Part shown: in pieces, positions 1 through 61,432 of the stretch
Numbering within the stretch: the stretch's first letter is position 1
Layout: each line of letters begins with the position of its first letter
From: a virus
IMG/VR virus record: IMGVR_UViG_3300031933_000107
Coordinates: 1-61,432 of that record
DNA length: 61,432 nucleotides
Direction: 5' to 3' (one strand)
Notes under the pieces: generated by a model
Databases searched by the model: none
Seen by the model: the letters and a program-made list of their open reading frames with translations, nothing else
What the model was told of the DNA's origin: nothing
Program-made: the position numbers and the translations under genes

Positions 1-227
1 GTAACTTCCCGAACCGTCTGGGTGATGGCGCCAACGTCTACCTGGCATCTGCCGAACTGGCTGCCGTTGCGGCGCTGGAAGGCAAGCTGCCGACCGTTGA
101 CGAGTACATGGCCTATGCCAATAAGATCGACAGCATGGCGGGCGAAATCTACCGCTACCTGAACTTCGATCAGATGGACAACTATGTAGCCAAGGCTTCT
201 ACTGTCATCCCGATGGTAGAGTCGTAA
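1..227 (+). CDS. acnB: Aconitate hydratase B, C-terminal fragment (host gene)
   Basis: This is the last 75 codons of a gene that begins outside the window, in the frame that starts at base 3. The translation contains GDGANVYLASAELAA and EIYRYLNFDQM, which are typical of the end of the bifunctional aconitase B of the citric acid cycle. The final residues after the att core, MVES, are encoded by phage DNA. The native ending, TVEA, is found behind the right att copy. The fused gene therefore stays open and the enzyme should remain functional, with a change of a few terminal residues. Confidence 0.93.
   Translation, partial: NFPNRLGDGANVYLASAELAAVAALEGKLPTVDEYMAYANKIDSMAGEIYRYLNFDQMDNYVAKASTVIPMVES
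200..213. other. attL: attL core
   Basis: TACTGTCATCCCGA is identical to 61378-61391. It lies in the acnB reading frame over the codons for T-V-I-P. Integration here swaps the last few codons of acnB for phage-encoded ones without breaking the gene. Confidence 0.93.
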
Positions 228-270
228 GACAAAAAGCCTTTTTAAAACAAAAGGTTAAGCCTAAATAGCA

Positions 271-313
271 AGCCCCGAAATACCGTGCAATATGGTGTTT
301 CGGGGCTTTTTTG
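271..313 (+). terminator. Phage-supplied terminator behind acnB
   Basis: A 10-bp perfect stem (AGCCCCGAAA with TTTCGGGGCT) is followed by a run of T. It lies on the phage side of attL and so replaces the terminator that acnB lost on integration. It would also stop host transcription from entering the immI-like region. Confidence 0.9.
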
Positions 314-330
314 TTTCAATAACTTACATG

Positions 331-363
331 GGAGTTTTACGAGAGGTTTTCGGACGTTTTCGG
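331..363. repeat. Possible left arm-type integrase binding sites
   Basis: Three adjacent copies of a GTTTT-centred motif are visible (GAGTTTTACG, GAGGTTTTCGG, GACGTTTTCGG), spaced about 10-11 bp. The first shares AGTTTTACGA exactly with a tandem pair next to attR. Paired arm sites flanking the core are expected for a lambda-type tyrosine integrase. This role is inferred. Confidence 0.5.
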
Positions 364-374
364 ACATTAAAGGC

Positions 375-400
375 AAAAGGGCCACCAGATTGGCAGCCCT
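375..400 (-). terminator. Terminator of the leftward antirepressor operon
   Basis: Read leftward, an imperfect stem (GGGC..CCA with TGG..GCCC) is followed by TTTTG. It lies just past the stop codon of the last gene of the immI-like operon. The opposite strand also ends in a short T run, so it may work both ways. Confidence 0.6.
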
Positions 401-418
401 GTTTTCAGACCCTAGCGG

Positions 419-739
419 TCACTTGCTCCAGATCTGTTCCAGCTCGTCAGCGATTCGTTCCAGCGTATCCGACAAACCCCATGTGGCGTACATGATGGTT
501 TCCGGCTCTGAGTTCTCAACGGTAGTATCCAGCAACATCATGTCGCATACAGCCTGGCCCTGCCGAGCTGCAATGATCAGCTTCTGGATGCGCTGGGCGA
601 TCTCTGCAGGAATTGCCGGTTCGCGTGTTTCTGCTACACTGTTCATGTCTGAGCTTCCTACGGAATGGATTAATCGGATATCTGGGCCCTTGGCGATGGC
701 AGTCGCCTTGGGCCTTTCTCTTTTGTGGATGGCAGTCAT
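419..739 (-). CDS. Hypothetical protein, last gene of the antirepressor operon
   Basis: The product is about 106 residues and I do not recognise it. The C-terminal half is acidic and helical-looking (LSDTLERIADELEQIWSK). The start at 739 overlaps the upstream stop codon (ATGA) and has a GGAGGG ribosome site. A second start at 646, with AGGA ahead of it, would give 75 residues beginning MNSVAETRE and may be the real one. It is co-transcribed with the antirepressor-like gene, so a role in lytic control or host takeover is possible but unproven. Confidence 0.6.
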   Translation of the reverse strand: MTAIHKRERPKATAIAKGPDIRLIHSVGSSDMNSVAETREPAIPAEIAQRIQKLIIAARQGQAVCDMMLLDTTVENSEPETIMYATWGLSDTLERIADELEQIWSK

Positions 740-1374
740 TTCCCGCCCTCCACTAACCGCAATATCGGCGGCATGCGCACCATTGATACCGAGCCATCCA
801 TGTTTTCGAACCTCTGGTATCGAGGAAGCGGGCCGAACGTGTCATCAAATGCCTGCCCAATAGCCGCGCTGAACTCCTTGTTGGTGTGCAACAGGTGCGA
901 GAATTCATACCAAGTAGCCCAATACAAAGGGTTATCTCTCGCTGCCCGCCCGCCAGAAGACACCTCCTTCTCGAACCATGTTTCAGCTCCCATGAAAGCG
1001 GCGCTGTGTAGCGAGCCTTCAGTGACAGGGTTTTGCTCAACAAACTTTTGGTAGGCAACATGACTTATACCAAGTAGCTGAGCGATATCTTGCGCGTCTG
1101 GACTGATGCCGTCATAGGCTTTCATCAGATTTGACAGCGCAAGTCCAACCTCCTTTCGCTCACCCCGCATCTGAAGAACTGCTTGCTCAATAGCAGATTT
1201 TCTGTCGGTCAGCTGCCCGACTTTTAGGTGATTAAACCGGCTCTCCTGCAACTGGTGAATTTCCTTATCAATGCCCTTGATGTTGGCGCGCTGTGCATCA
1301 ATGAATTTGTCGCAGTGCCGCATCATTCGCTTCAACGTGAACATCAGCGTGTGCGCTCTTATCTTGTCACTCAT
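736..1374 (-). CDS. Hypothetical phage protein downstream of the antirepressor
   Basis: The product has 212 residues and no family that I recognise. Residues 25-75 look like a coiled coil (IDKEIHQLQESRFNHLK). No membrane segment or signal peptide is visible. The start overlaps the stop of the antirepressor-like gene by 4 bp and the end overlaps the next gene by 4 bp, so the three genes are translationally coupled. Confidence 0.75.
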   Translation of the reverse strand: MSDKIRAHTLMFTLKRMMRHCDKFIDAQRANIKGIDKEIHQLQESRFNHLKVGQLTDRKSAIEQAVLQMRGERKEVGLALSNLMKAYDGISPDAQDIAQLLGISHVAYQKFVEQNPVTEGSLHSAAFMGAETWFEKEVSSGGRAARDNPLYWATWYEFSHLLHTNKEFSAAIGQAFDDTFGPLPRYQRFENMDGSVSMVRMPPILRLVEGGK

Positions 1375-2279
1375 GCCGCGTGCGCCTCCTTCCGCTTGAT
1401 TGCTAGCTCCTTGAAGTCGTAAGCCGCTACATCAATATCCTTGAGAGCATCAAGGAGGGAGCGGTAGTATCGGATTGCCTGAATCGATGTGCTTTGCCCG
1501 TTCTCTTTTTCAACATTCGCGTAATCAAGATGCTTGGACTTGATGCCTTTCTCGGTGATGCGCCAGCACGGTTTATATTCCCCCTTGCTATCCCGGCGCA
1601 TAAAGGTTTCAAGATAACCGAGATCCCAGAGCAGCAGGTTAAGGTACTGCGCCTTGCTCCTGCCGTTGCCAGGAACGCCTACTTCGTCTCCCAGTTCGGT
1701 AGCTGTTGCCACCTGAGACTGATTGCTGCAAGTCAGCGCCTTGATACCCAAGCCACCGAGAACATCAACGCCCTCTTCGCGCTTCGTCCAGTCGTTTGCG
1801 GCGAGAACAGCCTCCGGCCCCTTGAGGCCAACCATACGGGCAAGCTGCAGACGTGCCCGGTGGTTTTTCGCTACATCCTGCAGTCTTGGCTGCGACTCAC
1901 TGATCTGCTGTGCAGATTTTGCATTCACACTGACAGACACCTGCTTGCTGATCTCATCATCAAGGTGATGGGTCAGTGCCACCTGTGCTGTGGCGTTTAT
2001 CAGCATGATTGGCTTGCCGAAGGTTGCCTTAAAAGCTGGCGCAAAATCTGCGCTAGCTTCGGAACGCTGAAGCTCAACAATATCGCCACGCTCTACGTAG
2101 CGTGGATATGCCTCGATTGAGCGAATCAACCGATTAAAGTCTTTCAGCTGCTCATACTTGCCTTGATCGCCCGAGTTGTTCCGGTACTGCTGATGGAAGT
2201 AGTGACTGGTGAAATACACCTGCCCGTCCCACTGAATCGGTTGCATCAATACGTTGTTGATTGGGGTGATATTACTCAT
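1371..2279 (-). CDS. Antirepressor-like protein
   Basis: The protein has 302 residues. The N-terminal 120 residues (WDGQVYFTSHYFHQQY, then FNRLIRSIEAYPRYVERGD) resemble the N-terminal domains of phage antirepressor and regulatory proteins. The C-terminal part (SKAQYLNLLLWDLGYLE, CWRITEKG) looks like a separate winged-helix-type domain. The gene starts inside the stop codon of an Arc-like repressor gene, as ant follows arc in P22. By analogy it would bind and inactivate a prophage repressor such as CI; I see no direct evidence of its target. It could also be a KilA-type DNA-binding regulator. Confidence 0.7.
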   Translation of the reverse strand: MSNITPINNVLMQPIQWDGQVYFTSHYFHQQYRNNSGDQGKYEQLKDFNRLIRSIEAYPRYVERGDIVELQRSEASADFAPAFKATFGKPIMLINATAQVALTHHLDDEISKQVSVSVNAKSAQQISESQPRLQDVAKNHRARLQLARMVGLKGPEAVLAANDWTKREEGVDVLGGLGIKALTCSNQSQVATATELGDEVGVPGNGRSKAQYLNLLLWDLGYLETFMRRDSKGEYKPCWRITEKGIKSKHLDYANVEKENGQSTSIQAIRYYRSLLDALKDIDVAAYDFKELAIKRKEAHAA

Positions 2280-2440
2280 GCTGCTTTCTCCTCTTCTGGT
2301 TTGGTTTTATTCAGCCGCTCCTCAATAGCGACCAAGATCCATGAGTTCAGGCTGCGCCGCTCGCTCCTTGCTTGCTTCTCCGCCTTTATTTTCATCTCTG
2401 GATCAAGGCGCAACGCATACGCTTTAATCTTTTTGCTCAT
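2276..2440 (-). CDS. Arc-like ribbon-helix-helix repressor
   Basis: A 54-residue protein starting MSKKIKAYALRLDPEM. A short strand (KAYALRL) is followed by two helices, ending SLNSWILVAIEERL, which is the MetJ/Arc fold; P22 Arc has 53 residues. The start at 2440 lies just downstream of the operator region and the stop overlaps the start of the antirepressor-like gene. It is expected to bind as a dimer of dimers to the 2461-2537 operators and hold down the antirepressor operon. Confidence 0.85.
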   Translation of the reverse strand: MSKKIKAYALRLDPEMKIKAEKQARSERRSLNSWILVAIEERLNKTKPEEEKAA

Positions 2441-2460
2441 CTTCTAGAACCTCTTGATGA

Positions 2461-2537
2461 TGTTAAGTTGCCATCAAAGGTTAGCATCATCATCAATGAT
2501 GTCAAGTTGCCCCAGTAGAAAAAATGTTAAGTTGCCA
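2461..2537. promoter_or_regulatory. Triple operator between the Arc-like and Mnt-like genes
   Basis: Three direct repeats of TGTYAAGTTGCC start at 2461, 2500 and 2525. Read leftward the repeat is GGCAACTTGACA, so the middle copy contains a perfect -35 box (TTGACA) for the leftward operon; the matching -10 is weak. The third copy lies just upstream of the start codon of the divergent gene. Ribbon-helix-helix repressors usually bind such short tandem sites. Confidence 0.75.
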
Positions 2538-2550
2538 CTATTCTCTCGTC

Positions 2551-3006
2551 ATGGAAGATAAACGATACCCAAGTCATACCCTGGATAAGTTCCAGCTCAG
2601 ATTTCCTGATGGTATGCGCGACCGCATCAAGCAAGCAGCGGAGGAGTCTGGCCGCTCAATGAACGCCGAGATCATCCACCGGCTTGAGCAGAGCTTTGAG
2701 TCTTCTGGTGTTCCGATGGATGAGTTGCCCACGCCTGAGCAAGCTCGGGAGCAGGCTGAAAAAGCACGTGCCTCGCTGCAGGTGCAGTTCAGGAGCTTTA
2801 TCAGAAGGGAGTTGAGATCCGCTATTGAGCGTGGGCTGGACTCAGCGGATATTGATCTTCATGGCTTCTTCGACGTGGAGTCTATGGAAGACGCACCAGC
2901 TGATAAGCTGATCACTGAGGTTATCGATCCGGTGATCAATGAGCTAAGGCAGGCCGGCTACGATCCTAAGGTGCATGATTACAGCCTAGTGATAGTTGAT
3001 TTTTAG
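2551..3006 (+). CDS. Mnt/Arc-like ribbon-helix-helix repressor with extended C-terminus
   Basis: The protein has 151 residues from the ATG at 2551; an earlier in-frame start at 2524 would lie inside the operator. Residues 10-48 (FQLRFPDGMRDRIKQAAEES, GRSMNAEIIHRLEQSF) closely match the Arc/Mnt ribbon-helix-helix. The remaining 100 residues are acidic and helical and probably form an oligomerisation or sensing part. It is divergent from the arc-ant-like operon and probably represses it during lysogeny, as Mnt does in P22. Confidence 0.85.
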   Translation: MEDKRYPSHTLDKFQLRFPDGMRDRIKQAAEESGRSMNAEIIHRLEQSFESSGVPMDELPTPEQAREQAEKARASLQVQFRSFIRRELRSAIERGLDSADIDLHGFFDVESMEDAPADKLITEVIDPVINELRQAGYDPKVHDYSLVIVDF

Positions 3007-3022
3007 CAGAATCGGCACCCAT

Positions 3023-3056
3023 AAAAAACCCGCCTCAGTGGGCGGGTTCTTGATTT
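3023..3056. terminator. Bidirectional terminator
   Basis: An 8-bp stem, AACCCGCC with GGCGGGTT, is flanked by A and T runs. It separates two convergent genes, the Mnt-like gene and the DUF4124 gene. Confidence 0.85.
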
Positions 3057-3658
3057 CAGTTGCACTGCATCATATTACCGACGCTTTGACAGACTCGCCC
3101 ATCTTGCCTGATATGAGTGGGACCAGCACCGTGATTGTACCGTGTACCGTAATTATCCCAGCAACCGCCTGAATCACAGCTGGTAATATGCCCTGGCGCT
3201 CGTGCTGGAGCAGGTGCCGACGTTGGTACTGATGGTGCAGGAGTAGATGTTCCTGATGGAATCCCAGCACAGCGGGATAGGACGTCCCGTTGTGCTGCGG
3301 TTAGTCCGCGCGAACCTTTATGGACAGTCCCGGCTTCCTTGCAGACTCGCTCTCTGGCGGCAGCAGCTATTTTGTCTTGTTCATTTTGTTGTCGCCGTTG
3401 AGCAGCTTCAGCACTTCGTTGGTTTAGAGTTGCTTCTTTTCGGGCTTCCTCCGCCTTTAACTCGGCATAACGTTGCCTGTCTGCAGCAAAACTGGAAGTA
3501 TTTACCTTGGTTTCTCTACGCTGCTCGGCATCATTACCACACGGGGTCCTGGAGAAGGATTTCTTTCCTGTTTCAGGGTCTGTGCAGGTGTAGTAGGTGC
3601 CAGCAAGAGTGGTCGTTGAACAGCTGATTAAGATCAGCAAGGTTGCCATTTTTAGCAT
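3056..3658 (-). CDS. Secreted DUF4124 domain protein
   Basis: The protein has 200 residues. A signal peptide with a possible lipobox-like stretch (LLILISCSTTTLAG) is followed by the DUF4124 signature (YYTCTDPETGKKSFSRTPC), a charged coiled coil at about residues 65-110, a Pro/Ala/Ser-rich linker and a small Cys-containing C-terminal domain (CDSGGCWDNYGTRY). DUF4124 proteins are envelope proteins of unknown function common in gammaproteobacteria. The gene stands alone between terminators and so looks like lysogenic cargo. Confidence 0.8.
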   Translation of the reverse strand: MLKMATLLILISCSTTTLAGTYYTCTDPETGKKSFSRTPCGNDAEQRRETKVNTSSFAADRQRYAELKAEEARKEATLNQRSAEAAQRRQQNEQDKIAAAARERVCKEAGTVHKGSRGLTAAQRDVLSRCAGIPSGTSTPAPSVPTSAPAPARAPGHITSCDSGGCWDNYGTRYNHGAGPTHIRQDGRVCQSVGNMMQCN

Positions 3659-3805
3659 ACTTGAACCTCTCCATGGTCGATCATATCCTTGCAGTATAAC
3701 CAGCTATAAATTTGATGTCAGGTAAGCGAACGCACAGAATCCTGCCCTACCATTACTCCAGCGCCTACACTTAATCACTGAATCAACAGGGTTAAAAGGT
3801 ATGGC

Positions 3806-3985
3806 ATGACCATCGCAGAACATATCACCGCCATCGTGACACTCTTCGTGCTGTCACTGCTCATCGTGTTTCATGGCAATGCGTTCCATCGGCGCAACCA
3901 GAACATGACCACCGTTCTGCTGGTCATGATCGGTATTCCGGTATTTCTCATGGTAATTGCCCTGTTTGGCGCCATCCTTGGCTGA
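3806..3985 (+). CDS. Small two-helix membrane protein
   Basis: The ORF encodes 59 residues with two hydrophobic segments at about 8-22 and 37-57, separated by a short basic loop (FHRRNQN). AAGG lies about 8 bp upstream of the ATG. It is convergent with the giant polyvalent gene. The topology would suit a small holin or a superinfection-exclusion protein, but a better holin candidate sits beside the lysozyme gene. The function is unknown. Confidence 0.65.
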   Translation: MTIAEHITAIVTLFVLSLLIVFHGNAFHRRNQNMTTVLLVMIGIPVFLMVIALFGAILG

Positions 3986-3990
3986 TCAGT

Positions 3991-6900
3991 TTATCCTGCT
4001 TTCTGCTCCAGGCGCTCGATGACACCCTGAGTCAGCCGGTTTCGTTGTGCTGTCAGAATGTCGATTCGGGCTCGTTTGGCTTCAGGGCTGAGGCTTTTGT
4101 TTGCTTGTGCCAGTTTGATCTGAGCATTTATCTTGCTGAGCTGCTGCTGAGTCTTGTTCATCAACTGACGGTAGCGAAGCGTCCCGCGATTTGCATTCAT
4201 GAGCCCTGCCGCCGCTTCAAATTCACCAAGCTTACGCAGGTTTTGGATATCGGCGTACACCATATTCACTTCACGCAAACGGTCATAGAACTCTGTCCCG
4301 TATCGGGTGAACGACTTGGGAAGCGCATCGTTCCGGTAGAAGCGCCTGATTGGCTGATACTCATACCAAGCCCGGTCTGGCCGTTCCTCTCCTTTTGCTG
4401 CCTTCGATATGACATCCACAGTGCTTGCGCCCATTCCGCCTACCCAACCCAGATACCCCTGAATCAGAAAATCAACTTGGACAGGGCTCAGCACCAGATT
4501 GTCACTGAGCTGGCCAGTGGTTCCACGGGTGGCCGCTGCCAGCCATTTGGCCAGGTCTGTCGTGTTTGCCCGGGTGCGATATTCAGAACTCAGACGCAGC
4601 ATTGACAGTGATTCAATATCCCGGCCAGTAAAGCTGTCCTTGTTCGCATAGAGGTCAAACATTGGCTTTGCCGCCTGAGGGATCGGATTGAAGGCAAAGG
4701 TATCGGTCAGAATGTGCCCCAGGCGTTCTGCAAACAGCTTCCCGTCCTTGGTGTCATCTACCATCTGCTCCAGTGATCGCTCTGCCATGGTTGCGATAGC
4801 GCCGATCTCAAATGGTTTAGGAATAGTGAAATGCTGATCACCGACCCACACATGCCAGTAGGCATCTCGCTCCCATTCTTCCAATTCCTTGAAACGCTCA
4901 TCATCGGCATTGGCCAGATACAGAGCGATAGTAGCTGCAGTGAGTGATCCCACCACAATGGCGAATCGCTGCGCCGCCTGGCGGTCTGTTATGGACGATT
5001 CAGGACCGCCCATCATATGCTTGAGGACATTGAAACTCGGCTTTATGCCGCCGCGGTACAAACGATCCAAACCAACCAAGCGTGCATTCAAGAATGGCAC
5101 CACATCGGTCAGGAACTTCACCGCCGGCCATGCTCCCTGGCTGGAAAAGTCCATCAGGTCTCGCGCTTGAAAGGCTGCATAGAGCTTACCTTTTTCAAGG
5201 TTCTGCTGGTAAATGGCGGCGCGGTTCGAGTTCTCCATTGTGTCGCCGTAACCGGTGTACTGATCCCAAACTGCACGCCACAGGTGCACAACATCTTTCG
5301 GTGAGTCGATTGAGCGTGCACCTTTGATCTGGCGTTGAATACCTGCTTTCAGCGCATCGACATCTCCGGCGCCGTAGATATGGCCGAAGCTGAACGCTGC
5401 GCCAGAGGCAAGCATCTCTCCGCGGGTCCGGCCCTTGCTGTTTGGGCCACCATAAGCCTTGGCGCCCTTGAACACGTTGCCGAACGCGTTGTAACTCATA
5501 TTCCCAATTGCGATCGATTGCAGTGCGTCCCTCAATGTATTTGCGACCACAAATTGAGGCGAGATGGTTGTGAATGACGTGAAGGTGCGCTTGAAGCTGC
5601 GCATGATGCGACGGCTCATGGTATTGCTACCAATATCAGAAAGCGCACTCAGCGACTCAAAGACCAGATCGTCTTCAATGTCGTACCAGACTTTCTCGCC
5701 ACGATCGAGGACATAGGTTGAGGACTTCTTGTTGCGGCCAGCTTCAGTCGTGCGCGTCGCAATACCCACCATTTCAGCATTCTCAAGCGCCTGACGTGCT
5801 GCGTTATTCTTCAGGGAAGCTGACAACAGGTGCTGGAAATTCATCAGTGTGTTCTCCAGCAGGTCATTAACCTCCTGGGTACCGCCTTTCAGTCGCTTGT
5901 AAGCCTCCTGACGGCTCAGCCCTTTGGAGATATGGGGTCCTTTCGTGCCCTCTTCCTCCATCACGCGATAGAACGGGACATAAAACTCATCTCGCCACAT
6001 CTGCCGGTTATCAGGTGTGATAATGCCTGCCTCTTCAGCAATGGCCAGTACGTCGTCACGGTGCTGCTGAAACTGCGCGAATACTTGCTTGTAGAGAGTA
6101 GAGCGTTCCTTGCCTTCCTTGGTTTCCCCTTGATTCAACTCGACACCCGCAGCCACCTCTTCGGGGGTAAACAAGCGCTCATCTACAGCCGCAGCATCCA
6201 GTTCACGGTTGATGACGGTATCCGCATCCTTGATGGCTTTATTGATTTGGCGAATTTTGAGCGGTGGCAGATCCGGTTCCTTCAGCATATCCTGAAGGTT
6301 CGCTTTCTCTGCTTTGACTGCAGCTGCCCGGTCCCTTGCTGCTTGCGCTCTTTCCATAATGCTCTTGGATCGGTTGGCAGCGATCCAGCCCATGAAGCGC
6401 TCGATCTCTGCTGTAGAGCCCAGAGTTTTGAGTACATCCAGCAACCCTTTGTTGTCCCCCTCCTTCAGATCAATTACCCCGTCAGCATACTGAATGCGTC
6501 CATGGGTCAGCATCGCTGACAAGGCACCATCTGCAGCGTGTGACATTTTGGACAGAACCCATGAGCTGAAACGGGTGCGGTTCTCAACCACATCTGCGCC
6601 CTGGGCCTTTTTATCCAGCTCCAGCAATGAAGCGTATCGATCGACCATGCCCTGTCGAGTCTTCAGACCAATATTGTCTACCACTCCCGCAATGCGGTCA
6701 CGGATGCGCTCCTTGGTGGTTTTGGGACCTATCTTGTTCAGGAAACTGGACTGAGGATCAGACAGGTCATCGAATTGCTCTGCTGTCGCGGTGCGCGAAA
6801 AGCGCACATTCTGATCATCTTCTATACTGTCAGTAGAGGTGGTAATATCCATCTCGGTTGAGGGTGTGCGCGGGACATTTGACTTCCCGGTCAGGACACC

Positions 6901-9900
6901 CTCTTCTTTTTTCTCAATACTGTGGTCGTAATAGCGTTTCCCGTCATTGTGCTCTTTGACTACAGCCACTATGTCGTGAACGCGGCCATCCACTGATACT
7001 TTTATCCCGTAGAAATGTGTTGCCAGTATGTTGGCATCACCCCTCTTGTCGGCCTCTGATCCAAGATAGACGCCCCGTTCCAGTATCTCAGGGGTTACAG
7101 CTACCGACTTCACCAAGTCTGCTTGTGCGCCGCGCAGAGTGTGCTTCACACCTTTTTTGCTGATGATGATTTCATCACCATGATCACGATTGGTCACCGT
7201 TCTATTTGCAAATTTATTGGCAAAAAGAAGTGCGCGATTACTCATCTCTCTGAGTGTTTTGCCCTTCGCAATCGGGCCGCCGTCAGTCTCGATAACGGGC
7301 GCATCATCGGGCACACGACTGAACCGGGTGTCACCGTAGACGATTGTCTCAAAGTCACGTACAAACCGCGGGTCATGGGTCAGAACCGTGATTCGGCTTT
7401 CACCTTCGACAACCGCTTTCCTTGCCGCTGCAACGATCCGCAGCACCTCAACATCGGTCATCTGATCAAGACGCTCCGCAAACCGGGTGCCGGCCATGAT
7501 TTTGCGAAGCCCTTTCCGGATCAAGTGTGCGATCTGTTGAATCAGATCAGGCTGAACGGTGCCGGTACCGGCGATATGAGCGATCAGCTCATCTGCCATC
7601 ATTTCCCGGCGCTCAGCCAGTGACATATCCCCGGCATTCTCCCAGTAACCGGACAGGTCAAAGCCATACTTCTTGCCGAGACGCTGGATGCCAGGGTAAC
7701 CCCCCACGCGATTGAACAGGCGATCCATGTGCATACCGAAGGCCGGGCCATAGAGCTGCCGTAGTCCGTAGTGACCCAGCGCCTCATGCAGTACAATGCG
7801 TTCAACGTCCGCTTCTGTCCGGATCTTGTCAGCAATCAGGTAAAACCGGCCCTTATGGAATACGCCATCTATTTTGCCGCGGGCATTCTGCTTATCTATG
7901 CGCTCCTGCATATCCGCCGGAAGGTCGCGATCCGTCGCAACCGTTACCATTTCGGGTGCATTCGTCCAGTTGGCAGTGATACGAGTGGCGGTGATCTCTA
8001 CCTGATCACGCGAGATGGGCGAGCCAATATCATTCGGGACCATAGAGTCGAATGAATCTGCTTCGGTTTCACGGCTGAACTTGCTTTCGATGATGTTGCG
8101 GTCAAACTTTCGAACGGTTTGATCACCTGCGCGTGCCCCTGTATCACGGGCAGAATACAGAACCGCATCCGGAGCCTTGCCGTTGTGCATCGCCAAGCGA
8201 CGGACGGCTTCGGATAGGAAGGACTTGGTAGCAGCATTGCCAATGTTGAGCTTGAGGTATTTCAGGCCTTGCTGATTGGTTGCCCCGGTATCGCTCAGGT
8301 ACTCCGTACCAGCAAGAGCCTGCGCAGCAGCACTACCTTCAACAGGGCCAAAGACACCCACTTCGTACTCATTGGGTCGTCGCTCCGTAAGGGTTATTGT
8401 CAGGACCTCTGCGCGATCACTGGAGCCATTGCCAATAAGCTCTGCTGGTGTCACCGTCAGCGTGAAGACATTTTCCCCATCAGCTGTTGTGCTTTGTCTT
8501 CCTCGGGTGAAGATTTCGTTGAATCCCGCGAGGCCCTTATCGAAGATAATGCCTTCTGTACCGCTTCCACCTCTGCCGGAGATAACCTGAACTCTTCCCC
8601 GGTCATATCGATGTCCTGCGGTGAGGTTTTCTTCGACCCATTTTTTCTGTACCAGTCGACTGTTTCCTGATCCGCGTCGAAGTGCGCCATTGTTCAATCC
8701 CTCCCAGAACGGATTGGCTTTACCAGGAGTGTATTCGGGATCGACAGAGTTGTCTTCAGTACGGCGGCTGAACATCACAACGTTACCATCGGCAGCGGGC
8801 TTGGTTTCAATTGTGCTGAACAGCTTGTCAAAAGCTTCCGATACAGGCCCCTGCTCATCCGGTTTTAGATATGGGTAACGGCCAGGGTCGCGCTTAAACT
8901 TTTCAAAACTGGTGACATTCGCCAGGAAGTCGTTTCGGTAGCCCTGCTGTGCAAGCTTCGCAATGATATGGGTTTCAAATGATCGAGCTGCCCGCTCGAT
9001 GATCTGTGACCAGTATCCATCCGCTTTACCTTTGTCGATCACCTGGGCGCGGGTCAGCATGGGCGAAGCATTCAGCGTATTCACCAGCTCGGCAAATACC
9101 TTTTCCACTTCGGGCCGGATACCCTTCGGATGCTCAGGGTCGGCTACCCACTGTGACTCTTCGAAGCCCATGCCGCGCTCTTTGCGACGGTTATATTCAG
9201 CCTTGGTAATCAGGTAGGGCGCACGACCACCCTTCATGCTGGGCTTGTACGCCATCATTGGCTCGGGCCGGTAGGTCACAAACGCGCCTTCACGGTACGA
9301 CTTCTGATCCCCGGTGAATTCGATATCGCCCCGCTTCCGACTGAAGTAATTATCCAGCGCGTGAAACCATTCATGCGCCAGTGAGCCGGCACCTTTGGTC
9401 TTGGTCAGGTTGATAACGGTTAAATCTGGCTCGAAGTGCGCTGATGCTCGCCCACCTTTACCACGACTGCCAAAACCAATACCCAGCCTGCCATCAAAGC
9501 TCAGCGCTTTCGGTGGCAACTCCAGCACATTTGCCAGATCCATAAAGGCATCATAGGCGTCATTCAACAGGCCCTGCCGCTCCTGGCCTGCCTTGCCCTG
9601 TTTCACCCAATTGCCAAATTCGGCACCACGGAATCCGAAGGTCTCAATGAATTCATCTGCGGTCACATCCCTGCCGTTGCGGTAATCCTGACCTGTACGC
9701 TCGCGGTTCTTATCACCGCGCATATCAGCCTTGGTGACATTATCGCGCTGCTTCACGGCTTCCCATGCTTCCACCAGGTCAGCGTTGTTGTTGCGGAGGT
9801 AATCCCGTGCTTCCTTCAGAGTGTCGAAAGTTTTGAGCGGTCGCTGTTCATTATCACCGGTCTTGTTGATCTGGTAGACCGTGTGCCGCCTGTCATGGCG

Positions 9901-12900
9901 GATCTCAAATTTCATGGCCGGCTGTTCATTCGCACTTTTTTCGAGGTGCGCGTTAACCGGCGCTATGATCTCGGAAACCTCAGACGCGCCCCGGTGGATA
10001 GTCATGCGCTTGTCGATCTCAACCAGCATCCATGAGCCAGACACCATTTCTTCGCCTTCACGATAGGTGCCGCTCGCTTTCTCTACGCGCCCGATCCGAT
10101 CCCACTGGCTGCGATCAACACCGGTCAGCAGCTCAACCTTGTCAGCGAATGACTGAAGGGAGTAGATGCGCTTATCACGAATTGCTTGGATGAATTTATC
10201 GGAGCCAATCTCATCAACCATATTCAGCAGATCACGCGCCTGCTTGACCTGATCCACCCAACGTTTGAGCTTGTACCCAATGCGCGGTTTGTTCGGCACC
10301 ATGTTACGGGCAGTGTGGTAAATGGCCGCACTGACAGGATCTTCAATCTTGTCGATCTCGTTCTTCGGCCATAGCTTTGACAGGGTACTGGACGCGATTT
10401 GCTCATCATCCATGTTCGCCAGACGCTCACGCGCCGTGCGCAATTCATCCTTTCGGGCACGGCCCAGCTTTTCGCCAACGTCCTCAATGACTGCAGGCTC
10501 AGTCGGTTCAGGGGCATTTGTAAGCTCGGCCTGCTGTGTTGCTGGTTGCTCTGCGCGCGACGTAGCACCCAGCCCAAACATATCATTCTGGCCACGGGAT
10601 GCTGCTACATCGGCAGTACGGTCCGAGCCAGTCAGGGTGAAATCGTTTACTTCGGCATCAGCTTGGGCTTTCTGTTCGGCTTCACGTTGGGCGCGTGCCT
10701 CAGCCTCTTCGACTGCAGTGCGGGTATCCGCCTGTGCCTGAAGATCTGATTCAGTGTATGACGATAGGAGGGGTTCGGGGTCAGGATCTACTGATCCCCA
10801 GATTTCTGCGGCTTGCTCTGGTGTGAAGGGTCGGCTTGCTGTGAGCGTTGCTTCAAGATTATCGCTGCCGCTTTCCTGACTTTCTCCGGCCTGAGTGCCG
10901 GACGCTTCTCTCGATTGGTTGATTGCATCATTCAGCTCCACAAGTGCGATAACAGGGTCATCGCTGTACTGTTCAAGTATGGCATCAATAACGGGTGCTG
11001 GCACGCCTTGCTCAAGAGCGTTTGCGTAGGCCTCACCGGCCCATGCCTCATCACTGGTGATATCATCAGCCAGCGGCTCATGCTCCTGCTGAAGCTGCGC
11101 CTCGGCGGCCGCTTCCTTCTCGGCCAGTGCTTCGTAGCCCTCCGGGGTCATGATCTTCGCATTGCCGTTAATGGCCTGATCCAGTTTGGTGCGCAAGTCA
11201 TCCAGGCGGTCAGCACGCGGATCAAGGTATCCATACTGAGCCAGACGTTCGGCCATGCCGTCGAAGCTGTCGCCTTTCTGACGCGGGAACACATACCGGA
11301 TACCGCCAGCCTGTCGGCCAAAATTCGCCGGATCGATACCTTCTGCTTCCGCCTCTGCCCGATCAATGCCGCCCATTAGTGCAATGGCATCCAGCATGTC
11401 ATCGTTGACAGTGTCAGGCTCACGGAACATGCGGCTCTTGGCCTGCTCTGACTTTGCCTGTGTCGCTTCCGTCGCTTGGGCTTCTGCCTGATCACGGGCC
11501 TGGGTATCGATCTGCACGGCAAAGCCGCCGTCTACCGGCACTACCTCGGCAAACTCGGCATTCTGCTTGTAGGGCATGGAGCGCTTGGCTGCAACTTCAC
11601 TGGCAAACGGGGTGCCGTCTGACTTCATGCGCAGTTCAGGCGCAATACTCTGAATAGCTGTAGGCGCGCCAGTGGCTGCTACTGCTCCACCATCCTGTTC
11701 GGAGCTCGGGAATTTATTCACCAGTGGTAACAGGTCGCGGATCGGTGCCTGTAGCTGGATAGCCTTAACCGGTTTGCCCTGCTCTCTTTTGGCCATCCAT
11801 TGGTGGTGACCGTCAATGACATAGCCATCTGAGGAGATCAGGATGGAGCGCTCACCGCCTTTGTACTGGCGAGCTTTGTCTACTTTTCCCGGGGCAAACT
11901 CCTGCTGTGTCGGCTTCAGCTGGACCGGATCGATTTCGACTTGCTTATGCTCTACACCCTTGGCATTCAGGAAATTGACCAGCGCACCACGGTGTTCAGC
12001 TTTTACCTGAGGCATTTGCGCACGCGGTACGCTCAGCGTTCCGGACTGAGGCGCGAACTCTGTCCATTCAGCGTCGATAGGCTGCCCGGCCAACTGGGGA
12101 TCAAGGTCAGACTGCATATTCTGAGTGACCGGCAGCGTGCCAGCATTCACCTGCTGCTTCAGCTTTGGCAATGCCTTGATCAGCTGCTTCTGCTCATCGG
12201 TACGGCTGGCTGGCTTGGTGGTGACTGCCTCACGGAACTGGCGCGTCAGATCAATCATCTCGCCTTGGGTGATCGTCTTGCGGTTCTCCAGACGCAGAGT
12301 ATCGGCGCCTGCCTGACGCTCGACCACGTTGCGACCCACGCCTTCATATTCAGTTGGTGTCGGCGTGAAGGTGCGCTCTGGGCTCTCACGACCCATATCC
12401 ATCTGGCCAGTGCCTTCCGGCAGCGCACCCATGCGGTTGTCTTCCAGTTGTGCCGGGCGCTGGTACTGGTTCGGCAGCATGCGACCTTCATCCGTGATCG
12501 TGCCGCTCTGGATGAAGTCACCCTCACGCGCTGGATCAGACTGCAACGGGGTTCTTCCCTCCTGACCGTAGCGAGCTGAGAAATCATCGGCAGCACGTTG
12601 TTCACGGGCAGTACGAACGCCTGCCGGCTCCTCGCCGTAGATGATGCCCTGATCGGTCAGTCGATTATCTTGACGCTGTTCCAGCAATCCCGGCGTAGGA
12701 TCGGCCATGCGGCGCGGCTGATCGAAGGTGTTGCCAGTGCGTTCCGGTCCGCCTTGGTACGGCCCGAGATCGCTACCCGTCACCTCTCCGGTCGCCACAT
12801 ACGGAACCGGGAACTGATCGGCAGCGGTACGGATCTGGTCGTTGGTTTCAGTTGCGGACTGGTACAGACGATTACCACGTTCGGCATACTGGCCTGCCAG

Positions 12901-14256
12901 CACCTCATCACCAGCGGCACGCGCTTGATCGGCCTGCTGGAACAATCGGCGGGCAGTAATGAGCTGCGCCGCCTCATCCGTGAAGCCCATGCGCTCAGTG
13001 GTGGCGATCAGTCCATCAAGGCCTTCGTATCCACGGTCAGTCTCGATGCCCCGCTGTGCTGCTGGCTTGTCGTACTGGCTCCAGTCCTGTTGCTCAGGGA
13101 ATTGCACACCAAGGTCAGCGGCAGTCTGTACCGGTGCCATCTGTGCGGCAGCGGCAGAGATCGGGCCATTGCTCGGGTCGGGCCTCTCAACCGGTGCCGG
13201 TGCGGGGTTGTCTGGGGTCGGAGTTGGCTGGACCAGGCCGGAATCAATGTCTCCTGCGCCTTGAACCTGGGGCTTAATCAGTCCGCCGGCCGCACCACCC
13301 ATAACAGCACCGGCCAGCGTGCCCATGACCGCCGCACCGTCTACGTTCTCACTCCAGTCTTTGTCCAAAGCAAGATTCTGCAGGATTTGTTCACTGACGG
13401 ACTGCGGCAGCTCCTCAAACAGACCTTCAACAATCGCGCCTTCAATGATGCGACGGGGCACTGACTTGGCGGGGGTTTGTGCAATCTCTGCAGCTACCTG
13501 TCCCGGCTTTATGCCGGTTGCCATCAGCGTGTCTACATCACCGATACCCAGCTTCTGCGCGACACGGCCACCGAAGTAGCCAAAAAGGGAGCCGAGCGTG
13601 CCGGTCATTGCGGCGTAACCCGATTGCTCAGGCGACAGCAAGCGATCCTCCGTCTGATTTCGGATCTCGGATGCCTGCATACCGGCCATGCTCAAGCCTT
13701 CAAAGAATGAGCCGATTGCAGGGATTGCCTTGCTTCCTTGTTTTCCGGCCTCAGGTAGAAGGTTCTTAACTACGGATCGTGTGGCGCCTGCAGCGCCAAG
13801 CATGTTCGGCAGCGATTCAGTAACCGTGTTGGCAATGAGCGCCGGATTGCTGATAGCGGCACCGAACTTTTCGCCAACACCTTCAGCCTCTGCAAACTCA
13901 GCCTGAGACTGCTTGTGCTGATCGGTATGGAATTGATCGAGATAATCCTTTGCCTGGTGCGGACGGAATCCTGCAATACCGCCTTCGTTCTCCAGAAATT
14001 TGCCGACACGGCCGCCAGTGGGGATGTCTGCCAGGCCAACAATGGATTCAGGCACCGCGATGGCGCCTTTGAGTGCAGAGATACCAAGATCCTTGGCATG
14101 GCCGATAAAACCACGCCCCTCTTCGGTTTGTGGCTGCGGCTGCTGCTTGAAACCGGCAGGCCCCTGCGCAATACCAGTGCTACTCCAGTCCATTTCCCAC
14201 GGTGCCTGAGTACTCTCCTGCTTGCTCCAGTCCATTTCCCAAGGCTTATCAGACAT
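3991..14256 (-). CDS. Giant polyvalent virion protein with metallopeptidase-like, ParB-like and PBECR-like parts
   Basis: The protein has 3,421 residues from the ATG at 14256, which has a GGAGGA site and overlaps the upstream stop. Visible parts in order: duplicated WEMDWS motifs near residues 5 and 20; a Gly/Ala-rich region to about 330; a Pro/Gln-rich linker; a ParB/sulfiredoxin-like patch (DGHHQWMAKRE, about 817); a zincin motif HEWFHALDNYF (about 1628); a second HEALGHYGLRQ (about 2157); a domain with GVKHTLRG, THFYGI and YYDHSI (about 2320-2450) resembling PBECR-type nuclease toxin domains; and a C-terminal region with ARLVGLDRLYRGG and IPKPFEIGAI (about 3060-3160) resembling LPD38. This organisation is that of polyvalent proteins, thought to be injected with phage DNA to counter host defences. 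The activities are inferred. Confidence 0.9.
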   Translation of the reverse strand: MSDKPWEMDWSKQESTQAPWEMDWSSTGIAQGPAGFKQQPQPQTEEGRGFIGHAKDLGISALKGAIAVPESIVGLADIPTGGRVGKFLENEGGIAGFRPHQAKDYLDQFHTDQHKQSQAEFAEAEGVGEKFGAAISNPALIANTVTESLPNMLGAAGATRSVVKNLLPEAGKQGSKAIPAIGSFFEGLSMAGMQASEIRNQTEDRLLSPEQSGYAAMTGTLGSLFGYFGGRVAQKLGIGDVDTLMATGIKPGQVAAEIAQTPAKSVPRRIIEGAIVEGLFEELPQSVSEQILQNLALDKDWSENVDGAAVMGTLAGAVMGGAAGGLIKPQVQGAGDIDSGLVQPTPTPDNPAPAPVERPDPSNGPISAAAAQMAPVQTAADLGVQFPEQQDWSQYDKPAAQRGIETDRGYEGLDGLIATTERMGFTDEAAQLITARRLFQQADQARAAGDEVLAGQYAERGNRLYQSATETNDQIRTAADQFPVPYVATGEVTGSDLGPYQGGPERTGNTFDQPRRMADPTPGLLEQRQDNRLTDQGIIYGEEPAGVRTAREQRAADDFSARYGQEGRTPLQSDPAREGDFIQSGTITDEGRMLPNQYQRPAQLEDNRMGALPEGTGQMDMGRESPERTFTPTPTEYEGVGRNVVERQAGADTLRLENRKTITQGEMIDLTRQFREAVTTKPASRTDEQKQLIKALPKLKQQVNAGTLPVTQNMQSDLDPQLAGQPIDAEWTEFAPQSGTLSVPRAQMPQVKAEHRGALVNFLNAKGVEHKQVEIDPVQLKPTQQEFAPGKVDKARQYKGGERSILISSDGYVIDGHHQWMAKREQGKPVKAIQLQAPIRDLLPLVNKFPSSEQDGGAVAATGAPTAIQSIAPELRMKSDGTPFASEVAAKRSMPYKQNAEFAEVVPVDGGFAVQIDTQARDQAEAQATEATQAKSEQAKSRMFREPDTVNDDMLDAIALMGGIDRAEAEAEGIDPANFGRQAGGIRYVFPRQKGDSFDGMAERLAQYGYLDPRADRLDDLRTKLDQAINGNAKIMTPEGYEALAEKEAAAEAQLQQEHEPLADDITSDEAWAGEAYANALEQGVPAPVIDAILEQYSDDPVIALVELNDAINQSREASGTQAGESQESGSDNLEATLTASRPFTPEQAAEIWGSVDPDPEPLLSSYTESDLQAQADTRTAVEEAEARAQREAEQKAQADAEVNDFTLTGSDRTADVAASRGQNDMFGLGATSRAEQPATQQAELTNAPEPTEPAVIEDVGEKLGRARKDELRTARERLANMDDEQIASSTLSKLWPKNEIDKIEDPVSAAIYHTARNMVPNKPRIGYKLKRWVDQVKQARDLLNMVDEIGSDKFIQAIRDKRIYSLQSFADKVELLTGVDRSQWDRIGRVEKASGTYREGEEMVSGSWMLVEIDKRMTIHRGASEVSEIIAPVNAHLEKSANEQPAMKFEIRHDRRHTVYQINKTGDNEQRPLKTFDTLKEARDYLRNNNADLVEAWEAVKQRDNVTKADMRGDKNRERTGQDYRNGRDVTADEFIETFGFRGAEFGNWVKQGKAGQERQGLLNDAYDAFMDLANVLELPPKALSFDGRLGIGFGSRGKGGRASAHFEPDLTVINLTKTKGAGSLAHEWFHALDNYFSRKRGDIEFTGDQKSYREGAFVTYRPEPMMAYKPSMKGGRAPYLITKAEYNRRKERGMGFEESQWVADPEHPKGIRPEVEKVFAELVNTLNASPMLTRAQVIDKGKADGYWSQIIERAARSFETHIIAKLAQQGYRNDFLANVTSFEKFKRDPGRYPYLKPDEQGPVSEAFDKLFSTIETKPAADGNVVMFSRRTEDNSVDPEYTPGKANPFWEGLNNGALRRGSGNSRLVQKKWVEENLTAGHRYDRGRVQVISGRGGSGTEGIIFDKGLAGFNEIFTRGRQSTTADGENVFTLTVTPAELIGNGSSDRAEVLTITLTERRPNEYEVGVFGPVEGSAAAQALAGTEYLSDTGATNQQGLKYLKLNIGNAATKSFLSEAVRRLAMHNGKAPDAVLYSARDTGARAGDQTVRKFDRNIIESKFSRETEADSFDSMVPNDIGSPISRDQVEITATRITANWTNAPEMVTVATDRDLPADMQERIDKQNARGKIDGVFHKGRFYLIADKIRTEADVERIVLHEALGHYGLRQLYGPAFGMHMDRLFNRVGGYPGIQRLGKKYGFDLSGYWENAGDMSLAERREMMADELIAHIAGTGTVQPDLIQQIAHLIRKGLRKIMAGTRFAERLDQMTDVEVLRIVAAARKAVVEGESRITVLTHDPRFVRDFETIVYGDTRFSRVPDDAPVIETDGGPIAKGKTLREMSNRALLFANKFANRTVTNRDHGDEIIISKKGVKHTLRGAQADLVKSVAVTPEILERGVYLGSEADKRGDANILATHFYGIKVSVDGRVHDIVAVVKEHNDGKRYYDHSIEKKEEGVLTGKSNVPRTPSTEMDITTSTDSIEDDQNVRFSRTATAEQFDDLSDPQSSFLNKIGPKTTKERIRDRIAGVVDNIGLKTRQGMVDRYASLLELDKKAQGADVVENRTRFSSWVLSKMSHAADGALSAMLTHGRIQYADGVIDLKEGDNKGLLDVLKTLGSTAEIERFMGWIAANRSKSIMERAQAARDRAAAVKAEKANLQDMLKEPDLPPLKIRQINKAIKDADTVINRELDAAAVDERLFTPEEVAAGVELNQGETKEGKERSTLYKQVFAQFQQHRDDVLAIAEEAGIITPDNRQMWRDEFYVPFYRVMEEEGTKGPHISKGLSRQEAYKRLKGGTQEVNDLLENTLMNFQHLLSASLKNNAARQALENAEMVGIATRTTEAGRNKKSSTYVLDRGEKVWYDIEDDLVFESLSALSDIGSNTMSRRIMRSFKRTFTSFTTISPQFVVANTLRDALQSIAIGNMSYNAFGNVFKGAKAYGGPNSKGRTRGEMLASGAAFSFGHIYGAGDVDALKAGIQRQIKGARSIDSPKDVVHLWRAVWDQYTGYGDTMENSNRAAIYQQNLEKGKLYAAFQARDLMDFSSQGAWPAVKFLTDVVPFLNARLVGLDRLYRGGIKPSFNVLKHMMGGPESSITDRQAAQRFAIVVGSLTAATIALYLANADDERFKELEEWERDAYWHVWVGDQHFTIPKPFEIGAIATMAERSLEQMVDDTKDGKLFAERLGHILTDTFAFNPIPQAAKPMFDLYANKDSFTGRDIESLSMLRLSSEYRTRANTTDLAKWLAAATRGTTGQLSDNLVLSPVQVDFLIQGYLGWVGGMGASTVDVISKAAKGEERPDRAWYEYQPIRRFYRNDALPKSFTRYGTEFYDRLREVNMVYADIQNLRKLGEFEAAAGLMNANRGTLRYRQLMNKTQQQLSKINAQIKLAQANKSLSPEAKRARIDILTAQRNRLTQGVIERLEQKAG

Positions 14257-15944
14257 CAGGCTTCCTCCCAATTGCTTTTGTCATATGGGTCGCCGCCCAA
14301 GAAGCGCCGACCCTTAACAACGGTACCTGGCGGAGGGCCGCCCTGTGTTTGCTGCATGCCGCCCAGTACCCGATTTGTTGCAGGATCAACAGCTACCCGC
14401 ACGGTTGTTGGGTCACCCATACTGTTCTGAATTACCTGATCCACCATCACGTAGTCGTCTTGAACCTTTCGGTTGCTATTGCTTCCGTTCAGGATCTGCA
14501 ACTGCTCGGCAATGGCACTGCGCTGTTCGGGGGTCTCTGCTGCGGTGTACGCTTCTCTCAGTGCTTCAAGGCGCTCGTTCTGTCGAATCTGGAAGCCTTG
14601 CGCATACTGATCGCCAGCCAGTCGTTCGGTATCCAGAGCAAGACGCGCACCATCACGGCGGTCCTGCCCGGCTTGACTTATGGCAGTTTGATTCAGCATT
14701 CCATCGTTGCGCAGTACCTGCTGGTCAAAACCACTTCGCTCGCCACTCATGTTCCCGGCCAGCTTATCCAGCGATCCTCGTTGGCTGGCAGTTAACTGTC
14801 CGTTTTGCGAACCTCTCATTGCAGTTGTGGCCTGGCGGAAGATTTCACGCTCAACCTGTTTTTCAAATTCAGATTTTGGGGCACGCTGCGGCGCCTGGCG
14901 GGAAGCAAACCCGATAGCGGGGGCTTGCTGCTGTAGCTGCCGGGGCGCCATTGGCGGATTAACTGCAGCGGCGAGCTGCTTCATACTTTCGGACGGAACG
15001 ACATTCACGCTGCTTGAGAAAGGTTTTCCGTTCAGAGTTGCGCCCGCACCAACATTCCGCCCGGAGAAAGACTTGTTGCCTTCCTCGTTGATAGTCATGC
15101 GGATATCATTTTCCAGCGGTGCATCTTGAGCCGTAGAAGTCGGCGTGGCTTCCGTTCCGGTTTTGCCTGCTGCCTGGCTCTCGGTCTTGGTATCATTCTT
15201 GGCACCAGCTTCTTCGATCGCAGTTTCAGCAACGGGTGTGGTTTGGCCTTCCGGCGTAACGGCTGCAGGCTTTTTGAGAGCCTGCGCGTCCAGGGCATCG
15301 AGCTGGGTGTTAAGCGCATCAAGCTCGGCGTCCCGTGGGGCAGATTGACCGGTTAACGGCCCCGTGCCAACAGCAGGCTTTGCCTTTTCCGCTCCGGTAC
15401 CAGACAGTACAGCAGACTTCGCCTTATCCACGACAAAGCCCAGCCCGTCACTGACCGCACCCGTCACAGCGCTGGTCGCATCGGTAGCAGCATTAATGCG
15501 CCCCTGTAGCTTACTGAATGCGCGATCTTGATCTCGGGTTGGGCCGCCCTCAACGGATTCAGGATCACCGCCAGCCCAGCCGATAACAGCATTTCGCACA
15601 CTGTCAGCAGGCTTCGCAACAAGTGCACCGACCGTATCAAGGGCCGTCGCAGCCAACGGATTAATCAGGCCACTTTTGAAGCCCTTGTTCTCAGTCTCTT
15701 GCGTGGCTTGTGGTTCGTATGCAGCGGTCACGGCTTGAGGTGCTGCGTTCGTATTGGGTTGCTGGCTCATTGCCAGGCTGATGCTGTCAGGCTTGGGCCA
15801 TCGTCCCATTTGATCAACACCGGCCATCTCCTCGGACGGCTGGAGTTTCTTCTTGGGTGCGGGGGCGAGCTGCTGCTGTTGAGGCTGGAATCCTGCTGCG
15901 CCGCTATTGCGCAGCCGCTCCAGTTCTTCCGGGGATTGTGCCAT
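14256..15944 (-). CDS. Internal virion-like protein, Gln/Ala/Pro-rich
   Basis: The protein has 562 residues and is low in complexity. It is rich in Gln, Ala, Pro and Thr, with a helical segment at about 360-475 (QRGSLDKLAGNMSGERSG, RLEALREAYTAAETPEQRS). No signal or membrane segment is seen. It lies directly upstream of the giant polyvalent gene and overlaps it, so the two are probably made together. I infer an ejected or internal structural protein; no known family was recognised. Confidence 0.75.
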   Translation of the reverse strand: MAQSPEELERLRNSGAAGFQPQQQQLAPAPKKKLQPSEEMAGVDQMGRWPKPDSISLAMSQQPNTNAAPQAVTAAYEPQATQETENKGFKSGLINPLAATALDTVGALVAKPADSVRNAVIGWAGGDPESVEGGPTRDQDRAFSKLQGRINAATDATSAVTGAVSDGLGFVVDKAKSAVLSGTGAEKAKPAVGTGPLTGQSAPRDAELDALNTQLDALDAQALKKPAAVTPEGQTTPVAETAIEEAGAKNDTKTESQAAGKTGTEATPTSTAQDAPLENDIRMTINEEGNKSFSGRNVGAGATLNGKPFSSSVNVVPSESMKQLAAAVNPPMAPRQLQQQAPAIGFASRQAPQRAPKSEFEKQVEREIFRQATTAMRGSQNGQLTASQRGSLDKLAGNMSGERSGFDQQVLRNDGMLNQTAISQAGQDRRDGARLALDTERLAGDQYAQGFQIRQNERLEALREAYTAAETPEQRSAIAEQLQILNGSNSNRKVQDDYVMVDQVIQNSMGDPTTVRVAVDPATNRVLGGMQQTQGGPPPGTVVKGRRFLGGDPYDKSNWEEA

Positions 15945-15953
15945 GAAGGGGTA

Positions 15954-16018
15954 CCTGAATCAGTCTGGTCGTTATGGGATATTCCCAGCCGGACTGATTC
16001 AGGGCCAACCCTACAGGG
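15954..16018 (-). repeat. Intergenic hairpin plus CCCTGTAGGGTTGG element, copy A
   Basis: A 12-bp perfect stem (15954-15965 with 15992-16003) is preceded, in the direction of transcription, by CCCTGTAGGGTTGG (complement of 16005-16018). It fills the gap between two late genes and has no T run after it, so it is not a standard terminator. The same short element recurs in other late intergenic gaps. Confidence 0.6.
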
Positions 16019-16026
16019 TGCGCGGA

Positions 16027-17937
16027 TCAGTAGTTGTAGTTGTGGCTTGTGCTCAGGCTTTCTGAGTTGCTGCGGCTTCGACTGACGCTTGATGAACCGC
16101 TACCGCTAATGCTGGCAGATACGTGCGCGGCCGACATTGCACCTGCTGCCAGCTGTGCCGTGTACTGGCCTACCGCCTTGGCTGCCTCAAGAGCAATCTT
16201 AGCCTCCTCGACTGCCTTCTGCATCTTGGTCTGGTATTCGCTGATCTGCATTTCTGCATACGCGATACTGGTGCGGGTGTTCATATCCGCAAAGCGTGAT
16301 TGCATTTCAGCCTCGGCCACACTTGCGCTCGTAAGCGATTTCCATCCATCAACCTTGGCTGAATAGGCGGAAGTGACTGTCTGTATCTCGGCAAGGCTTG
16401 CCTGCAGTCTGGCCTTGTACGCATCCACATCCGCAAGGAATTTGGATACTTTGGTTCTGGCTGCCTCCATCTTCAGCTGTGCGCCCTTCACCTTGATATC
16501 AGCCTTGCTCGATACTGCTTGAACAGTTGAAGCGTATGCCCTTGATTGCGCTTCATACATGCCAACCTTGGCCGACTCTGCTTTTACCTGTGATTCGTAG
16601 GCGTCAAACTTCACCTTTTCGGCGCCTACTTGCTCCGCGAACGCCTGAATCTCAGTGCGGTAAGCGTCAAACTGATTCTTGATAACCTCTGCTCGCACCT
16701 GTGCGCCGCTCATCATGGCCTTGTAGACCTCGACATTCGATTGCACTGCGCCCAGCTTGGCTTTGAAAACCTCAACCTTCTGCTGGTTGATCTGCCCAAG
16801 TGCCGCCTGCCCCTCAATGGATGTCTTGTAGGCGGTCAGCTTGGCAATGGCGCCGTCCAGTTTCGTTCGGTACACCTGCGCCAGTGTCTCAAACGCCGAG
16901 TTCTGCGCATTGAACAGGCTGATCTGTGCGTTGAACACATTGATCTTGGCTTCGGCCTGGAAGCGGGCAACCTCAAATAGTCGCTTGGCTGTGTTCTCAA
17001 ACAGGTTCATGGTCAGCTGCTCAAGCGCCATGCCCTGCTGTACTGCAAAGCGGATACTCTCGATCTCCCACTTTGCGGCTTCGATCAGAATGTCACGGTT
17101 CAGCTCGGCTGCTTTCAGGCGGCCCTGCTCGCGGAGTGCGCTAACCTGCTTGGCGAGCATACCGGGCGGCATACTGAAGTCGCGGCTTGCCCAGACATCC
17201 ATCGCCTCCTGTACCGCACGCTCGGATTCTGCACTGTCTCGCTCCCTGGCGCGTGAGAACAGTGCATCCTCTACTGCTGCAGGCAAACCGGTGCCGCCAG
17301 CCATCATGTTCTTTACCTGGCTCTGCAGGGCATCAAGCACTTCGGATTTGTACTGCGGTTCAGACCAGTTAATGAACGCATCAGGCACTGTCACGCCATC
17401 AAGTGAGGGCGGCTTGCCGTCAAAGTCCGGCAGTTGCGGAAACTCAAAGGCGGGGATGTTTAACTTCTCCAGCACCTCCATTTCCGGCATCACCAGATCA
17501 GGCGAATCCGGCAGTTCAACATTGGTATCGACATTCGGCTTCTGCGGTACCGGAATGCTCGCCATTGTCGGGGACTGCGGGATGCTGAACGGTACCGGCT
17601 CAGGTGCTGGCGGAACGTCAAGATCACCCACATCAAGGTCAGATATCAGACCGTCAATATCAACCATTACCGGCGCGTCCGGTACCACCAGTGCCGGAAC
17701 ATCAAGCTCAGGCATTCCAGTGAGATCAATGTCGGGGACTGGTGTATCAGGCATCTGCATGGGCGTTGGCGGTGAAACCTCGTCCACACTGATATTGCCG
17801 ATGTTGGTCAGCGATTCCGACAGCTTCGCGTTATAGCGTTCCGCGATCAGGTCGAGATCCTGCAGCTTGTCCGTTACGGTACTGATAGCAGTGCCAAGAA
17901 TACCGTCCGCCTCATAAAGGCTGCTTGGTGCGGTCAT
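16027..17937 (-). CDS. Coiled-coil virion structural protein
   Basis: The protein has 636 residues. The first 180 are Pro/Asp/Val-rich and probably extended (PDTPVPDIDLTGMPELDVP). From about 200 to 600 the sequence is continuous Ala/Lys/Glu/Gln-rich helix with many repeated patterns such as FDAYESQVKAESAKV. The end is Ser-rich. This is the look of a long fibrous virion protein. An AGGAGGAG ribosome site precedes the ATG at 17937. Confidence 0.8.
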   Translation of the reverse strand: MTAPSSLYEADGILGTAISTVTDKLQDLDLIAERYNAKLSESLTNIGNISVDEVSPPTPMQMPDTPVPDIDLTGMPELDVPALVVPDAPVMVDIDGLISDLDVGDLDVPPAPEPVPFSIPQSPTMASIPVPQKPNVDTNVELPDSPDLVMPEMEVLEKLNIPAFEFPQLPDFDGKPPSLDGVTVPDAFINWSEPQYKSEVLDALQSQVKNMMAGGTGLPAAVEDALFSRARERDSAESERAVQEAMDVWASRDFSMPPGMLAKQVSALREQGRLKAAELNRDILIEAAKWEIESIRFAVQQGMALEQLTMNLFENTAKRLFEVARFQAEAKINVFNAQISLFNAQNSAFETLAQVYRTKLDGAIAKLTAYKTSIEGQAALGQINQQKVEVFKAKLGAVQSNVEVYKAMMSGAQVRAEVIKNQFDAYRTEIQAFAEQVGAEKVKFDAYESQVKAESAKVGMYEAQSRAYASTVQAVSSKADIKVKGAQLKMEAARTKVSKFLADVDAYKARLQASLAEIQTVTSAYSAKVDGWKSLTSASVAEAEMQSRFADMNTRTSIAYAEMQISEYQTKMQKAVEEAKIALEAAKAVGQYTAQLAAGAMSAAHVSASISGSGSSSVSRSRSNSESLSTSHNYNY

Positions 17938-19095
17938 TTACACTCTCCTCCTGACCTGTTGCGCCATAACGCTAAGGTCGTTGATATAGCCACGCTGCCC
18001 GAACATCCGCAGCTCAAAAGAAAAATGCCTGCCCCTCAATCCCCTGCCAAACTGGATTCTGCCGTTGGTCAGATGTTCCGCAACTTCATTCGGCAAAGGG
18101 TAGGTGTAGGTGGCTGGCATACCCGTCTGAGTTGTAGTGACACTCATATCGGCCTCGCCTTCCAATTCGTATTCAAGGTAGGCGGCAACGGGGTGGGTCA
18201 ACGGCCCTCCGCTCATATCAATGCGGCCAGTGACAACCTTCGCCTCGATCTGCTCACTACCACCTGACAGCGCAAACACGCCTGCGTCAGACTCGCCGTA
18301 CATAACCCCATCAATCACAACCAGCCGTGTGAACGTGTATGGTGCGTACCGGCTCATTGCCCAGCCATCCACACACGCAGTCCATGCCTGCCCTGCTTCA
18401 GATCCTTCACCCAGAACCTGATCGCCAATCAGAAGCCACTCGCTCACCACGTCTGCGGCGCTCAGGCTGTCTGTAACACCATCGCTCACAGATGCGGTTT
18501 CTGTTACCGCTACCGTTACTGTCGTGCTGGTATCGTCCACACCATCAAGTACAGTTGCAGCGTCTGCAACAACATCAAGCGCCTGCAGGGTTCCTGAAGC
18601 CTGACCAGATGCGCCTGCGGTATCTTCCACAAGATCGGTAGCGGCCTGGTAACTGTAATCTGCAATCCGTGCCTGATCAGTGACTGTTGACTGGCTGGCA
18701 CGATGACCAAGCACCTCATCAGTGATACGGGCCTGATCGGTAATCACTGACCCCGAAAGCTCGATCAAGGCGTCACCGGCAGTCGCAGCATCCGTGTGAA
18801 TCACGACAAGCCTGTGGGTGTACTGATCTGACACCCTGGCTGAATCGGACAGCAAAGCGGCTGATTGCCTGTGATCTATCAATTCATCACCGATAAAGGC
18901 CAACTCAGCTATGACGCCCAGACCGCTATCGAATACTTCGTCACCCATTGTCGCCTGATCGGTATGGATAACGCCGAGCGTGAACAGGGCAACAGCGGTC
19001 GCCTTTGCTGTGCTCTCTGCAATGCTGCGAAGCCCCATCCATGTGCCATCGCTGGCAACGGCTGTCTCCTGGGTGTCGTCCCGGTAGTTACTCAT
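17938..19095 (-). CDS. Tail-associated virion protein with D-A-x-x-x-D-E repeats
   Basis: The protein has 385 residues. Between about residues 40 and 235 a unit of roughly 20-25 residues recurs, with cores such as HTDQATMGDEV, TDQARITDEVL and TDQARIADYS. The C-terminal 150 residues are mixed beta/Gly-rich (FTRLVVIDGVMYGESDAGVF, GRGLRGRHFSFELRMFGQRG), which resembles a globular tail domain. It overlaps the upstream gene by 8 bp. A structural role in the tail tip is inferred from position. Confidence 0.75.
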   Translation of the reverse strand: MSNYRDDTQETAVASDGTWMGLRSIAESTAKATAVALFTLGVIHTDQATMGDEVFDSGLGVIAELAFIGDELIDHRQSAALLSDSARVSDQYTHRLVVIHTDAATAGDALIELSGSVITDQARITDEVLGHRASQSTVTDQARIADYSYQAATDLVEDTAGASGQASGTLQALDVVADAATVLDGVDDTSTTVTVAVTETASVSDGVTDSLSAADVVSEWLLIGDQVLGEGSEAGQAWTACVDGWAMSRYAPYTFTRLVVIDGVMYGESDAGVFALSGGSEQIEAKVVTGRIDMSGGPLTHPVAAYLEYELEGEADMSVTTTQTGMPATYTYPLPNEVAEHLTNGRIQFGRGLRGRHFSFELRMFGQRGYINDLSVMAQQVRRRV

Positions 19096-21685
19096 TGATA
19101 ACCCCTATGAAATGATGGGCAGATTTGTGATCGGCCAGACTGGTGTATCCCCAATGTTTGCGCTTGCCATCTACCTTCTCGGACAGGTTGGCATACTCGG
19201 AATCGCCAAACGTCACACTGCAGCCGTCACGGTAGAAAATACCCACGTATGGGTCTGGCGAACCCAGAAAATAGGTATTATCCAGTTTGTTTTTATGCAC
19301 CAGTCTTGGGTATGTTTGCTGGCTGTAATCAAGCCGCCATGACTCACTACCATCATCTTGTTCTGTGCGGGAGTAAGGCTGATGCGGCGGCGCACCTCCG
19401 CCCCCTCCCATTTGCCAAACATTGGCCTGCGGGTGAATAAGCCATGTGTAATCAGCAGGCAGGCCGGGTATCCAGCTTCCGTTATCCGCGAAGTCAGAAC
19501 AGGCGGACGGGTTGTACTCCTCCATTTCCACCCATACCGGGCTGCCGTCCTCTGGGTAGGGCCTGCCGTTCATTACCGGCAAACCACCGGCCCAATGCAT
19601 AACGAAGTCATACGTCCAGTAACGGTAACTTGTCGGGTCGCGCACATACTTCTGCACACTGCTTTCAGTTGTGCGCTCGCCTGTAACTCTATCGTGCTGG
19701 GCGTGAATCAGTGTGTTGCGGTTGAGGTAAGGGATGCAAACGGCCACCTCGAAGGAATGTCCTTCCGAGTACCGGGTATGGGTATCATGGGTAAAGTAGC
19801 GATTGCGCCACAAGGTCCCCGGCTTCCAGAACGGGGCGTCAAACTGAAACCACGGCGTATGGTCATACCCCTTATCCCTTCCCACGATCTTCGTGAAGGT
19901 TTCGGATGGCGTGATTGCTTTACGCTCGTCCAGATCCGTAGTGTAGAAGTGCCCCATCAGGGATGTTGACGTGTGCGATACCGTTTGCGTCCACGACCCA
20001 ACTATCATGCACTCCTCGTAATCGTTCTCAACGTCACGCTGGTAACTGCGGCCATCCCGAAAATACTTCACCACTTTCAGGTCATCGCCTGTGAAGTAGC
20101 AGAACATGATCGTGTCGCAGTTCGGGTAGCTGGATTTGTACCGGCCATTGATCAGCGGCAGAAAATCGTGCGATACGCAGCCACCCATAAATGGCTCCGG
20201 GTATTTGATCTGCGGCTGGTACATGAACTTGGCCGGGTGATAAAGATAGCCACGGCCAAACTCCACAACACTTCCCGAATGGCTGGCAATAGGCGTCATC
20301 TCCCTGGCGTCCCAATACTCAAGCTCGGCCTCGTCAACCTCCCATCTGGCACGATCCAGCAACTCATCAACACTCACGCGCCGGAGTTTGTACTTGATCG
20401 CAAGGTCTTTCGCCGTGTTGCCCTCCATCATGCGATACAAACCGCTCAGGTACATATTGAGTCTATTCATTTCATGGTCGGACTCTATGTGCCAGTCTCG
20501 GGGCAGGCGGCCGTTATTCGGGTCATTCCCAAGCCTTAGCGATAACTTGTAGGCCAAGCCATACCCCAGGCCTTCGTCATCGTAATAGTCGTAGCAGGTG
20601 TTGTAGCCCTGGCTTCCAGTGCTGTTGAATGACCAGCCGCACGCGGTTGAGTACGCAATATGTGAGTAGAAGTCAGCCGTATCGCAAACTTTGATGATCA
20701 CGCCAGCTCTGCGCCATGCCTCAAATTCATCAGTGCCGGCCGGGAATGACTCGCCGCTCGGCATCCCACCAAAGCGATCGAGTATCTTCAGGATCTCGCT
20801 ATCCCCTTTCTCCTCCATGAATTCACGAAAAGTATCAGTGGTAGAGGCTGGAACAATGGGGAGCGGCATTGCATAGACGCCTTTTGGCGATACGCGCACC
20901 AGCCACGGGCTGCGCTCAACATCAAACACAACCGCATCGGTGCAGTTGAATTTGTAGTCATAGCGAAATTGACCATCAACAGGCGGACGCCCTGTGTAGC
21001 CTGGCAGCCTGACGTTGCCAAGCTCAAGGCTGATCCTGTCCTGCACCTCTTTCGGCAGCGTCATTCTTGCCTGCTCAATCGGGTTGCCGGGCAGCTTGTC
21101 GAAGTCCTGACGGCCATAGCCGCCGACAATTTGCATAACTTCAGCCATCGCACCGGAATACCACGTTGGCCTCTGCTGGACGTACTGCGTATAGGTGTTC
21201 GTGCCGGGGTTTTCCGGCTCAAACTCAAAGAACATGGTGTGATACTTGATGCGGAATCGCTGCAGGGATACGTCTGCAGGAACCTGCGCCTGCTCGTCCT
21301 GCTGATCTTCTTCCGGGTACCTGGCAATCCTGCGCCGAGTCTCCTCGGTCAGTTGCATCCCAAGCCCCTGCTCCGGCTGAAGAATGGCATCCTTCACAAC
21401 ACCTGAGAAAAGCATGGGTATGTAATCCTGAGCCACACCATCAAAGGTTTCTGGCGGCTCCTCGCTCGAGCCTGGCTTGTGAGTAATGCACTTGAAAACC
21501 CCGCCCATATCCTGCGCGATCATGTAGCCGCCATCAGGCAGCGCCTTAACCATGCGTAGACTGCTTACGCCTGACAGGTGTTTCAGGTTGGTCAGGCGCC
21601 GGGCGGTCAGCTCGATGAAGGCATTGTCATCATCGGTCGGCTCGGCGCCATGAGCCAATACACCTCTTGGGCGGGGCTGGTGCAT
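19088..21685 (-). CDS. Large tail structural protein
   Basis: The protein has 865 residues and is rich in Tyr, Trp and Gly with few helical stretches, suggesting a beta-rich virion protein. Residues 1-90 contain GGYMIAQDMGGVFKCIT. Internal Cys are frequent (DYYDDEGLGYGLAYKLSL follows several). No catalytic motif is evident. It lies in the tail cluster between a 191-residue protein and the repeat protein. The family is not recognised. Confidence 0.75.
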   Translation of the reverse strand: MHQPRPRGVLAHGAEPTDDDNAFIELTARRLTNLKHLSGVSSLRMVKALPDGGYMIAQDMGGVFKCITHKPGSSEEPPETFDGVAQDYIPMLFSGVVKDAILQPEQGLGMQLTEETRRRIARYPEEDQQDEQAQVPADVSLQRFRIKYHTMFFEFEPENPGTNTYTQYVQQRPTWYSGAMAEVMQIVGGYGRQDFDKLPGNPIEQARMTLPKEVQDRISLELGNVRLPGYTGRPPVDGQFRYDYKFNCTDAVVFDVERSPWLVRVSPKGVYAMPLPIVPASTTDTFREFMEEKGDSEILKILDRFGGMPSGESFPAGTDEFEAWRRAGVIIKVCDTADFYSHIAYSTACGWSFNSTGSQGYNTCYDYYDDEGLGYGLAYKLSLRLGNDPNNGRLPRDWHIESDHEMNRLNMYLSGLYRMMEGNTAKDLAIKYKLRRVSVDELLDRARWEVDEAELEYWDAREMTPIASHSGSVVEFGRGYLYHPAKFMYQPQIKYPEPFMGGCVSHDFLPLINGRYKSSYPNCDTIMFCYFTGDDLKVVKYFRDGRSYQRDVENDYEECMIVGSWTQTVSHTSTSLMGHFYTTDLDERKAITPSETFTKIVGRDKGYDHTPWFQFDAPFWKPGTLWRNRYFTHDTHTRYSEGHSFEVAVCIPYLNRNTLIHAQHDRVTGERTTESSVQKYVRDPTSYRYWTYDFVMHWAGGLPVMNGRPYPEDGSPVWVEMEEYNPSACSDFADNGSWIPGLPADYTWLIHPQANVWQMGGGGGAPPHQPYSRTEQDDGSESWRLDYSQQTYPRLVHKNKLDNTYFLGSPDPYVGIFYRDGCSVTFGDSEYANLSEKVDGKRKHWGYTSLADHKSAHHFIGVINE

Positions 21686-21687
21686 TG

Positions 21688-22263
21688 TTACACCGTCAGG
21701 CTGAGGCGGTAGCCAACATCATAGGTATCACCGTCCTGAAACACTCGGGCAGCGGTGTACTTGGTGGCCGAGATCAGCTTGCCGGTGGTGCCGCCTCTTG
21801 AGCTGTTGGTGAGCAAGGCTGCGCCGGTCACGTTCAGCTGCGAAGAAGTGGCAATGGTCAGGCTGGCAACAGCGCCCATGTTATCAATGGAGTTGCCGTT
21901 GGTGTCGGTCGGCGTCCATACGGGGCGAGTAGGGCTGGTATAGCCTTCGCTCATGCTGACAATTTCGGATGCAACAGTGGCAAAGTTCGCTGCAGTCCAG
22001 TTGGCTGCCGGTGCCGCACTGCCACTGAACAGGGCGATATGGTAACTGGCAGGCTTAGCTGCTGCGCCAAGCGCCACGTTCAGGATGTGAGCAAGACCCT
22101 CGTCCACGATCAGGTTGCTGTTGATCTCCCAAGCGCCGCCGTTCACGCGATCAAAGTATTCGCCTGATGCGATCACGCCCTGGCGGGGGAAGTACAGACC
22201 CTCCTCCGTCATATCGTAAACGTCATCCTTCAAGGCTTTCGCCAGTTCATTACGCAAAGTCAT
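21688..22263 (-). CDS. Phage tail protein (small)
   Basis: The protein has 191 residues from the ATG at 22263; GGGG lies 6 bp upstream, and the longer frame to 22440 overlaps the neighbouring gene. The sequence (YHIALFSGSAAPAANWTAAN, EIVSMSEGYTSPTRP, then VTGAALLTNSSRGGTTGKL) resembles a family of small phage structural proteins encoded near tail genes. The role is inferred from position. Confidence 0.75.
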   Translation of the reverse strand: MTLRNELAKALKDDVYDMTEEGLYFPRQGVIASGEYFDRVNGGAWEINSNLIVDEGLAHILNVALGAAAKPASYHIALFSGSAAPAANWTAANFATVASEIVSMSEGYTSPTRPVWTPTDTNGNSIDNMGAVASLTIATSSQLNVTGAALLTNSSRGGTTGKLISATKYTAARVFQDGDTYDVGYRLSLTV

Positions 22264-22298
22264 TGGGGTACCCCGTTTGTTTTCAGCTGAATAAGTCG

Positions 22299-23486
22299 TC
22301 ACGATACAGCTGTAACAATGCGCCGCTCCAACTCTACAGAGGTGCCAGCATTCCCGGCGATACCATCCATAACGCCACGCTGTAGCTCTACCAGTTCGCC
22401 AGATGCGGTACCCACGACATACCCATTGCCAGCCAGCCAAAGCGCCGCACCATCCCCGGCAATCCCCATCTCGCCTGCTGTATTGGCTGAGAGCTGGATT
22501 GCGCTACCGGGTACCGGCGGGCGTGAGGCTTTGCGCATAACGGTCATTTGGTCTGGGGTTGCGCCCTGAATGAAGGCTACATGATCGACTTGCCCAATCC
22601 AGATACCGCCGCTCACCGGCTGCACAAAGGTGATTCTCTGCGGCATAATGATGAAGCCGTGACGCTCATCGTGAAGGTGGTACGCCAGCGGTTCCGAGAA
22701 CCTGAGAATGTTTGCACGCGCATTGATCAGGCGGCCACGCCAGTAGTGAAGGAAGCTCCCGGTCGGCATTGGTGACAGGTACCGGAAGGCCGCAGTTCCT
22801 CCAAGATCCGGCATGGTGGTAATCGAAACAGTGGTCACTGACAGCGGGTAATCGTGCTCTTTGCGCAGCTCCCCGCCATCAGGATCGGTCAGGTACAGCC
22901 GGTATCCGGTCACGGACAGATCAAGGCAAAGGGGTATGGTAATCTCAAGCGATCCGTTATCCGGCAGAGTGATCTGTGTCATCTCAGACAGACCAGACTC
23001 CTGCCCGTCACGCAGCCATGCGACAGCGGCTCCGTAGCGCCCTGCTGCCAGCGATCCGCTACCCTCGCCCACCATTGGGGCGGCTGGTGTTTCGAGCGTC
23101 AGACGCCGCGCCTGCTGCCCGTCAAAGGCAAAGATGCCGGAAGGCGCAGCCACCACCACCTGATTGTTCAGCACAGCATGGAAGGCGTCACCCTCGCCAA
23201 CAACGGCCAGAACGGTATGCGTCCACTGATCGGGGTTGACCAGCACCCATTCATCGCCCAGCGTTGCAAAGGTATCGCCATGCAATGGGCTTTGCCATAG
23301 GTTCCGGTACGGCGTGTCTGTGACAAGCATCACACCTTTGCGCATCAGTATCTCGCCGGAAGCGTTGATATCCACGTTGACAGCATCACGCACATAATGG
23401 CGCCGGGCATCGCCCTGTTGGTGGAGTCGCTTATCTTCGATCTCGGTGCTCATGCCGGTAATTGGCATCAATGAAATATCCGGCAT
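22299..23486 (-). CDS. Tail protein, beta-propeller-like
   Basis: The protein has 395 residues. It begins with a loop typical of phage tail components (RDAVNVDINASGEILMRKG) and then shows repeated beta blades (GIFAFDGQQARRLTLETPAA, GRYGAAVAWLRDGQESGLSE, TGYRLYLTDPDG). This pattern resembles the tail/nozzle proteins of short-tailed phages. The start codon overlaps the stop of the 1338-residue gene (TGATG) and has AAGGGGG ahead of it. Confidence 0.7.
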   Translation of the reverse strand: MPDISLMPITGMSTEIEDKRLHQQGDARRHYVRDAVNVDINASGEILMRKGVMLVTDTPYRNLWQSPLHGDTFATLGDEWVLVNPDQWTHTVLAVVGEGDAFHAVLNNQVVVAAPSGIFAFDGQQARRLTLETPAAPMVGEGSGSLAAGRYGAAVAWLRDGQESGLSEMTQITLPDNGSLEITIPLCLDLSVTGYRLYLTDPDGGELRKEHDYPLSVTTVSITTMPDLGGTAAFRYLSPMPTGSFLHYWRGRLINARANILRFSEPLAYHLHDERHGFIIMPQRITFVQPVSGGIWIGQVDHVAFIQGATPDQMTVMRKASRPPVPGSAIQLSANTAGEMGIAGDGAALWLAGNGYVVGTASGELVELQRGVMDGIAGNAGTSVELERRIVTAVS

Positions 23487-26400
23487 CAGAATGCCCCCTT
23501 GCGGTATTGGTTTGCGTTACCGTCCGGTCGTATGTAATGAACGGCGTGTTTAATATCCGGTGTACCTGCCTGCTCGAATTCAAATCCTGCGGCCTGTACC
23601 TCCTGCTCTTTCGGTGCGGGCATGTAGGCGTTGCGTACCCTCATGCGCTGATCGAAAGCCTCCAGCTGGTACTCGCTGATAAAGGCATTGAATCCATCCA
23701 TCACAACGTCACGCACCCGCCTGGAAACCCACGGCTCAGGCACGACCGACTGATCCATGCCTTCAGGTATGGTTGGCATCAGCGGCCCTACGCGCAGCCC
23801 TTGCCACATATACGGGCCGTCTCCCCACTTGCGGGTACCCATCAATGCAGCGTCACGGCCCTGCGGGTGGATCTGCCGGTGGAGGTGCTCAATCAGGGAC
23901 TTGCTGAACTCGGTTGCAAGTAGCGCCTTTGGTTTTACTGCCCTCGGCCCTGGCGGGACGTAGTGCCAAACCTCTGGCCTGCCGTAGACCGCCATGTTTT
24001 CAGAATCGAATTGCACAAGCTCGCGTGTTCCGGGTACCTCATGGAAGCCGTTACGCAGCGTATTGAACCCATCAGGCAGAATGTAGTTGGTTCCGAGCTG
24101 AACATCAGGGCGCCCGACAAATATCTCGGTGTATCCATTGCGACGGGTTACTATGGTTCGGTGTCGCAGCGTTACGGCCGCTCGCCCGAATACGGCAGTC
24201 GGAGTCCTGCGGTAGCCGTCAATAGGGTGTAGCCCTGGAGTTCCTACAGGGTGGTTTATCTTTGCCTGCTGCGTAGCCTCGGTCATGGCGTATATCGTGT
24301 GCGGTGACACTCTAACCCGCTCCGGCTCGAATACCTCATCGTTCGGGAATGGCTCAACCAGCAGGCTTCGCACCTTCAGGCCAACATACGGCTCGCCAAT
24401 GTTCAGTTCGTAATACCCTGGCTCGACACGGATAGAGTTTGATTCGACAAGGTGGCCGCCAAACTTGGTAGCTGGATCTTCCTGCTGCACATAGATCACC
24501 TGTTGGTTGATAACAGGCATCGGCACCTGCCGGTTTGTCTCGTCCTTGGGCGGCTCAATGCCGTAGCCTTCGCCAATGGGTGTTCCGTCAGGCTCATATT
24601 CAGAATCAAGGCTGATTGTCTGCAGCGAATACGGCGGCGCCCCTGTTCTGATAACTGTTAACTTGTCGCCAAACGAAAGCGCCCGGATGCCAGTAATCGG
24701 TATCGTCCTGTCTCGATCCGCGATAGATGCCCTGCCGAACAGCGCCGTAACTGCCCCGTCCATATTGATAGGACGCCATTCAAGGCGTACATGCGTATCG
24801 CCAAATTCATCTGAGGCCCGGCCACGGGTGCCCAGCTCGGGCGTAACATTGTGAACACGCGGATAGCCGTAGTCGTTGCGCAGCGTCCAGCGAGGCGTTA
24901 TCCGGTTGAAGCGAATTGTCAGTGAGGCAAGCCCTATGCCGCTTGAATCGTAGCCGATACCATCCACATAGCGGGTGTATAGCTTGACGTTCTGAGGCTC
25001 AATTCTGGGCGCATCAATGCTGTATCGCTTCTCGATAGACAACTCTCGGATGCGATCCGCCACCATCGGGTATCCCAGCACGGCAGCATCATAGCCGCCA
25101 ATCCAGTTGTAATACCGGCGCGTGTTCTCGACAGTGTGCTGATCCCCGGCCTGATCACTGAAGCCTTCAGGTCTGACCACCATCGCATCATTGGCGATAA
25201 CAGACCATGATGAAATGTAGGGCGCCTCCATGCCTTCAATGCGCAGCAGTCGGTAACGCATTGCAACCATGCTGGATTCGTTAATGGTTAGGCCATCAAT
25301 CCCTTCCGGCAGTATCGGCCTGGCAGCATTAAACACCTGCTGATCGCCAATACGGGCAGCGTTCTGCCCTGTGGTTCTCAGGCTCTTTGTCCGGTTCTCT
25401 ATGGCAGTCCACTGCGGCCAGCGAGGGGGGTTAAGCTGACTGTCTGGGTCGAAGTACATTGTGATGTACTGGCGAAGATTCCAGATACTGACCTTGCCCC
25501 AGCGGTCAGCCGGTTGCGCCCACTTCGCGCTATCAGGCAGAACCGTTTGCAGGCTGTTGTATGCCAGCGCCTGCCCGTACAGGCCGGTAAAGCCAAGCGG
25601 ATAGACGGTCGTGATTGGTGGAATGACACGGGTACCAAATCGCGCAGCATCAAACCCTATCGGCAACAGGATGCGGGTGCCGCCTACCATGTGGCCGGTC
25701 GCAAACTCAGTGAATATGCTCCTGGGTTCAATCTGCCTGTCAGCATTTGAAAGCATCGGCCTTCCGTGCCGGTCAAGCTGCGAACCAAACGCCAACATGT
25801 AGCGGCGTCCGTGCTCAATAAGCGGCTTGCTGTACCGGCTCTGGTCCTTGCCTTCATGCTCGATGTGGCGGTACCTGAACCAGATTGAAGGCGCGCCATG
25901 AAGGTCGGCATTCTTGCCGGAGGCAAACAGCGTTCGGATTCGGTGCCAAACAGTAGGGCTGCCGGTTAACCCTGCCATGCCAGCCGGTGAGATCGAAGGC
26001 GGCTGCGTGACCTTTGCTGTCCCTATTGCCAGCTGATCTGATCCCCTGCCGTAGATGTACCGGATGCGGAAAGAGATAAACTGAGAGACTGGTGTTAACG
26101 GCTCGACACCATCAGGAATGATTGAGGGCGTCTTGTTGCGGATACTGGTTTCACCGGACAGTAGCGCATCAAAACCTGCAGCCGGAACATACCGCCTATT
26201 GCTGCGAAACTCCGCCCAATCTGAACCTTCAAAGGCGTAAAGCCCATACGGGTAAATGAAGGCTGATAAGTTTCGAGCTGACACATCACCGAAGATGCCT
26301 GTTCCAAGTACAAGGCCGGGATACACCCTGCGGGTCGGGTCAAAGACTTTAGGGTATCCAATAATCTCACCAGTGCCTAGGCCTTGAGGCTCAACAAAGG

Positions 26401-27502
26401 TAGTCCAAAAATCAATCTCAGGATCGCCAAACCTTGACGAAACCCAGCCTTGAGGACGTGGCGGGAATTGAACCAGTGGGCCGCTGATAGCCGTGCCGTA
26501 AATGCTCGACGGGTACACCATGCGCGGTGATACATTTGGACTCCCCGCACCGAGCCAGGGCATCCCTTTAACCGTCACGAACTGGTCTGCGGTGGTGTTT
26601 ACTACAAGCGCCCGGCCATAACTCGCCTGATCACGCCCCGATACGTCTACATGCTTGACGCCACCAAGTACGGCAGGCTTTCCGTGTGCGTCAGACTTCC
26701 AGTCGTGCGCCCACAGGAATGACAGATAGTTGTAGAGAACAGGGTGTCCGTAATAGGTTTCAACAAGACCGGATGGATGAATGCCGTGCGCTGCAAGTCG
26801 CACATTATGATGGGCGCCAATACCTTCTGGCGGTAGACCCTGAGGCGAAACAAATTCAAGCATCCGCTTAACAGACGGCGTTGAAAGCTCAAGTGAATCC
26901 CATCCCGTTACAGGTACCTGAGATTCTTCTGCGGGCAGCGTCCACGCAGCATTCAACACCCATTGAGCGGGGTTGTAGTCGGACTTTTTCCCCACCCAGT
27001 TTGCGTCAAGCACCCACTCAGGGAAAGCGTATTCCCACGGGTGTAGAACGTATATCTTGCCCTGAATCAGGGATGTGTTCGCACCCTGGGGCCGTATGGT
27101 TTCAGTCCATGTGAGGATAGGTTCAGGAACTGGCTCGTCCTGAATACCAAGAGGCGATATGTAGGTGAGGTTGGCCCAGGTTGCCGTGATACCGAATTGA
27201 GGGCTGCTGTACTGATCAGCACCTACCCAGCTTGCATTGATAACGAACTGTTGTGGAAGGTAATCACCGGCCCTGCCGATTGTCATCCAATCAGCTACAG
27301 CACCTGGTGCGATCCCTTGCGTCGCCGCAATCTCAGTCCATTTCAGTAAAACAGACTCGACAGGCGGACAAGGCACGCCCTCTGCTGCGAGATATCTCGG
27401 GTTACTTCCCCAGAATGCCGCAATGGTTGAAGCCGGTGCCGGGTAGCTGTCAGAGCCAAGCCATGTAGGGTTGATCATGGCAATCGGCGCACTGTAGCTC
27501 AT
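23486..27502 (-). CDS. Very large repetitive tail protein
   Basis: The protein has 1,338 residues. From about residue 230 to 1260 a short unit recurs dozens of times: FG-x-P/A-x-V followed some 5-10 residues later by R-x-I-x-P-x-G (examples FGTRVIPPI, YGRPEVWHYV, RQIHPQGRDAALMGTRKW). The first 180 residues carry a different repeat, INPTWLGSDSYPAP / INASWVGADQYSSP / LDANWVGKKSDYNP. The Pro/Gly/Arg-rich repeats suggest a beta-solenoid or bead-like shaft. It is probably a tail or receptor-contacting structure. No catalytic site was seen. Confidence 0.75.
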   Translation of the reverse strand: MSYSAPIAMINPTWLGSDSYPAPASTIAAFWGSNPRYLAAEGVPCPPVESVLLKWTEIAATQGIAPGAVADWMTIGRAGDYLPQQFVINASWVGADQYSSPQFGITATWANLTYISPLGIQDEPVPEPILTWTETIRPQGANTSLIQGKIYVLHPWEYAFPEWVLDANWVGKKSDYNPAQWVLNAAWTLPAEESQVPVTGWDSLELSTPSVKRMLEFVSPQGLPPEGIGAHHNVRLAAHGIHPSGLVETYYGHPVLYNYLSFLWAHDWKSDAHGKPAVLGGVKHVDVSGRDQASYGRALVVNTTADQFVTVKGMPWLGAGSPNVSPRMVYPSSIYGTAISGPLVQFPPRPQGWVSSRFGDPEIDFWTTFVEPQGLGTGEIIGYPKVFDPTRRVYPGLVLGTGIFGDVSARNLSAFIYPYGLYAFEGSDWAEFRSNRRYVPAAGFDALLSGETSIRNKTPSIIPDGVEPLTPVSQFISFRIRYIYGRGSDQLAIGTAKVTQPPSISPAGMAGLTGSPTVWHRIRTLFASGKNADLHGAPSIWFRYRHIEHEGKDQSRYSKPLIEHGRRYMLAFGSQLDRHGRPMLSNADRQIEPRSIFTEFATGHMVGGTRILLPIGFDAARFGTRVIPPITTVYPLGFTGLYGQALAYNSLQTVLPDSAKWAQPADRWGKVSIWNLRQYITMYFDPDSQLNPPRWPQWTAIENRTKSLRTTGQNAARIGDQQVFNAARPILPEGIDGLTINESSMVAMRYRLLRIEGMEAPYISSWSVIANDAMVVRPEGFSDQAGDQHTVENTRRYYNWIGGYDAAVLGYPMVADRIRELSIEKRYSIDAPRIEPQNVKLYTRYVDGIGYDSSGIGLASLTIRFNRITPRWTLRNDYGYPRVHNVTPELGTRGRASDEFGDTHVRLEWRPINMDGAVTALFGRASIADRDRTIPITGIRALSFGDKLTVIRTGAPPYSLQTISLDSEYEPDGTPIGEGYGIEPPKDETNRQVPMPVINQQVIYVQQEDPATKFGGHLVESNSIRVEPGYYELNIGEPYVGLKVRSLLVEPFPNDEVFEPERVRVSPHTIYAMTEATQQAKINHPVGTPGLHPIDGYRRTPTAVFGRAAVTLRHRTIVTRRNGYTEIFVGRPDVQLGTNYILPDGFNTLRNGFHEVPGTRELVQFDSENMAVYGRPEVWHYVPPGPRAVKPKALLATEFSKSLIEHLHRQIHPQGRDAALMGTRKWGDGPYMWQGLRVGPLMPTIPEGMDQSVVPEPWVSRRVRDVVMDGFNAFISEYQLEAFDQRMRVRNAYMPAPKEQEVQAAGFEFEQAGTPDIKHAVHYIRPDGNANQYRKGAF

Positions 27503-27505
27503 CGC

Positions 27506-28741
27506 TTACGGCACAAGCTCAGGCATGGCATTGGCAAAGAAAAGATCGTTTAGCTGTTCGCCATCCTCTGTCATAAACTGAACATCGCAAGGGCTTGCGT
27601 CTGGCAGATCCATTGAATAGTTGCCGGTTGTTGCGTCAGATTCAACTTGTGCCAACAGTACCCCTGTTGCCCTGTCATGCGCCCTGACTGTTCGCTTTGC
27701 GGGATTATTGCTGATGTCGCGCACGGTGCCTGTTAATCGGCCAGTATTCTTCTGCGCGATCGCCATGTGCCCATATCCATCGGGCAATATATCGAACGCA
27801 GGATTAGATGGGTACTGCTCCCATGTTGTTGCATCAAACACATTTAGACCAGCATCCCCATACGATCTATACGCTTTAACCAACAGCTGGTTTGACGCAG
27901 CATCAAAACAGCAGTGCGTTACTTGCCTTGTACCCCAACCATTATATGGCCATATATCCGTCTCGGTGCCTGCCTCATAATCAATCTCACCAACTTGCCT
28001 GCGGCTGCTGCTGGCAGCGCCATACCAATAAACAACTGATTTACTCTTATTCGGGTTGGGTATTATCCCGCCAGCCGTCCTATCAACATAATTGTTATTG
28101 GAATCCGTGTAGGTGTTCACGACTGAAATCGTTGCCGCATCTACCGCCGCTACATAATAAGGATAGCCGTTACCACAACAGAAGATCAGGCTATCATCCG
28201 CTGTAAAGCACACATGATATTTGCCTGCCCCGACATTTCCCGACACGTCAGCATAAGACCAATCATTGGTGTTATACACTCGCAAATACGGGGACGAAGA
28301 ATGTACGACCGCAAGCATTGACCCATCATGGCTGAATGACACACCATAAACAGTCCCCAGCCCTTGCGTGTTAACTGCCTGAACGCTCAGGTCTGCCCAA
28401 GCGTACACCATCAGTTTTGCGCCGCTGGAGCCACCCGTTGCGATTAAATCGTTACTGGCCGTGCATTGGCAAAGATAACCAACACCTGGCGGAACGCTCG
28501 GTGTTGTGTAGGTATTCAGATCTTCAATATCCAAAAAAACTGAAAGATATTGGTAGTTGCTGATTACGCAGCGTGTTGCATCAGGTGTAATGGCAACGAA
28601 TGGTTTGTATCCACTGCTATACGAAAAAATTGGAGATGCTGTTCCAATTACGCTATCAAAAGAAGCGGGGGCGCCATCGAGCAGATTGAATGATGCAGCG
28701 TTAACACCATTTCCCGAGCCTGTATAAATCAGCTTTTTCAT
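27506..28741 (-). CDS. Beta-propeller tail/receptor-binding candidate
   Basis: The protein has 411 residues. The first 330 form WD40-like blades (FVAITPDATRCVISNYQYLS, VYGVSFSHDGSMLAVVHSSS, KYHVCFTADDSLIFCCGNG). The last 75 resemble a carboxypeptidase-regulatory/Ig-like domain (LTGTVRDISNNPAKRTVRAH, GNYSMDLPDASPCDVQFM). It overlaps the upstream 100-residue gene (ATGA). Its AT-richer codon use compared with its neighbours hints at recent exchange, as is common for adhesins. A receptor-binding role is inferred. Confidence 0.7.
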   Translation of the reverse strand: MKKLIYTGSGNGVNAASFNLLDGAPASFDSVIGTASPIFSYSSGYKPFVAITPDATRCVISNYQYLSVFLDIEDLNTYTTPSVPPGVGYLCQCTASNDLIATGGSSGAKLMVYAWADLSVQAVNTQGLGTVYGVSFSHDGSMLAVVHSSSPYLRVYNTNDWSYADVSGNVGAGKYHVCFTADDSLIFCCGNGYPYYVAAVDAATISVVNTYTDSNNNYVDRTAGGIIPNPNKSKSVVYWYGAASSSRRQVGEIDYEAGTETDIWPYNGWGTRQVTHCCFDAASNQLLVKAYRSYGDAGLNVFDATTWEQYPSNPAFDILPDGYGHMAIAQKNTGRLTGTVRDISNNPAKRTVRAHDRATGVLLAQVESDATTGNYSMDLPDASPCDVQFMTEDGEQLNDLFFANAMPELVP

Positions 28742-29040
28742 ATCGCTTCACCCATGCAGCTCTCGTTCGGCCAATAGCCTTTATCCGCGTGCCACTGCTT
28801 GTACTTCTCCAGCAGGGTTTCGGCATCCACTTCGCGCACGAACCGCTCGACATACTGGATCGTCCAGCGTTCCGAGTCGCCATCCGGCGGACAGGGGCTG
28901 CGCTCATGGACGAACATCTGGAACGGCGGCAGTGCGGCCAGTGCCCGCCAGTCAATCACCGGTACCGGCTCATTCATGGTCACTGGATTGGCTTCAATGC
29001 CCTGGGCAGAAACTTTGATCGGTGGAGGCTTCTGGCTCAT
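28738..29040 (-). CDS. Small hypothetical protein of the tail cluster
   Basis: The protein has 100 residues, with a Pro-rich N-terminus ([20 protein letters not shown]) and a helical C-terminus ([13 protein letters not shown]). It resembles the small accessory proteins encoded beside phage tail genes. The start overlaps the HNH gene stop and the end overlaps the propeller gene, so it is translationally coupled on both sides. Confidence 0.7.
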
Positions 29041-29711
29041 TCATTCAGCTCCTTAATGCGTTTCTCGACTTTGCGCCTCTCGGCTGGCGTCAGCGAATCC
29101 AGCAGGTCAATCACTTTGTCCACCATCCTGATACCATGCGGGTCTTTCCTGCTTGTCCCGACACCGGTCCAAAGCTCAAGGTTCTCGGGCCGGTTGTCGT
29201 CACGCTTGCCGTTTTTATGGTGGACGCGCTCTGACTTTTTGAGTGGGCGGCCAAGCACTTGCTCCATGACAAGGCGGTGCTCCATGACTTTCTTGCCGTC
29301 ACGCCTTACCATGATGTATCCACCTGTTGATCGGATCTTGTCTGCAACAACTCTGGCATCAAGCGTGATCTCGGGCTTCTTCATCCCCATCCTTCTTGCC
29401 TTACCAGAGCACTTTACAGAGCAATAGGCCCGGGTCTTTCCATGCGGCCTTTCAAACGTGCTGCCACAAACGGCACATACACACGTCTTGTCTTTTGATG
29501 TTCCTTTGGCCTTGCATTGAACGCTGCAGTATTTCTGCTGCGCATACTTTGCCTTGAACTCTATGCCGCAGCATTCGCAGCTCTTCAGGTTTTTTCTTGT
29601 TGTTGCGTACCAGCATTCTTTGCAGCAATAGGATTGCTCAGCTCTCTTGGGCCGAAATACCTTACCGCAATGACTGCACTCTCTATCAGGCAATGAGCGT
29701 AATGCCGCCAT
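29037..29711 (-). CDS. HNH homing endonuclease with three zinc-finger modules
   Basis: The protein has 224 residues. Three tandem Cys modules ([39 protein letters not shown]) occupy residues 12-105 and probably bind DNA. The HNH nuclease core follows at about 140-182 ([32 protein letters not shown]). It begins 78 bp after the end of the intron-split tail gene and has its own sigma-70-like promoter and an AGGGGG ribosome site. It is therefore free-standing but adjacent to the group I intron, and probably mobilises the intron, or itself, by cutting intron-less phage DNA. Confidence 0.92.
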
Positions 29712-29745
29712 AATTGATCCCCCTGTGATTCAAAATCTCAGGTAA

Positions 29746-29774
29746 ATTATATCATTCAGCGGCACTACTGTCCC
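29746..29774 (-). promoter_or_regulatory. Promoter of the HNH gene
   Basis: Read leftward: GGGACA, 17 bp, TATAAT. The perfect -10 box lies 35 bp ahead of the HNH start codon. This would let the endonuclease be expressed independently of late transcription. Confidence 0.6.
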
Positions 29775-29788
29775 ATGTTAATACACCC

Positions 29789-30489
29789 TCACACCTTGAA
29801 TATTTTATTTGTGCCGTTGTCCCAGGTCACTATGCCGAACGTTCGGAATGGCTCGCTACTTCCATTCCCGCCAATTCCATTTGGCAGCTACATATCGCTA
29901 TGTAGAGCAGACTATCTCTTCAGCCAAGTGCGGCTGCTGTCGCGCGCTTCGGGCCGCTTGGCCCTACTCCCTTTCGGGATAGTCGTTACACCCCGCCCTT
30001 TCGGGCCTGGCACGGTATTGTCTCTGTCGAGATGTTCACCGTTTTCACGCGATCCACCCCCAGCCTCAAAGGCCGCAACGGTCTGGGGGGCACCTTTGTT
30101 TAGTGGTCTTTCTGACCACACGGGGTAATGTCCCCGCCGTTCGGCGTGATAGGAAGGCCGGTAGCCGTGTCGATATAGGCGATCAGCGGGCTGGTACTCT
30201 CGGTACCGGTGTCGGAGTAGATCACGATGGACTCGATACTCGCCCCACTCACGCTGGTGAATGTGCAATCGGCCGCATCGGCAGCGCCGCCGGTAGTTGC
30301 CTTGTTGGTCAGCGTTACCGGGCCTGCAATGCGAGCAGAGGTCGGAATGTCAGATAGGTACTGGTGAACGGCGGTCTGAGGCGTGTAGGCACCGGTATCC
30401 ACCAGAATGCACTTGATGGTATCGGTCATCCAGTTGATCTGCGCCTCAAGGAAGCGCTGGCGTGCAAAGTCGAAAAGGGTATTAGCCAT
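29789..30489 (-). CDS. Tail structural protein gene split by a group I intron (exons 30127-30489 and 29789-29827)
   Basis: Without splicing the frame runs 129 residues and stops inside the intron. Removing 29828-30126 joins ..NGGDI to TWDNGTNKIFKV, giving a 133-residue product whose end (WDNGxxKIF) is typical of this small phage tail-protein family. The start at 30489 has AGGAG 8 bp upstream. Exon 1 ends in U and the intron ends in G, as group I splicing requires. The protein (SDIPTSARIAGPVTLTNKAT, IESIVIYSDTGTESTSPLIA) is a probable tail component. Confidence 0.85.
29828..30126 (-). ncRNA. Group I self-splicing intron, 299 nt, without internal ORF
   Basis: In the transcribed direction it shows the conserved R-like element (GUGUAACGACUAUC) and S-like element (AAGAGAUAGUC). 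These pair as P7: GACUAUC with GAUAGUC. A GAAA tetraloop caps GCCC/GGGC, as in P5/P6. Helices matching P9 to P9.2 follow (CUACAUA..UAUGUAG; GCCAA..UUGGC; GGAAUGG..CCAUUCC). P1 can form between the exon end GGGGACAUU and GGUGCCCCC in the intron, placing a U.G wobble at the 5' splice site. The intron ends in G. The exact splice sites are inferred from the frame and P1. Confidence 0.9.
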
Positions 30490-30561
30490 GTGCGGTATCT
30501 CCTGCCTTTGGCATGGGAATCGGTTACATGGCGCATTGTCGGGTAGGAAATGGCAGCGCAG

Positions 30562-30575
30562 CCAACCCTATAGGG
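30562..30575 (-). repeat. CCCTRTAGGGTTGG intergenic element, copy B
   Basis: CCCTATAGGGTTGG read leftward, enclosed by a 7-bp stem (CAGCGCA with TGCGCTG). It lies between the connector gene stop and the start of the split tail gene. Confidence 0.6.
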
Positions 30576-30592
30576 GGCCGTGCGCTGCAGGG

Positions 30593-31261
30593 TCACACGA
30601 AGAAGGCTTTAACGTGGTGCGGCTCGTCTTCGCGCACGATGCGGCGCAAATCTGAGTCCTGCCGCAATCCAAAGTATCGGGTGAACTCGGATTCAGCCAG
30701 TGCGGCACGGCTTGGGTCGAACACTTCGGCATCCGGTACGCTGAACACTCTGAACAGAACCCACTGGTGCAGGTGCCGGTGGTGTGCCGCGTTGATCTCG
30801 GGTTCGTCTGCAACGTCCGTCATTTCTGACAGCGGCAGCCGATAACCCTCCACCTTCAGCGTACCGTCAGCTTCTGGAATAGGTACCAGTCGCAGTGCTG
30901 TATCATCCTGGACCGCGTACTCCGGCCGCCCCGTGATCTCCCGCCATTGTGGAAAGACGCTATCCAGCTCCTCCGTTGAGGATAGCCTGATCGACTGGCT
31001 CCGGTGGCTGCCCTGCTGCTCAAGACGGATATGCGTTAGCTCGTACAGAGCTGGATGCAGCGGATACACCGCCTGTCCTGCTGTTACAGCGATTTCGCAC
31101 ACCGCAGGGTCTTGGGCTTCATGAATCAGTCTGCCTCTTGTCACAGCCTCATGCTGCGCTTCATTGAACAACGGAATCAGGTCATCATCCGCAAAGAAGT
31201 AAGGCTCAACTGTATCGTGGGCCGCCACACGGTACTGCCGGATCATGGCCTCAAGGTTCAT
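30593..31261 (-). CDS. Head-tail adaptor/connector protein
   Basis: The protein has 222 residues. The N-terminal helices (FADDDLIPLFNEAQHEAVTR) followed by a beta part (LHPALYELTHIRLEQ) and PLPLSEMTD-like loops resemble phage adaptor proteins that attach the tail to the portal. It sits between the capsid and tail genes, as adaptors do. It overlaps the upstream gene by 4 bp (ATGA). Confidence 0.75.
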   Translation of the reverse strand: MNLEAMIRQYRVAAHDTVEPYFFADDDLIPLFNEAQHEAVTRGRLIHEAQDPAVCEIAVTAGQAVYPLHPALYELTHIRLEQQGSHRSQSIRLSSTEELDSVFPQWREITGRPEYAVQDDTALRLVPIPEADGTLKVEGYRLPLSEMTDVADEPEINAAHHRHLHQWVLFRVFSVPDAEVFDPSRAALAESEFTRYFGLRQDSDLRRIVREDEPHHVKAFFV

Positions 31262-31677
31262 ACGACACCGAATTGATCAACGTAACCGATAACTTCTTCA
31301 CGCAGATTCTCAACGGAACGGCGCTTGTTCACGGTCTGCTGGTACCGGGTAAAGGCGAACTCGGCCAATGCCTCTTTGTCCATTGTCATTACCTGATCAA
31401 CAATACCCTGGCGCTCCTCAAGCGCAGACTGATCCTCAGCATTACGCGCTGCGGCATCAGCCAGCAGTTCAGCCGTGTCGTCAGTGTCAGGCGCATTACC
31501 CTCGCCACCCAGCTTGGCCTCTGCAAAAAGGTCGTTGTGGCGCAACAGCTTACGGGCCAGCTCTACCGGCACGCTGCGGATCTGCCCGGGCTTGAACGTC
31601 AGGCCAGACTTGTATCGGCGCTCGATCCATTCATCACGCGGCCCGATAAATTCAATCGCTACGGTTGGTTTGCTCAT
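31258..31677 (-). CDS. Head protein, hypothetical
   Basis: The protein has 139 residues. The N-terminal half contains VAIEFIGPRDEWIERRYKSG and SVPVELARKLLRHNDLF, which resembles small phage proteins encoded between capsid and connector genes. The C-terminal half is acidic and helical. GAGGT precedes the ATG. A role in head completion is inferred from position only. Confidence 0.7.
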   Translation of the reverse strand: MSKPTVAIEFIGPRDEWIERRYKSGLTFKPGQIRSVPVELARKLLRHNDLFAEAKLGGEGNAPDTDDTAELLADAAARNAEDQSALEERQGIVDQVMTMDKEALAEFAFTRYQQTVNKRRSVENLREEVIGYVDQFGVV

Positions 31678-31686
31678 GCTGTACCT

Positions 31687-31714
31687 CGAAAAGAAGGCGG
31701 CGCTATGGCCGCCT
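31687..31714 (-). terminator. Leaky terminator or attenuator after the decoration-like gene
   Basis: A 7-bp stem, AGGCGGC with GCCGCCT, is followed leftward by TCTTTT. It lies in the gap of about 40 bp between two late genes that must both be expressed, so it probably reduces downstream expression rather than stopping it. Confidence 0.6.
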
Positions 31715-31720
31715 ATGGCA

Positions 31721-32197
31721 TCAACGTGGGCCGGTCAGCTCGCCGGTCACGACTACATGCAGCTCACTCGCCTTGGCGTTGTCAGCAGTGCCAACGGTCA
31801 GCACCAGACGGGCAGGCTTTGGCAGTGTCACCAGCTTGGAGCCAGTGGCACGCAGACGGCCGGCGGTCGCAACGTCAGCGGCAGACAAGAAGTAAGCCGC
31901 ATCCTGCGGTACTTCGGCTGAATCCACTCCGTCCTCATAGATAAAGCCCAGGCTGCCAGTCACCGTGGCGGTCATGCCGGTGGTCACGAACAGGGAGGCA
32001 TCATCAAGACGCATACCTTCCGGCAGCGCACCAAGATCCACCACATCACCGTTAGCCAGTGCGGAGGTGGAGTCTGCGTTGATTGCAGCGCCTGTTGAAT
32101 CGGTCTTGAGCTCAAACGGCAGTGCAGTTGTGTTGCCATACGGCGTGAAACCACCAAACTGGCGGTTGTGGTACTGGTTGATCGCTACTTTAGCCAT
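31721..32197 (-). CDS. Capsid decoration/accessory protein candidate
   Basis: The protein has 158 residues from the ATG at 32197, which has AGGAGA upstream. It is beta-rich with no Cys (FTPYGNTTALPFEL, LVLTVGTADNAKASELHVVV). It is encoded directly downstream of the major capsid gene, where accessory capsid proteins usually lie. No specific family was recognised. Confidence 0.65.
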   Translation of the reverse strand: MAKVAINQYHNRQFGGFTPYGNTTALPFELKTDSTGAAINADSTSALANGDVVDLGALPEGMRLDDASLFVTTGMTATVTGSLGFIYEDGVDSAEVPQDAAYFLSAADVATAGRLRATGSKLVTLPKPARLVLTVGTADNAKASELHVVVTGELTGPR

Positions 32198-32223
32198 CAC
32201 TATCTCCTGATCAGTCGCATACA

Positions 32224-32244
32224 GGGCGGCCGGTTAGACCGCCC
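32224..32244 (-). terminator. Hairpin after the major capsid gene
   Basis: A GGGCGG/CCGCCC stem with a 9-nt loop follows the capsid stop codon and lacks a T run. It may stabilise the capsid mRNA or attenuate downstream transcription. Its upstream flank (GCCATTGGGCGG) resembles that of the hairpin at 31695 (GCCATAGGCGG). Confidence 0.5.
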
Positions 32245-32251
32245 AATGGCA

Positions 32252-33544
32252 TTACTTGCGAGCGCCGATGATCGGCACAGCGGTGTCGATGGCAGTCACG
32301 CCGTAATCGGTGATCTCCTTGCCTTCACCGGTATCCACTTCAAAGCGAATCTTGGATACACCACGAATCGCACCCAGCAGCAGCTCAACCTTATCGCCGT
32401 GATCCAGCTCTTTCTCAGACCAGAAGAACGGGATTGAGGACTGCTTGTGTGCCGCCAGTGCTTCAGCAACCGCCTGACCACCCAGCAGCAGTGCGCGATC
32501 CACTGCGAAGTTGGTACCGAAAGTATCCGGCACCACGCACGCGCTTTCAGTCTCGCTGTCACGCGCCGCGCAATACTTGATGGTGTCGCCAGCGTAGAAG
32601 CGGATCGGCTTCGGCATCTTCACGATCAGCACACCATTCCAAAGACCGGCCTCACCCAGGAACAGCGGATGCTGGTTCGCTTGGTTGGCACGGGCCATAG
32701 AGGATGCCTGCAACTGACGGAAGCTCGGATCAGTCGCAAAGGAGCTGTACTGAGCCGGGGATACCAGCATTACACGCAGCGGGGAGTCGTCTGCAGCCTT
32801 GTCGCCTTCAAACTTAACGACAGGGGGCGGCAGTGCAATCTGATCCATCACGGTACGCACAGAGTCGATCACGTCCATGTTCATCAGGTCGCCGGTGGTC
32901 AGATCCACCGCACCCGCATTGACGCCGAACTCCTTAATTGCGCCGTTGTCGGCAATGAAGTGGCGGTTCTTGGTCGGCGCCTTGACCTGGTTCACCATGA
33001 TGGATGCGAAATCCGCGTCCTTGTCGGTCGGTACCACCCACTCGATGTTGTTGTGGTAGCCACGCGCACCCGCCATGTGAACCAGCAAAGACTGGTCGAT
33101 ATAGCGATCCATCAGGTTTTGCGCTGCCGGTCGTCCCAGCGAGCGGAACTCAACGGGGGAGCGGATGCTGGTCATAGCATCGCCCAGATCAAGAGGGAAG
33201 CGTGCCTGATCCACACGCAAGCGATCTTCGCTGATACTCAGGCCGGTTCCTCGGCCCTCAGCGTAGCGGCTGCCCATGATCGGCTTGGCACCAACAGGGT
33301 TCAGCAGGTGGAAAGTCACCTCGTCACCACGGCCCTTGCCAAGATCCTGGCAGCGCACAATCGGCATGTGCTGGCTGGTCTGTTTACGCAGCGTAGCCTC
33401 TGCACCGGCCTGACCCTTCGGCATTTTGCCGGTGAGTCGGTTCAGCGTTGTGTTGCGCTGCATGTGGGTAGCAAACAGACCGGCAGCCTGCTGCACCATG
33501 TTTTTCGGATCGCCGTATTTGGCGTGTGTCTTGTTAGCAGACAT
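32252..33544 (-). CDS. Major capsid protein (DUF4043 / N4 gp56 type)
   Basis: The protein has 430 residues. Features typical of this capsid family include KQTSQHMPIVRCQDLGKGRG and a long loop before SEDRLRVDQARFPL, followed by RSLGRPAAQNLMDRYIDQSL. Its place directly after the scaffold gene fits. An AGGAGGG ribosome site precedes the ATG, consistent with high expression. Confidence 0.9.
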   Translation of the reverse strand: MSANKTHAKYGDPKNMVQQAAGLFATHMQRNTTLNRLTGKMPKGQAGAEATLRKQTSQHMPIVRCQDLGKGRGDEVTFHLLNPVGAKPIMGSRYAEGRGTGLSISEDRLRVDQARFPLDLGDAMTSIRSPVEFRSLGRPAAQNLMDRYIDQSLLVHMAGARGYHNNIEWVVPTDKDADFASIMVNQVKAPTKNRHFIADNGAIKEFGVNAGAVDLTTGDLMNMDVIDSVRTVMDQIALPPPVVKFEGDKAADDSPLRVMLVSPAQYSSFATDPSFRQLQASSMARANQANQHPLFLGEAGLWNGVLIVKMPKPIRFYAGDTIKYCAARDSETESACVVPDTFGTNFAVDRALLLGGQAVAEALAAHKQSSIPFFWSEKELDHGDKVELLLGAIRGVSKIRFEVDTGEGKEITDYGVTAIDTAVPIIGARK

Positions 33545-33562
33545 GCTGCCCTCCTGGAGCTA

Positions 33563-34528
33563 TCAAATGAGTCGATTCAGTAGGGACTCAATCTGCTCAG
33601 GCGACATATCTTGCATACGCTCAAGCAAATCAGTCCCATCAAGACCGGCCACCTGCTCCTCCAGCGTTGCCCCGCTTGCGCGTCCGCCCGGGATATCGGA
33701 CAGACTGACAGGCGGCTCTTGCCGTGCGGACTCAGCGGCTTGCCTTGCTTTGGCCCGAATATCTTCGGCCGGCTGTGCCTTTCCAGTGGATTGTTTGAAG
33801 GCAGTGAACACTTCAACGACTTGCTGAGCGCTTCCCGTACTCAGGGCAGTTTCGATACCGAGCTTCACATGGCCAGGCTGTGTGGCTATCCACTCGGCCA
33901 GCTCCTTGCTCTCGATAATCGAATCGGCATCAGGGTGTGCGTTGTAGATCGTGTCGTAGTGCGCTTTAGCGGCTGCGTCACGGGACTGCTGCTCAGTCAT
34001 CTTTTGCGTTTGCTGCTGCAGCCGCTGATCGATGAGCTTCATCACGCCTTTTGCCAGATCCTCCTCGGAGAAATCCCCAAACAGATCTGGATCGATCCCC
34101 TGATCAATAGCCTCTTGTGCAATTGCCGCATTCTGGTCGGTTGCGGTTGGCGCTTCGCCTGCATCAGCTCGGGTCTGGGCCTGCTCGCGGAGTCGTTCCA
34201 GCTCTGCGGCTGCCGCTTCTGCCTGTGCTTTCCAATGCCGTTCACCTTCCCGCGCTTCAACCAGCTTTTCATAGGGAATCGTATGCTTGCCGTCCTTTGC
34301 CAGTAGTACCGGATCAGGTTCGGCCTGCCCTGCCGCCTCTTCAATCTCACTTGCCTCTTGATCGACAGCATCTACCTGTTCAGTGGGAGCGTCGGGCGTC
34401 TCGCTCTCCAGTTCCGGCACGCTGCCGGTATCGCCCTCCAGCCCAAACTCAAGCATTTGAGCCGCCTGCTCTGGCGTGATGTTTTCTGCATCAAGATTCT
34501 GGAAAAACTCGTCTTGGTTTATCGTCAT
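33563..34528 (-). CDS. Capsid scaffolding protein
   Basis: The protein has 321 residues from the ATG at 34528 (AAAAGGT ahead). It is highly acidic, Gln/Glu/Ala-rich and almost entirely helical with a coiled coil at about 95-120 (HWKAQAEAAAAELERLREQA). Such composition between portal and capsid genes is characteristic of scaffolding proteins, which guide capsid assembly and then leave. Confidence 0.85.
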   Translation of the reverse strand: MTINQDEFFQNLDAENITPEQAAQMLEFGLEGDTGSVPELESETPDAPTEQVDAVDQEASEIEEAAGQAEPDPVLLAKDGKHTIPYEKLVEAREGERHWKAQAEAAAAELERLREQAQTRADAGEAPTATDQNAAIAQEAIDQGIDPDLFGDFSEEDLAKGVMKLIDQRLQQQTQKMTEQQSRDAAAKAHYDTIYNAHPDADSIIESKELAEWIATQPGHVKLGIETALSTGSAQQVVEVFTAFKQSTGKAQPAEDIRAKARQAAESARQEPPVSLSDIPGGRASGATLEEQVAGLDGTDLLERMQDMSPEQIESLLNRLI

Positions 34529-34620
34529 ACCTTTTCCCGCCACATATCGCCGTGGCCGCATAGGGTTCAGGGGTGTGTGGGCAGTTGCCCATTGCCTTTC
34601 GGCGCAGAGTGAGAATATGA

Positions 34621-34651
34621 GTAGGGTTGAAATGGCTCCAACCCTACAGGG
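34621..34651 (-). repeat. CCCTGTAGGGTTGG intergenic element and hairpin, copy C
   Basis: CCCTGTAGGGTTGG (complement of 34638-34651) overlaps a 9-bp stem, GTAGGGTTG with CAACCCTAC. It lies in the 150-bp gap between the portal stop and the scaffold start. The rest of the gap holds a weaker inverted repeat around ACCCTAT/ATAGGGT. Confidence 0.6.
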
Positions 34652-34677
34652 GGGCGCGCATCCCTGCGCTGAGTGGC

Positions 34678-37011
34678 TTATGCCGGTAGGTTATCGTCCG
34701 TGACCGGGGTTTCGATGCCGCGCATACCCTGTTCGGCCTCTTGCGGTACCGGCGGGAAGCCTGGGCTTGTGTTGGCCCGGGCATTCATCATGGCGGGGTC
34801 GAGTTCAGTGGGTACCGGCTCCTCGGTCGGCATCGTCTCAGCTGGCATGCCCTGATCCATCGGTATGACCGGCTGGCCAGGTACCGGGAAGTTGGGATCA
34901 ACGCCTGCCGGATTCGGCATCTGGTAGCCTGCGCCCTTCATCACTTCGTCAGCGATCGGGGCGATCTGCGGCATCTGTGCGATCTGTGCGCCTGCCTGCA
35001 TTGCAGAGAACGCTGCTTGAACACCGATCTGAACTGCCTTGGCGTCCAAATTCTTCATTTCACTGTCAGCCTTGCGCTCTTTGATGACCAGCTCACGCTC
35101 CTTCAGCTCGTTTCCGGCATCTTTCAGCGCCTGCTGTACCGCCTGCTGAGTCTGCTGTTCGATCTCCTCTGGTGTCGGCATCTGCCGCACCTGCCTGATA
35201 GCTTCCACAACATCCTGCTTGTACGGAACATCCATCAACGACACCATGAACGGCAGCACTGCAGCCTGATACTCGGCCGGCAGTGACTTGACGGCTTCAG
35301 ACATTGCCGCCAGCTGCTGCGCTCGGTAGCTGCTGCTGCTCGGTACATCCTCCAATGCCACCTTGAGTCGGGTGCGTTGCAGGTCGTTGGACAGGTAGGC
35401 AACGCCGGTCTGTGGGTCAACCTCCGGCTTGTTGATCACCACGGTGCGGTCCTCGCGCACTGCGTCACCCTCGATGATCACAGTCTGCGGCTGGTCTCCC
35501 AAGTCCTCAATGATCAGCGCCATCAGCAGGTTGCCAACTTGTGTACGCGCCTCCCTGAAGTTGTCCATGATACGTGCCAAGCCCTGATTACTCTGCTCTA
35601 CCTGCGTCTGCTCCTGCAGACCGGAAGTTGCCGTGCCTTGCTTACCCATGAAACCCGCTGTGATATTGCTCACTCGCTCAATGGCCTGCCGGTTGTCGTT
35701 GAGCATCTGGAAATGCTGGTCGGACAGCTGGTAGTCACGCTTGACCTCGAACCGGGCGCCAGGCTGCGCCATGTGCGTTGCATCCAGCACAATATCGGCA
35801 TCCGGCCGTGCCACCTGTTTGCGCAACTGGGCATCGGTCATGGCAACAGCGCCTTTGGTGCGCTCAACCCGGGCTACACTCATACCCCAACGCAGCTTAC
35901 TCAATCCGCTGTTCAGGCTGTCCTGGGCGTACTTCATGCCCCGAACGTAGCCGTATGGCACGCCGGTACCATCTTCACGGAAGCCCCAGAATGGGACATA
36001 CGGAAACTGCCGGTGCGGATAGGGACTCGGCCCATCATCCAGCATATGCGGCCCGAGCCAGTAGCTACGGCGCACCCGTGCAACGATCGCTTTCACCACC
36101 TTGGCTGCACCACTGGCAACGGCAACGGCATGGTTCAGGTTGTTCTCGTCATACTCAACGGCCCTTCCGTCCGGGGTTTTGATGACCGGCACAGACACCC
36201 AACGGCGGTACCAGACTTCAGCCAGACACATTTCCTTGCTGCTTTGGTCGTACCACCGTTGCTCGTGGTGCGTCCATGCCCTCGCCTGATTCCATGCGTT
36301 CTGCAGCCCGGTACTTGTGCCGCCCTCAATTGTGGCCGTACTGCTGTCTGCCCACCAGTCACCACCGTGAACGCCCATTGTCTCGATCAGCTCGGCATGG
36401 TCCGGGAACGCCAGTGCGATACGGTCAGCGGTCAGCCACCGTTGGCGGCACAGCCATCTTGCATCGGACAGATCCGGCTCCTTGGCCTTCATATCCCAGT
36501 GGATCTCGTTGCGGTGGACGGCTGCGCATCGATACGGGTATTTGAACGGGTCTTTCTCCCGGCGCACCTCTACCCAGCCCAAACCGGCGGCGATCTGCGG
36601 CCGGAAGGCATCGGAACAGGCCCGGTCAGCCTTGGATTCGCGCTCAGCCTGGTTCAGCTTGTAGTTCAGCGCATCAGCAACATCCTGCCCGCCTGTTTCC
36701 CCGTTGGGCGTCACCCGCCAGTCAGTGCGCGTACTGGCCTCGAACCCCTGAAGGGACAGTAATGCCGGGCCGATCAGATCCTCAATCGCCGGTGGAATAC
36801 CCAGCTCGGCTTGGCGCCTTAGAAGTTCGCTGTCCAGCTGGTTGCCGTCAGCGTAATCCATCTCCTTGTCGGCCACTGATCGCCAGTGCGGTTGTTCCTC
36901 GATCTCGGCAAACAGGTCGCTGTACTCCTCGAACGTCAGCGTTCCGCCTGCCTTGTCCTGCTCTACACCCTTCGGTTTGGTGTCTGGTCGTTGCATTGTC
37001 GTCATCCTCAT
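34678..37011 (-). CDS. Portal protein (P22-like)
   Basis: The protein has up to 777 residues. The N-terminal part (YSDLFAEIEEQPHWRSVADK, MDYADGNQLDSELLRRQAEL, then ALLSLQGFEASTRTDWRV) matches the P22-type portal family. The portal forms the dodecameric ring through which DNA enters and leaves the head. A long Gln/Ala-rich helical tail runs from about 590 to 690. The start at 37011 overlaps the terminase stop; an ATG at 36996 has GAGGA 8 bp upstream and may be the used start. Confidence 0.92.
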   Translation of the reverse strand: MRMTTMQRPDTKPKGVEQDKAGGTLTFEEYSDLFAEIEEQPHWRSVADKEMDYADGNQLDSELLRRQAELGIPPAIEDLIGPALLSLQGFEASTRTDWRVTPNGETGGQDVADALNYKLNQAERESKADRACSDAFRPQIAAGLGWVEVRREKDPFKYPYRCAAVHRNEIHWDMKAKEPDLSDARWLCRQRWLTADRIALAFPDHAELIETMGVHGGDWWADSSTATIEGGTSTGLQNAWNQARAWTHHEQRWYDQSSKEMCLAEVWYRRWVSVPVIKTPDGRAVEYDENNLNHAVAVASGAAKVVKAIVARVRRSYWLGPHMLDDGPSPYPHRQFPYVPFWGFREDGTGVPYGYVRGMKYAQDSLNSGLSKLRWGMSVARVERTKGAVAMTDAQLRKQVARPDADIVLDATHMAQPGARFEVKRDYQLSDQHFQMLNDNRQAIERVSNITAGFMGKQGTATSGLQEQTQVEQSNQGLARIMDNFREARTQVGNLLMALIIEDLGDQPQTVIIEGDAVREDRTVVINKPEVDPQTGVAYLSNDLQRTRLKVALEDVPSSSSYRAQQLAAMSEAVKSLPAEYQAAVLPFMVSLMDVPYKQDVVEAIRQVRQMPTPEEIEQQTQQAVQQALKDAGNELKERELVIKERKADSEMKNLDAKAVQIGVQAAFSAMQAGAQIAQMPQIAPIADEVMKGAGYQMPNPAGVDPNFPVPGQPVIPMDQGMPAETMPTEEPVPTELDPAMMNARANTSPGFPPVPQEAEQGMRGIETPVTDDNLPA

Positions 37012-38612
37012 AGCCGCCAGTCCGGTGCCTCGGCTTCTTCATAATCAATGACTGCGTGTTGCAGCATGTTCAGCTCCTTCGCTTGCGCCCACTGCCGGAA
37101 AGCGTCTGCGCCCTCGGTGCAGCCGTTGCTCTTGTCTGGTTGGTCGATGTACCGGTTGTCGGTGCGGCTAAAGCGCTTGCGGTACCCTTCAAGCCTCGAA
37201 ATCCCTTCCGCACACTGCAGTTCGTCAATGAAACAGCCCTTCATGTGCTTGCGGGTCGCATAGATACCGGTCATCAGCTCCGTTACCCTGGGCACAATGA
37301 CGAAGCGCTCTCCTGGCATCAGCTCCTGCAGCTGTTCGCGGGTCGATTTGTTGTAATCAGACAGTCGCTTGTGATCAGCGTCATGGGGTAGATAGTGGGT
37401 ACCGAACAGAAAGCCTCGCTCGCGCAGGTGGGCAACGTAGTGCCTCAAGTCCTCATCGTGGGCCTCGTAGTAGCCGATAAAGCGATCCTCGCCCCTCAGT
37501 TCCTGATGGAACCAGATCGCACAGCCGTCACTGCGACCAATGTCCCAGAACGTGTTAACCGGAAGATCCAACGCTGGCACACGGGTGATACCGCCACGCT
37601 TGCGCAGTTGCAGCATATCCTTGGCGTAGTAGTTGCCCTCGGTGGACACCTGGAAGGCTTCGGCCGGGAAAGACGGATACTCCTGCCACATCTTCTCATC
37701 GGCGCCACTGAAGTCGGCTTGCTTGGTGGCCGTGTACCAGGCTCGCTGGTCGGGGTCGATAGTGACCTGCTGCCCCATATCCTCTGCAACGCGCAGCTCA
37801 ACCTGGTCGAAGTAAGCGTGATCCTCGGGTGTCATCAACACCTTTCGGGAGTCCATACGGTATCGCGGCTCCATCCACCAAGCGTAAAAGTGCAGTCGGT
37901 AGTCACGGCTGGTCAGTAGCTTGCGGCTTGCGTGATTCTTCTCGGCAACGCTCACCATCTTGAAGAATTCGCCCTCTCGACCTTCGGCGGTGGACTCGAT
38001 CACGGTCACGCCGGTCAGCGGCACGGCCGGTATGGAACCAGTGATCACTTCCTTGGCCTTATCGGGGTACTTTGCACAGATCTTGCCGAACTCAGAGATA
38101 TGGAGCCGGTGAATGGTGCCGGATCGCATTGATGTACCCACTCGGACGCTGCTGTTGTTGTGTGCAAACAGCAATTCAACGGCGCTATCACGGGCCAGCG
38201 GGAATCGGGCACGGATCTCGTCAGGCAGGTTTTCGTAGGCGAATTTGACCTTATCGCGGAATATGGTTTCCACGGCTTCGCGGTCCTGGGCGATGATGCC
38301 GCAACGCTGGTTGCCATTGAATAACGCGTGATCCAGCCAGACCACAGCAATCAGGGTCGTGAACCCCAACTGTCGTGCTTTCAGGATCAGGTTTCGGTGC
38401 CAGAGTCGGCGAATAAAACGGCACTGGGCGGCATTGGGCTTAAATGGCAGCACAAACGATTCACTGCTCTCGTCATCACCTTTGACCATGATCTTGTACA
38501 GACAGCCCGAGAACAGTCGCCACTCGGGATCAGCCAGGCATCGGGCCAACTCCTCTGCATCAGTCGGCAACTCAATCAACGGCTCATCGATCACGGCGGC
38601 GTCAGTCGTCAT
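37008..38612 (-). CDS. terL: Terminase large subunit
   Basis: The protein has 534 residues from the ATG at 38612, which has AGAGGTGAG ahead and overlaps the small-subunit stop. A Walker A-like loop (KARQLGFTT) is followed by GIIAQDREAVETIF. The nuclease half carries DIGRSDGCAIWFHQ and HYLPHDADHK. It is the ATP-driven packaging motor and the nuclease that cuts concatemeric phage DNA. Confidence 0.93.
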   Translation of the reverse strand: MTTDAAVIDEPLIELPTDAEELARCLADPEWRLFSGCLYKIMVKGDDESSESFVLPFKPNAAQCRFIRRLWHRNLILKARQLGFTTLIAVVWLDHALFNGNQRCGIIAQDREAVETIFRDKVKFAYENLPDEIRARFPLARDSAVELLFAHNNSSVRVGTSMRSGTIHRLHISEFGKICAKYPDKAKEVITGSIPAVPLTGVTVIESTAEGREGEFFKMVSVAEKNHASRKLLTSRDYRLHFYAWWMEPRYRMDSRKVLMTPEDHAYFDQVELRVAEDMGQQVTIDPDQRAWYTATKQADFSGADEKMWQEYPSFPAEAFQVSTEGNYYAKDMLQLRKRGGITRVPALDLPVNTFWDIGRSDGCAIWFHQELRGEDRFIGYYEAHDEDLRHYVAHLRERGFLFGTHYLPHDADHKRLSDYNKSTREQLQELMPGERFVIVPRVTELMTGIYATRKHMKGCFIDELQCAEGISRLEGYRKRFSRTDNRYIDQPDKSNGCTEGADAFRQWAQAKELNMLQHAVIDYEEAEAPDWRL

Positions 38613-39348
38613 GCTCACCTCTGCTGATCGCCAGGCTGCTGCCAGTCGGCTCCGGTGGCAGCTCGGGGTCATCGGTGATCGGCATGAATGCGCTGTTGCT
38701 CTGCTTTGCGATACCGTTCAGCAAGGTGGTCAGACCATCGGCCGGGGCGGTGTCCTTGTCATCCATGCCAAAAGCCTGCCGCTCAAGCCCGATAAGTACT
38801 CGCAGGGACTCGCCCAAGTCCTTCATCGTCTTGGCACGTTGAGGAAGAGAAATGACTTTGTGATACAAATCATTCAGCTTGTCTACGCCGCGCTCATCTT
38901 CATCACGCATGATCGTTCCAAGCTGCTCCAGTAGCGCAACCTGCTCTGCGACAGTCTGTTGCTCCAACTCTTCCAGCAATGACATTGTGATTGCCCGGGA
39001 GCGGCGGATATCGCCCCGATGAGCAATCTTTACCTGGGCAACGGCAGAAGCATTGGCCTCAATGGTTTCGCGCTCAGAAACAGCGCAATCGGTGCGTACC
39101 TCGGTGCGTACCTCACTCTTGCGTACCAACTCATCCGCTTTGCTTTGGATCTTCTGGGCAAGGTCTCGGGTCCAGCCATCACGCTTGGCACGCTTGCGTA
39201 TAGCGCCTTCGGATATGCTGTGATCAGCGCCAATCTCACGCAGACTCTTCACACCAGCCCGATAATCAAGCTCTATGCGCTCCCAGTCATGCGTCTTTCG
39301 TTTGGCTTTTGTGGTGGCGGGCTTATCGCCCTGCTTTGAAATGGTCAT
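38602..39348 (-). CDS. terS: Terminase small subunit
   Basis: The protein has 248 residues. The N-terminal 60 contain a helix-turn-helix (SLREIGADHSISEGAIRKRA, KRDGW), as in DNA-recognising small terminases. The middle is helical and suited to oligomerisation (RAITMSLLEELEQQTVAEQ). Together with the overlapping large-subunit gene it forms the packaging initiation complex. Confidence 0.88.
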   Translation of the reverse strand: MTISKQGDKPATTKAKRKTHDWERIELDYRAGVKSLREIGADHSISEGAIRKRAKRDGWTRDLAQKIQSKADELVRKSEVRTEVRTDCAVSERETIEANASAVAQVKIAHRGDIRRSRAITMSLLEELEQQTVAEQVALLEQLGTIMRDEDERGVDKLNDLYHKVISLPQRAKTMKDLGESLRVLIGLERQAFGMDDKDTAPADGLTTLLNGIAKQSNSAFMPITDDPELPPEPTGSSLAISRGEHDD

Positions 39349-39381
39349 GCCGAGAATGATCCCGGCATGATGATAGAGGGT

Positions 39382-39395
39382 CGAACTCTACAGGA
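39382..39395 (-). repeat. Degenerate copy of the CCCTGTAGGGTTGG element, copy D
   Basis: TCCTGTAGAGTTCG read leftward differs from the other copies at a few positions but keeps CCTGTAG.GTT. It lies in the gap ahead of the terminase small-subunit gene. A short TAGAG/CTCTA stem can form. Confidence 0.4.
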
Positions 39396-39400
39396 GGGGA

Positions 39401-39859
39401 TTAACTGGCGATGGGTAAATCAGCCTGTGCAATTATGCGCTCAAGCTGACGGAGCCGCGCTGAAAGTTCAGCATTTGCGAAGACTGCCGCATTACCCAAG
39501 TCAATTTGGGCGGCTTGCATCGCCCTGCCACCCAGCATGGCACCTAAGGTCCGTGCTTCACGGGGCGTCAGGTGCAACACTTCATCACCAATATCCAGCA
39601 CAACCGTGCCATCAGGCAATTCCGTGTGGCTGATCTGGCGTGCCGGCGGGTGCTGAGCCACTGGCACGAATACGCCACGCTGTACTCGCACAATGCGCTC
39701 ATCTGCTACTAAGGCTTTCAGACGATCGTCAATCACACTCAGCTTCAACCCCGTATGATTCGCCAGTGTTTCTCGGGTGACAATCTGTTCTAGACGGTGC
39801 AAGTCTTCAACGGCTTCCAGTACCAGCTGCTTGTTCGTCTTTATCATGCCGTTATTCAT
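39401..39859 (-). CDS. Helix-turn-helix protein upstream of terminase
   Basis: The protein has 152 residues. Residues 8-65 form a winged-helix-like DNA-binding part (TRETLANHTGLKLSVIDDRL, KALVADERIVRVQRGVFVPV). The C-terminal part contains TPREARTLGAMLGGRAMQ and a short coiled coil. The start overlaps the Rz1 stop and GGAGAG lies upstream. It may regulate late genes or take part in packaging; I cannot decide which. Confidence 0.75.
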   Translation of the reverse strand: MNNGMIKTNKQLVLEAVEDLHRLEQIVTRETLANHTGLKLSVIDDRLKALVADERIVRVQRGVFVPVAQHPPARQISHTELPDGTVVLDIGDEVLHLTPREARTLGAMLGGRAMQAAQIDLGNAAVFANAELSARLRQLERIIAQADLPIAS

Positions 39860-40109
39860 GAGTCATGCTCTCCACTGCTTTGATCAACCCAAGTTTGCCC
39901 ATAGCGCACTCGGTATACATGCCTACCAGCTCAACGTCCGACAGGGTGAGCTCGCCCATCTGGATCTTGCCGTCATCCTGGGTCGGGATCATCGGCATTG
40001 GCGGGCACGGTGCCATCAGTGCGGAGTCGATCGTTTCCGGCTGCCCGGGCTTCGTTGAGCAACCGGCTGCCGTCAGCAGGCACAACACAATCGATATAGA
40101 CCGGATCAC
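39852..40109 (-). CDS. Rz1-like outer-membrane spanin lipoprotein
   Basis: The protein has 85 residues. A signal sequence ends in the lipobox LTAAGC, followed by a Pro-containing segment (APCPPMPMIPTQ). Half of the gene is nested in another frame within the Rz gene, as in lambda. With Rz it links the two membranes and disrupts the outer membrane in the last step of lysis. Confidence 0.88.
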   Translation of the reverse strand: MIRSISIVLCLLTAAGCSTKPGQPETIDSALMAPCPPMPMIPTQDDGKIQMGELTLSDVELVGMYTECAMGKLGLIKAVESMTHE

Positions 40110-40350
40110 GGATCACCTCCTGGCGGGTTTTCTGGTAGATGGTGCGGTTCTCGATGCGGATTTGACTGATCGCTTCCTGAGTGGCCTTTGCCATTTCCGC
40201 CACCAGACGGCGGTTTTCGGCCTGTCTTGCGGCTTCGGCGGCTTCATTTCGCGCCTGTACGCTTGCGAAACGCCATGTTGCGACCTGCCACCCTGCTCCG
40301 AAGCACAGAGCGCACACAGATAACGCGGCGATTGCCCGAATACTGATCAC
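39973..40350 (-). CDS. Rz-like inner-membrane spanin
   Basis: The protein has 125 residues from the GTG at 40350, which overlaps the lysozyme stop (GTGA) and has GAGGTAGGG upstream. One N-terminal membrane segment (AIAALSVCALCFGAGWQVA) is followed by a helical periplasmic part (ARQAENRRLVAEMAKATQEA). This is the i-spanin of the lysis cassette. Confidence 0.88.
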   Translation of the reverse strand: MISIRAIAALSVCALCFGAGWQVATWRFASVQARNEAAEAARQAENRRLVAEMAKATQEAISQIRIENRTIYQKTRQEVIRDPVYIDCVVPADGSRLLNEARAAGNDRLRTDGTVPANADDPDPG

Positions 40351-40811
40351 AGCCCTACCTCGCACAACTCCCGCTCGGTTGCCCGGCGCTTGACCAGTCC
40401 AGGCAGTACCTGTCCACCGGCATACACCCAGCGGTCCAGCTCTTTACAGGCACCGACAGTATCACCGGCATTCAGTTTGCGCAGTAGAGTCGAGTTCTTG
40501 AACGCCCCTTCCCCGACATTGAATACAAACGATGCCAGCGCGGCTCGGCGCTCTATCGGCAGTTCAACCTTGGTGTGCCGGTCCACTGCCGCGAATGCCG
40601 TCCCGAGATCCTGCTCCAGTAGAGCATCACACTCCGCATCGGTCAGTGTCTGGCCCATCTTAGCGGTACCGGTATGGCCATAGCAGATGGTCGGAATTCC
40701 CACGGCATCCAGGTAGGCGCTATTCCGCTTACCCTCGTACCAGCTAACAAGAGGCGCGGCCACGGCAAGTGCAGCGCCCAAGGATGCAACAGCCAAACGC
40801 TTCTTAATCAC
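40347..40811 (-). CDS. SAR-type lysozyme endolysin (glycoside hydrolase family 24)
   Basis: The protein has 154 residues from a GTG start. The N-terminal hydrophobic, Ala/Gly-rich segment (LAVASLGAALAVAAPLV) matches a signal-arrest-release sequence. The catalytic pattern E-x8-D-x5-T is seen as E26, D35 and T41. It cleaves peptidoglycan after release from the inner membrane, as R21 of phage 21 does, so the partner holin is probably a pinholin-like protein. Confidence 0.92.
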   Translation of the reverse strand: MIKKRLAVASLGAALAVAAPLVSWYEGKRNSAYLDAVGIPTICYGHTGTAKMGQTLTDAECDALLEQDLGTAFAAVDRHTKVELPIERRAALASFVFNVGEGAFKNSTLLRKLNAGDTVGACKELDRWVYAGGQVLPGLVKRRATERELCEVGL

Positions 40812-41031
40812 GGCTACCGCCCCGCTTTTTGCGTGCTTTGCGCCACTCTACAAACTGGCACCGGTATTTAGGGATGAGTAGACCGATTGAGCCGAAGAGA
40901 TACACCAGCGTAAAGATAGCCACCCAGTCAGCCAGCGGTATCCCCAGCAGGAAATGACCGCCCGCTACAGCTACTGGCGGGGCCGCCTTCCCTGCCTCAA
41001 TAATCATGTCGTGGGCCATCTGATTGGACAT
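40804..41031 (-). CDS. Holin candidate
   Basis: The protein has 75 residues. A hydrophobic region at about 18-52 (VAVAGGHFLLGIPLADWVAI, FTLVYLFGSIGLLIP) could form two membrane segments, followed by a strongly basic tail (EWRKARKKRGGSRD). It overlaps the lysozyme gene by 8 bp. Size, charge and position fit a phage holin controlling lysis timing. Confidence 0.85.
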   Translation of the reverse strand: MSNQMAHDMIIEAGKAAPPVAVAGGHFLLGIPLADWVAIFTLVYLFGSIGLLIPKYRCQFVEWRKARKKRGGSRD

Positions 41032-41056
41032 GCTTTCGATCCCTATCCGTTACGTG

Positions 41057-41293
41057 TCAGCCATGAATGCTATGTCCCTGAGTTCTGCGTTCAACACCGG
41101 TAGCGGATATCGGCAAAAAAGATTCCGACCATGGCGAGCCTCGGAGTCGTCGCTTTTTCACGGTATCCCACTTCAGCCCCAGCACAGACGCAACAACATG
41201 CGCAGGCGCAATCATGCGATAACACTGATCACCGGCCAGGATGTAAACGCACAGCGTTTTCTGTCGGCTCGCCACGCACTGATCAGGGTCCAT
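41057..41293 (-). CDS. Small helix-turn-helix-like protein before the lysis genes
   Basis: The protein has 78 residues from the ATG at 41293 (GAGAG upstream). A possible helix-turn-helix is seen in APAHVVASVLGLKWDTVKKR. It overlaps the upstream 54-residue gene by 11 bp. Its place just ahead of the lysis cassette is where lambdoid phages keep late regulators, but it lacks features of known Q proteins. The function is unknown. Confidence 0.6.
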   Translation of the reverse strand: MDPDQCVASRQKTLCVYILAGDQCYRMIAPAHVVASVLGLKWDTVKKRRLRGSPWSESFLPISATGVERRTQGHSIHG

Positions 41294-41447
41294 GCTGCTC
41301 TCTTCGTTGCTTAATGATCCGTTCACGTATCTCATCGCGCATCTGCTGGCTTTGCTTCTTCGCCCAGGATTCCTGCCGCTGCCGTGGCTGCCGGGCTACC
41401 CAGCGAGCGAGGCAGTCGAGAAAGTGTTCTCGCTGATCTCTATCCAT
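41283..41447 (-). CDS. Small basic phage protein
   Basis: The protein has 54 residues, starting MDRDQREHFLDCLARW and very rich in Arg and Gln (RQPRQRQESWAKKQSQQMRD). It overlaps the RuvC-like gene by 8 bp and the next gene by 11 bp, which supports it as a true coupled gene despite its size. Its function is unknown. Confidence 0.7.
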   Translation of the reverse strand: MDRDQREHFLDCLARWVARQPRQRQESWAKKQSQQMRDEIRERIIKQRREQHGP

Positions 41448-41904
41448 GCGCCATCCCGTACAGTCCTATCAGGACGGCATCAGCAAGCGCCTGCCCTTTC
41501 GCCTTCAGATCCAGCTCCCGGCATTCTGGGTACAGCTGGATGCAGCGGGTACGGCTGGCATCCTTGTCTTTGCCGATTAGACCGTGGTGCTTCTTCCAAG
41601 ACTGCGGCGTGACCAGCGTCATAGGCACTTGCATACCGGCCACGACACCCTCCACCAGCCCGGCGGCATGACCGAAGCTGAACATGCTGGCTACGCCCTG
41701 CCCCGGCATTGCGCCAACTTTTTCGATGTAGCAGTGGTGCGCACCCTTGTACTGCTGCAGAAAGCCAGCCAGAGCGGCTGCATTGACACGGTTGCGTTTA
41801 CCCATCTTCACGGTTGGCGTGTGCTGATGGTCAATCAGTGTGCCGTCCAGTTCGTTCAGTACAGCAATGCAGCCGCTGACGCCGGGATCAATAGCTATAA
41901 TCAT
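41440..41904 (-). CDS. RuvC-like crossover junction endodeoxyribonuclease
   Basis: The protein has 154 residues. The RuvC signature is clear: IIAIDPGVSG at the N-terminus (first catalytic Asp), YIEKVGAMPGQGV (catalytic Glu) and KGQALADAVLIGLYG at the end (C-terminal acidic residue). It is expected to resolve branched recombination or replication intermediates before packaging. The gene is in a tight run with NinB and the YbcO-like gene. Confidence 0.92.
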   Translation of the reverse strand: MIIAIDPGVSGCIAVLNELDGTLIDHQHTPTVKMGKRNRVNAAALAGFLQQYKGAHHCYIEKVGAMPGQGVASMFSFGHAAGLVEGVVAGMQVPMTLVTPQSWKKHHGLIGKDKDASRTRCIQLYPECRELDLKAKGQALADAVLIGLYGMAHG

Positions 41905-42197
41905 GCCGCCACCTCCACTAATCCGCGCCGTGTTAGCTGCTGCAATGTCAGCACAATGGCTCGATCCATCCGCTCCCGGCGCTCCTCGCGGCTCAGGTGG
42001 TTGCCGTTGTCGATCTCATGGTGACAACTGGGACAGAGCGCAGCGGTTAGGCTGTCGTCGTTCTTCTGCCCCATGCCTCGGCCCTCGTTGCGGTGCGCGA
42101 CCTGGATACCCCAGGCGCCACAGAGTACGCACTGATCCAACTGGCCCACGGCGGCCAGCCACTTGCGGTTGCGGTATGGTTTGGTTTTGAGATTCAC
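41901..42197 (-). CDS. YbcO/DUF1364-like nuclease
   Basis: The protein has 98 residues from a GTG that overlaps the NinB stop. Cys pairs CVLCGAWGIQVAHRNEGRG and LCPSCHHEIDNG give an HNH-like zinc nuclease centre. The family is found beside NinB in lambdoid phages and acts in recombination. Confidence 0.88.
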   Translation of the reverse strand: MNLKTKPYRNRKWLAAVGQLDQCVLCGAWGIQVAHRNEGRGMGQKNDDSLTAALCPSCHHEIDNGNHLSREERRERMDRAIVLTLQQLTRRGLVEVAA

Positions 42198-42682
42198 GCC
42201 GCCTTCCTCCCTTCCTGCGCTTCCCGGTACTCGGCATAGATCGCAAGTGCCGGTTCGCTCCAGTTCACACCCATCTCACTGCCCTGCTGATACAGAAATT
42301 CGATGAATTCTGACGCTTCCGCCTTGCGGAACTTGGTCGTAGATGGCCGAACGGTAATGGTGCGCTGGCCGTCCATGCTGGTGATCAGCTGGCCCGGGTG
42401 ACTCAATGGCTCACCCATCGCGGCCTTCTCCTGCTCAAACTGATCGACAAGCAATGCCTTCCACACTTCGGCGTCATACCGGCGCTTGCCAAAAAACGTC
42501 ACCTGCTGGGCAATGTCGCGGATCATGGCGTGAAACTTCTTGTTCATTTCCGCTGATCGGCTTGGCCGGGTGATTGTGATCGCTACCGGACCGCCTTCGA
42601 TCATATGCTTTACCAGCTCCCACACGCGCAGCATGATGCCGCGCATGGTGGACTCGTCGCGGATCGTGATCGACTTACTCAC
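42194..42682 (-). CDS. ninB: NinB-like recombination protein
   Basis: The protein has 162 residues from the GTG at 42682, which has GGAGGT upstream. The family pattern KKFHAMIRDIAQQVTFFGKR followed by EVWKALLVDQFEQ is clear. NinB binds single-stranded DNA and stimulates phage recombination with other Red-type functions. It is coupled to the genes on both sides. Confidence 0.92.
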   Translation of the reverse strand: MSKSITIRDESTMRGIMLRVWELVKHMIEGGPVAITITRPSRSAEMNKKFHAMIRDIAQQVTFFGKRRYDAEVWKALLVDQFEQEKAAMGEPLSHPGQLITSMDGQRTITVRPSTTKFRKAEASEFIEFLYQQGSEMGVNWSEPALAIYAEYREAQEGRKAA

Positions 42683-42896
42683 CGACAAACCTCCGCAGCA
42701 GGTGAATCGGAATGATCACCGCTTCGGTGTGGCCGTAGCGTGTGATGCCGCACAGAGTCTTGTCGTCCAGTACATCCTTCAGGCCACCACCCGTCAGATC
42801 GCCCGTCTTGATCGGATTCTGCGTAGCCTGCTGAACGATCTCCTCGACCAGCTTGAGTTTCTGTTCCAGTTCGCGGATGCGGGTTTCAGGTGTCAT
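42675..42896 (-). CDS. Small hypothetical protein between DnaC-like and NinB genes
   Basis: The protein has 73 residues from the ATG at 42896, with GGAGGA about 9 bp upstream. The N-terminal half is a short coiled coil (ELEQKLKLVEEIVQQATQN), the rest a compact part (DDKTLCGITRYGHTEAVIIP). Not recognised. The start codon overlaps no gene, but the end overlaps ninB. Confidence 0.65.
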   Translation of the reverse strand: MTPETRIRELEQKLKLVEEIVQQATQNPIKTGDLTGGGLKDVLDDKTLCGITRYGHTEAVIIPIHLLRRFVGE

Positions 42897-42901
42897 CGTG
42901 T

Positions 42902-43783
42902 TCAGTCCTCCATCGGGAATGGCGACAGGCATGCCGGAGAGTGTTTCGCTGGCTCCGTGCGAACCGGGTATTCAGCACCTGGCAGATCGCTGTCTTCCGC
43001 CACACGACCTCGATAGCTTTCCCAGTCGAATACCACCAGCTTGCCGCCACCTTCGCGCAGACGATCCAGGGCGCGCTCACCGATGTAGTCCTTGATCTGG
43101 TTGGCCGTCAGGTTTGAGAGAATGATGGTCGGGGCAAAAACAGAGTTGCGCTCGTTGAGCACCTCAAACAGCAAATGCTCCTCGGACTCGGTGCCGCGCT
43201 GGACGCCCACCTCATCAATGATCAGCAGATCAACATCACGCAGAGAGTCGATAATCTGCTGCTCCGTGAATTCAGAGTCCCGGCGGTATGTTTCGCGGAT
43301 TTTGCGGATCATTTTGGACGCGGTAATAAACACACACGTATGGCCTTGCTCGATCAGGCTGTTCGCGATGGCACACGCCAAGTGGGTTTTGCCTGTGCCT
43401 GGTCGGCCAGTCATGATCAGGCCAGCGCCTGTACGCTGGAAGCCGTAGAAGTCCTCAGCAAAGCGCTGACAAGCTGATAGCGCCTTGAGTTGATCAGGCG
43501 TTTCAGCACGGTAGTTATCGAAGGTGCGTGTCAGGTACTTCTGAGGAATCAGGCTGCTCGATACACGGCGTTCAAGGCACTGGCGCTCGTATGCAATCTG
43601 GCGCTGCTTGGCTTCCTCAGCCATACGCCTCTGATCTTCGATGCGCTCCCGCTCCACCCGCTCTTTCAGGCACTCAGGGCACTCGCCTTCCAAAACGCGG
43701 CCGCCCAGCTTGGTGAACTCGCATACCCAGTCGATGCCGTGCTCCTCGCAGTGGCGATTTTCGGTTTTGATGACCTTAAACAC
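42902..43783 (-). CDS. DnaC-like helicase loader ATPase
   Basis: The protein has 293 residues from the GTG at 43783, inside the end of the O-like gene, with GGAGGG upstream. The N-terminus has a zinc-binding pattern (ENRHCEEHG, CEFT, CPECL). Walker A is TGRPGTGKTHLACAIANSL and Walker B LLIIDEVG. It should load the host DnaB helicase at the origin, working with the O-like protein. Confidence 0.92.
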   Translation of the reverse strand: MFKVIKTENRHCEEHGIDWVCEFTKLGGRVLEGECPECLKERVERERIEDQRRMAEEAKQRQIAYERQCLERRVSSSLIPQKYLTRTFDNYRAETPDQLKALSACQRFAEDFYGFQRTGAGLIMTGRPGTGKTHLACAIANSLIEQGHTCVFITASKMIRKIRETYRRDSEFTEQQIIDSLRDVDLLIIDEVGVQRGTESEEHLLFEVLNERNSVFAPTIILSNLTANQIKDYIGERALDRLREGGGKLVVFDWESYRGRVAEDSDLPGAEYPVRTEPAKHSPACLSPFPMED

Positions 43784-44633
43784 GTTCAAAGCCCTCCGCT
43801 CCGTTGGCGTAATCAACCTGGTCGAATGATGGGGTTGCCTTACGCTGCGGCATGCTGCCTGACTTCGGTGCGAACACCCCCTGCCAGCCATTCACGATGG
43901 ACTCATCGAGACATGCGTTCGGGTCGATGCCCTGCTGCCTGAAGCCATCCAGTTTGGTAATCAGTCGGGTGAGTGCTACCTGCGTCATAGGCTTCTTGAT
44001 CGCCTTACGATGGGCCGCAAAATCTTGAACGGTTTGCGTACTCAGCCACTCAGGCACGACCGACAGGTCGAGCCCTTTGTTTTTTGTAGTAGTGTCTTTT
44101 GTAGTATTGTCTTGTCTTTTGTGGGTACTCGTTTGGGGACTCATGCGTCCCTGTTTGGGGACTTCTGCGTCCTTCTTTGGGGACTTTTGAGTCCCTGTTT
44201 GGGGACTTTCTACAGAGTCCCCATTTGGGGATTTTTGGTTCTTCTTTGAACGAGTGGATGGTGCCAGTGACTCATCAGCAACCCATTCAGAGATCACCTT
44301 GTTTATGCCAATAGCACGACCTTTCCGGTACAGAATGTTGCGTTCAACAAGACCTTTGATAACGGCAGAGATATGGTTTGCCGCTATCCCCGTCAGGCCC
44401 GAAATCTGGTCACGGCAAACCCAATCGCAGGGTTTGTTAAAGCCAAATGTCTTGTTGATGATGGCGAACATCACTTTGGTTTCTCGCTTACTCAGATCTG
44501 TCTTGCAGAGCTGCAGGACTAGATCATTCGCAAGCCGGGTATACCCGTTCTCAACCTCGGCCACCCTTCTCTCCTGTGTGTCTCCAGAATCCTGTGGCGC
44601 TGGAAACTTGTAAATCTGCGCTGTGTTTGCCAT
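43776..44633 (-). CDS. O-like replication initiator
   Basis: The protein has 285 residues. The N-terminal 120 carry a winged-helix typical of phage replication protein O (ENGYTRLANDLVLQLCKTDL, SKRETKVMFAIINKTFGFNK). The central part is a Ser/Lys/Gln-rich repeat segment (about 133-170) encoded by the 22-bp iterons. The C-terminal part probably contacts the DnaC-like protein. GAGAGGA lies 7 bp before the ATG. The small plus-strand RNA at 44643-44698 is antisense to this start region. Confidence 0.9.
   Translation of the reverse strand: MANTAQIYKFPAPQDSGDTQERRVAEVENGYTRLANDLVLQLCKTDLSKRETKVMFAIINKTFGFNKPCDWVCRDQISGLTGIAANHISAVIKGLVERNILYRKGRAIGINKVISEWVADESLAPSTRSKKNQKSPNGDSVESPQTGTQKSPKKDAEVPKQGRMSPQTSTHKRQDNTTKDTTTKNKGLDLSVVPEWLSTQTVQDFAAHRKAIKKPMTQVALTRLITKLDGFRQQGIDPNACLDESIVNGWQGVFAPKSGSMPQRKATPSFDQVDYANGAEGFERV
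44132..44231. repeat. ori: Iteron origin of replication inside the O-like gene
   Basis: Five copies of TTTGGGGACT (the last one degenerate) begin at 44132, 44154, 44176, 44198 and 44224, that is, every 22 bp (two helical turns) except the last step of 26. GTCCC arms between copies make each unit partly inverted. A T/A-rich stretch adjoins (44085-44130). Lambda and its relatives place the origin iterons in gene O in the same way. Confidence 0.88.
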
Positions 44634-44636
44634 AAT
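44608..44636 (+). promoter_or_regulatory. Promoter for an oop-like antisense RNA
   Basis: TTGTAA, 17 bp, CATAAT, reading against the O-like gene. The -10 box covers the O start codon region. Confidence 0.7.
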
Positions 44637-44642
44637 TAAATC

Positions 44643-44698
44643 CTCTCTGATGACCCTCGTTGTGGCCGCCCAGCCATTAGCAGCGAGGGTTTTCTTTT
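44643..44698 (+). ncRNA. Oop-like short antisense RNA
   Basis: A transcript from the promoter at 44608 would start near 44643 and end at a 10-bp hairpin (44653-44662 with 44681-44690, one G.U pair) followed by TTTCTTTT. The length would be about 56 nt. It covers the leader and ribosome site of the O-like mRNA on the other strand. In lambda, oop RNA lies at the corresponding place, but is antisense to cII. Control of initiator synthesis is inferred. Confidence 0.72.
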
Positions 44699-45589
44699 GC
44701 CTATTCAGCGCGGAGCGTTCGCCCCGTTCGTAAAGTTGTTGTGGTGGCCGGAGCTGATCCCGGCATGCTGACTTTCGCTGCTGGCTTAACGACGATCGTC
44801 ACCAATTGCAGAGTCGTGGAGCCTCGTCTTACTCCGTCCTATCAGCTACGCATCCGTAGTTAGCCTGCGCATTCACCACAACGGAAAAAGAGCGGTCCGC
44901 TCCCGTGTTTTCGGCCCTGTTCGGGTTCAGGACTTCAGCCGAGTGGGTAGCTACTTTTTTGCACGCCCGCGCTCTTTCCGTTGCCCCCTGCTTCCTTAGC
45001 CCGCGCAAGGGGATGCGGGCGAGTTGTGATGGCTGGACGCGACTCCAGCGACTGGTATCAGTGCGCTTCTCGATGACGGGCCAACTGGCCTTACTGTGCT
45101 GATACCCGGAACCTCAACCGTTGCCGACTCATAATGGGCGCTTGTTCCCGCCCTTCCCGCGTGTCTCCTGGATGCCTCTACTGCAACACCCTGCTTTCCA
45201 CGCCGCACCACAACTGAACAGCACCCTCATTCCCTGCCTGCGGGCCAGGAAAAATACCCAGCGGCCGAAGGTGCTGTTCGGTTCCCTCTCCTTTGCGCCA
45301 CCGGCGAGAGGGCTACCGGCTGAAGGGGGAAATTGATAAACCCCTGGCTTGCAGATTGTCTTGGGCGCCGATCTGCCAGCGGCACTACATGCCCGGATTA
45401 GAGCCATGTCCCGTTGCCGCCACCGGTGGGACTGACCGGCTCACTGGGCGGAGTACGCCCGGCTAAAGCTGGATCTCCTGTCAGCTTTTTCGATGCGCAC
45501 GATCCGAACGCATGGAAAAAGGAGACTGGGGAAGGAAATCCGAAAACCAGTCTCAAGGGCCCCGTGCAAGAGCCAGGGATCAGAGTTTG
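44699..45589. other. Long stretch without convincing genes, rich in hairpins
   Basis: About 890 bp lies between the O-like gene and the TraR-like gene. Only overlapping, poorly supported frames are present. Five long-range stems are visible: 44880-44894 with 44970-44982 (13 bp, 2-nt bulge); 44999-45004 with 45015-45020; 45054-45061 with 45099-45106; 45219-45225 with 45270-45276; 45284-45290 with 45306-45312. A structured leader RNA in the leftward early transcript is the simplest reading. Confidence 0.55.
45514..45554 (-). terminator. Terminator-like hairpin after the TraR-like gene
   Basis: Read leftward: 8-bp stem GAGACTGG/CCAGTCTC followed by CTTTTTCC. It would stop early leftward transcripts before the replication genes, much as tR1 does in lambda. 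Confidence 0.65.
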
Positions 45590-45775
45590 TTAAGCCGCAC
45601 CCGGCACACAGTCAGAGCAGACGACATAGCCAAGGTTGTACCGGTCATTTGGTCCCCCGCACTTGCGGCAATCCGGCTCGCCCTTCATATGCGCGGCATT
45701 CGCCTTTGCGCGGGCTACGAAATAGGACTCTTCTCGCTCGATGCGCTCCTGCGCCTGGTCGACTACATCAGCCAC
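45590..45775 (-). CDS. TraR/DksA-family C4 zinc-finger protein
   Basis: The protein has 61 residues from the GTG at 45775 with AAGGGG upstream; an ATG at 45793 is an alternative. The helical N-terminus (ADVVDQAQERIEREESYF) and the C4 finger (CRKCGGPNDRYNLGYVVCSDC) fit the short phage and plasmid TraR proteins. TraR acts in the RNA polymerase secondary channel to change promoter choice, so this gene may shift host transcription early in infection. Confidence 0.85.
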   Translation of the reverse strand: MADVVDQAQERIEREESYFVARAKANAAHMKGEPDCRKCGGPNDRYNLGYVVCSDCVPGAA

Positions 45776-46007
45776 GGCTAACCCCTTCACCATTCCCGAC
45801 AGTTCTTTCAGTACTCGCCGCACCATTTGCCGAACCAAAGATGCGGTGCATAGACTGAAACTGACGCTGCTTCTCAGCGAGGTGAGCCATGATCAGATCG
45901 CGCAGATATTCAGATGCAGAGATACCGACCAGATCGGCCAGCGCCTTGATCTGTGCTTCTTCTTCATCGGTGACGTGGGTGGCCAGGTGGCCGGGTAGTT
46001 TTGCCAT
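45768..46007 (-). CDS. Small ribbon-helix-helix-like protein
   Basis: The protein has 79 residues. The pattern HVTDEEEAQIKALADLVGIS followed by ASEYLRDLIMAHL is that of a ribbon-helix-helix DNA-binding protein. It follows cro by 11 bp (AAGGA ribosome site) and overlaps the TraR-like gene. In this position lambda has cII; this protein is not CII-like in sequence but may also be a regulator. Confidence 0.75.
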   Translation of the reverse strand: MAKLPGHLATHVTDEEEAQIKALADLVGISASEYLRDLIMAHLAEKQRQFQSMHRIFGSANGAASTERTVGNGEGVSRG

Positions 46008-46018
46008 GAGAGCTATCC

Positions 46019-46255
46019 TTAGGCTGCGTCAGAGGTTGACTTCAATGTTTCTGAAAGAAGCCAGTCAGATGAGAACGCACCGCCTGAAATGTCAGCGAGC
46101 CGCTTTGCGTACTCGGTTTCGCCTGTGTAGTCGGTGCGTGGCAGTCGGCCTGCATCAATCCACTTGTAGACCGCACGGACACTGACACCACAAGCCTTTG
46201 CTGCGGCTGGGATCTTGCCCGGTATCTGGTCAATGGAGGTCTTCAAAACATTCAT
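46019..46255 (-). CDS. cro: Cro-like repressor
   Basis: The protein has 78 residues from the ATG at 46255; an upstream in-frame start would run through the operators. A helix-turn-helix is clear (IPAAAKACGVSVRAVYKWID, AGRLPRTDY), as in YdaS/Cro-type proteins. It is divergent from cI and is the first gene of the leftward early transcript, so it should favour the lytic state by binding the same operators. No strong Shine-Dalgarno is seen, so the mRNA leader is short. Confidence 0.88.
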   Translation of the reverse strand: MNVLKTSIDQIPGKIPAAAKACGVSVRAVYKWIDAGRLPRTDYTGETEYAKRLADISGGAFSSDWLLSETLKSTSDAA

Positions 46256-46271
46256 TTGCGGGGTCTCAATG

Positions 46272-46344
46272 TGAACTTTGGGTACATGATAGAACATGAA
46301 CTGATTGTTCCGCAAGACTATTGCATCATTGAACTTGAGGTTCA
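46272..46344. promoter_or_regulatory. OR-like triple operator of CI/Cro
   Basis: Three inverted repeats of the form TGAAC-N5-GTTCA are seen at 46272-46286 (one mismatch), 46297-46311 (one mismatch) and 46330-46344 (perfect). Spacing is 25 and 33 bp. They fill the cro-cI gap. The first two overlap the cro promoter; the third is nearest cI and could control cI itself. Confidence 0.88.
46286..46315 (-). promoter_or_regulatory. PR-like promoter of cro and the leftward early genes
   Basis: Read leftward: TTGCGG, 18 bp, TATCAT. The middle operator lies between the two boxes and the left one covers the predicted start of transcription, so bound CI would block it. Confidence 0.7.
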
Positions 46345-46360
46345 TAAGCGAGGCGGTCGG

Positions 46361-47038
46361 ATGAGTATTGAGTTTGGCGAGCGGTTACAGAGAGCGCTCG
46401 AGTTAAGGGGGGTGAAAAAACACGGTTCTGGTGCCTGGCTGCACCGGCTTACTGGTGTAACCCCAAAAGCTGCCAGTAAGTGGCTGAATGGCGAAAACGT
46501 GCCCCGCCGTGAAAAGATAATTCAGATCGCCAATGAAACCGGCGTTCGCAGTGAGTGGCTTGAATACGGCGCGGAGCCAATGCTGCCGGGCGCAATAGCC
46601 GCAGAACCTAGCAATGTTGCTCCGGCGTATTTCAAGGAAGAGAGGAGGTTTCCTGTGATTAGCTGGATACAGGCAGGTGAATGGTCTGAAGCGATTGATA
46701 CGTTCCAACCTGGCGATGCTGACGAATGGGAATCATCAGACAGCAACGTGGGCGATAATGCCTTTTGGCTTCGCGTTATCGGTGACAGCATGACAGCACC
46801 ATCAGGCCTAAGCATCCCAGAAGGCCACATGATCTTGGTTGATCCGGCCTCACCTGCTGACAATGGCAGCTTGGTGGTCGCAAAACTGACAGACTCAAAT
46901 AAGGCTACATTCAAAAAGCTAGTGATCGATGCTGGCCAGAAGTACCTCAAGCCGCTAAATCCAAGCTACCGAACCATTGAGATCAACGGCAACTGCCGTA
47001 TCGTGGGCGTTGTTAAGGAAGCAAAGATAAAGCTATAA
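46361..47038 (+). CDS. cI: CI-type repressor with LexA/S24 autoprotease domain
   Basis: The protein has 225 residues from the ATG at 46361, which has GAGG 8 bp upstream; earlier in-frame starts lie in the operators. The N-terminal helix-turn-helix (LHRLTGVTPKAASKWLNGEN) is followed by a linker and a peptidase S24 domain with the catalytic Ser in VIGDSMTAPSGLSIPEG and Lys in LVVAKLTDSNKATF. It keeps lysogeny and should be cleaved after RecA activation, so the prophage is expected to be SOS-inducible. Confidence 0.94.
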   Translation: MSIEFGERLQRALELRGVKKHGSGAWLHRLTGVTPKAASKWLNGENVPRREKIIQIANETGVRSEWLEYGAEPMLPGAIAAEPSNVAPAYFKEERRFPVISWIQAGEWSEAIDTFQPGDADEWESSDSNVGDNAFWLRVIGDSMTAPSGLSIPEGHMILVDPASPADNGSLVVAKLTDSNKATFKKLVIDAGQKYLKPLNPSYRTIEINGNCRIVGVVKEAKIKL

Positions 47039-47056
47039 CCATGGAGGCGCTGGCAA

Positions 47057-47743
47057 ATGGAGATACTGGCTTTCATTGCGGCCTGCGTAGTCATTTGGAA
47101 ATTAATTGACTCCGCAAGCAGCAAAACCGAAAACAAAGACACCGTTCGGCAGACTACAACCATTCGCCAGAGTGGCGGAAAAACAACAACAGAGACCGTC
47201 ATTCATCAAGAGTTCGTGCGCGGCACAGCGCACGGATCGGTAAACTTTCAAAATACACCAGCAGACCCGACAGTAGGCCTTAGTGATGCCGACATAGTTG
47301 GCATAAAAACCATCCCGGGAAGCGAAGCACCCACCCATAAGGCGCTGAATCACGATGAAGCCCAGCCGCAGCAGCCCTATCAAGCCACAGCACGATTGTT
47401 TGGCAGAGAGCCAGCATTACAGTCGCCCTCGAAGTCGTATGCTGAACCCAAGCAGCCACCGGAACGAATAAGCACAACCCAGAATACAATAACCACAAAA
47501 CGCTGCACCAAGTGCGGGAAGTCTCAACCTGCTGTAACAGAGTTTTACCGCAGCTCAAAGCAGCCTGATGGTTTTTCTGTATGGTGCAAAACATGCCACG
47601 CAAATAGGGATAAAGAAGATCCGAGATACAAGCGTTGTCCAAAGTGCAAGAAACGAAGGCTTCGGACAAGTTTCTATAAATCTGACAAGAACCCAGATGG
47701 ACTGACTAAATGGTGCCGGTATTGTTTAGACAAGCAGCGATAG
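47057..47743 (+). CDS. Membrane-anchored double zinc-ribbon protein
   Basis: The protein has 228 residues. One N-terminal membrane segment (MEILAFIAACVVIWKLI) is followed by a disordered Thr/Gln/Pro-rich stretch, then two tandem zinc modules of one type: CTKCGKSQPAVTEFY..CKTC and CPKCKKRRLRTSFY..CRYC, both with a P-DG motif. It is 19 bp behind cI and so is probably expressed in the lysogen. The function is unknown; nucleic-acid binding at the membrane, for example in exclusion of other phages, is possible. Confidence 0.82.
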   Translation: MEILAFIAACVVIWKLIDSASSKTENKDTVRQTTTIRQSGGKTTTETVIHQEFVRGTAHGSVNFQNTPADPTVGLSDADIVGIKTIPGSEAPTHKALNHDEAQPQQPYQATARLFGREPALQSPSKSYAEPKQPPERISTTQNTITTKRCTKCGKSQPAVTEFYRSSKQPDGFSVWCKTCHANRDKEDPRYKRCPKCKKRRLRTSFYKSDKNPDGLTKWCRYCLDKQR

Positions 47744-48363
47744 TATTCTTGTGCACTATTGCACTGCATCAGGCTCATGCTGAAACAATTACCGGCAAAG
47801 TGGTTGAGGTTTCTGACGGGGATACCATTACTATCTTGGTGCCGGGCAATAATCAGCGAAAAGTACGACTTGCCGAGATTGATGCTCCTGAGCGCGGCCA
47901 ACCATACGGATCAAAGGCAGCTCAAATGCTGGCCGATATGGTGGCTGGTAGATCGGTGCAGGTTCGCTCAAATGGTGCGGACAGGTACGGTAGAACTATC
48001 GGGCGGGTGTTTTCATCTGGGCGTGACGTGAATAAATCAATGGTTGAGATGGGCGGTGCTTGGGTTTATCGCCAGTACATGACAGACCCTGATTTTTTAA
48101 TGGTCGAGAAAAAGGCGCGTGCAAGCATGGCAGGTCTATGGGCTCTACCTGAATCGGAGCGAATTCCGCCTTGGGATTGGCGCAGACATAAACGTAAGCC
48201 TGTCGCATCAGTTGCCCCCAGCACTCCAGGTGCCTGCGGTATGAAATCAACTTGTGGCGAAATGAGCAGCTGCGCCGAGGCGCGGTTTTATCTGAAGTCA
48301 TGTGGTATTCATCGCCTAGATGGTGATGGCGATGGCACCCCGTGCGAGTCAATTTGTAGATAA
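47710..48363 (+). CDS. Secreted thermonuclease with C-terminal excalibur domain
   Basis: The protein has 217 residues. After a signal peptide (AAIVFLCTIALHQAHA) comes a staphylococcal-nuclease-like domain at about 25-155 with DGDTI, R (KVRLAEIDAPERGQPYG) and E/R catalytic positions. The C-terminus is an excalibur-type calcium motif (SCAEARFYLKSCGIHRLDGD, GDGTPC). It overlaps the preceding gene by 34 bp. As a lysogen-expressed periplasmic nuclease it could degrade incoming DNA; that role is inferred. Confidence 0.88.
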   Translation: MVPVLFRQAAIVFLCTIALHQAHAETITGKVVEVSDGDTITILVPGNNQRKVRLAEIDAPERGQPYGSKAAQMLADMVAGRSVQVRSNGADRYGRTIGRVFSSGRDVNKSMVEMGGAWVYRQYMTDPDFLMVEKKARASMAGLWALPESERIPPWDWRRHKRKPVASVAPSTPGACGMKSTCGEMSSCAEARFYLKSCGIHRLDGDGDGTPCESICR

Positions 48364-48390
48364 CCCTCCCCTTCAGCATAAATACAGAAC

Positions 48391-48413
48391 AGCCCGCTTC
48401 GGCGGGCTTTTTT
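48391..48413 (+). terminator. Terminator of the cI operon
   Basis: AGCCCGC/GCGGGCT stem with a short loop followed by TTTTTT. It separates the lysogen-expressed operon from the right early promoter. Confidence 0.93.
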
Positions 48414-48431
48414 GTGCCCAATTAAAATTTA

Positions 48432-48475
48432 TGTACTTTTGGTACTTGACCTAATGTGTACTTATGGTTCATAGT
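48432..48475 (+). promoter_or_regulatory. PL-like early promoter with two CI-type operators
   Basis: The boxes are TTGACC (48446-48451) and CATAGT (48470-48475), 18 bp apart. TGTAC-N5-GTACT (48432-48446) abuts the -35 and TGTAC-N5-GTTCA (48457-48471) overlaps the -10. The two sites are 25 bp apart, the same as the first two sites at the cro end. This makes the rightward operon a CI target. Confidence 0.82.
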
Positions 48476-48504
48476 CTCATCAACATAGCAGGCCAGCCCT
48501 GCAC

Positions 48505-48517
48505 CGCTCTTTAAAAA
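48505..48517 (+). promoter_or_regulatory. boxA-like antitermination site
   Basis: CGCTCTTTAAAAA lies about 25 bp after the predicted start of transcription and closely resembles boxA of lambda nutL and of rRNA leaders. It should recruit NusB/NusE and allow read-through of terminators in the long early operon. No clear boxB hairpin is seen next to it. Confidence 0.65.
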
Positions 48518-48796
48518 CCAAAGATCCCGCACCAGATCCACGCCTGCAGCACTATCGCAGTCGTCGGCGGTTAATCGTCTGGTACATGGTGGCTATGTAA
48601 CCACCCACTGCTCCGCAGTGCTTCCCGAATACTCCCTCTTCGCTTGGCCTAAGAACGGCCAGCTGTACCGATGACAGTCTGACGGTTGATAAGCAATCGC
48701 CCAGCTGACAGTGGCGTGTAACTGCAGCAAGTGACACCTGAATATTCCGTTTGCGCCTTCATTGAGGGCGCATTCTGAATCAACAGGAGAACCACC
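48518..48796 (+). other. Structured leader of the rightward early operon
   Basis: No gene is supported in about 280 bp. Hairpins include CACTGC/GCAGTG (48606-48620) and TGGCC/GGCCA (48645-48661). A phage-type antiterminator RNA or a processed leader is possible. Confidence 0.5.
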
Positions 48797-48982
48797 ATGA
48801 CAAACCTGCACAGCTTCAGTGAGCGCAACTACATCATGGCAATGCGCAACAAGGCAAAAGCACGCGCCGAAAGGCTTGCCAAGTTCCAGATCGTTATCGA
48901 GTCGGTACACCCCGGCCACTTCGGCCAGCTCCCGCCATCACCAGAGGAGTTGGAATCAAAAGCCTTCCTTCTCGGACTCTGA
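48797..48982 (+). CDS. Small early protein
   Basis: The protein has 61 residues, basic in the middle (AMRNKAKARAERLAKFQIVI). It has an AGGAGA site and is the first gene after the structured leader. Not recognised. Confidence 0.7.
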   Translation: MTNLHSFSERNYIMAMRNKAKARAERLAKFQIVIESVHPGHFGQLPPSPEELESKAFLLGL

Positions 48983-49039
48983 AAATTCTCGCTGCGCATT
49001 CTTACGAGTGTGCAGCCGGAATTGAAACAGGAGGACCTT

Positions 49040-49420
49040 ATGAAAGGCGCAAGAGAATACGCACGGCTTTTCGAAACAGGACAATACGGAAGGCTTTATT
49101 TGGTCTCTGGGAGCCATGCCAGGGGCAAGACATTTCGCGTCTATATTCTGCCCGCTAACGAAGAGGCAAAGCAGAACGGGCCTCACAATCCACCGCTCAA
49201 TAAAGATGCAGTTGAAGTCTATGGCATTACCGGCGGTCAGCCTGGATGGACAGAGACTTATGGCTGGCTGCATGAGGGGAGATGGCAAGAGGATTTCGAT
49301 CTCTTAGTTGAGCAGCGGCGCAGTGAAGTAGCCGCACGTGAAATTGCGAATGAAGAGGCCCAATCGGATGCCAATAACACTGAAACCCAGCGTGTAGCGT
49401 CATTGCTCGCTACGTACTGA
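49040..49420 (+). CDS. Hypothetical early protein
   Basis: The protein has 126 residues from the ATG at 49040 (AGGAGG 6 bp upstream). It is a compact mixed alpha/beta sequence (GRLYLVSGSHARGKTFRVYI, GWTETYGWLHEGRWQEDFD) with an acidic helical end. No family recognised. First genes of such operons often act on host functions. Confidence 0.75.
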   Translation: MKGAREYARLFETGQYGRLYLVSGSHARGKTFRVYILPANEEAKQNGPHNPPLNKDAVEVYGITGGQPGWTETYGWLHEGRWQEDFDLLVEQRRSEVAAREIANEEAQSDANNTETQRVASLLATY

Positions 49421-49440
49421 ACACTCTGCCGGATATAGCC

Positions 49441-49626
49441 ATGAGAAATCTATTCAAGCGGCAGCGTAGCCGCACACAGGTCATCGTCTTGCGCGGTGAC
49501 GGATGGATTCACCCTGATAGTGACGTTGCAAACGAGAAGCGGCGCATTCGCTGGATGTATCGGCGCCTTGCACGCAATCGGCAGCCAACGTTGCAGTTTG
49601 ATATTCCGATCTATAAGCAGGAGTAA
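49441..49626 (+). CDS. Small basic early protein
   Basis: The protein has 61 residues, very rich in Arg (MRNLFKRQRSRTQVIVLRGD, RRIRWMYRRLARNRQ), suggesting nucleic-acid contact. No strong ribosome site is seen, so expression may depend on the gene ahead. Not recognised. Confidence 0.6.
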   Translation: MRNLFKRQRSRTQVIVLRGDGWIHPDSDVANEKRRIRWMYRRLARNRQPTLQFDIPIYKQE

Positions 49627-49631
49627 TCGCC

Positions 49632-49967
49632 ATGTACGACCACGGAGCCAATTTGCGTGCCCAGGCCGGTGCGCTGGAAGAATTGTTGTTTGAACGTAGT
49701 GATGAAATCACCGAGCTGGTGGATGTGTTCATGGAGTCCGGTTTAACCATCGGTAACCGCTGGCACAAGCTGCGTGATGCACATCTGGCCTTCTTTGAGT
49801 CGCCTCAGTTTGAAGACTGGGATCAGCGCTCAATGCAGCCGGGATTGACTGATGCGCAGAAGCAGGCACTGGCTACCGAGTATGAAGAACTGATGCAGGC
49901 CTATATCCGGCACTACGTTGAGATGCTGGAGCCTGAATTGACTCGGGAAATGGAGGACGCGGCATGA
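49632..49967 (+). CDS. Hypothetical acidic early protein
   Basis: The protein has 111 residues, acidic and mostly helical (GALEELLFERSDEITELVDV). GGAG lies upstream, and the stop overlaps the next start (ATGA). Not recognised. Confidence 0.7.
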   Translation: MYDHGANLRAQAGALEELLFERSDEITELVDVFMESGLTIGNRWHKLRDAHLAFFESPQFEDWDQRSMQPGLTDAQKQALATEYEELMQAYIRHYVEMLEPELTREMEDAA

Positions 49968-50197
49968 GCACCATCACTCTTTACGCCTACTGCTGGGCAA
50001 TCGGTGATACCGAAACCATCCGTTACCGCGCCTTCCCGATTGAGGATGACGAACGGCGTCTGAGAATGATCCAGATCGCAGAGGTTGAAGTCGAAGTGCC
50101 GGATATTGACCCGGTTGTACTGGCCGCCGCCAAGCGCTGCGGGTATCTGCAGTATCAGGCGGCAAAACGAATTAAGGAACAGGAGAACGCAGCATGA
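49964..50197 (+). CDS. Hypothetical early protein ahead of bet
   Basis: The protein has 77 residues (MSTITLYAYCWAIGDTETIR; then VLAAAKRCGYLQYQAAKRI). It overlaps genes on both sides by 4 bp, so it belongs to the recombination operon. Not recognised. Confidence 0.7.
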   Translation: MSTITLYAYCWAIGDTETIRYRAFPIEDDERRLRMIQIAEVEVEVPDIDPVVLAAAKRCGYLQYQAAKRIKEQENAA

Positions 50198-51063
50198 ATG
50201 CCATCGTACAACAGGCCCAGGAACGGGCCTTAAGCCAGTGGTTTGAATCCAATCCTTGGGCAGCTATGCGCGGAATTGACGAAGCCATGTGGAACGCCCT
50301 TTGCACCACTATTTACCCGGGCGCAAAAACCGAGTCAATTCTGATGGCAGTCGATTACTGCAAGGCCCGTAGTTTGGACATCATGTTGAAGCCCGTCCAT
50401 CTGGTGCCTATGCAGGTCAAGGATGCGCAGACCGGTAATAAGGCGTGGCGTGACGTTCCGATGCCAGGTGTCGGGCTTTACCGTATCCAGGCTGATCGGT
50501 CTGGAGATTATGCCGGTGCGGATGAGCCTGAGTTCGGGCCGATCATCGAAGCTGAGTTTGACGGTCAGGATTACCAGAAGAATCCGATCAAGGTAAAGGT
50601 GCGCTACCCAGAGTGGTGCAAGTACACCGTCTACAAGATGATCGGGGGGCAACGAGTTTCGTTCAAGGCTACCGAGTTTTGGCTGGAAAACTATGCCACT
50701 CAGTCAGCCTACAGCGAAGCGCCGAACGCCATGTGGAAGAAACGACCCTTCGCACAGCTGGCCAAGTGCGCCGAAGCGCAAGCCTTGCGTAAAGGATGGC
50801 CCGAGATCGGTCAGGAACCAACAGCCGAGGAAATGGAGGGTAAGGCATATATCGAAAAAGATATCACCCCACCCCGTCAGGCAGATAGCGCACCGGTTGC
50901 GCTGGAGCATTACCCGGCTGATTCCTTTGAGCAGAACTTCCCCAAGTGGAAGGCCGCCATTGAAGCAGGCAAACGCACCCCGGAGCAGATCATCCAGACA
51001 GTCGAATCAAAGGCTGCGCTGACACCGGAACAAAAACAGCAGATTGAAGGAGTAGCAGCGTGA
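50194..51063 (+). CDS. bet: Bet/RecT-type single-strand annealing protein
   Basis: The protein has 289 residues. The family core is clear (LCTTIYPGAKTESILMAVDY, CKARSLDIMLKPVHLVPM, FAQLAKCAEAQALRKGWPE). The C-terminal 60 residues are a variable linker. It anneals complementary strands made by the exonuclease encoded next to it, giving a Red-type recombination pair. The stop overlaps the exonuclease start. Confidence 0.92.
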   Translation: MNAIVQQAQERALSQWFESNPWAAMRGIDEAMWNALCTTIYPGAKTESILMAVDYCKARSLDIMLKPVHLVPMQVKDAQTGNKAWRDVPMPGVGLYRIQADRSGDYAGADEPEFGPIIEAEFDGQDYQKNPIKVKVRYPEWCKYTVYKMIGGQRVSFKATEFWLENYATQSAYSEAPNAMWKKRPFAQLAKCAEAQALRKGWPEIGQEPTAEEMEGKAYIEKDITPPRQADSAPVALEHYPADSFEQNFPKWKAAIEAGKRTPEQIIQTVESKAALTPEQKQQIEGVAA

Positions 51064-52730
51064 ACATCTTATCCCTGCAGCAAGGCACCCAGGCATGGCA
51101 CGAAGCGCGTGCCAAGCACTTCACCGCAAGCGAAGCACCGGCAATGGCCGGTGTTTCCAAATATACCAGCCGGTCAGACCTGCTGAAGCAGAAGAAAACC
51201 GGTATCGCCCCCGAGGTTTCGGATCACCAGCAACGCATCTTCGACCGCGGCCACGCAGCAGAAGCCGCGGCACGATCTATTGCCGAGGAGACAATCGGAG
51301 AAGAGTTGTTTCCGTGTACCGCCACCAGTGACGAATACCCGCACCTGCTGGCCTCATTCGATGGGGTCACAATGCTGGGTGATGCGATCTGGGAACACAA
51401 GCATATCAATGACGAATTGCGTCATGCGAATGTCGATACACTGCCCGAGCATTACAAGGTACAGATGGATCAGCAGCTGCTGGTATCCGGCGCTGAGAAG
51501 TGCCTGTTTATGGCCAGCGATGGCACAAAGGCCGACTGCAACTGGTTCTGGTACGAGTCCACGCCGGAGCGATTCGCAGCCCTGCTTGCTGGCTGGGAGC
51601 AATTCAAGGCGGATCTGGATGCCTACGAGCCGCAGCCGGAAAAGGTTACCGCCACCGGTACCGCCCCTGATTCGCTGCCAGCTCTGGTGGTGGAGCTGAC
51701 CGGCGCCGTGCGTGCAAGCAACTTGGCCGAGTTCAAGGATATCGCACTGGCTCGCATTGCCAGCATCAAGACTGAACTGGTCACAGATGAGGACTTCGCC
51801 ACCGCTGAAAAGACGGTCAAGTTCTTGGACAAGGCCGAGAAGGAGCTGGAGAACACCAAGGCTGCAGCACTGCAGCAGACAGCCAGCATTGATGAGCTGT
51901 TCAAGACCATTGATCACCTCAAGGCGGAAATGCGCGACAAGCGGTTGCTGCTGAATCGGACAGTGAAAGCTGAGAAAGAAAACCGCAAGGCGCAGATTGT
52001 CGAGCAGGCGGATAAAGCCTTTACCGCTTGGCTGAATCAGCAAGCATCACCGGCACCGGTCAACGTCCACTTTGCCCCCGCTATTGCCATGAAGGGCAAA
52101 AAGACCATCAGCAGCCTGCAGTCTGCCGCCGATGACGCCCTGGCCGCAGCCAAGGTGGAGGCCAAGCAGCAGATCGACCTGTTCAAGTCGAACCTGGCGA
52201 TCCTGGAAGCCAAAGGCAAGGAACACCGCTTCCTGTTCAGTGACTGGAAGCAGCTGATTGCAAAGCAGCCGGAGGATCTGGAATCAACAATCACCGCTCG
52301 CATTGCCGAGCATGAGCAGCGTGAGCAGGCAAAGCTGGAAGCCGAGCGTGAGCGTATCCGCAGCGAGGATGAAGCCAAGGCCAAGGCCGAATCGGAACGC
52401 CTGCAGCGAGAAGAGCAGCGAATCCAGCAGGAGCAGGAGGCGAAGCAGCGCGCTAAAGACGAGCAACTTGTTCGTGAACATGCGGAGCGCACGGAGCAGG
52501 CAGCACCAACTACAACGCCTGTTAGCGAACGACGCGAACACCCGGCTCCACCGGCGAAACTTCACCCGCATGAGCTGATCGATGTGGCTGCCGAGGACAC
52601 CGTTACAATTAGCCGTGCCGAGTATGAGCAGCTGCTGGCTGATCAGGCAAAGCTGCACGCCCTTGAGGGTGCAGGTGTCGATAACTGGACAGGTTATGAC
52701 GATGCCATGGAGGCGCTGGCCGCAGCGTAG
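51060..52730 (+). CDS. YqaJ/lambda-exonuclease family recombinase with long coiled coil
   Basis: The protein has 556 residues. The nuclease domain (1-190) carries GTQAWHEARAKHFTASEA, FDRGHAAEAAA, the metal-binding Asp in LASFDGV and the E-x-K in WEHKH. After about residue 240 comes a long helical region with a strongly charged coiled coil (EHEQREQAKLEAERERI). The family's usual length is 200-350 residues, so the coiled-coil half is an unusual extension. It resects duplex ends for the Bet-like protein. Confidence 0.9.
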   Translation: MNILSLQQGTQAWHEARAKHFTASEAPAMAGVSKYTSRSDLLKQKKTGIAPEVSDHQQRIFDRGHAAEAAARSIAEETIGEELFPCTATSDEYPHLLASFDGVTMLGDAIWEHKHINDELRHANVDTLPEHYKVQMDQQLLVSGAEKCLFMASDGTKADCNWFWYESTPERFAALLAGWEQFKADLDAYEPQPEKVTATGTAPDSLPALVVELTGAVRASNLAEFKDIALARIASIKTELVTDEDFATAEKTVKFLDKAEKELENTKAAALQQTASIDELFKTIDHLKAEMRDKRLLLNRTVKAEKENRKAQIVEQADKAFTAWLNQQASPAPVNVHFAPAIAMKGKKTISSLQSAADDALAAAKVEAKQQIDLFKSNLAILEAKGKEHRFLFSDWKQLIAKQPEDLESTITARIAEHEQREQAKLEAERERIRSEDEAKAKAESERLQREEQRIQQEQEAKQRAKDEQLVREHAERTEQAAPTTTPVSERREHPAPPAKLHPHELIDVAAEDTVTISRAEYEQLLADQAKLHALEGAGVDNWTGYDDAMEALAAA

Positions 52731-52734
52731 GCCA

Positions 52735-52884
52735 ATGTCCGACTACCTCATCTACCTGAATAAAAGGCTGGTCACCACGATCAGCCTTTCTTGTTTTCCC
52801 CGCTGCAACGGGACGGCAGTTGCCACCCGGCACGCCCGGCAGCTTTTCAAAAATCCCAATGTCCGCGCCGTTTTGGTGCGGTGA
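52735..52884 (+). CDS. Small early protein overlapping a hairpin
   Basis: The frame encodes 49 residues, ending ATRHARQLFKNPNVRAVLVR, which looks protein-like. The ribosome site is weak. An 8-bp stem AAAGGCTG/CAGCCTTT followed by CTTGTTTT lies inside it, and could be an intragenic terminator. Its reality is uncertain. Confidence 0.45.
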   Translation: MSDYLIYLNKRLVTTISLSCFPRCNGTAVATRHARQLFKNPNVRAVLVR

Positions 52885-52919
52885 TCAATTCGCAAATAAA
52901 AACCAACAGGAGAAGCCCA

Positions 52920-53258
52920 ATGGCTACTGACCTGCATACCCTGCTGCCCGACCTCGACGGTGGCGTGTTTGAACAGAAAATCGCTTCAGTTCTTTCTGAT
53001 GTTGCCTTTGGCGTCGTGACGCATGGGCGCCAAGGCAAAGTCACCATTGAGTTTGACCTGAAACAGATCGGTGAAACCCAGCAGGTGAACGTGAAGCATT
53101 CACTTAAATACATCAAGCCGACGAAGCGCGGCAAAGCAACAGAGGAGGACGCAACAGTTACCCCGCTCTATGTCGCCAAAAATGGCGACCTTTCGCTCTT
53201 CCATCCTGACCAGATGGACTTTGGATTCAAGAACCGCAAAACCGCAGAACAGGAGTAA
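52920..53258 (+). CDS. Hypothetical early protein
   Basis: The protein has 112 residues from the ATG at 52920 (AGGAGA 8 bp upstream). It has an acidic N-terminus and a beta-rich body (VTHGRQGKVTIEFDLKQIGE). It is co-encoded with the YfdQ-like protein, as often seen in phage recombination operons. Function unknown. Confidence 0.75.
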   Translation: MATDLHTLLPDLDGGVFEQKIASVLSDVAFGVVTHGRQGKVTIEFDLKQIGETQQVNVKHSLKYIKPTKRGKATEEDATVTPLYVAKNGDLSLFHPDQMDFGFKNRKTAEQE

Positions 53259-53264
53259 CACCGA

Positions 53265-54077
53265 ATGTCACTGACACCCGAAGCAATCAACCGTATCGCT
53301 GAGCTTTCCGCAAATACCGCCATTCCGGTCACCACCCTGACCAGTGATCAGGCCGTTGCCCTGCCGGAAGCCATGCGCATCCATGATCTTGAAAAGTTCA
53401 TGCCTCTCCGTCGCCGTTTCCGTGGCGAAATGAACACCGAACAGGTTGCCGCCTTTTGTGAATACACCCAGCACCAGAGTGCCGCCGAGGTGTTCATCAA
53501 CACCGATGATATGCAGGCTGCCGCCTTCTTCGATATGGGTAACCGAGAAGAGCCTGGCCACTGCGAGCACCGTGCAGCACTTTCACTGAACAAGACAGCC
53601 GCCTATTCCGCACTGTTGAAAATCAACGGTCAGACCAACAGTCAGCGCGAACTGGCCGAATGGCTGGAAGATTGGGGCCGCTTCGTTGAGTGCTTCGATG
53701 ATGAAGAAAAGCCGCTGCATATCAGCAAGGCGCTGGCCTCCGTACGCAAGATGACGATCGAAACCGCGCGCAAGCTTGAATCCGAAGAGAACAACATGGG
53801 CCAGAAGCTGTCGGCCATGGAGCAGATTGACGTGCGCTCTGCCGGCCAGCAGTTGGGCGGCATCCTGTTCACTTGCACACCTTATCCGAGCTTTGAAGAG
53901 CGCACCTTCCGCCTGCCCCTGAGCGCCCTGACCGGTGGTGACAGTATCCGCCTGAAACTGCGTGTTCAGGAGCTGGAAGCCACCAAGGAAGAGATTGCCG
54001 ACGAGTTCCGCGGCAAGATCGAAGGCGCGCTGGCCGGCGACAGCTTCAACGTCTGGATGGGCACGTTCAAGGCCTGA
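53265..54077 (+). CDS. YfdQ/DUF2303 family protein
   Basis: The protein has 270 residues. Family features include VALPEAMRIHDLEKFMPLRR, RRFRGEMNTEQVAAFCEYTQ and AEWLEDWGRFVE. YfdQ proteins are common next to Bet and exonuclease genes in prophages; their molecular role is not established. The gene follows the previous one by 6 bp. Confidence 0.88.
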   Translation: MSLTPEAINRIAELSANTAIPVTTLTSDQAVALPEAMRIHDLEKFMPLRRRFRGEMNTEQVAAFCEYTQHQSAAEVFINTDDMQAAAFFDMGNREEPGHCEHRAALSLNKTAAYSALLKINGQTNSQRELAEWLEDWGRFVECFDDEEKPLHISKALASVRKMTIETARKLESEENNMGQKLSAMEQIDVRSAGQQLGGILFTCTPYPSFEERTFRLPLSALTGGDSIRLKLRVQELEATKEEIADEFRGKIEGALAGDSFNVWMGTFKA

Positions 54078-54084
54078 TCCAAAA

Positions 54085-54112
54085 CGGCGGTGCCTGCCGG
54101 TACCGCCTTATT
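54085..54112 (+). terminator. Weak terminator or attenuator
   Basis: A GGCGGT/ACCGCC stem is followed by TTATTT. It lies between the yfdQ-like gene and the Tad2-like gene and probably only lowers read-through. Confidence 0.45.
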
Positions 54113-54137
54113 TCGCACTGAATGGAGATCCCCGCCC

Positions 54138-54617
54138 ATGCAAAAGTACATCGGCACCAAAACCATCAACGCCCAGCCCGTGAGCCGCAAGGAATACAAC
54201 GACCTGCGCGGCTGGACTGTTCCAGCAGACGAGAGCCCGGCAGATGAGGGTTATCTGGTCGAGTACATCGACGGCGGCCAAGCCAACCCGGACTATGCCG
54301 GTTATATCAGCTGGTCACCGAAGGAAGTGTTTGAGCGGGCGTATCGCCCCACCACCAACATGACCTTTGGTGATGCGCTGGTGATGCTGAAGGAAGGTAA
54401 GCGTGTATCTCGGGCAGGCTGGAATGGTAAGGGCATGTTTGTGTACCTGGTCCCAGCGAACAGCTATCCAGCACAGACTGACGCAGCCCGTGACTGCTTT
54501 GGCGAAATGGTGCCATACAACCCCTACATGGCAATCAAGAATGTCGATCACACCGTCAGCACTTGGGTGCCAAGCGTGAACGATGCACTTGCCGAAGATT
54601 GGATGCTGCTCGATTAA
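54138..54617 (+). CDS. Tad2-type (DUF2829) anti-Thoeris protein
   Basis: The protein has 159 residues from the ATG at 54138. The C-terminal 85 residues match DUF2829/Tad2: MTFGDALVMLKEGKRVSRAG, WNGKGMFVYLVP, a conserved YMAIKN segment and LAEDWMLLD at the end. Tad2 proteins bind the signal molecules of the Thoeris defence system and block it. The first 70 residues (YIGTKTINAQPVSRKEYNDL, GYISWSPKEVFERAYR) form a separate domain common in phages. Anti-defence activity is inferred from family. Confidence 0.88.
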   Translation: MQKYIGTKTINAQPVSRKEYNDLRGWTVPADESPADEGYLVEYIDGGQANPDYAGYISWSPKEVFERAYRPTTNMTFGDALVMLKEGKRVSRAGWNGKGMFVYLVPANSYPAQTDAARDCFGEMVPYNPYMAIKNVDHTVSTWVPSVNDALAEDWMLLD

Positions 54618-54641
54618 CCCCACAACTGGAGACCCACACCC

Positions 54642-55016
54642 ATGAACGAACAGCAACAAGAAGCCGAGATTCAAACCAAGAACCTGAATGCGCCCCGCCT
54701 GACGCCTTCCGCCATCGACTCAGTGATAGCCAGTGAGCATTACTTTACCGCACGTCATGGTGTTGTTGGTGTAGAGCTGGATGCTGGCCTGATTGATGAG
54801 GCCAGTGAAATCAATACACCTGACGCACTGCGCCTACTGACCTTCTGCGTTCTGGTGCTGGAGAATGGCTTTACCGTTACCGGCGAATCGGCGTGCGCAA
54901 GCCCTGAAAACTTCGATGCAGAGATCGGGCGAAAGATCGCCTATGAGAATGCGCGGCAAAAAATCTGGCCGCTCGAAGGGTATCTGCTGAAGCAGGCTTT
55001 GCACGACGGCAAGTAA
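54642..55016 (+). CDS. Gp49-like phage protein
   Basis: The protein has 124 residues. The family core is clear: FTVTGESACASPENFDAEIG followed by KIAYENARQKIWPLEGYLL. Gp49-like proteins are widespread in phages of Gram-negative bacteria and have no established function. GGAG precedes the start. Confidence 0.88.
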   Translation: MNEQQQEAEIQTKNLNAPRLTPSAIDSVIASEHYFTARHGVVGVELDAGLIDEASEINTPDALRLLTFCVLVLENGFTVTGESACASPENFDAEIGRKIAYENARQKIWPLEGYLLKQALHDGK

Positions 55017-55025
55017 CCACAACCA

Positions 55026-55051
55026 AGCCCCGCCAGCCGGGGCTTTTCTTT
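55026..55051 (+). terminator. Terminator in the early operon
   Basis: AGCCCC/GGGGCT stem followed by TTTCTTT, between the gp49-like gene and the next. In an antiterminated operon it would limit the distal genes in the absence of antitermination. Confidence 0.75.
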
Positions 55052-55064
55052 GCAAGGAATACAG

Positions 55065-55469
55065 ATGATGCAGAAATACTGTTGCGATGGTTTCACTGAG
55101 GAATACCACGAATCCTTACCGGCGACACCATTCCCGCCTGAGATTGTCGTGGATCTCAAAGAGTACATACAGGCCAGGCCGATCAACACTCTTCAGGATG
55201 CCATAGATGCACTGGATGAGTCTGTGCTGATCATGTTTGAAGGACTTAGAGATAGAGGTCTGAATGATGCGTCCGATGTCCTTTACGGGCATATCGAAAC
55301 GAACATCACCCAGATGATCAAACCGCACGGATCTGACCTGAGTGATTGGGCTTGTCCTAATGATGAATGCGAGTGCGAGAAGCGCGCGCAGCAAATGAAA
55401 AACGATCAGCCTGAATGCCAAGCATTCTCTGCGGGGTTGTGTGCCACAAAGTGTGAGGACTGCCAATGA
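55065..55469 (+). CDS. Cys-rich hypothetical protein
   Basis: The protein has 134 residues from the ATG at 55065 (AAGGA upstream). The C-terminal half has many Cys (WACPNDECECEKRAQQ, CQAFSAGLCATKCEDC), suggesting metal binding. The stop overlaps the dut start. Not recognised. Confidence 0.75.
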   Translation: MMQKYCCDGFTEEYHESLPATPFPPEIVVDLKEYIQARPINTLQDAIDALDESVLIMFEGLRDRGLNDASDVLYGHIETNITQMIKPHGSDLSDWACPNDECECEKRAQQMKNDQPECQAFSAGLCATKCEDCQ

Positions 55470-55885
55470 TCTACTTCAAGAAACTGCATGAGAACGCGCA
55501 GCTGCCCACCCGCGGCAGCGAAAACGCCGCCGGTCTGGACCTGTACGCCGTTGAGCGAATGGATATCTGGCCGGGTGCCCAGGTAATGATCCCCACTGGT
55601 CTTGCCGTTGCCATCCCTGCTGACCACTACGGTCGTATTGCACCCCGCTCCGGCCTTGCCGCCAAGTACGGCATACAGGTTCACGCCGGGGTGGTGGACA
55701 GTGACTATAGGGGAGAAATGCGCGTCTGCCTGATCAATCACGGTGACAAGATGGTGGAGATCAAGCCGGGTGATCGCATTGCCCAGCTGATCATTGAGAA
55801 GTGCCTGATCGTGCCGGCAGCATGGGCGGATGAATTGGACGGCACCGAACGCGGCGCCGGAGGCTTTGGTAGTACAGGACTGTAA
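55466..55885 (+). CDS. dut: dUTP diphosphatase
   Basis: The protein has 139 residues with all five trimeric dUTPase motifs in order: AAGLDLYA, PRSGLAAKYGI, GVVDSDYRGE, GDRIAQLII and GAGGFGSTG. It hydrolyses dUTP to dUMP and pyrophosphate, keeping uracil out of phage DNA. Confidence 0.97.
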   Translation: MIYFKKLHENAQLPTRGSENAAGLDLYAVERMDIWPGAQVMIPTGLAVAIPADHYGRIAPRSGLAAKYGIQVHAGVVDSDYRGEMRVCLINHGDKMVEIKPGDRIAQLIIEKCLIVPAAWADELDGTERGAGGFGSTGL

Positions 55886-55887
55886 CC

Positions 55888-56199
55888 ATGAACGTGAACG
55901 CAGTACTCCATGACGTGAAGGAGACAGACAAATCCTTGAAGGCCATCGCAGCCGAACACGGTTTGAAGAGCGGCCTTCACGTTACCAGCCTGTACCTGGA
56001 ATATGGCATATCAAAAGCATTCATGAAGGCACGCGCCGACCGGATGCGCCGATTGAATGCCAGCAGGCCCAGACCTAATGGGCGTGGGCCCAAGAAGCAA
56101 CGCGATAAATTTCACCGGCCAGAGCCAACGGAGTTCATCAGGGAGTCAATGACCGGTGACGGTTTCTCACTCTACTGGCTCGGGAGGGAATGGGTGTGA
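55888..56199 (+). CDS. Small basic hypothetical protein
   Basis: The protein has 103 residues. The N-terminal part looks like a helix-turn-helix (DKSLKAIAAEHGLKSG), followed by a strongly basic middle (RMRRLNASRPRPNGRGPKKQ). It shares the 'SREWLGKPW'-like ending style (LYWLGREWV) with the next gene. DNA binding is possible. Confidence 0.7.
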   Translation: MNVNAVLHDVKETDKSLKAIAAEHGLKSGLHVTSLYLEYGISKAFMKARADRMRRLNASRPRPNGRGPKKQRDKFHRPEPTEFIRESMTGDGFSLYWLGREWV

Positions 56200-56708
56200 T
56201 TTTACCGGATAACGGACGCTACAGAGCGAACAAGTACAAGCAGGCGGAATACCCGCTACCGCCTGAAGTGATTGATGACTTCGATAACTCGCTACTGTCA
56301 TTTCGTGAAATCTGCCTCAAGCACGGGTACGGCCAGAAGTCTCTCGCCGGCGTGCTGCGTGATCACTACGAGTACGATCTGCCGAAGCGCGCAGCTGACA
56401 TTGCAAAGCGCAGACGGGAGAAAGGCCACAAAGAGCGGCGCGAGGCAATCAAGACCGCCAATCGTGATGCCGTATTGCATGCGCTTGACCATACCACCCT
56501 GTCCACTGCAGAGATCGCCAAGGAGCTGAAGATCCCACTGAAAGCCCTGTACGACATTCTGCGTGATCTGAATTACGACACCGAAGCGCGAGGCCAGCGG
56601 ATCAGGATTCAGCGCGCCGGCCTGGAACGAAAGCCCGACCCAATGGATGCCCCTATGTGTTCAATCAGCCGGGAGTGGCTCGGTAAACCTTGGAGAACAA
56701 CACCGTGA
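56190..56708 (+). CDS. Helix-turn-helix protein
   Basis: The protein has 172 residues. Two helix-turn-helix-like stretches are seen (SFREICLKHGYGQKSLAGVL; and STAEIAKELKIPLKALYDIL). A basic stretch lies between them (KRRREKGHKERR). It overlaps the preceding gene by 10 bp and the next by 4 bp. A regulator is possible; target unknown. Confidence 0.75.
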   Translation: MGVILPDNGRYRANKYKQAEYPLPPEVIDDFDNSLLSFREICLKHGYGQKSLAGVLRDHYEYDLPKRAADIAKRRREKGHKERREAIKTANRDAVLHALDHTTLSTAEIAKELKIPLKALYDILRDLNYDTEARGQRIRIQRAGLERKPDPMDAPMCSISREWLGKPWRTTP

Positions 56709-57211
56709 GAACAGAGAGCACCAGCGTGACAGATACAGCAATAGAAAATCTTGTGATCCAAGGCTTCGATCTGGATAACGCCCCCGTGGATGCCACGCAT
56801 TACGACACCAAGCTGAAATCTTGGATAAAGATAAAGGCCACACCTAGCGGGAATGAATATTACTGGTACAACCAGCACGGTTGGCAGCCGTTCGCTAACT
56901 GTGATCACGATCAGGAGAGACTTGTGGAGATAAAGCGGCCTGACAAGATCATTCAGAAGCCCACCGTGAAAAAGCCCAGTATGGCCGAGATGTACCCGAA
57001 GTATTACAAAGACTTCACTGGTGTAGATGAGGCCGATGTGTACCTGGTTCACGACCGCTTCCAGATCGATGACCCGTCCGGCTGCATCCACCACGCCAGT
57101 AAAAAGCTGTTGCTGTGTGGCGTCCGCACCGGCGGCAAGGATATGGCAACCGAGATCAAAGAAGCCCGCGACACGCTGACGCGAAAGCTGCAACTGATGG
57201 GGGTGGAATGA
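56705..57211 (+). CDS. Hypothetical early protein
   Basis: The protein has 168 residues from the GTG at 56705, which overlaps the upstream stop (GTGA) and has GGAG 9 bp ahead. It contains a Trp/Tyr-rich part (KIKATPSGNEYYWYNQHGWQ) seen in several phage proteins and a Lys-rich middle. Not recognised further. Confidence 0.75.
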   Translation: MRTESTSVTDTAIENLVIQGFDLDNAPVDATHYDTKLKSWIKIKATPSGNEYYWYNQHGWQPFANCDHDQERLVEIKRPDKIIQKPTVKKPSMAEMYPKYYKDFTGVDEADVYLVHDRFQIDDPSGCIHHASKKLLLCGVRTGGKDMATEIKEARDTLTRKLQLMGVE

Positions 57212-57462
57212 TGACACCGGAACAGGTTAAACAAGCCAATGCGCTTGTCGAGCAGATCGAAAAGCTGGAGCTGTTACTGACTGCAGTCGGCTCCACCAAG
57301 ACCGATCAGATCAAATTCCAGCGACAAGGCAGTAGTGATCTGTTTGTGTCTGGCGAGATGCTTACCCGCCTGCGCAGTCGATTTGAAGATGCGATCAACG
57401 CCGAGCGGCTTGAGCTGCTGCAAGAGCTGGCCAGCAAGTACAACGTGAGGGCGGTGGCGTGA
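57208..57462 (+). CDS. Small hypothetical protein
   Basis: The protein has 84 residues starting MMTPEQVKQANALVEQIEKL. The N-terminus is a coiled coil. The start (57208 or 57211) follows GGGGGTGG and overlaps the previous stop. Not recognised. Confidence 0.7.
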   Translation: MMTPEQVKQANALVEQIEKLELLLTAVGSTKTDQIKFQRQGSSDLFVSGEMLTRLRSRFEDAINAERLELLQELASKYNVRAVA

Positions 57463-57556
57463 ACGCAATTAACAACCACTTCACCACTCAACTGGATGGG
57501 GCATGGTGCGTGCTGCCATGAGCATATGAAAGAGATCCAGCAGAAGGAGCAAACCA

Positions 57557-58237
57557 ATGAGTGACCTGATTGCAGAGCTGCACGCACTGGCACAGCGCAT
57601 GGCAGCAGCCGGAGAAACAGACGAGCCGGTAACCGTATCGTTGGCAGCTGAGGAAATTGAGCGGCTGCGGGGCGAGGTAGAAAAACTCACGCGCCGTAAC
57701 GGGCTGATTATCGAAGAGGCCGAACGAGAGGGCCAGCACAACCGCCAGCTTCGGATCGAACGATTCCGCCAGTTCGGAAATGAGGACTGCTGGATATACG
57801 GCGGCGATGATCATGACAATCTGGAAACACTTGTCTGTCCAGTTGTCATGAGTCCGCAGCACCTGATCGAAATCCTGCAAGAGCGCGATCAGTTGAAGGC
57901 AGAGGTGCCGCCTAATGAGTGCGGTTCAAACCGTTATGGCCTTGATTGCTCATATTTCCGTGGCGTAATCAACCGCGAACTAAACCGCCCACTGGTCGAC
58001 TTTAAACCAGATGAGTTGGCCCGCGTCCTGATGCGCATGGCTGTCACAGCAGATGCGGCTGTTTTGAGTGAGCCTGAATTTTTACGGCGCGTTGATCTCG
58101 CTCAGCACGATGCGCAGGTGATCAAGCAGTTTGTGCGTGATTACACAGATTGGCAGGGGATCGACTGGATGTTGACTGATTTTATGCATAAGCGTGTAGA
58201 TGAGCTAAACCAGAAGGCCAAGGAGGTGCAGTCGTGA
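57557..58237 (+). CDS. Hypothetical early protein with coiled-coil N-terminus
   Basis: The protein has 226 residues. Residues 20-65 form a Leu-zipper-like coil (EEIERLRGEVEKLTRRNGLI), and residues 130-175 hold a compact helical part (LARVLMRMAVTADAAVLSEP). It looks like the mosaic 'ead/ea'-type proteins of phage early regions. Function unknown. Confidence 0.75.
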   Translation: MSDLIAELHALAQRMAAAGETDEPVTVSLAAEEIERLRGEVEKLTRRNGLIIEEAEREGQHNRQLRIERFRQFGNEDCWIYGGDDHDNLETLVCPVVMSPQHLIEILQERDQLKAEVPPNECGSNRYGLDCSYFRGVINRELNRPLVDFKPDELARVLMRMAVTADAAVLSEPEFLRRVDLAQHDAQVIKQFVRDYTDWQGIDWMLTDFMHKRVDELNQKAKEVQS

Positions 58238-58407
58238 GTATCAATAACAAAACAACCGACTTTGATGACTGGTTTTCAACCCTGCAAATGCACGTCCTCG
58301 ATAACACCGGAGTCGAATTTCGGAACATCGACGCAGCAAAGGAAGACTACGAACAAGGCCGGGATGTTTTTGATGTCGTTGATGAGATAACCGCAGAGTA
58401 TCAGTGA
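58234..58407 (+). CDS. Small acidic protein
   Basis: The protein has 57 residues from a GTG with AAGGAGG upstream. It is acidic (FDDWFSTLQMHVLDNTGVEF; end VFDVVDEITAEYQ), overlapping the previous stop. Not recognised. Confidence 0.65.
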   Translation: MSINNKTTDFDDWFSTLQMHVLDNTGVEFRNIDAAKEDYEQGRDVFDVVDEITAEYQ

Positions 58408-58416
58408 GGTAACCGA

Positions 58417-58524
58417 ATGACAGGCAACAAATTCTTTCGCGTCCTGCCCTACATCGTCATCGTGATTGTTGTAGCAGTGGTGTTCGGTGTCGGGTATGGG
58501 ATTTATCAGTGGGTGGCGGGATGA
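58417..58524 (+). CDS. Single-span membrane peptide
   Basis: The protein has 35 residues with one hydrophobic helix (YIVIVIVVAVVFGVGYGI). GAGGT lies 8 bp upstream. Function unknown. Confidence 0.6.
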   Translation: MTGNKFFRVLPYIVIVIVVAVVFGVGYGIYQWVAG

Positions 58525-58547
58525 CGCACGAGAAGGGACAGTAAGCT

Positions 58548-58730
58548 ATGAATACAGATCCTGATAAACCAATCGACGCAGCGCTGGACAAGGTGCTGCG
58601 TGCCGCTGGCAGCAGGTTCGACAACTACACGGTACACAAAACCCGTGAAGCTATGCGGGAGGCAATGCGCGATGTTATGCGGGCAGCATGGATTGAAGGC
58701 AGCAACGCCGGATGGAAAGCAGCGAGGTGA
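58548..58730 (+). CDS. Small helical protein
   Basis: The protein has 60 residues, Arg/Met/Ala-rich and helical (TREAMREAMRDVMRAAWIEG). It is typical of short phage early proteins. Not recognised. Confidence 0.65.
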   Translation: MNTDPDKPIDAALDKVLRAAGSRFDNYTVHKTREAMREAMRDVMRAAWIEGSNAGWKAAR

Positions 58731-58733
58731 GGA

Positions 58734-58961
58734 ATGAACGATCCGTTCGACTACAGCGCAACCATTGCCAAGGCCGCAAGCCGGGCAATGGGTGACAGGC
58801 TCGGTAAGCTTTACCAGTTGTGCGAACAACAGAAAACAGTTTCGACACGCAAGCTATGGCGACTGCTTGAAGAGCTCAGGGATAGCGATCAGCAGGACGC
58901 CATTCACTTCAAAGCCTTGGCCGACAGGCTGAAGTCGATGCGTCAGGGAGATAGCCGATGA
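58734..58961 (+). CDS. Small hypothetical protein
   Basis: The protein has 75 residues with a helical pattern (SRAMGDRLGKLYQLCEQQKT). It starts 3 bp after the previous stop and overlaps the next start (ATGA). Not recognised. Confidence 0.65.
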   Translation: MNDPFDYSATIAKAASRAMGDRLGKLYQLCEQQKTVSTRKLWRLLEELRDSDQQDAIHFKALADRLKSMRQGDSR

Positions 58962-59203
58962 CCCTACCCCTTGACGTACCCCGGTGCGCTGGCCGGTATT
59001 GCTTTGACCCCGATGGAGAGTGGTGCCCGGAGCGCATGAGTTGTGAGCGATACCGGGCGTGGATGCTGGGCGATGAAGAAACAGGCATCCCGAATTACAA
59101 AGGCATCCCGGTCAGCATGGCTGTGCGGGATTGCACAGACAAGATTGAGGTGAGTGAAGATGAGCATTCAGAAACTGGTAGCCGATCACGCCTTCTGGGC
59201 TGA
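58958..59203 (+). CDS. Cys-containing hypothetical protein
   Basis: The protein has 81 residues. Four Cys in a row of short motifs (PRCAGRYCFDPDGEWCPERM, SCERY) suggest a small metal-binding fold. It overlaps the next gene by 44 bp. Not recognised. Confidence 0.65.
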   Translation: MTLPLDVPRCAGRYCFDPDGEWCPERMSCERYRAWMLGDEETGIPNYKGIPVSMAVRDCTDKIEVSEDEHSETGSRSRLLG

Positions 59204-59555
59204 TGAGATCCGGCGCCTGAAGAAAGCAGGACAAGAAGAGGCAGCTGCCTGCATCTACCTTGAGGCCAGCACGATAAAGGCTGCGTCAAGCAATGGAAGT
59301 CGTACCTTAATGCACGGTACGAACTGCATCGAGCGTGCCTGGAATGAGCTTCAGGAAGAGCGGGCAGCAAGCCCATTCGAGCGCTGGGAGTACGACGAGA
59401 TTTTCGAAAACCTGGAGCCGGAGGCCTGCGAGCACTGCCGAAAGGTGCGCGCACTGAGGCGCGAACGCATGAATGCAAGCAAGCGCCTGGGTGCAGTAAG
59501 GGCTGCAATTACCCGGGTTGGTAGGCGGCTGCAGGAAGAGGAAGCGACAGCATGA
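59160..59555 (+). CDS. Hypothetical early protein
   Basis: The protein has 131 residues from the ATG at 59160 (GAGGTGAG upstream). It is helical and has a CEHCRKVRALRRERMNASKR stretch near the end. It resembles small 'ead'-type phage proteins. Function unknown. Confidence 0.7.
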   Translation: MSIQKLVADHAFWADEIRRLKKAGQEEAAACIYLEASTIKAASSNGSRTLMHGTNCIERAWNELQEERAASPFERWEYDEIFENLEPEACEHCRKVRALRRERMNASKRLGAVRAAITRVGRRLQEEEATA

Positions 59556-59794
59556 GTAAAAAGAACCACATAATGGGTCAGCCAGCACTGACTACCACAC
59601 AGATATGCCAAATGCTCAGGGTTTCTGTATCGGCAAGGTTTATTGAGGAAGAGCTTGGCATCCCGCCTGACGAGAAGACTAAATCAGCCAGCTTATGGCT
59701 TGAATCGAAATTCAATTACATCTGCTATCAGCTCGCCCAGTACGCCATGGATGTTAGGGAAGCTCACATTAGCGGGGACATTAAGCCCGTATGA
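59552..59794 (+). CDS. Small hypothetical protein with possible helix-turn-helix
   Basis: The protein has 80 residues (TTTQICQMLRVSVSARFIEE, ELGIPPDEKTKSASLWLES). The pattern fits a DNA-binding or adaptor helix pair. It overlaps neighbours by 4 bp on both sides. Not recognised. Confidence 0.65.
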   Translation: MSKKNHIMGQPALTTTQICQMLRVSVSARFIEEELGIPPDEKTKSASLWLESKFNYICYQLAQYAMDVREAHISGDIKPV

Positions 59795-59958
59795 AGAAAT
59801 CCAAAATAGCCCTCGCCATAGCCGGTGCAACAGCAGCGCCCATGCTCGCACAGGCTGATGCAGCACTCTACGGCAGCTTGCGCCCACGGTTGCGCCCTCC
59901 CCAGCCGCAGTATTGGGACTGGCGAGCGGTGTCACGGCAGATTAATCGGAGGACATAA
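59791..59958 (+). CDS. Small secreted protein
   Basis: The protein has 55 residues with a clear signal peptide (KKSKIALAIAGATAAPMLAQ, cleavage after AQA likely). The mature part is about 30 residues, Arg/Pro-rich (SLRPRLRPPQPQYWDW). The start overlaps the previous stop. Function unknown. Confidence 0.65.
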   Translation: MKKSKIALAIAGATAAPMLAQADAALYGSLRPRLRPPQPQYWDWRAVSRQINRRT

Positions 59959-59961
59959 CCA

Positions 59962-60159
59962 ATGCGCAGACGCAAGATGAGCGTCACAGAATACTGTGAC
60001 CGCGAATTTACGCCTGAGTCGCGCCCCTGTGAAAAGACCGTTATTCGATGGATACAGAATGACATTATCGAAGGCGTGCAAATTGGCAAACGCTGGTGGG
60101 TGTACGAGACTGTAACGGAAGCAGACCGACTGGTGGAGAATGTGTTGAGGTCCGCATGA
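59962..60159 (+). CDS. xis: Excisionase-like protein
   Basis: The protein has 65 residues. The winged-helix pattern CEKTVIRWIQNDIIEGVQIG followed by KRWWVYE is that of phage excisionases. The stop overlaps the integrase start (ATGA). It should bend DNA at the att arms and direct excision. Confidence 0.88.
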   Translation: MRRRKMSVTEYCDREFTPESRPCEKTVIRWIQNDIIEGVQIGKRWWVYETVTEADRLVENVLRSA

Positions 60160-61292
60160 ACAGACCAAGAAACAAGCAGAACAAGGATCTGCCCCCGAAT
60201 CTGTACGCAGATCGCCGGGGCCGTATTACCTACTATGCCTACAAGCACCCGGCCACCGGTAAGCGGCACGGCATGGGTGCGAACCGCACTCAAGCAATTT
60301 TGGCGGCCAAGCAGCTCAATACCATGCTGTCGGCAGAGCTATGTCTGGTTGACCGTGTGCTGGGCGGTACCAATACCCTGACACTTTGGATCAAGAAATA
60401 CCTGACTATCCGTGAAGCTGAAAATATCGCCCCGGATACCGTGCGATCACTGAAGGTTAACCTGAAGGCAATAGATGCTCACTTGGGCACTTTGCCCATT
60501 GCGGACCTGTCGGTATTCCATGTTGCTGAGTTCCTGAATAAGTGGACCAGTGAAGGCAAGATGACAACAGCCAAGCATTTACGCAGCACGCTGATCAAGT
60601 GCCTGGACTACGCGATCAGCAACGGCCTGATTGATGACAACGTGGCCAGTAAGACACTACCCATTACCGCCCAGGTTAAGCGCCACCGGCTAACCAAAGA
60701 GCAGTTTGACGCCATCTACAAGCAGGCGCCGATCCATGTGCGCAATGCAATGATGCTTGGGCTTCTGACGCTGCAGCGCCGCGAGGATATCGTCAATATG
60801 AAGTTCACCGATATCCGTGATGGTTATCTGCATGTTGTGCAAAGCAAGACCGCCAAGGCTCGCAATGGTAAGCGTGCCGACTCGCAGAACGTATCCGCGC
60901 ATCTGCGCATTGAAGTAACAGAGCAGCTTGCCGCCGTGATCCAGTCATGCCGCAGTACGCGCATTGTATCGAAGTACCTGGTTCACCAGATCAGGACGCA
61001 GCGCTTTGGTGGTGCCAAGTCTGGCGAAATCCGCAAAGGTGAACAGCTGGATGCCGATGTGATCACCCGGGGCTTTCGCAATGCGAGGGATAAGGCCGGA
61101 CTGTTCAGTGATGTGCCTTCACGCGAACGCCCCAGCTTTCATGAGATACGCGCATTGGGTGCCCACCTATACCGAGATCAAGGCATCAATCCTCAGGCAT
61201 TGCTGGGTCACACAAGCGAGAAAATGACAGCCCTGTATCTGGATGGCCATGGCGAAGAGTGGACCGTGGTACAAGCCAATCTGCAGGTGTGA
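60156..61292 (+). CDS. int: Tyrosine recombinase integrase
   Basis: The protein has 378 residues from the ATG at 60156. The N-terminal arm-binding part (LYADRRGRITYYAYKHPATG) is followed by a core-binding domain and the catalytic domain with Arg in LTLQRREDIV, Lys in VQSKTAK, His-x-x-Arg in SFHEIRAL, His in LLGHTSEKM and the nucleophile Tyr in TALYLDG. It recombines attP with the acnB site. It is the last phage gene before attR. Confidence 0.96.
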   Translation: MNRPRNKQNKDLPPNLYADRRGRITYYAYKHPATGKRHGMGANRTQAILAAKQLNTMLSAELCLVDRVLGGTNTLTLWIKKYLTIREAENIAPDTVRSLKVNLKAIDAHLGTLPIADLSVFHVAEFLNKWTSEGKMTTAKHLRSTLIKCLDYAISNGLIDDNVASKTLPITAQVKRHRLTKEQFDAIYKQAPIHVRNAMMLGLLTLQRREDIVNMKFTDIRDGYLHVVQSKTAKARNGKRADSQNVSAHLRIEVTEQLAAVIQSCRSTRIVSKYLVHQIRTQRFGGAKSGEIRKGEQLDADVITRGFRNARDKAGLFSDVPSRERPSFHEIRALGAHLYRDQGINPQALLGHTSEKMTALYLDGHGEEWTVVQANLQV

Positions 61293-61309
61293 GCCACAAT
61301 CGTTTTTCC

Positions 61310-61330
61310 AAAGTTTTACGAAAGTTTTAC
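61310..61330. repeat. Possible right arm-type integrase binding sites
   Basis: AAAGTTTTAC is present twice in tandem with 11-bp spacing. The first copy shares AGTTTTACGA with the left arm at 333-342. Lambda-type integrases bind such short repeats on both arms of attP. Confidence 0.55.
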
Positions 61331-61377
61331 AACAGAAAGAAAAACAATATATGAATCAATAGTTTATGAATACCTTA

Positions 61378-61391
61378 TACTGTCATCCCGA
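61378..61391. other. attR: attR core
   Basis: TACTGTCATCCCGA is identical to attL. It lies 85 bp behind int and directly precedes the displaced native end of acnB. Confidence 0.93.
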
Positions 61392-61405
61392 CCGTTGAAG
61401 CCTGA
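61379..61405 (+). pseudogene. acnB: Displaced 3' end of acnB
   Basis: Reading on from the att core in the acnB frame gives T-V-I-P-T-V-E-A and a stop. This is the original chromosomal end of acnB, separated from the gene by the prophage. Confidence 0.88.
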
Positions 61406-61432
61406 TTGCGCCGACCGGGGTGATGTAAGTCA

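What the first reader, a model, noticed from the sequence alone, without database searches (positions are those of the whole stretch)
29789..30489. Group I intron splits a phage tail-protein gene
The tail gene stops early unless 29828-30126 is removed; removal restores the usual C-terminus (WDNGTNKIFKV). The removed stretch has group I hallmarks: R- and S-like elements pairing as P7 (GACUAUC/GAUAGUC), a P1 with a U.G at the 5' splice site, GAAA-capped helices and a terminal G. Introns in phages usually sit in replication or lysis genes; one in a small tail gene is uncommon. In late mRNA it could also act as a timing or virion-stoichiometry control.
Basis: partly seen in the sequence, partly recalled or inferred. 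Interest (0 to 1): 0.85.

Follow-up and report, generated by a model that had tools for sequence, protein, structure and literature searches.

The report
Group I intron in phage tail gene
A virus of bacteria carries a self-splicing RNA inside a tail-tip gene, next to a DNA-cutting gene that probably helps it spread, and some related viruses carry an additional tiny intron with no catalytic part of its own that seems to borrow its neighbour's.

Summary
Removing 29828-30126 leaves a protein two residues short (GGDITWDNG). Intronless relatives read GGDIIVTWDNG. The correct intron is 29835-30127 (293 nt, minus strand): 5' exon GGGGACAU|, 3' end G (29835), spliced ORF 408 nt / 135 aa, exactly the relatives' length. 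Rfam Intron_gpI hits it (E 4.5e-9). P7, P7.1, P7.2 and P9 covary with T4 td (IA2-like). The host gene is homologous to the Bxb1 'tail wing arm' gp31. In relatives such HNH genes also sit beside intronless tail genes, whose last 20 codons are then often AT-shifted. Intron, exon 2 and spacer are 100% identical to a phage whose flanks differ, a homing footprint. Best reading: an ORF-less intron spread by a free-standing HNH ('collaborative homing').

Most surprising: in six relatives (not the window) a 49-67-nt insert with group I splice signals (P1, P2, P10, terminal G) but no core always sits 25 nt upstream of a full intron that lacks P2. It looks like a coreless mini-intron excised by its neighbour. 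No splicing was observed here.

The parts
30128..30489 (-). Exon 1 of the tail gene (phrog_644; homologue of Bxb1 gp31 'tail wing arm'); ends GGGGACAU|
29835..30127 (-). ORF-less group I intron, 293 nt, IA2-like (td-like P7.1/P7.2)
   Evidence: RF00028 E 4.5e-9; blastn to phage group I introns, best E about 2e-16; covariation with td; exact ORF restoration
29789..29834 (-). Exon 2, encodes (I)IVTWDNGTNKIFKV and stop
30128..30135 (-). 5' exon strand of P1, GGGGACAU
   Evidence: Read from sequence
30086..30093 (-). Proposed internal guide sequence GUGCCCCC: U.G at splice site, A-U, C-G, A.C mismatch, then G-C pairs
   Evidence: Read from sequence; inference
29978..29984 (-). P7 5' strand GACUAUC (guanosine-binding helix)
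29910..29916 (-). P7 3' strand GAUAGUC
29888..29905 (-). P9 hairpin CUACAUA-GCGA-UAUGUAG
29835..29835 (-). Last intron base (omega-G)
29037..29711 (-). Free-standing HNH_3 endonuclease gene, 224 aa, candidate homing partner
   Evidence: PF13392 E 2.1e-10; phrog_20891, phrog_1271; same position next to intronless tail genes
29746..29774 (-). Promoter-like site (GGGACA, 17 nt, TATAAT with TG before it) ahead of the HNH gene
   Evidence: consensus match only, chance expectation about 1 per region

Best explanation
An ORF-less, td-like (IA2) group I intron of 293 nt interrupts the 3' end of a tail-tip gene. By the standard group I mechanism, guanosine bound at P7 attacks after GGGGACAU, and the exons are joined after the G of 29835, giving a normal 135-aa protein. 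The intron probably spread, and is maintained, through the free-standing HNH endonuclease encoded just downstream: the HNH cuts the 3' end of intronless tail genes, and repair from the donor copies intron, exon 2, spacer and HNH gene together (collaborative homing). Shown by sequence: intron identity, exact empty site, HNH position, AT-shifted 3' ends next to HNH genes, and a 100%-identity tract shared with a phage whose flanks differ. Inferred: splicing itself, the HNH cleavage site, and joint mobility.
For: RF00028 hit. Intron core matches introns of other phages. Core helices covary with T4 td, 0/500 shuffles. Corrected splicing restores the 135-aa homologue length exactly. HNH_3 domain. 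HNH at the same place beside uninterrupted tail genes. HNH found with 5 of 8 interrupted and 11 of 140 uninterrupted genes, Fisher p = 3.6e-4. Last 20 codons of HNH+ intronless genes are AT-shifted (median dGC3 -0.175 against +0.07, p = 1e-5), as co-conversion or recoding of the target region predicts. Against L005/L023: intron, exon 2 and spacer (416 nt) 100% identical, exon 1 96.7%, HNH 97.0%, next gene 88.9%, and the upstream adaptor gene does not align over much of its length.
Against: No RNA data. The RF00028 score is below the gathering cut-off. P1 has one mismatch and P10 is weak in the window. HNH specificity is untested. Association p-values are not corrected for shared ancestry, and 5 of 11 HNH+ intact genes show little AT shift. 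Some intron-bearing relatives (L095, L092, L170, L342) lack an adjacent HNH.
Confidence: 0.8

Rival explanations
1. The intron and the HNH gene are neighbours by coincidence: a functional group I intron, and an HNH gene that homes on its own into the tail/next-gene intergenic space.
For: Several introns in relatives have no adjacent HNH (L095, L092, L170, L342). The HNH occurs without introns in 11 loci.
Against: The enrichment and the AT-shifted 3' ends place the HNH target where the introns sit, and the shared identical tract spans intron, exon 2 and spacer.
Confidence: 0.15
2. The gene is a decayed tail gene and the insert no longer splices; the truncated 129-aa product is what is made.
For: No expression data; sub-threshold RF00028 score.
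Against: Splicing restores the exact homologue length and C-terminus; the core pairs fully; two different phages carry an identical 293-nt copy.
Confidence: 0.04
3. The intron is kept mainly as a regulator of tail-protein dose or timing.
For: Unspliced RNA would give a protein lacking the last strand; GTP-sensing has been proposed for phage introns in general (PMC11878797).
Against: 140 of 148 relatives do without it; a patchy, multi-site distribution looks like a mobile element.
Confidence: 0.05

Closest known systems
T4 td intron (group IA2)
   Same: P7 followed by P7.1 and P7.2, P8, P9; near-identical P7/P7.1 sequence (AACGACUAUCCC...GGGAGUAGGG.CAAG)
   Different: td carries I-TevI inside the intron; the window intron has no ORF and lies in a tail gene
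Staphylococcus phage Twort orf142 introns
   Same: Group IA2 introns in a tail gene, several per gene, a short exon (23 nt) between two of them (PMC10136302, PMC11878797)
   Different: In Twort both flanking introns are described as group I introns; in the A+B relatives here the upstream insert has no core. The genes are annotated differently (tail tube against tail wing arm); homology between them was not tested
Collaborative homing (cyanophage psbA / F-CphI)
   Same: ORF-less group I intron and separate endonuclease gene converging on one target region (PMC3984707)
   Different: Here an HNH_3 nuclease and a tail gene; cleavage not tested
Trans excision-splicing ribozymes and spliceozymes (laboratory)
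   Same: A group I core removes a segment that carries only splice-site recognition elements; spliceozyme introns are 64-100 nt (PMC6155759, PMC4094466)
   Different: Engineered and in trans; the candidate here is natural, in cis, and only in relatives of the window

Membership tests
Group I intron | Conserved core including P7 | tested here: met
   RF00028 E 4.5e-9 (below gathering 50); P7 100% paired, 15 of 24 core pairs changed on both sides
Group I intron | U at 5' splice site in P1 U.G and G as last intron base | tested here: met
   Corrected boundaries; U and G ends hold in all 15 inserts examined
Group I intron | Removal restores the host gene of intronless relatives | tested here: met
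   135 aa
Group I intron | GTP-dependent self-splicing | not testable with these tools
   Needs an in vitro transcript
Subgroup IA2 | P7.1 and P7.2 between P7 and P3 | tested here: met
   Both helices 100% paired in the alignment with td
Homing endonuclease, HNH | HNH domain | tested here: met
   PF13392 E 2.1e-10
Homing endonuclease, HNH | Cuts the allele that lacks the element | not testable with these tools
   Indirect only: AT-shifted 3' ends
Collaborative homing pair | Free-standing nuclease targets the intron insertion site | tested here: inconclusive
   Position, association, recoding and identity tract fit; target site unknown
Autonomous group I intron (for insert A of relatives) | Own catalytic core | tested here: not met
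   49-67 nt; P1, P2, P10 and terminal G only
Translational bypass element, T4 gene 60 type (for insert A) | Matched take-off and landing codons | tested here: not met
   Take-off codon would be TTA, landing TGA in all sequenced variants (read; the rule itself is from general knowledge)

The most novel reading that the evidence does not exclude
In relatives of this phage one group I ribozyme core removes two introns. Insert A (49-67 nt: P1 GGCUU/GAGCC with U.G, GNRA-capped P2, P10, terminal G) has no core and lies 25 nt upstream of intron B, which has the core but lacks P2. A would be a natural coreless group I mini-intron, excised by its neighbour like a laboratory spliceozyme substrate, with a 25-nt microexon between. 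The window carries only a B-type intron.
Probability: 0.5. Interest if true: 0.88.

Novelty: new member of a known kind. Interest (0 to 1): 0.65.

Why it matters
The tail gene is a hotspot where states of intron invasion can be seen side by side: empty, nuclease only, intron plus nuclease, intron arrays. That makes the origin of mobile introns testable in a virion gene, whereas most known phage introns sit in DNA-metabolism genes (PMC11878797). If the coreless inserts splice, they would be a natural case of one ribozyme serving a second, non-autonomous intron, a step often imagined on the way from self-splicing introns to trans-acting splicing machinery, and made only in the laboratory as far as the papers searched here show.

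Tried and rejected
Alternative cut GACAUU|A...C|AUAGUG also restores the protein but ends the intron in C: rejected. The pattern scan was mis-specified by one base and gave only chance hits. The genome scan with the exon-1 profile (32 loci) gave no interrupted gene. L143/L310: insert A present, but the contig then jumps into an inverted capsid gene; taken as chimeric and excluded. Pattern hits L343 and L344 do not resemble insert A and were not pursued. Pfam gives no family for the tail protein. Translational bypass for insert A: rejected for lack of matched codons. Literature searches for coreless or core-sharing group I introns found none, but the library lacks most subscription papers (Landthaler and Shub 1999 not held). 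The CsrA-like gene found upstream of the tail gene in F116 and 8P was not found in the window.

Full report
What is there. On the minus strand the tail gene starts at 30489 and, read straight through, stops at 30100 after 129 codons. Infernal finds Intron_gpI at 29888-30164(-), 42.1 bits, E 4.5e-9, under the gathering score of 50, which is why the whole-window gathering scan is empty. blastn of the insert matches 437 phage records, many of the best in or beside polymerase genes.

Correct boundaries. Intronless relatives (phage 8P and F116, 86-87% identical protein) have a 408-nt gene ending GGDIIVTWDNGTNKIFKV. The cut after GGGGACAU (30128) and after ...CGUUCGG (29835) gives GAC ATC ATA GTG ACC TGG, 408 nt, 135 aa. 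It also meets the group I rules of U before the 5' splice site and G at the 3' end. The guide sequence is proposed at 30093-30086 (GUGCCCCC).

Class. The 3' half aligns with T4 td: P7, P7.1, P7.2 and P9 are 100% paired in the window, td and six related introns. Over the structure, 15 of 24 pairs have changes on both sides and the covariation score is 0.701 against 0.174 in shuffles, 0/500. This supports an IA2-type intron.

Host gene. phrog_644. A profile of 30 homologues hits PDB 9d93_Ra, 'Tail wing arm, gp31', E 2.3e-23. The AlphaFold model (pLDDT 90.7) matches it with TM 0.92 on the target, entry 'Mycobacteriophage Bxb1 tail tip'. The insert cuts off the last part of the protein, from residue 121 on.

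Nuclease. An HNH_3 gene lies at 29711-29037, starting 77 nt after the tail stop codon. Relatives with a nuclease of this family at the same place but an intact tail gene are L007, L008, L009, L018, L020, L024, L161, L164, L169, L182 and L209. HNH is adjacent in 5 of 8 interrupted loci and 11 of 140 others (p = 3.6e-4, not corrected for ancestry). In HNH+ intact genes the last 20 codons fall in GC3 (median -0.175; L007, L020 and L209 about -0.45 to -0.47), in HNH- genes they rise by 0.07 (p = 1e-5), though 5 of the 11 show little or no shift. Against the only other phage found with the same intron (L005/L023) the intron, exon 2 and spacer are 100% identical over 416 nt, exon 1 96.7%, HNH 97.0%, the next gene 88.9%, with part of the upstream sequence unalignable. 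These are the marks expected of endonuclease-driven co-conversion centred on the 3' end of the tail gene.

Hotspot. Introns occur at five places in the last 75 nt of coding sequence: A (GL|P), B1 (GGD|I), B2 (window, two bases later), D (WD|NG; L092, L170) and C (WDNG|T; L095). In all 15 inserts checked the 5' exon ends in U, the insert ends in G, and removal gives a 135-aa protein. L095 has three in a row (A, B1, C).

The coreless insert. L006, L095, L142, L159, L178 and L342 have insert A of 67, 51, 51, 49, 49 and 51 nt, then a 25-nt microexon (ACCNATYACNCCNAAYGGNGGNGAT), then B1 of 291-339 nt. L342 lies in a bacterial genome held as a relative of the Acinetobacter towneri genome of L213, so it does not rest on metagenome assembly alone. 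A has P1 GGCUU/GAGCC with U.G, a P2 hairpin with GCGA or GUAA loop, and P10, which covaries with the wobble base of the proline codon (CCA with UUGG, CCG with UCGG). A further helix pairs A with the microexon (8-10 bp; L006 UCGGA/UCCGA, others UUUGG/CCAAA). P1 plus P10 as good as observed arises in 1-8 of 3000 shuffles of each insert, before the terminal G is counted.

A and B1 as one unit. In intact contigs A was never found without B1, nor B1 without A (152 loci). They are nevertheless shuffled: L095 and L142 share A at 98% but B1 at 65%; L006 and L142 share B1 at 78% but A at 42%. B1 has only 5-6 nt between guide sequence and P3, while the C and D introns have about 24-26 nt with a P2 hairpin there (read). 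Rfam's model, given the whole region, takes P1-P2 from A and the core from B1 in all six. In L142 it scores 95.0 bits that way and 83.3 without A. P10 of B1 also covaries with synonymous positions (UAUUG/CAAUA, UAUCG/CGAUA, UAUAG/CUAUA; read).

Mechanism proposed for A. The downstream core docks P1A, cuts at GGCUU|, and joins at the terminal G of A using P10, as trans excision-splicing and spliceozyme ribozymes do in the laboratory. P1B is processed by the same core before or after. Skipping of the microexon, as in Twort orf142, is possible but would shift the frame. All of this is inference from sequence.

Verdict. In the window: a real, td-like group I intron in a tail gene with a nearby HNH gene, a new member of a known kind. 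In relatives: a probable new variant that deserves direct test.

Noticed in passing
L095:5219-5656: A second, diverged copy of the tail gene (38% identity, ends IDVTWDNSARKIFEM) follows the triple-intron copy in L095.
   Followed up: no
L001:3796-4008, L002:3814-4020, L095:3808-4020: A CsrA-like gene overlaps the start of the tail gene in F116-like phages; it is absent upstream of the tail gene in the window, with only a non-significant hit at 40545-40661.
   Followed up: partly
L142, L159, L178, L008, L024: The HNH genes beside the tail gene have different N-terminal parts on a related HNH C-terminus, suggesting changing DNA specificity.
   Followed up: no
L143:1790-1900: Contig with insert A joins into an inverted capsid gene right after the microexon; probably a chimeric assembly.
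   Followed up: partly
L092:2320-2404: Match to sRNA-Xcc1 (RF02221, 69.8 bits) upstream of the tail gene.
   Followed up: no
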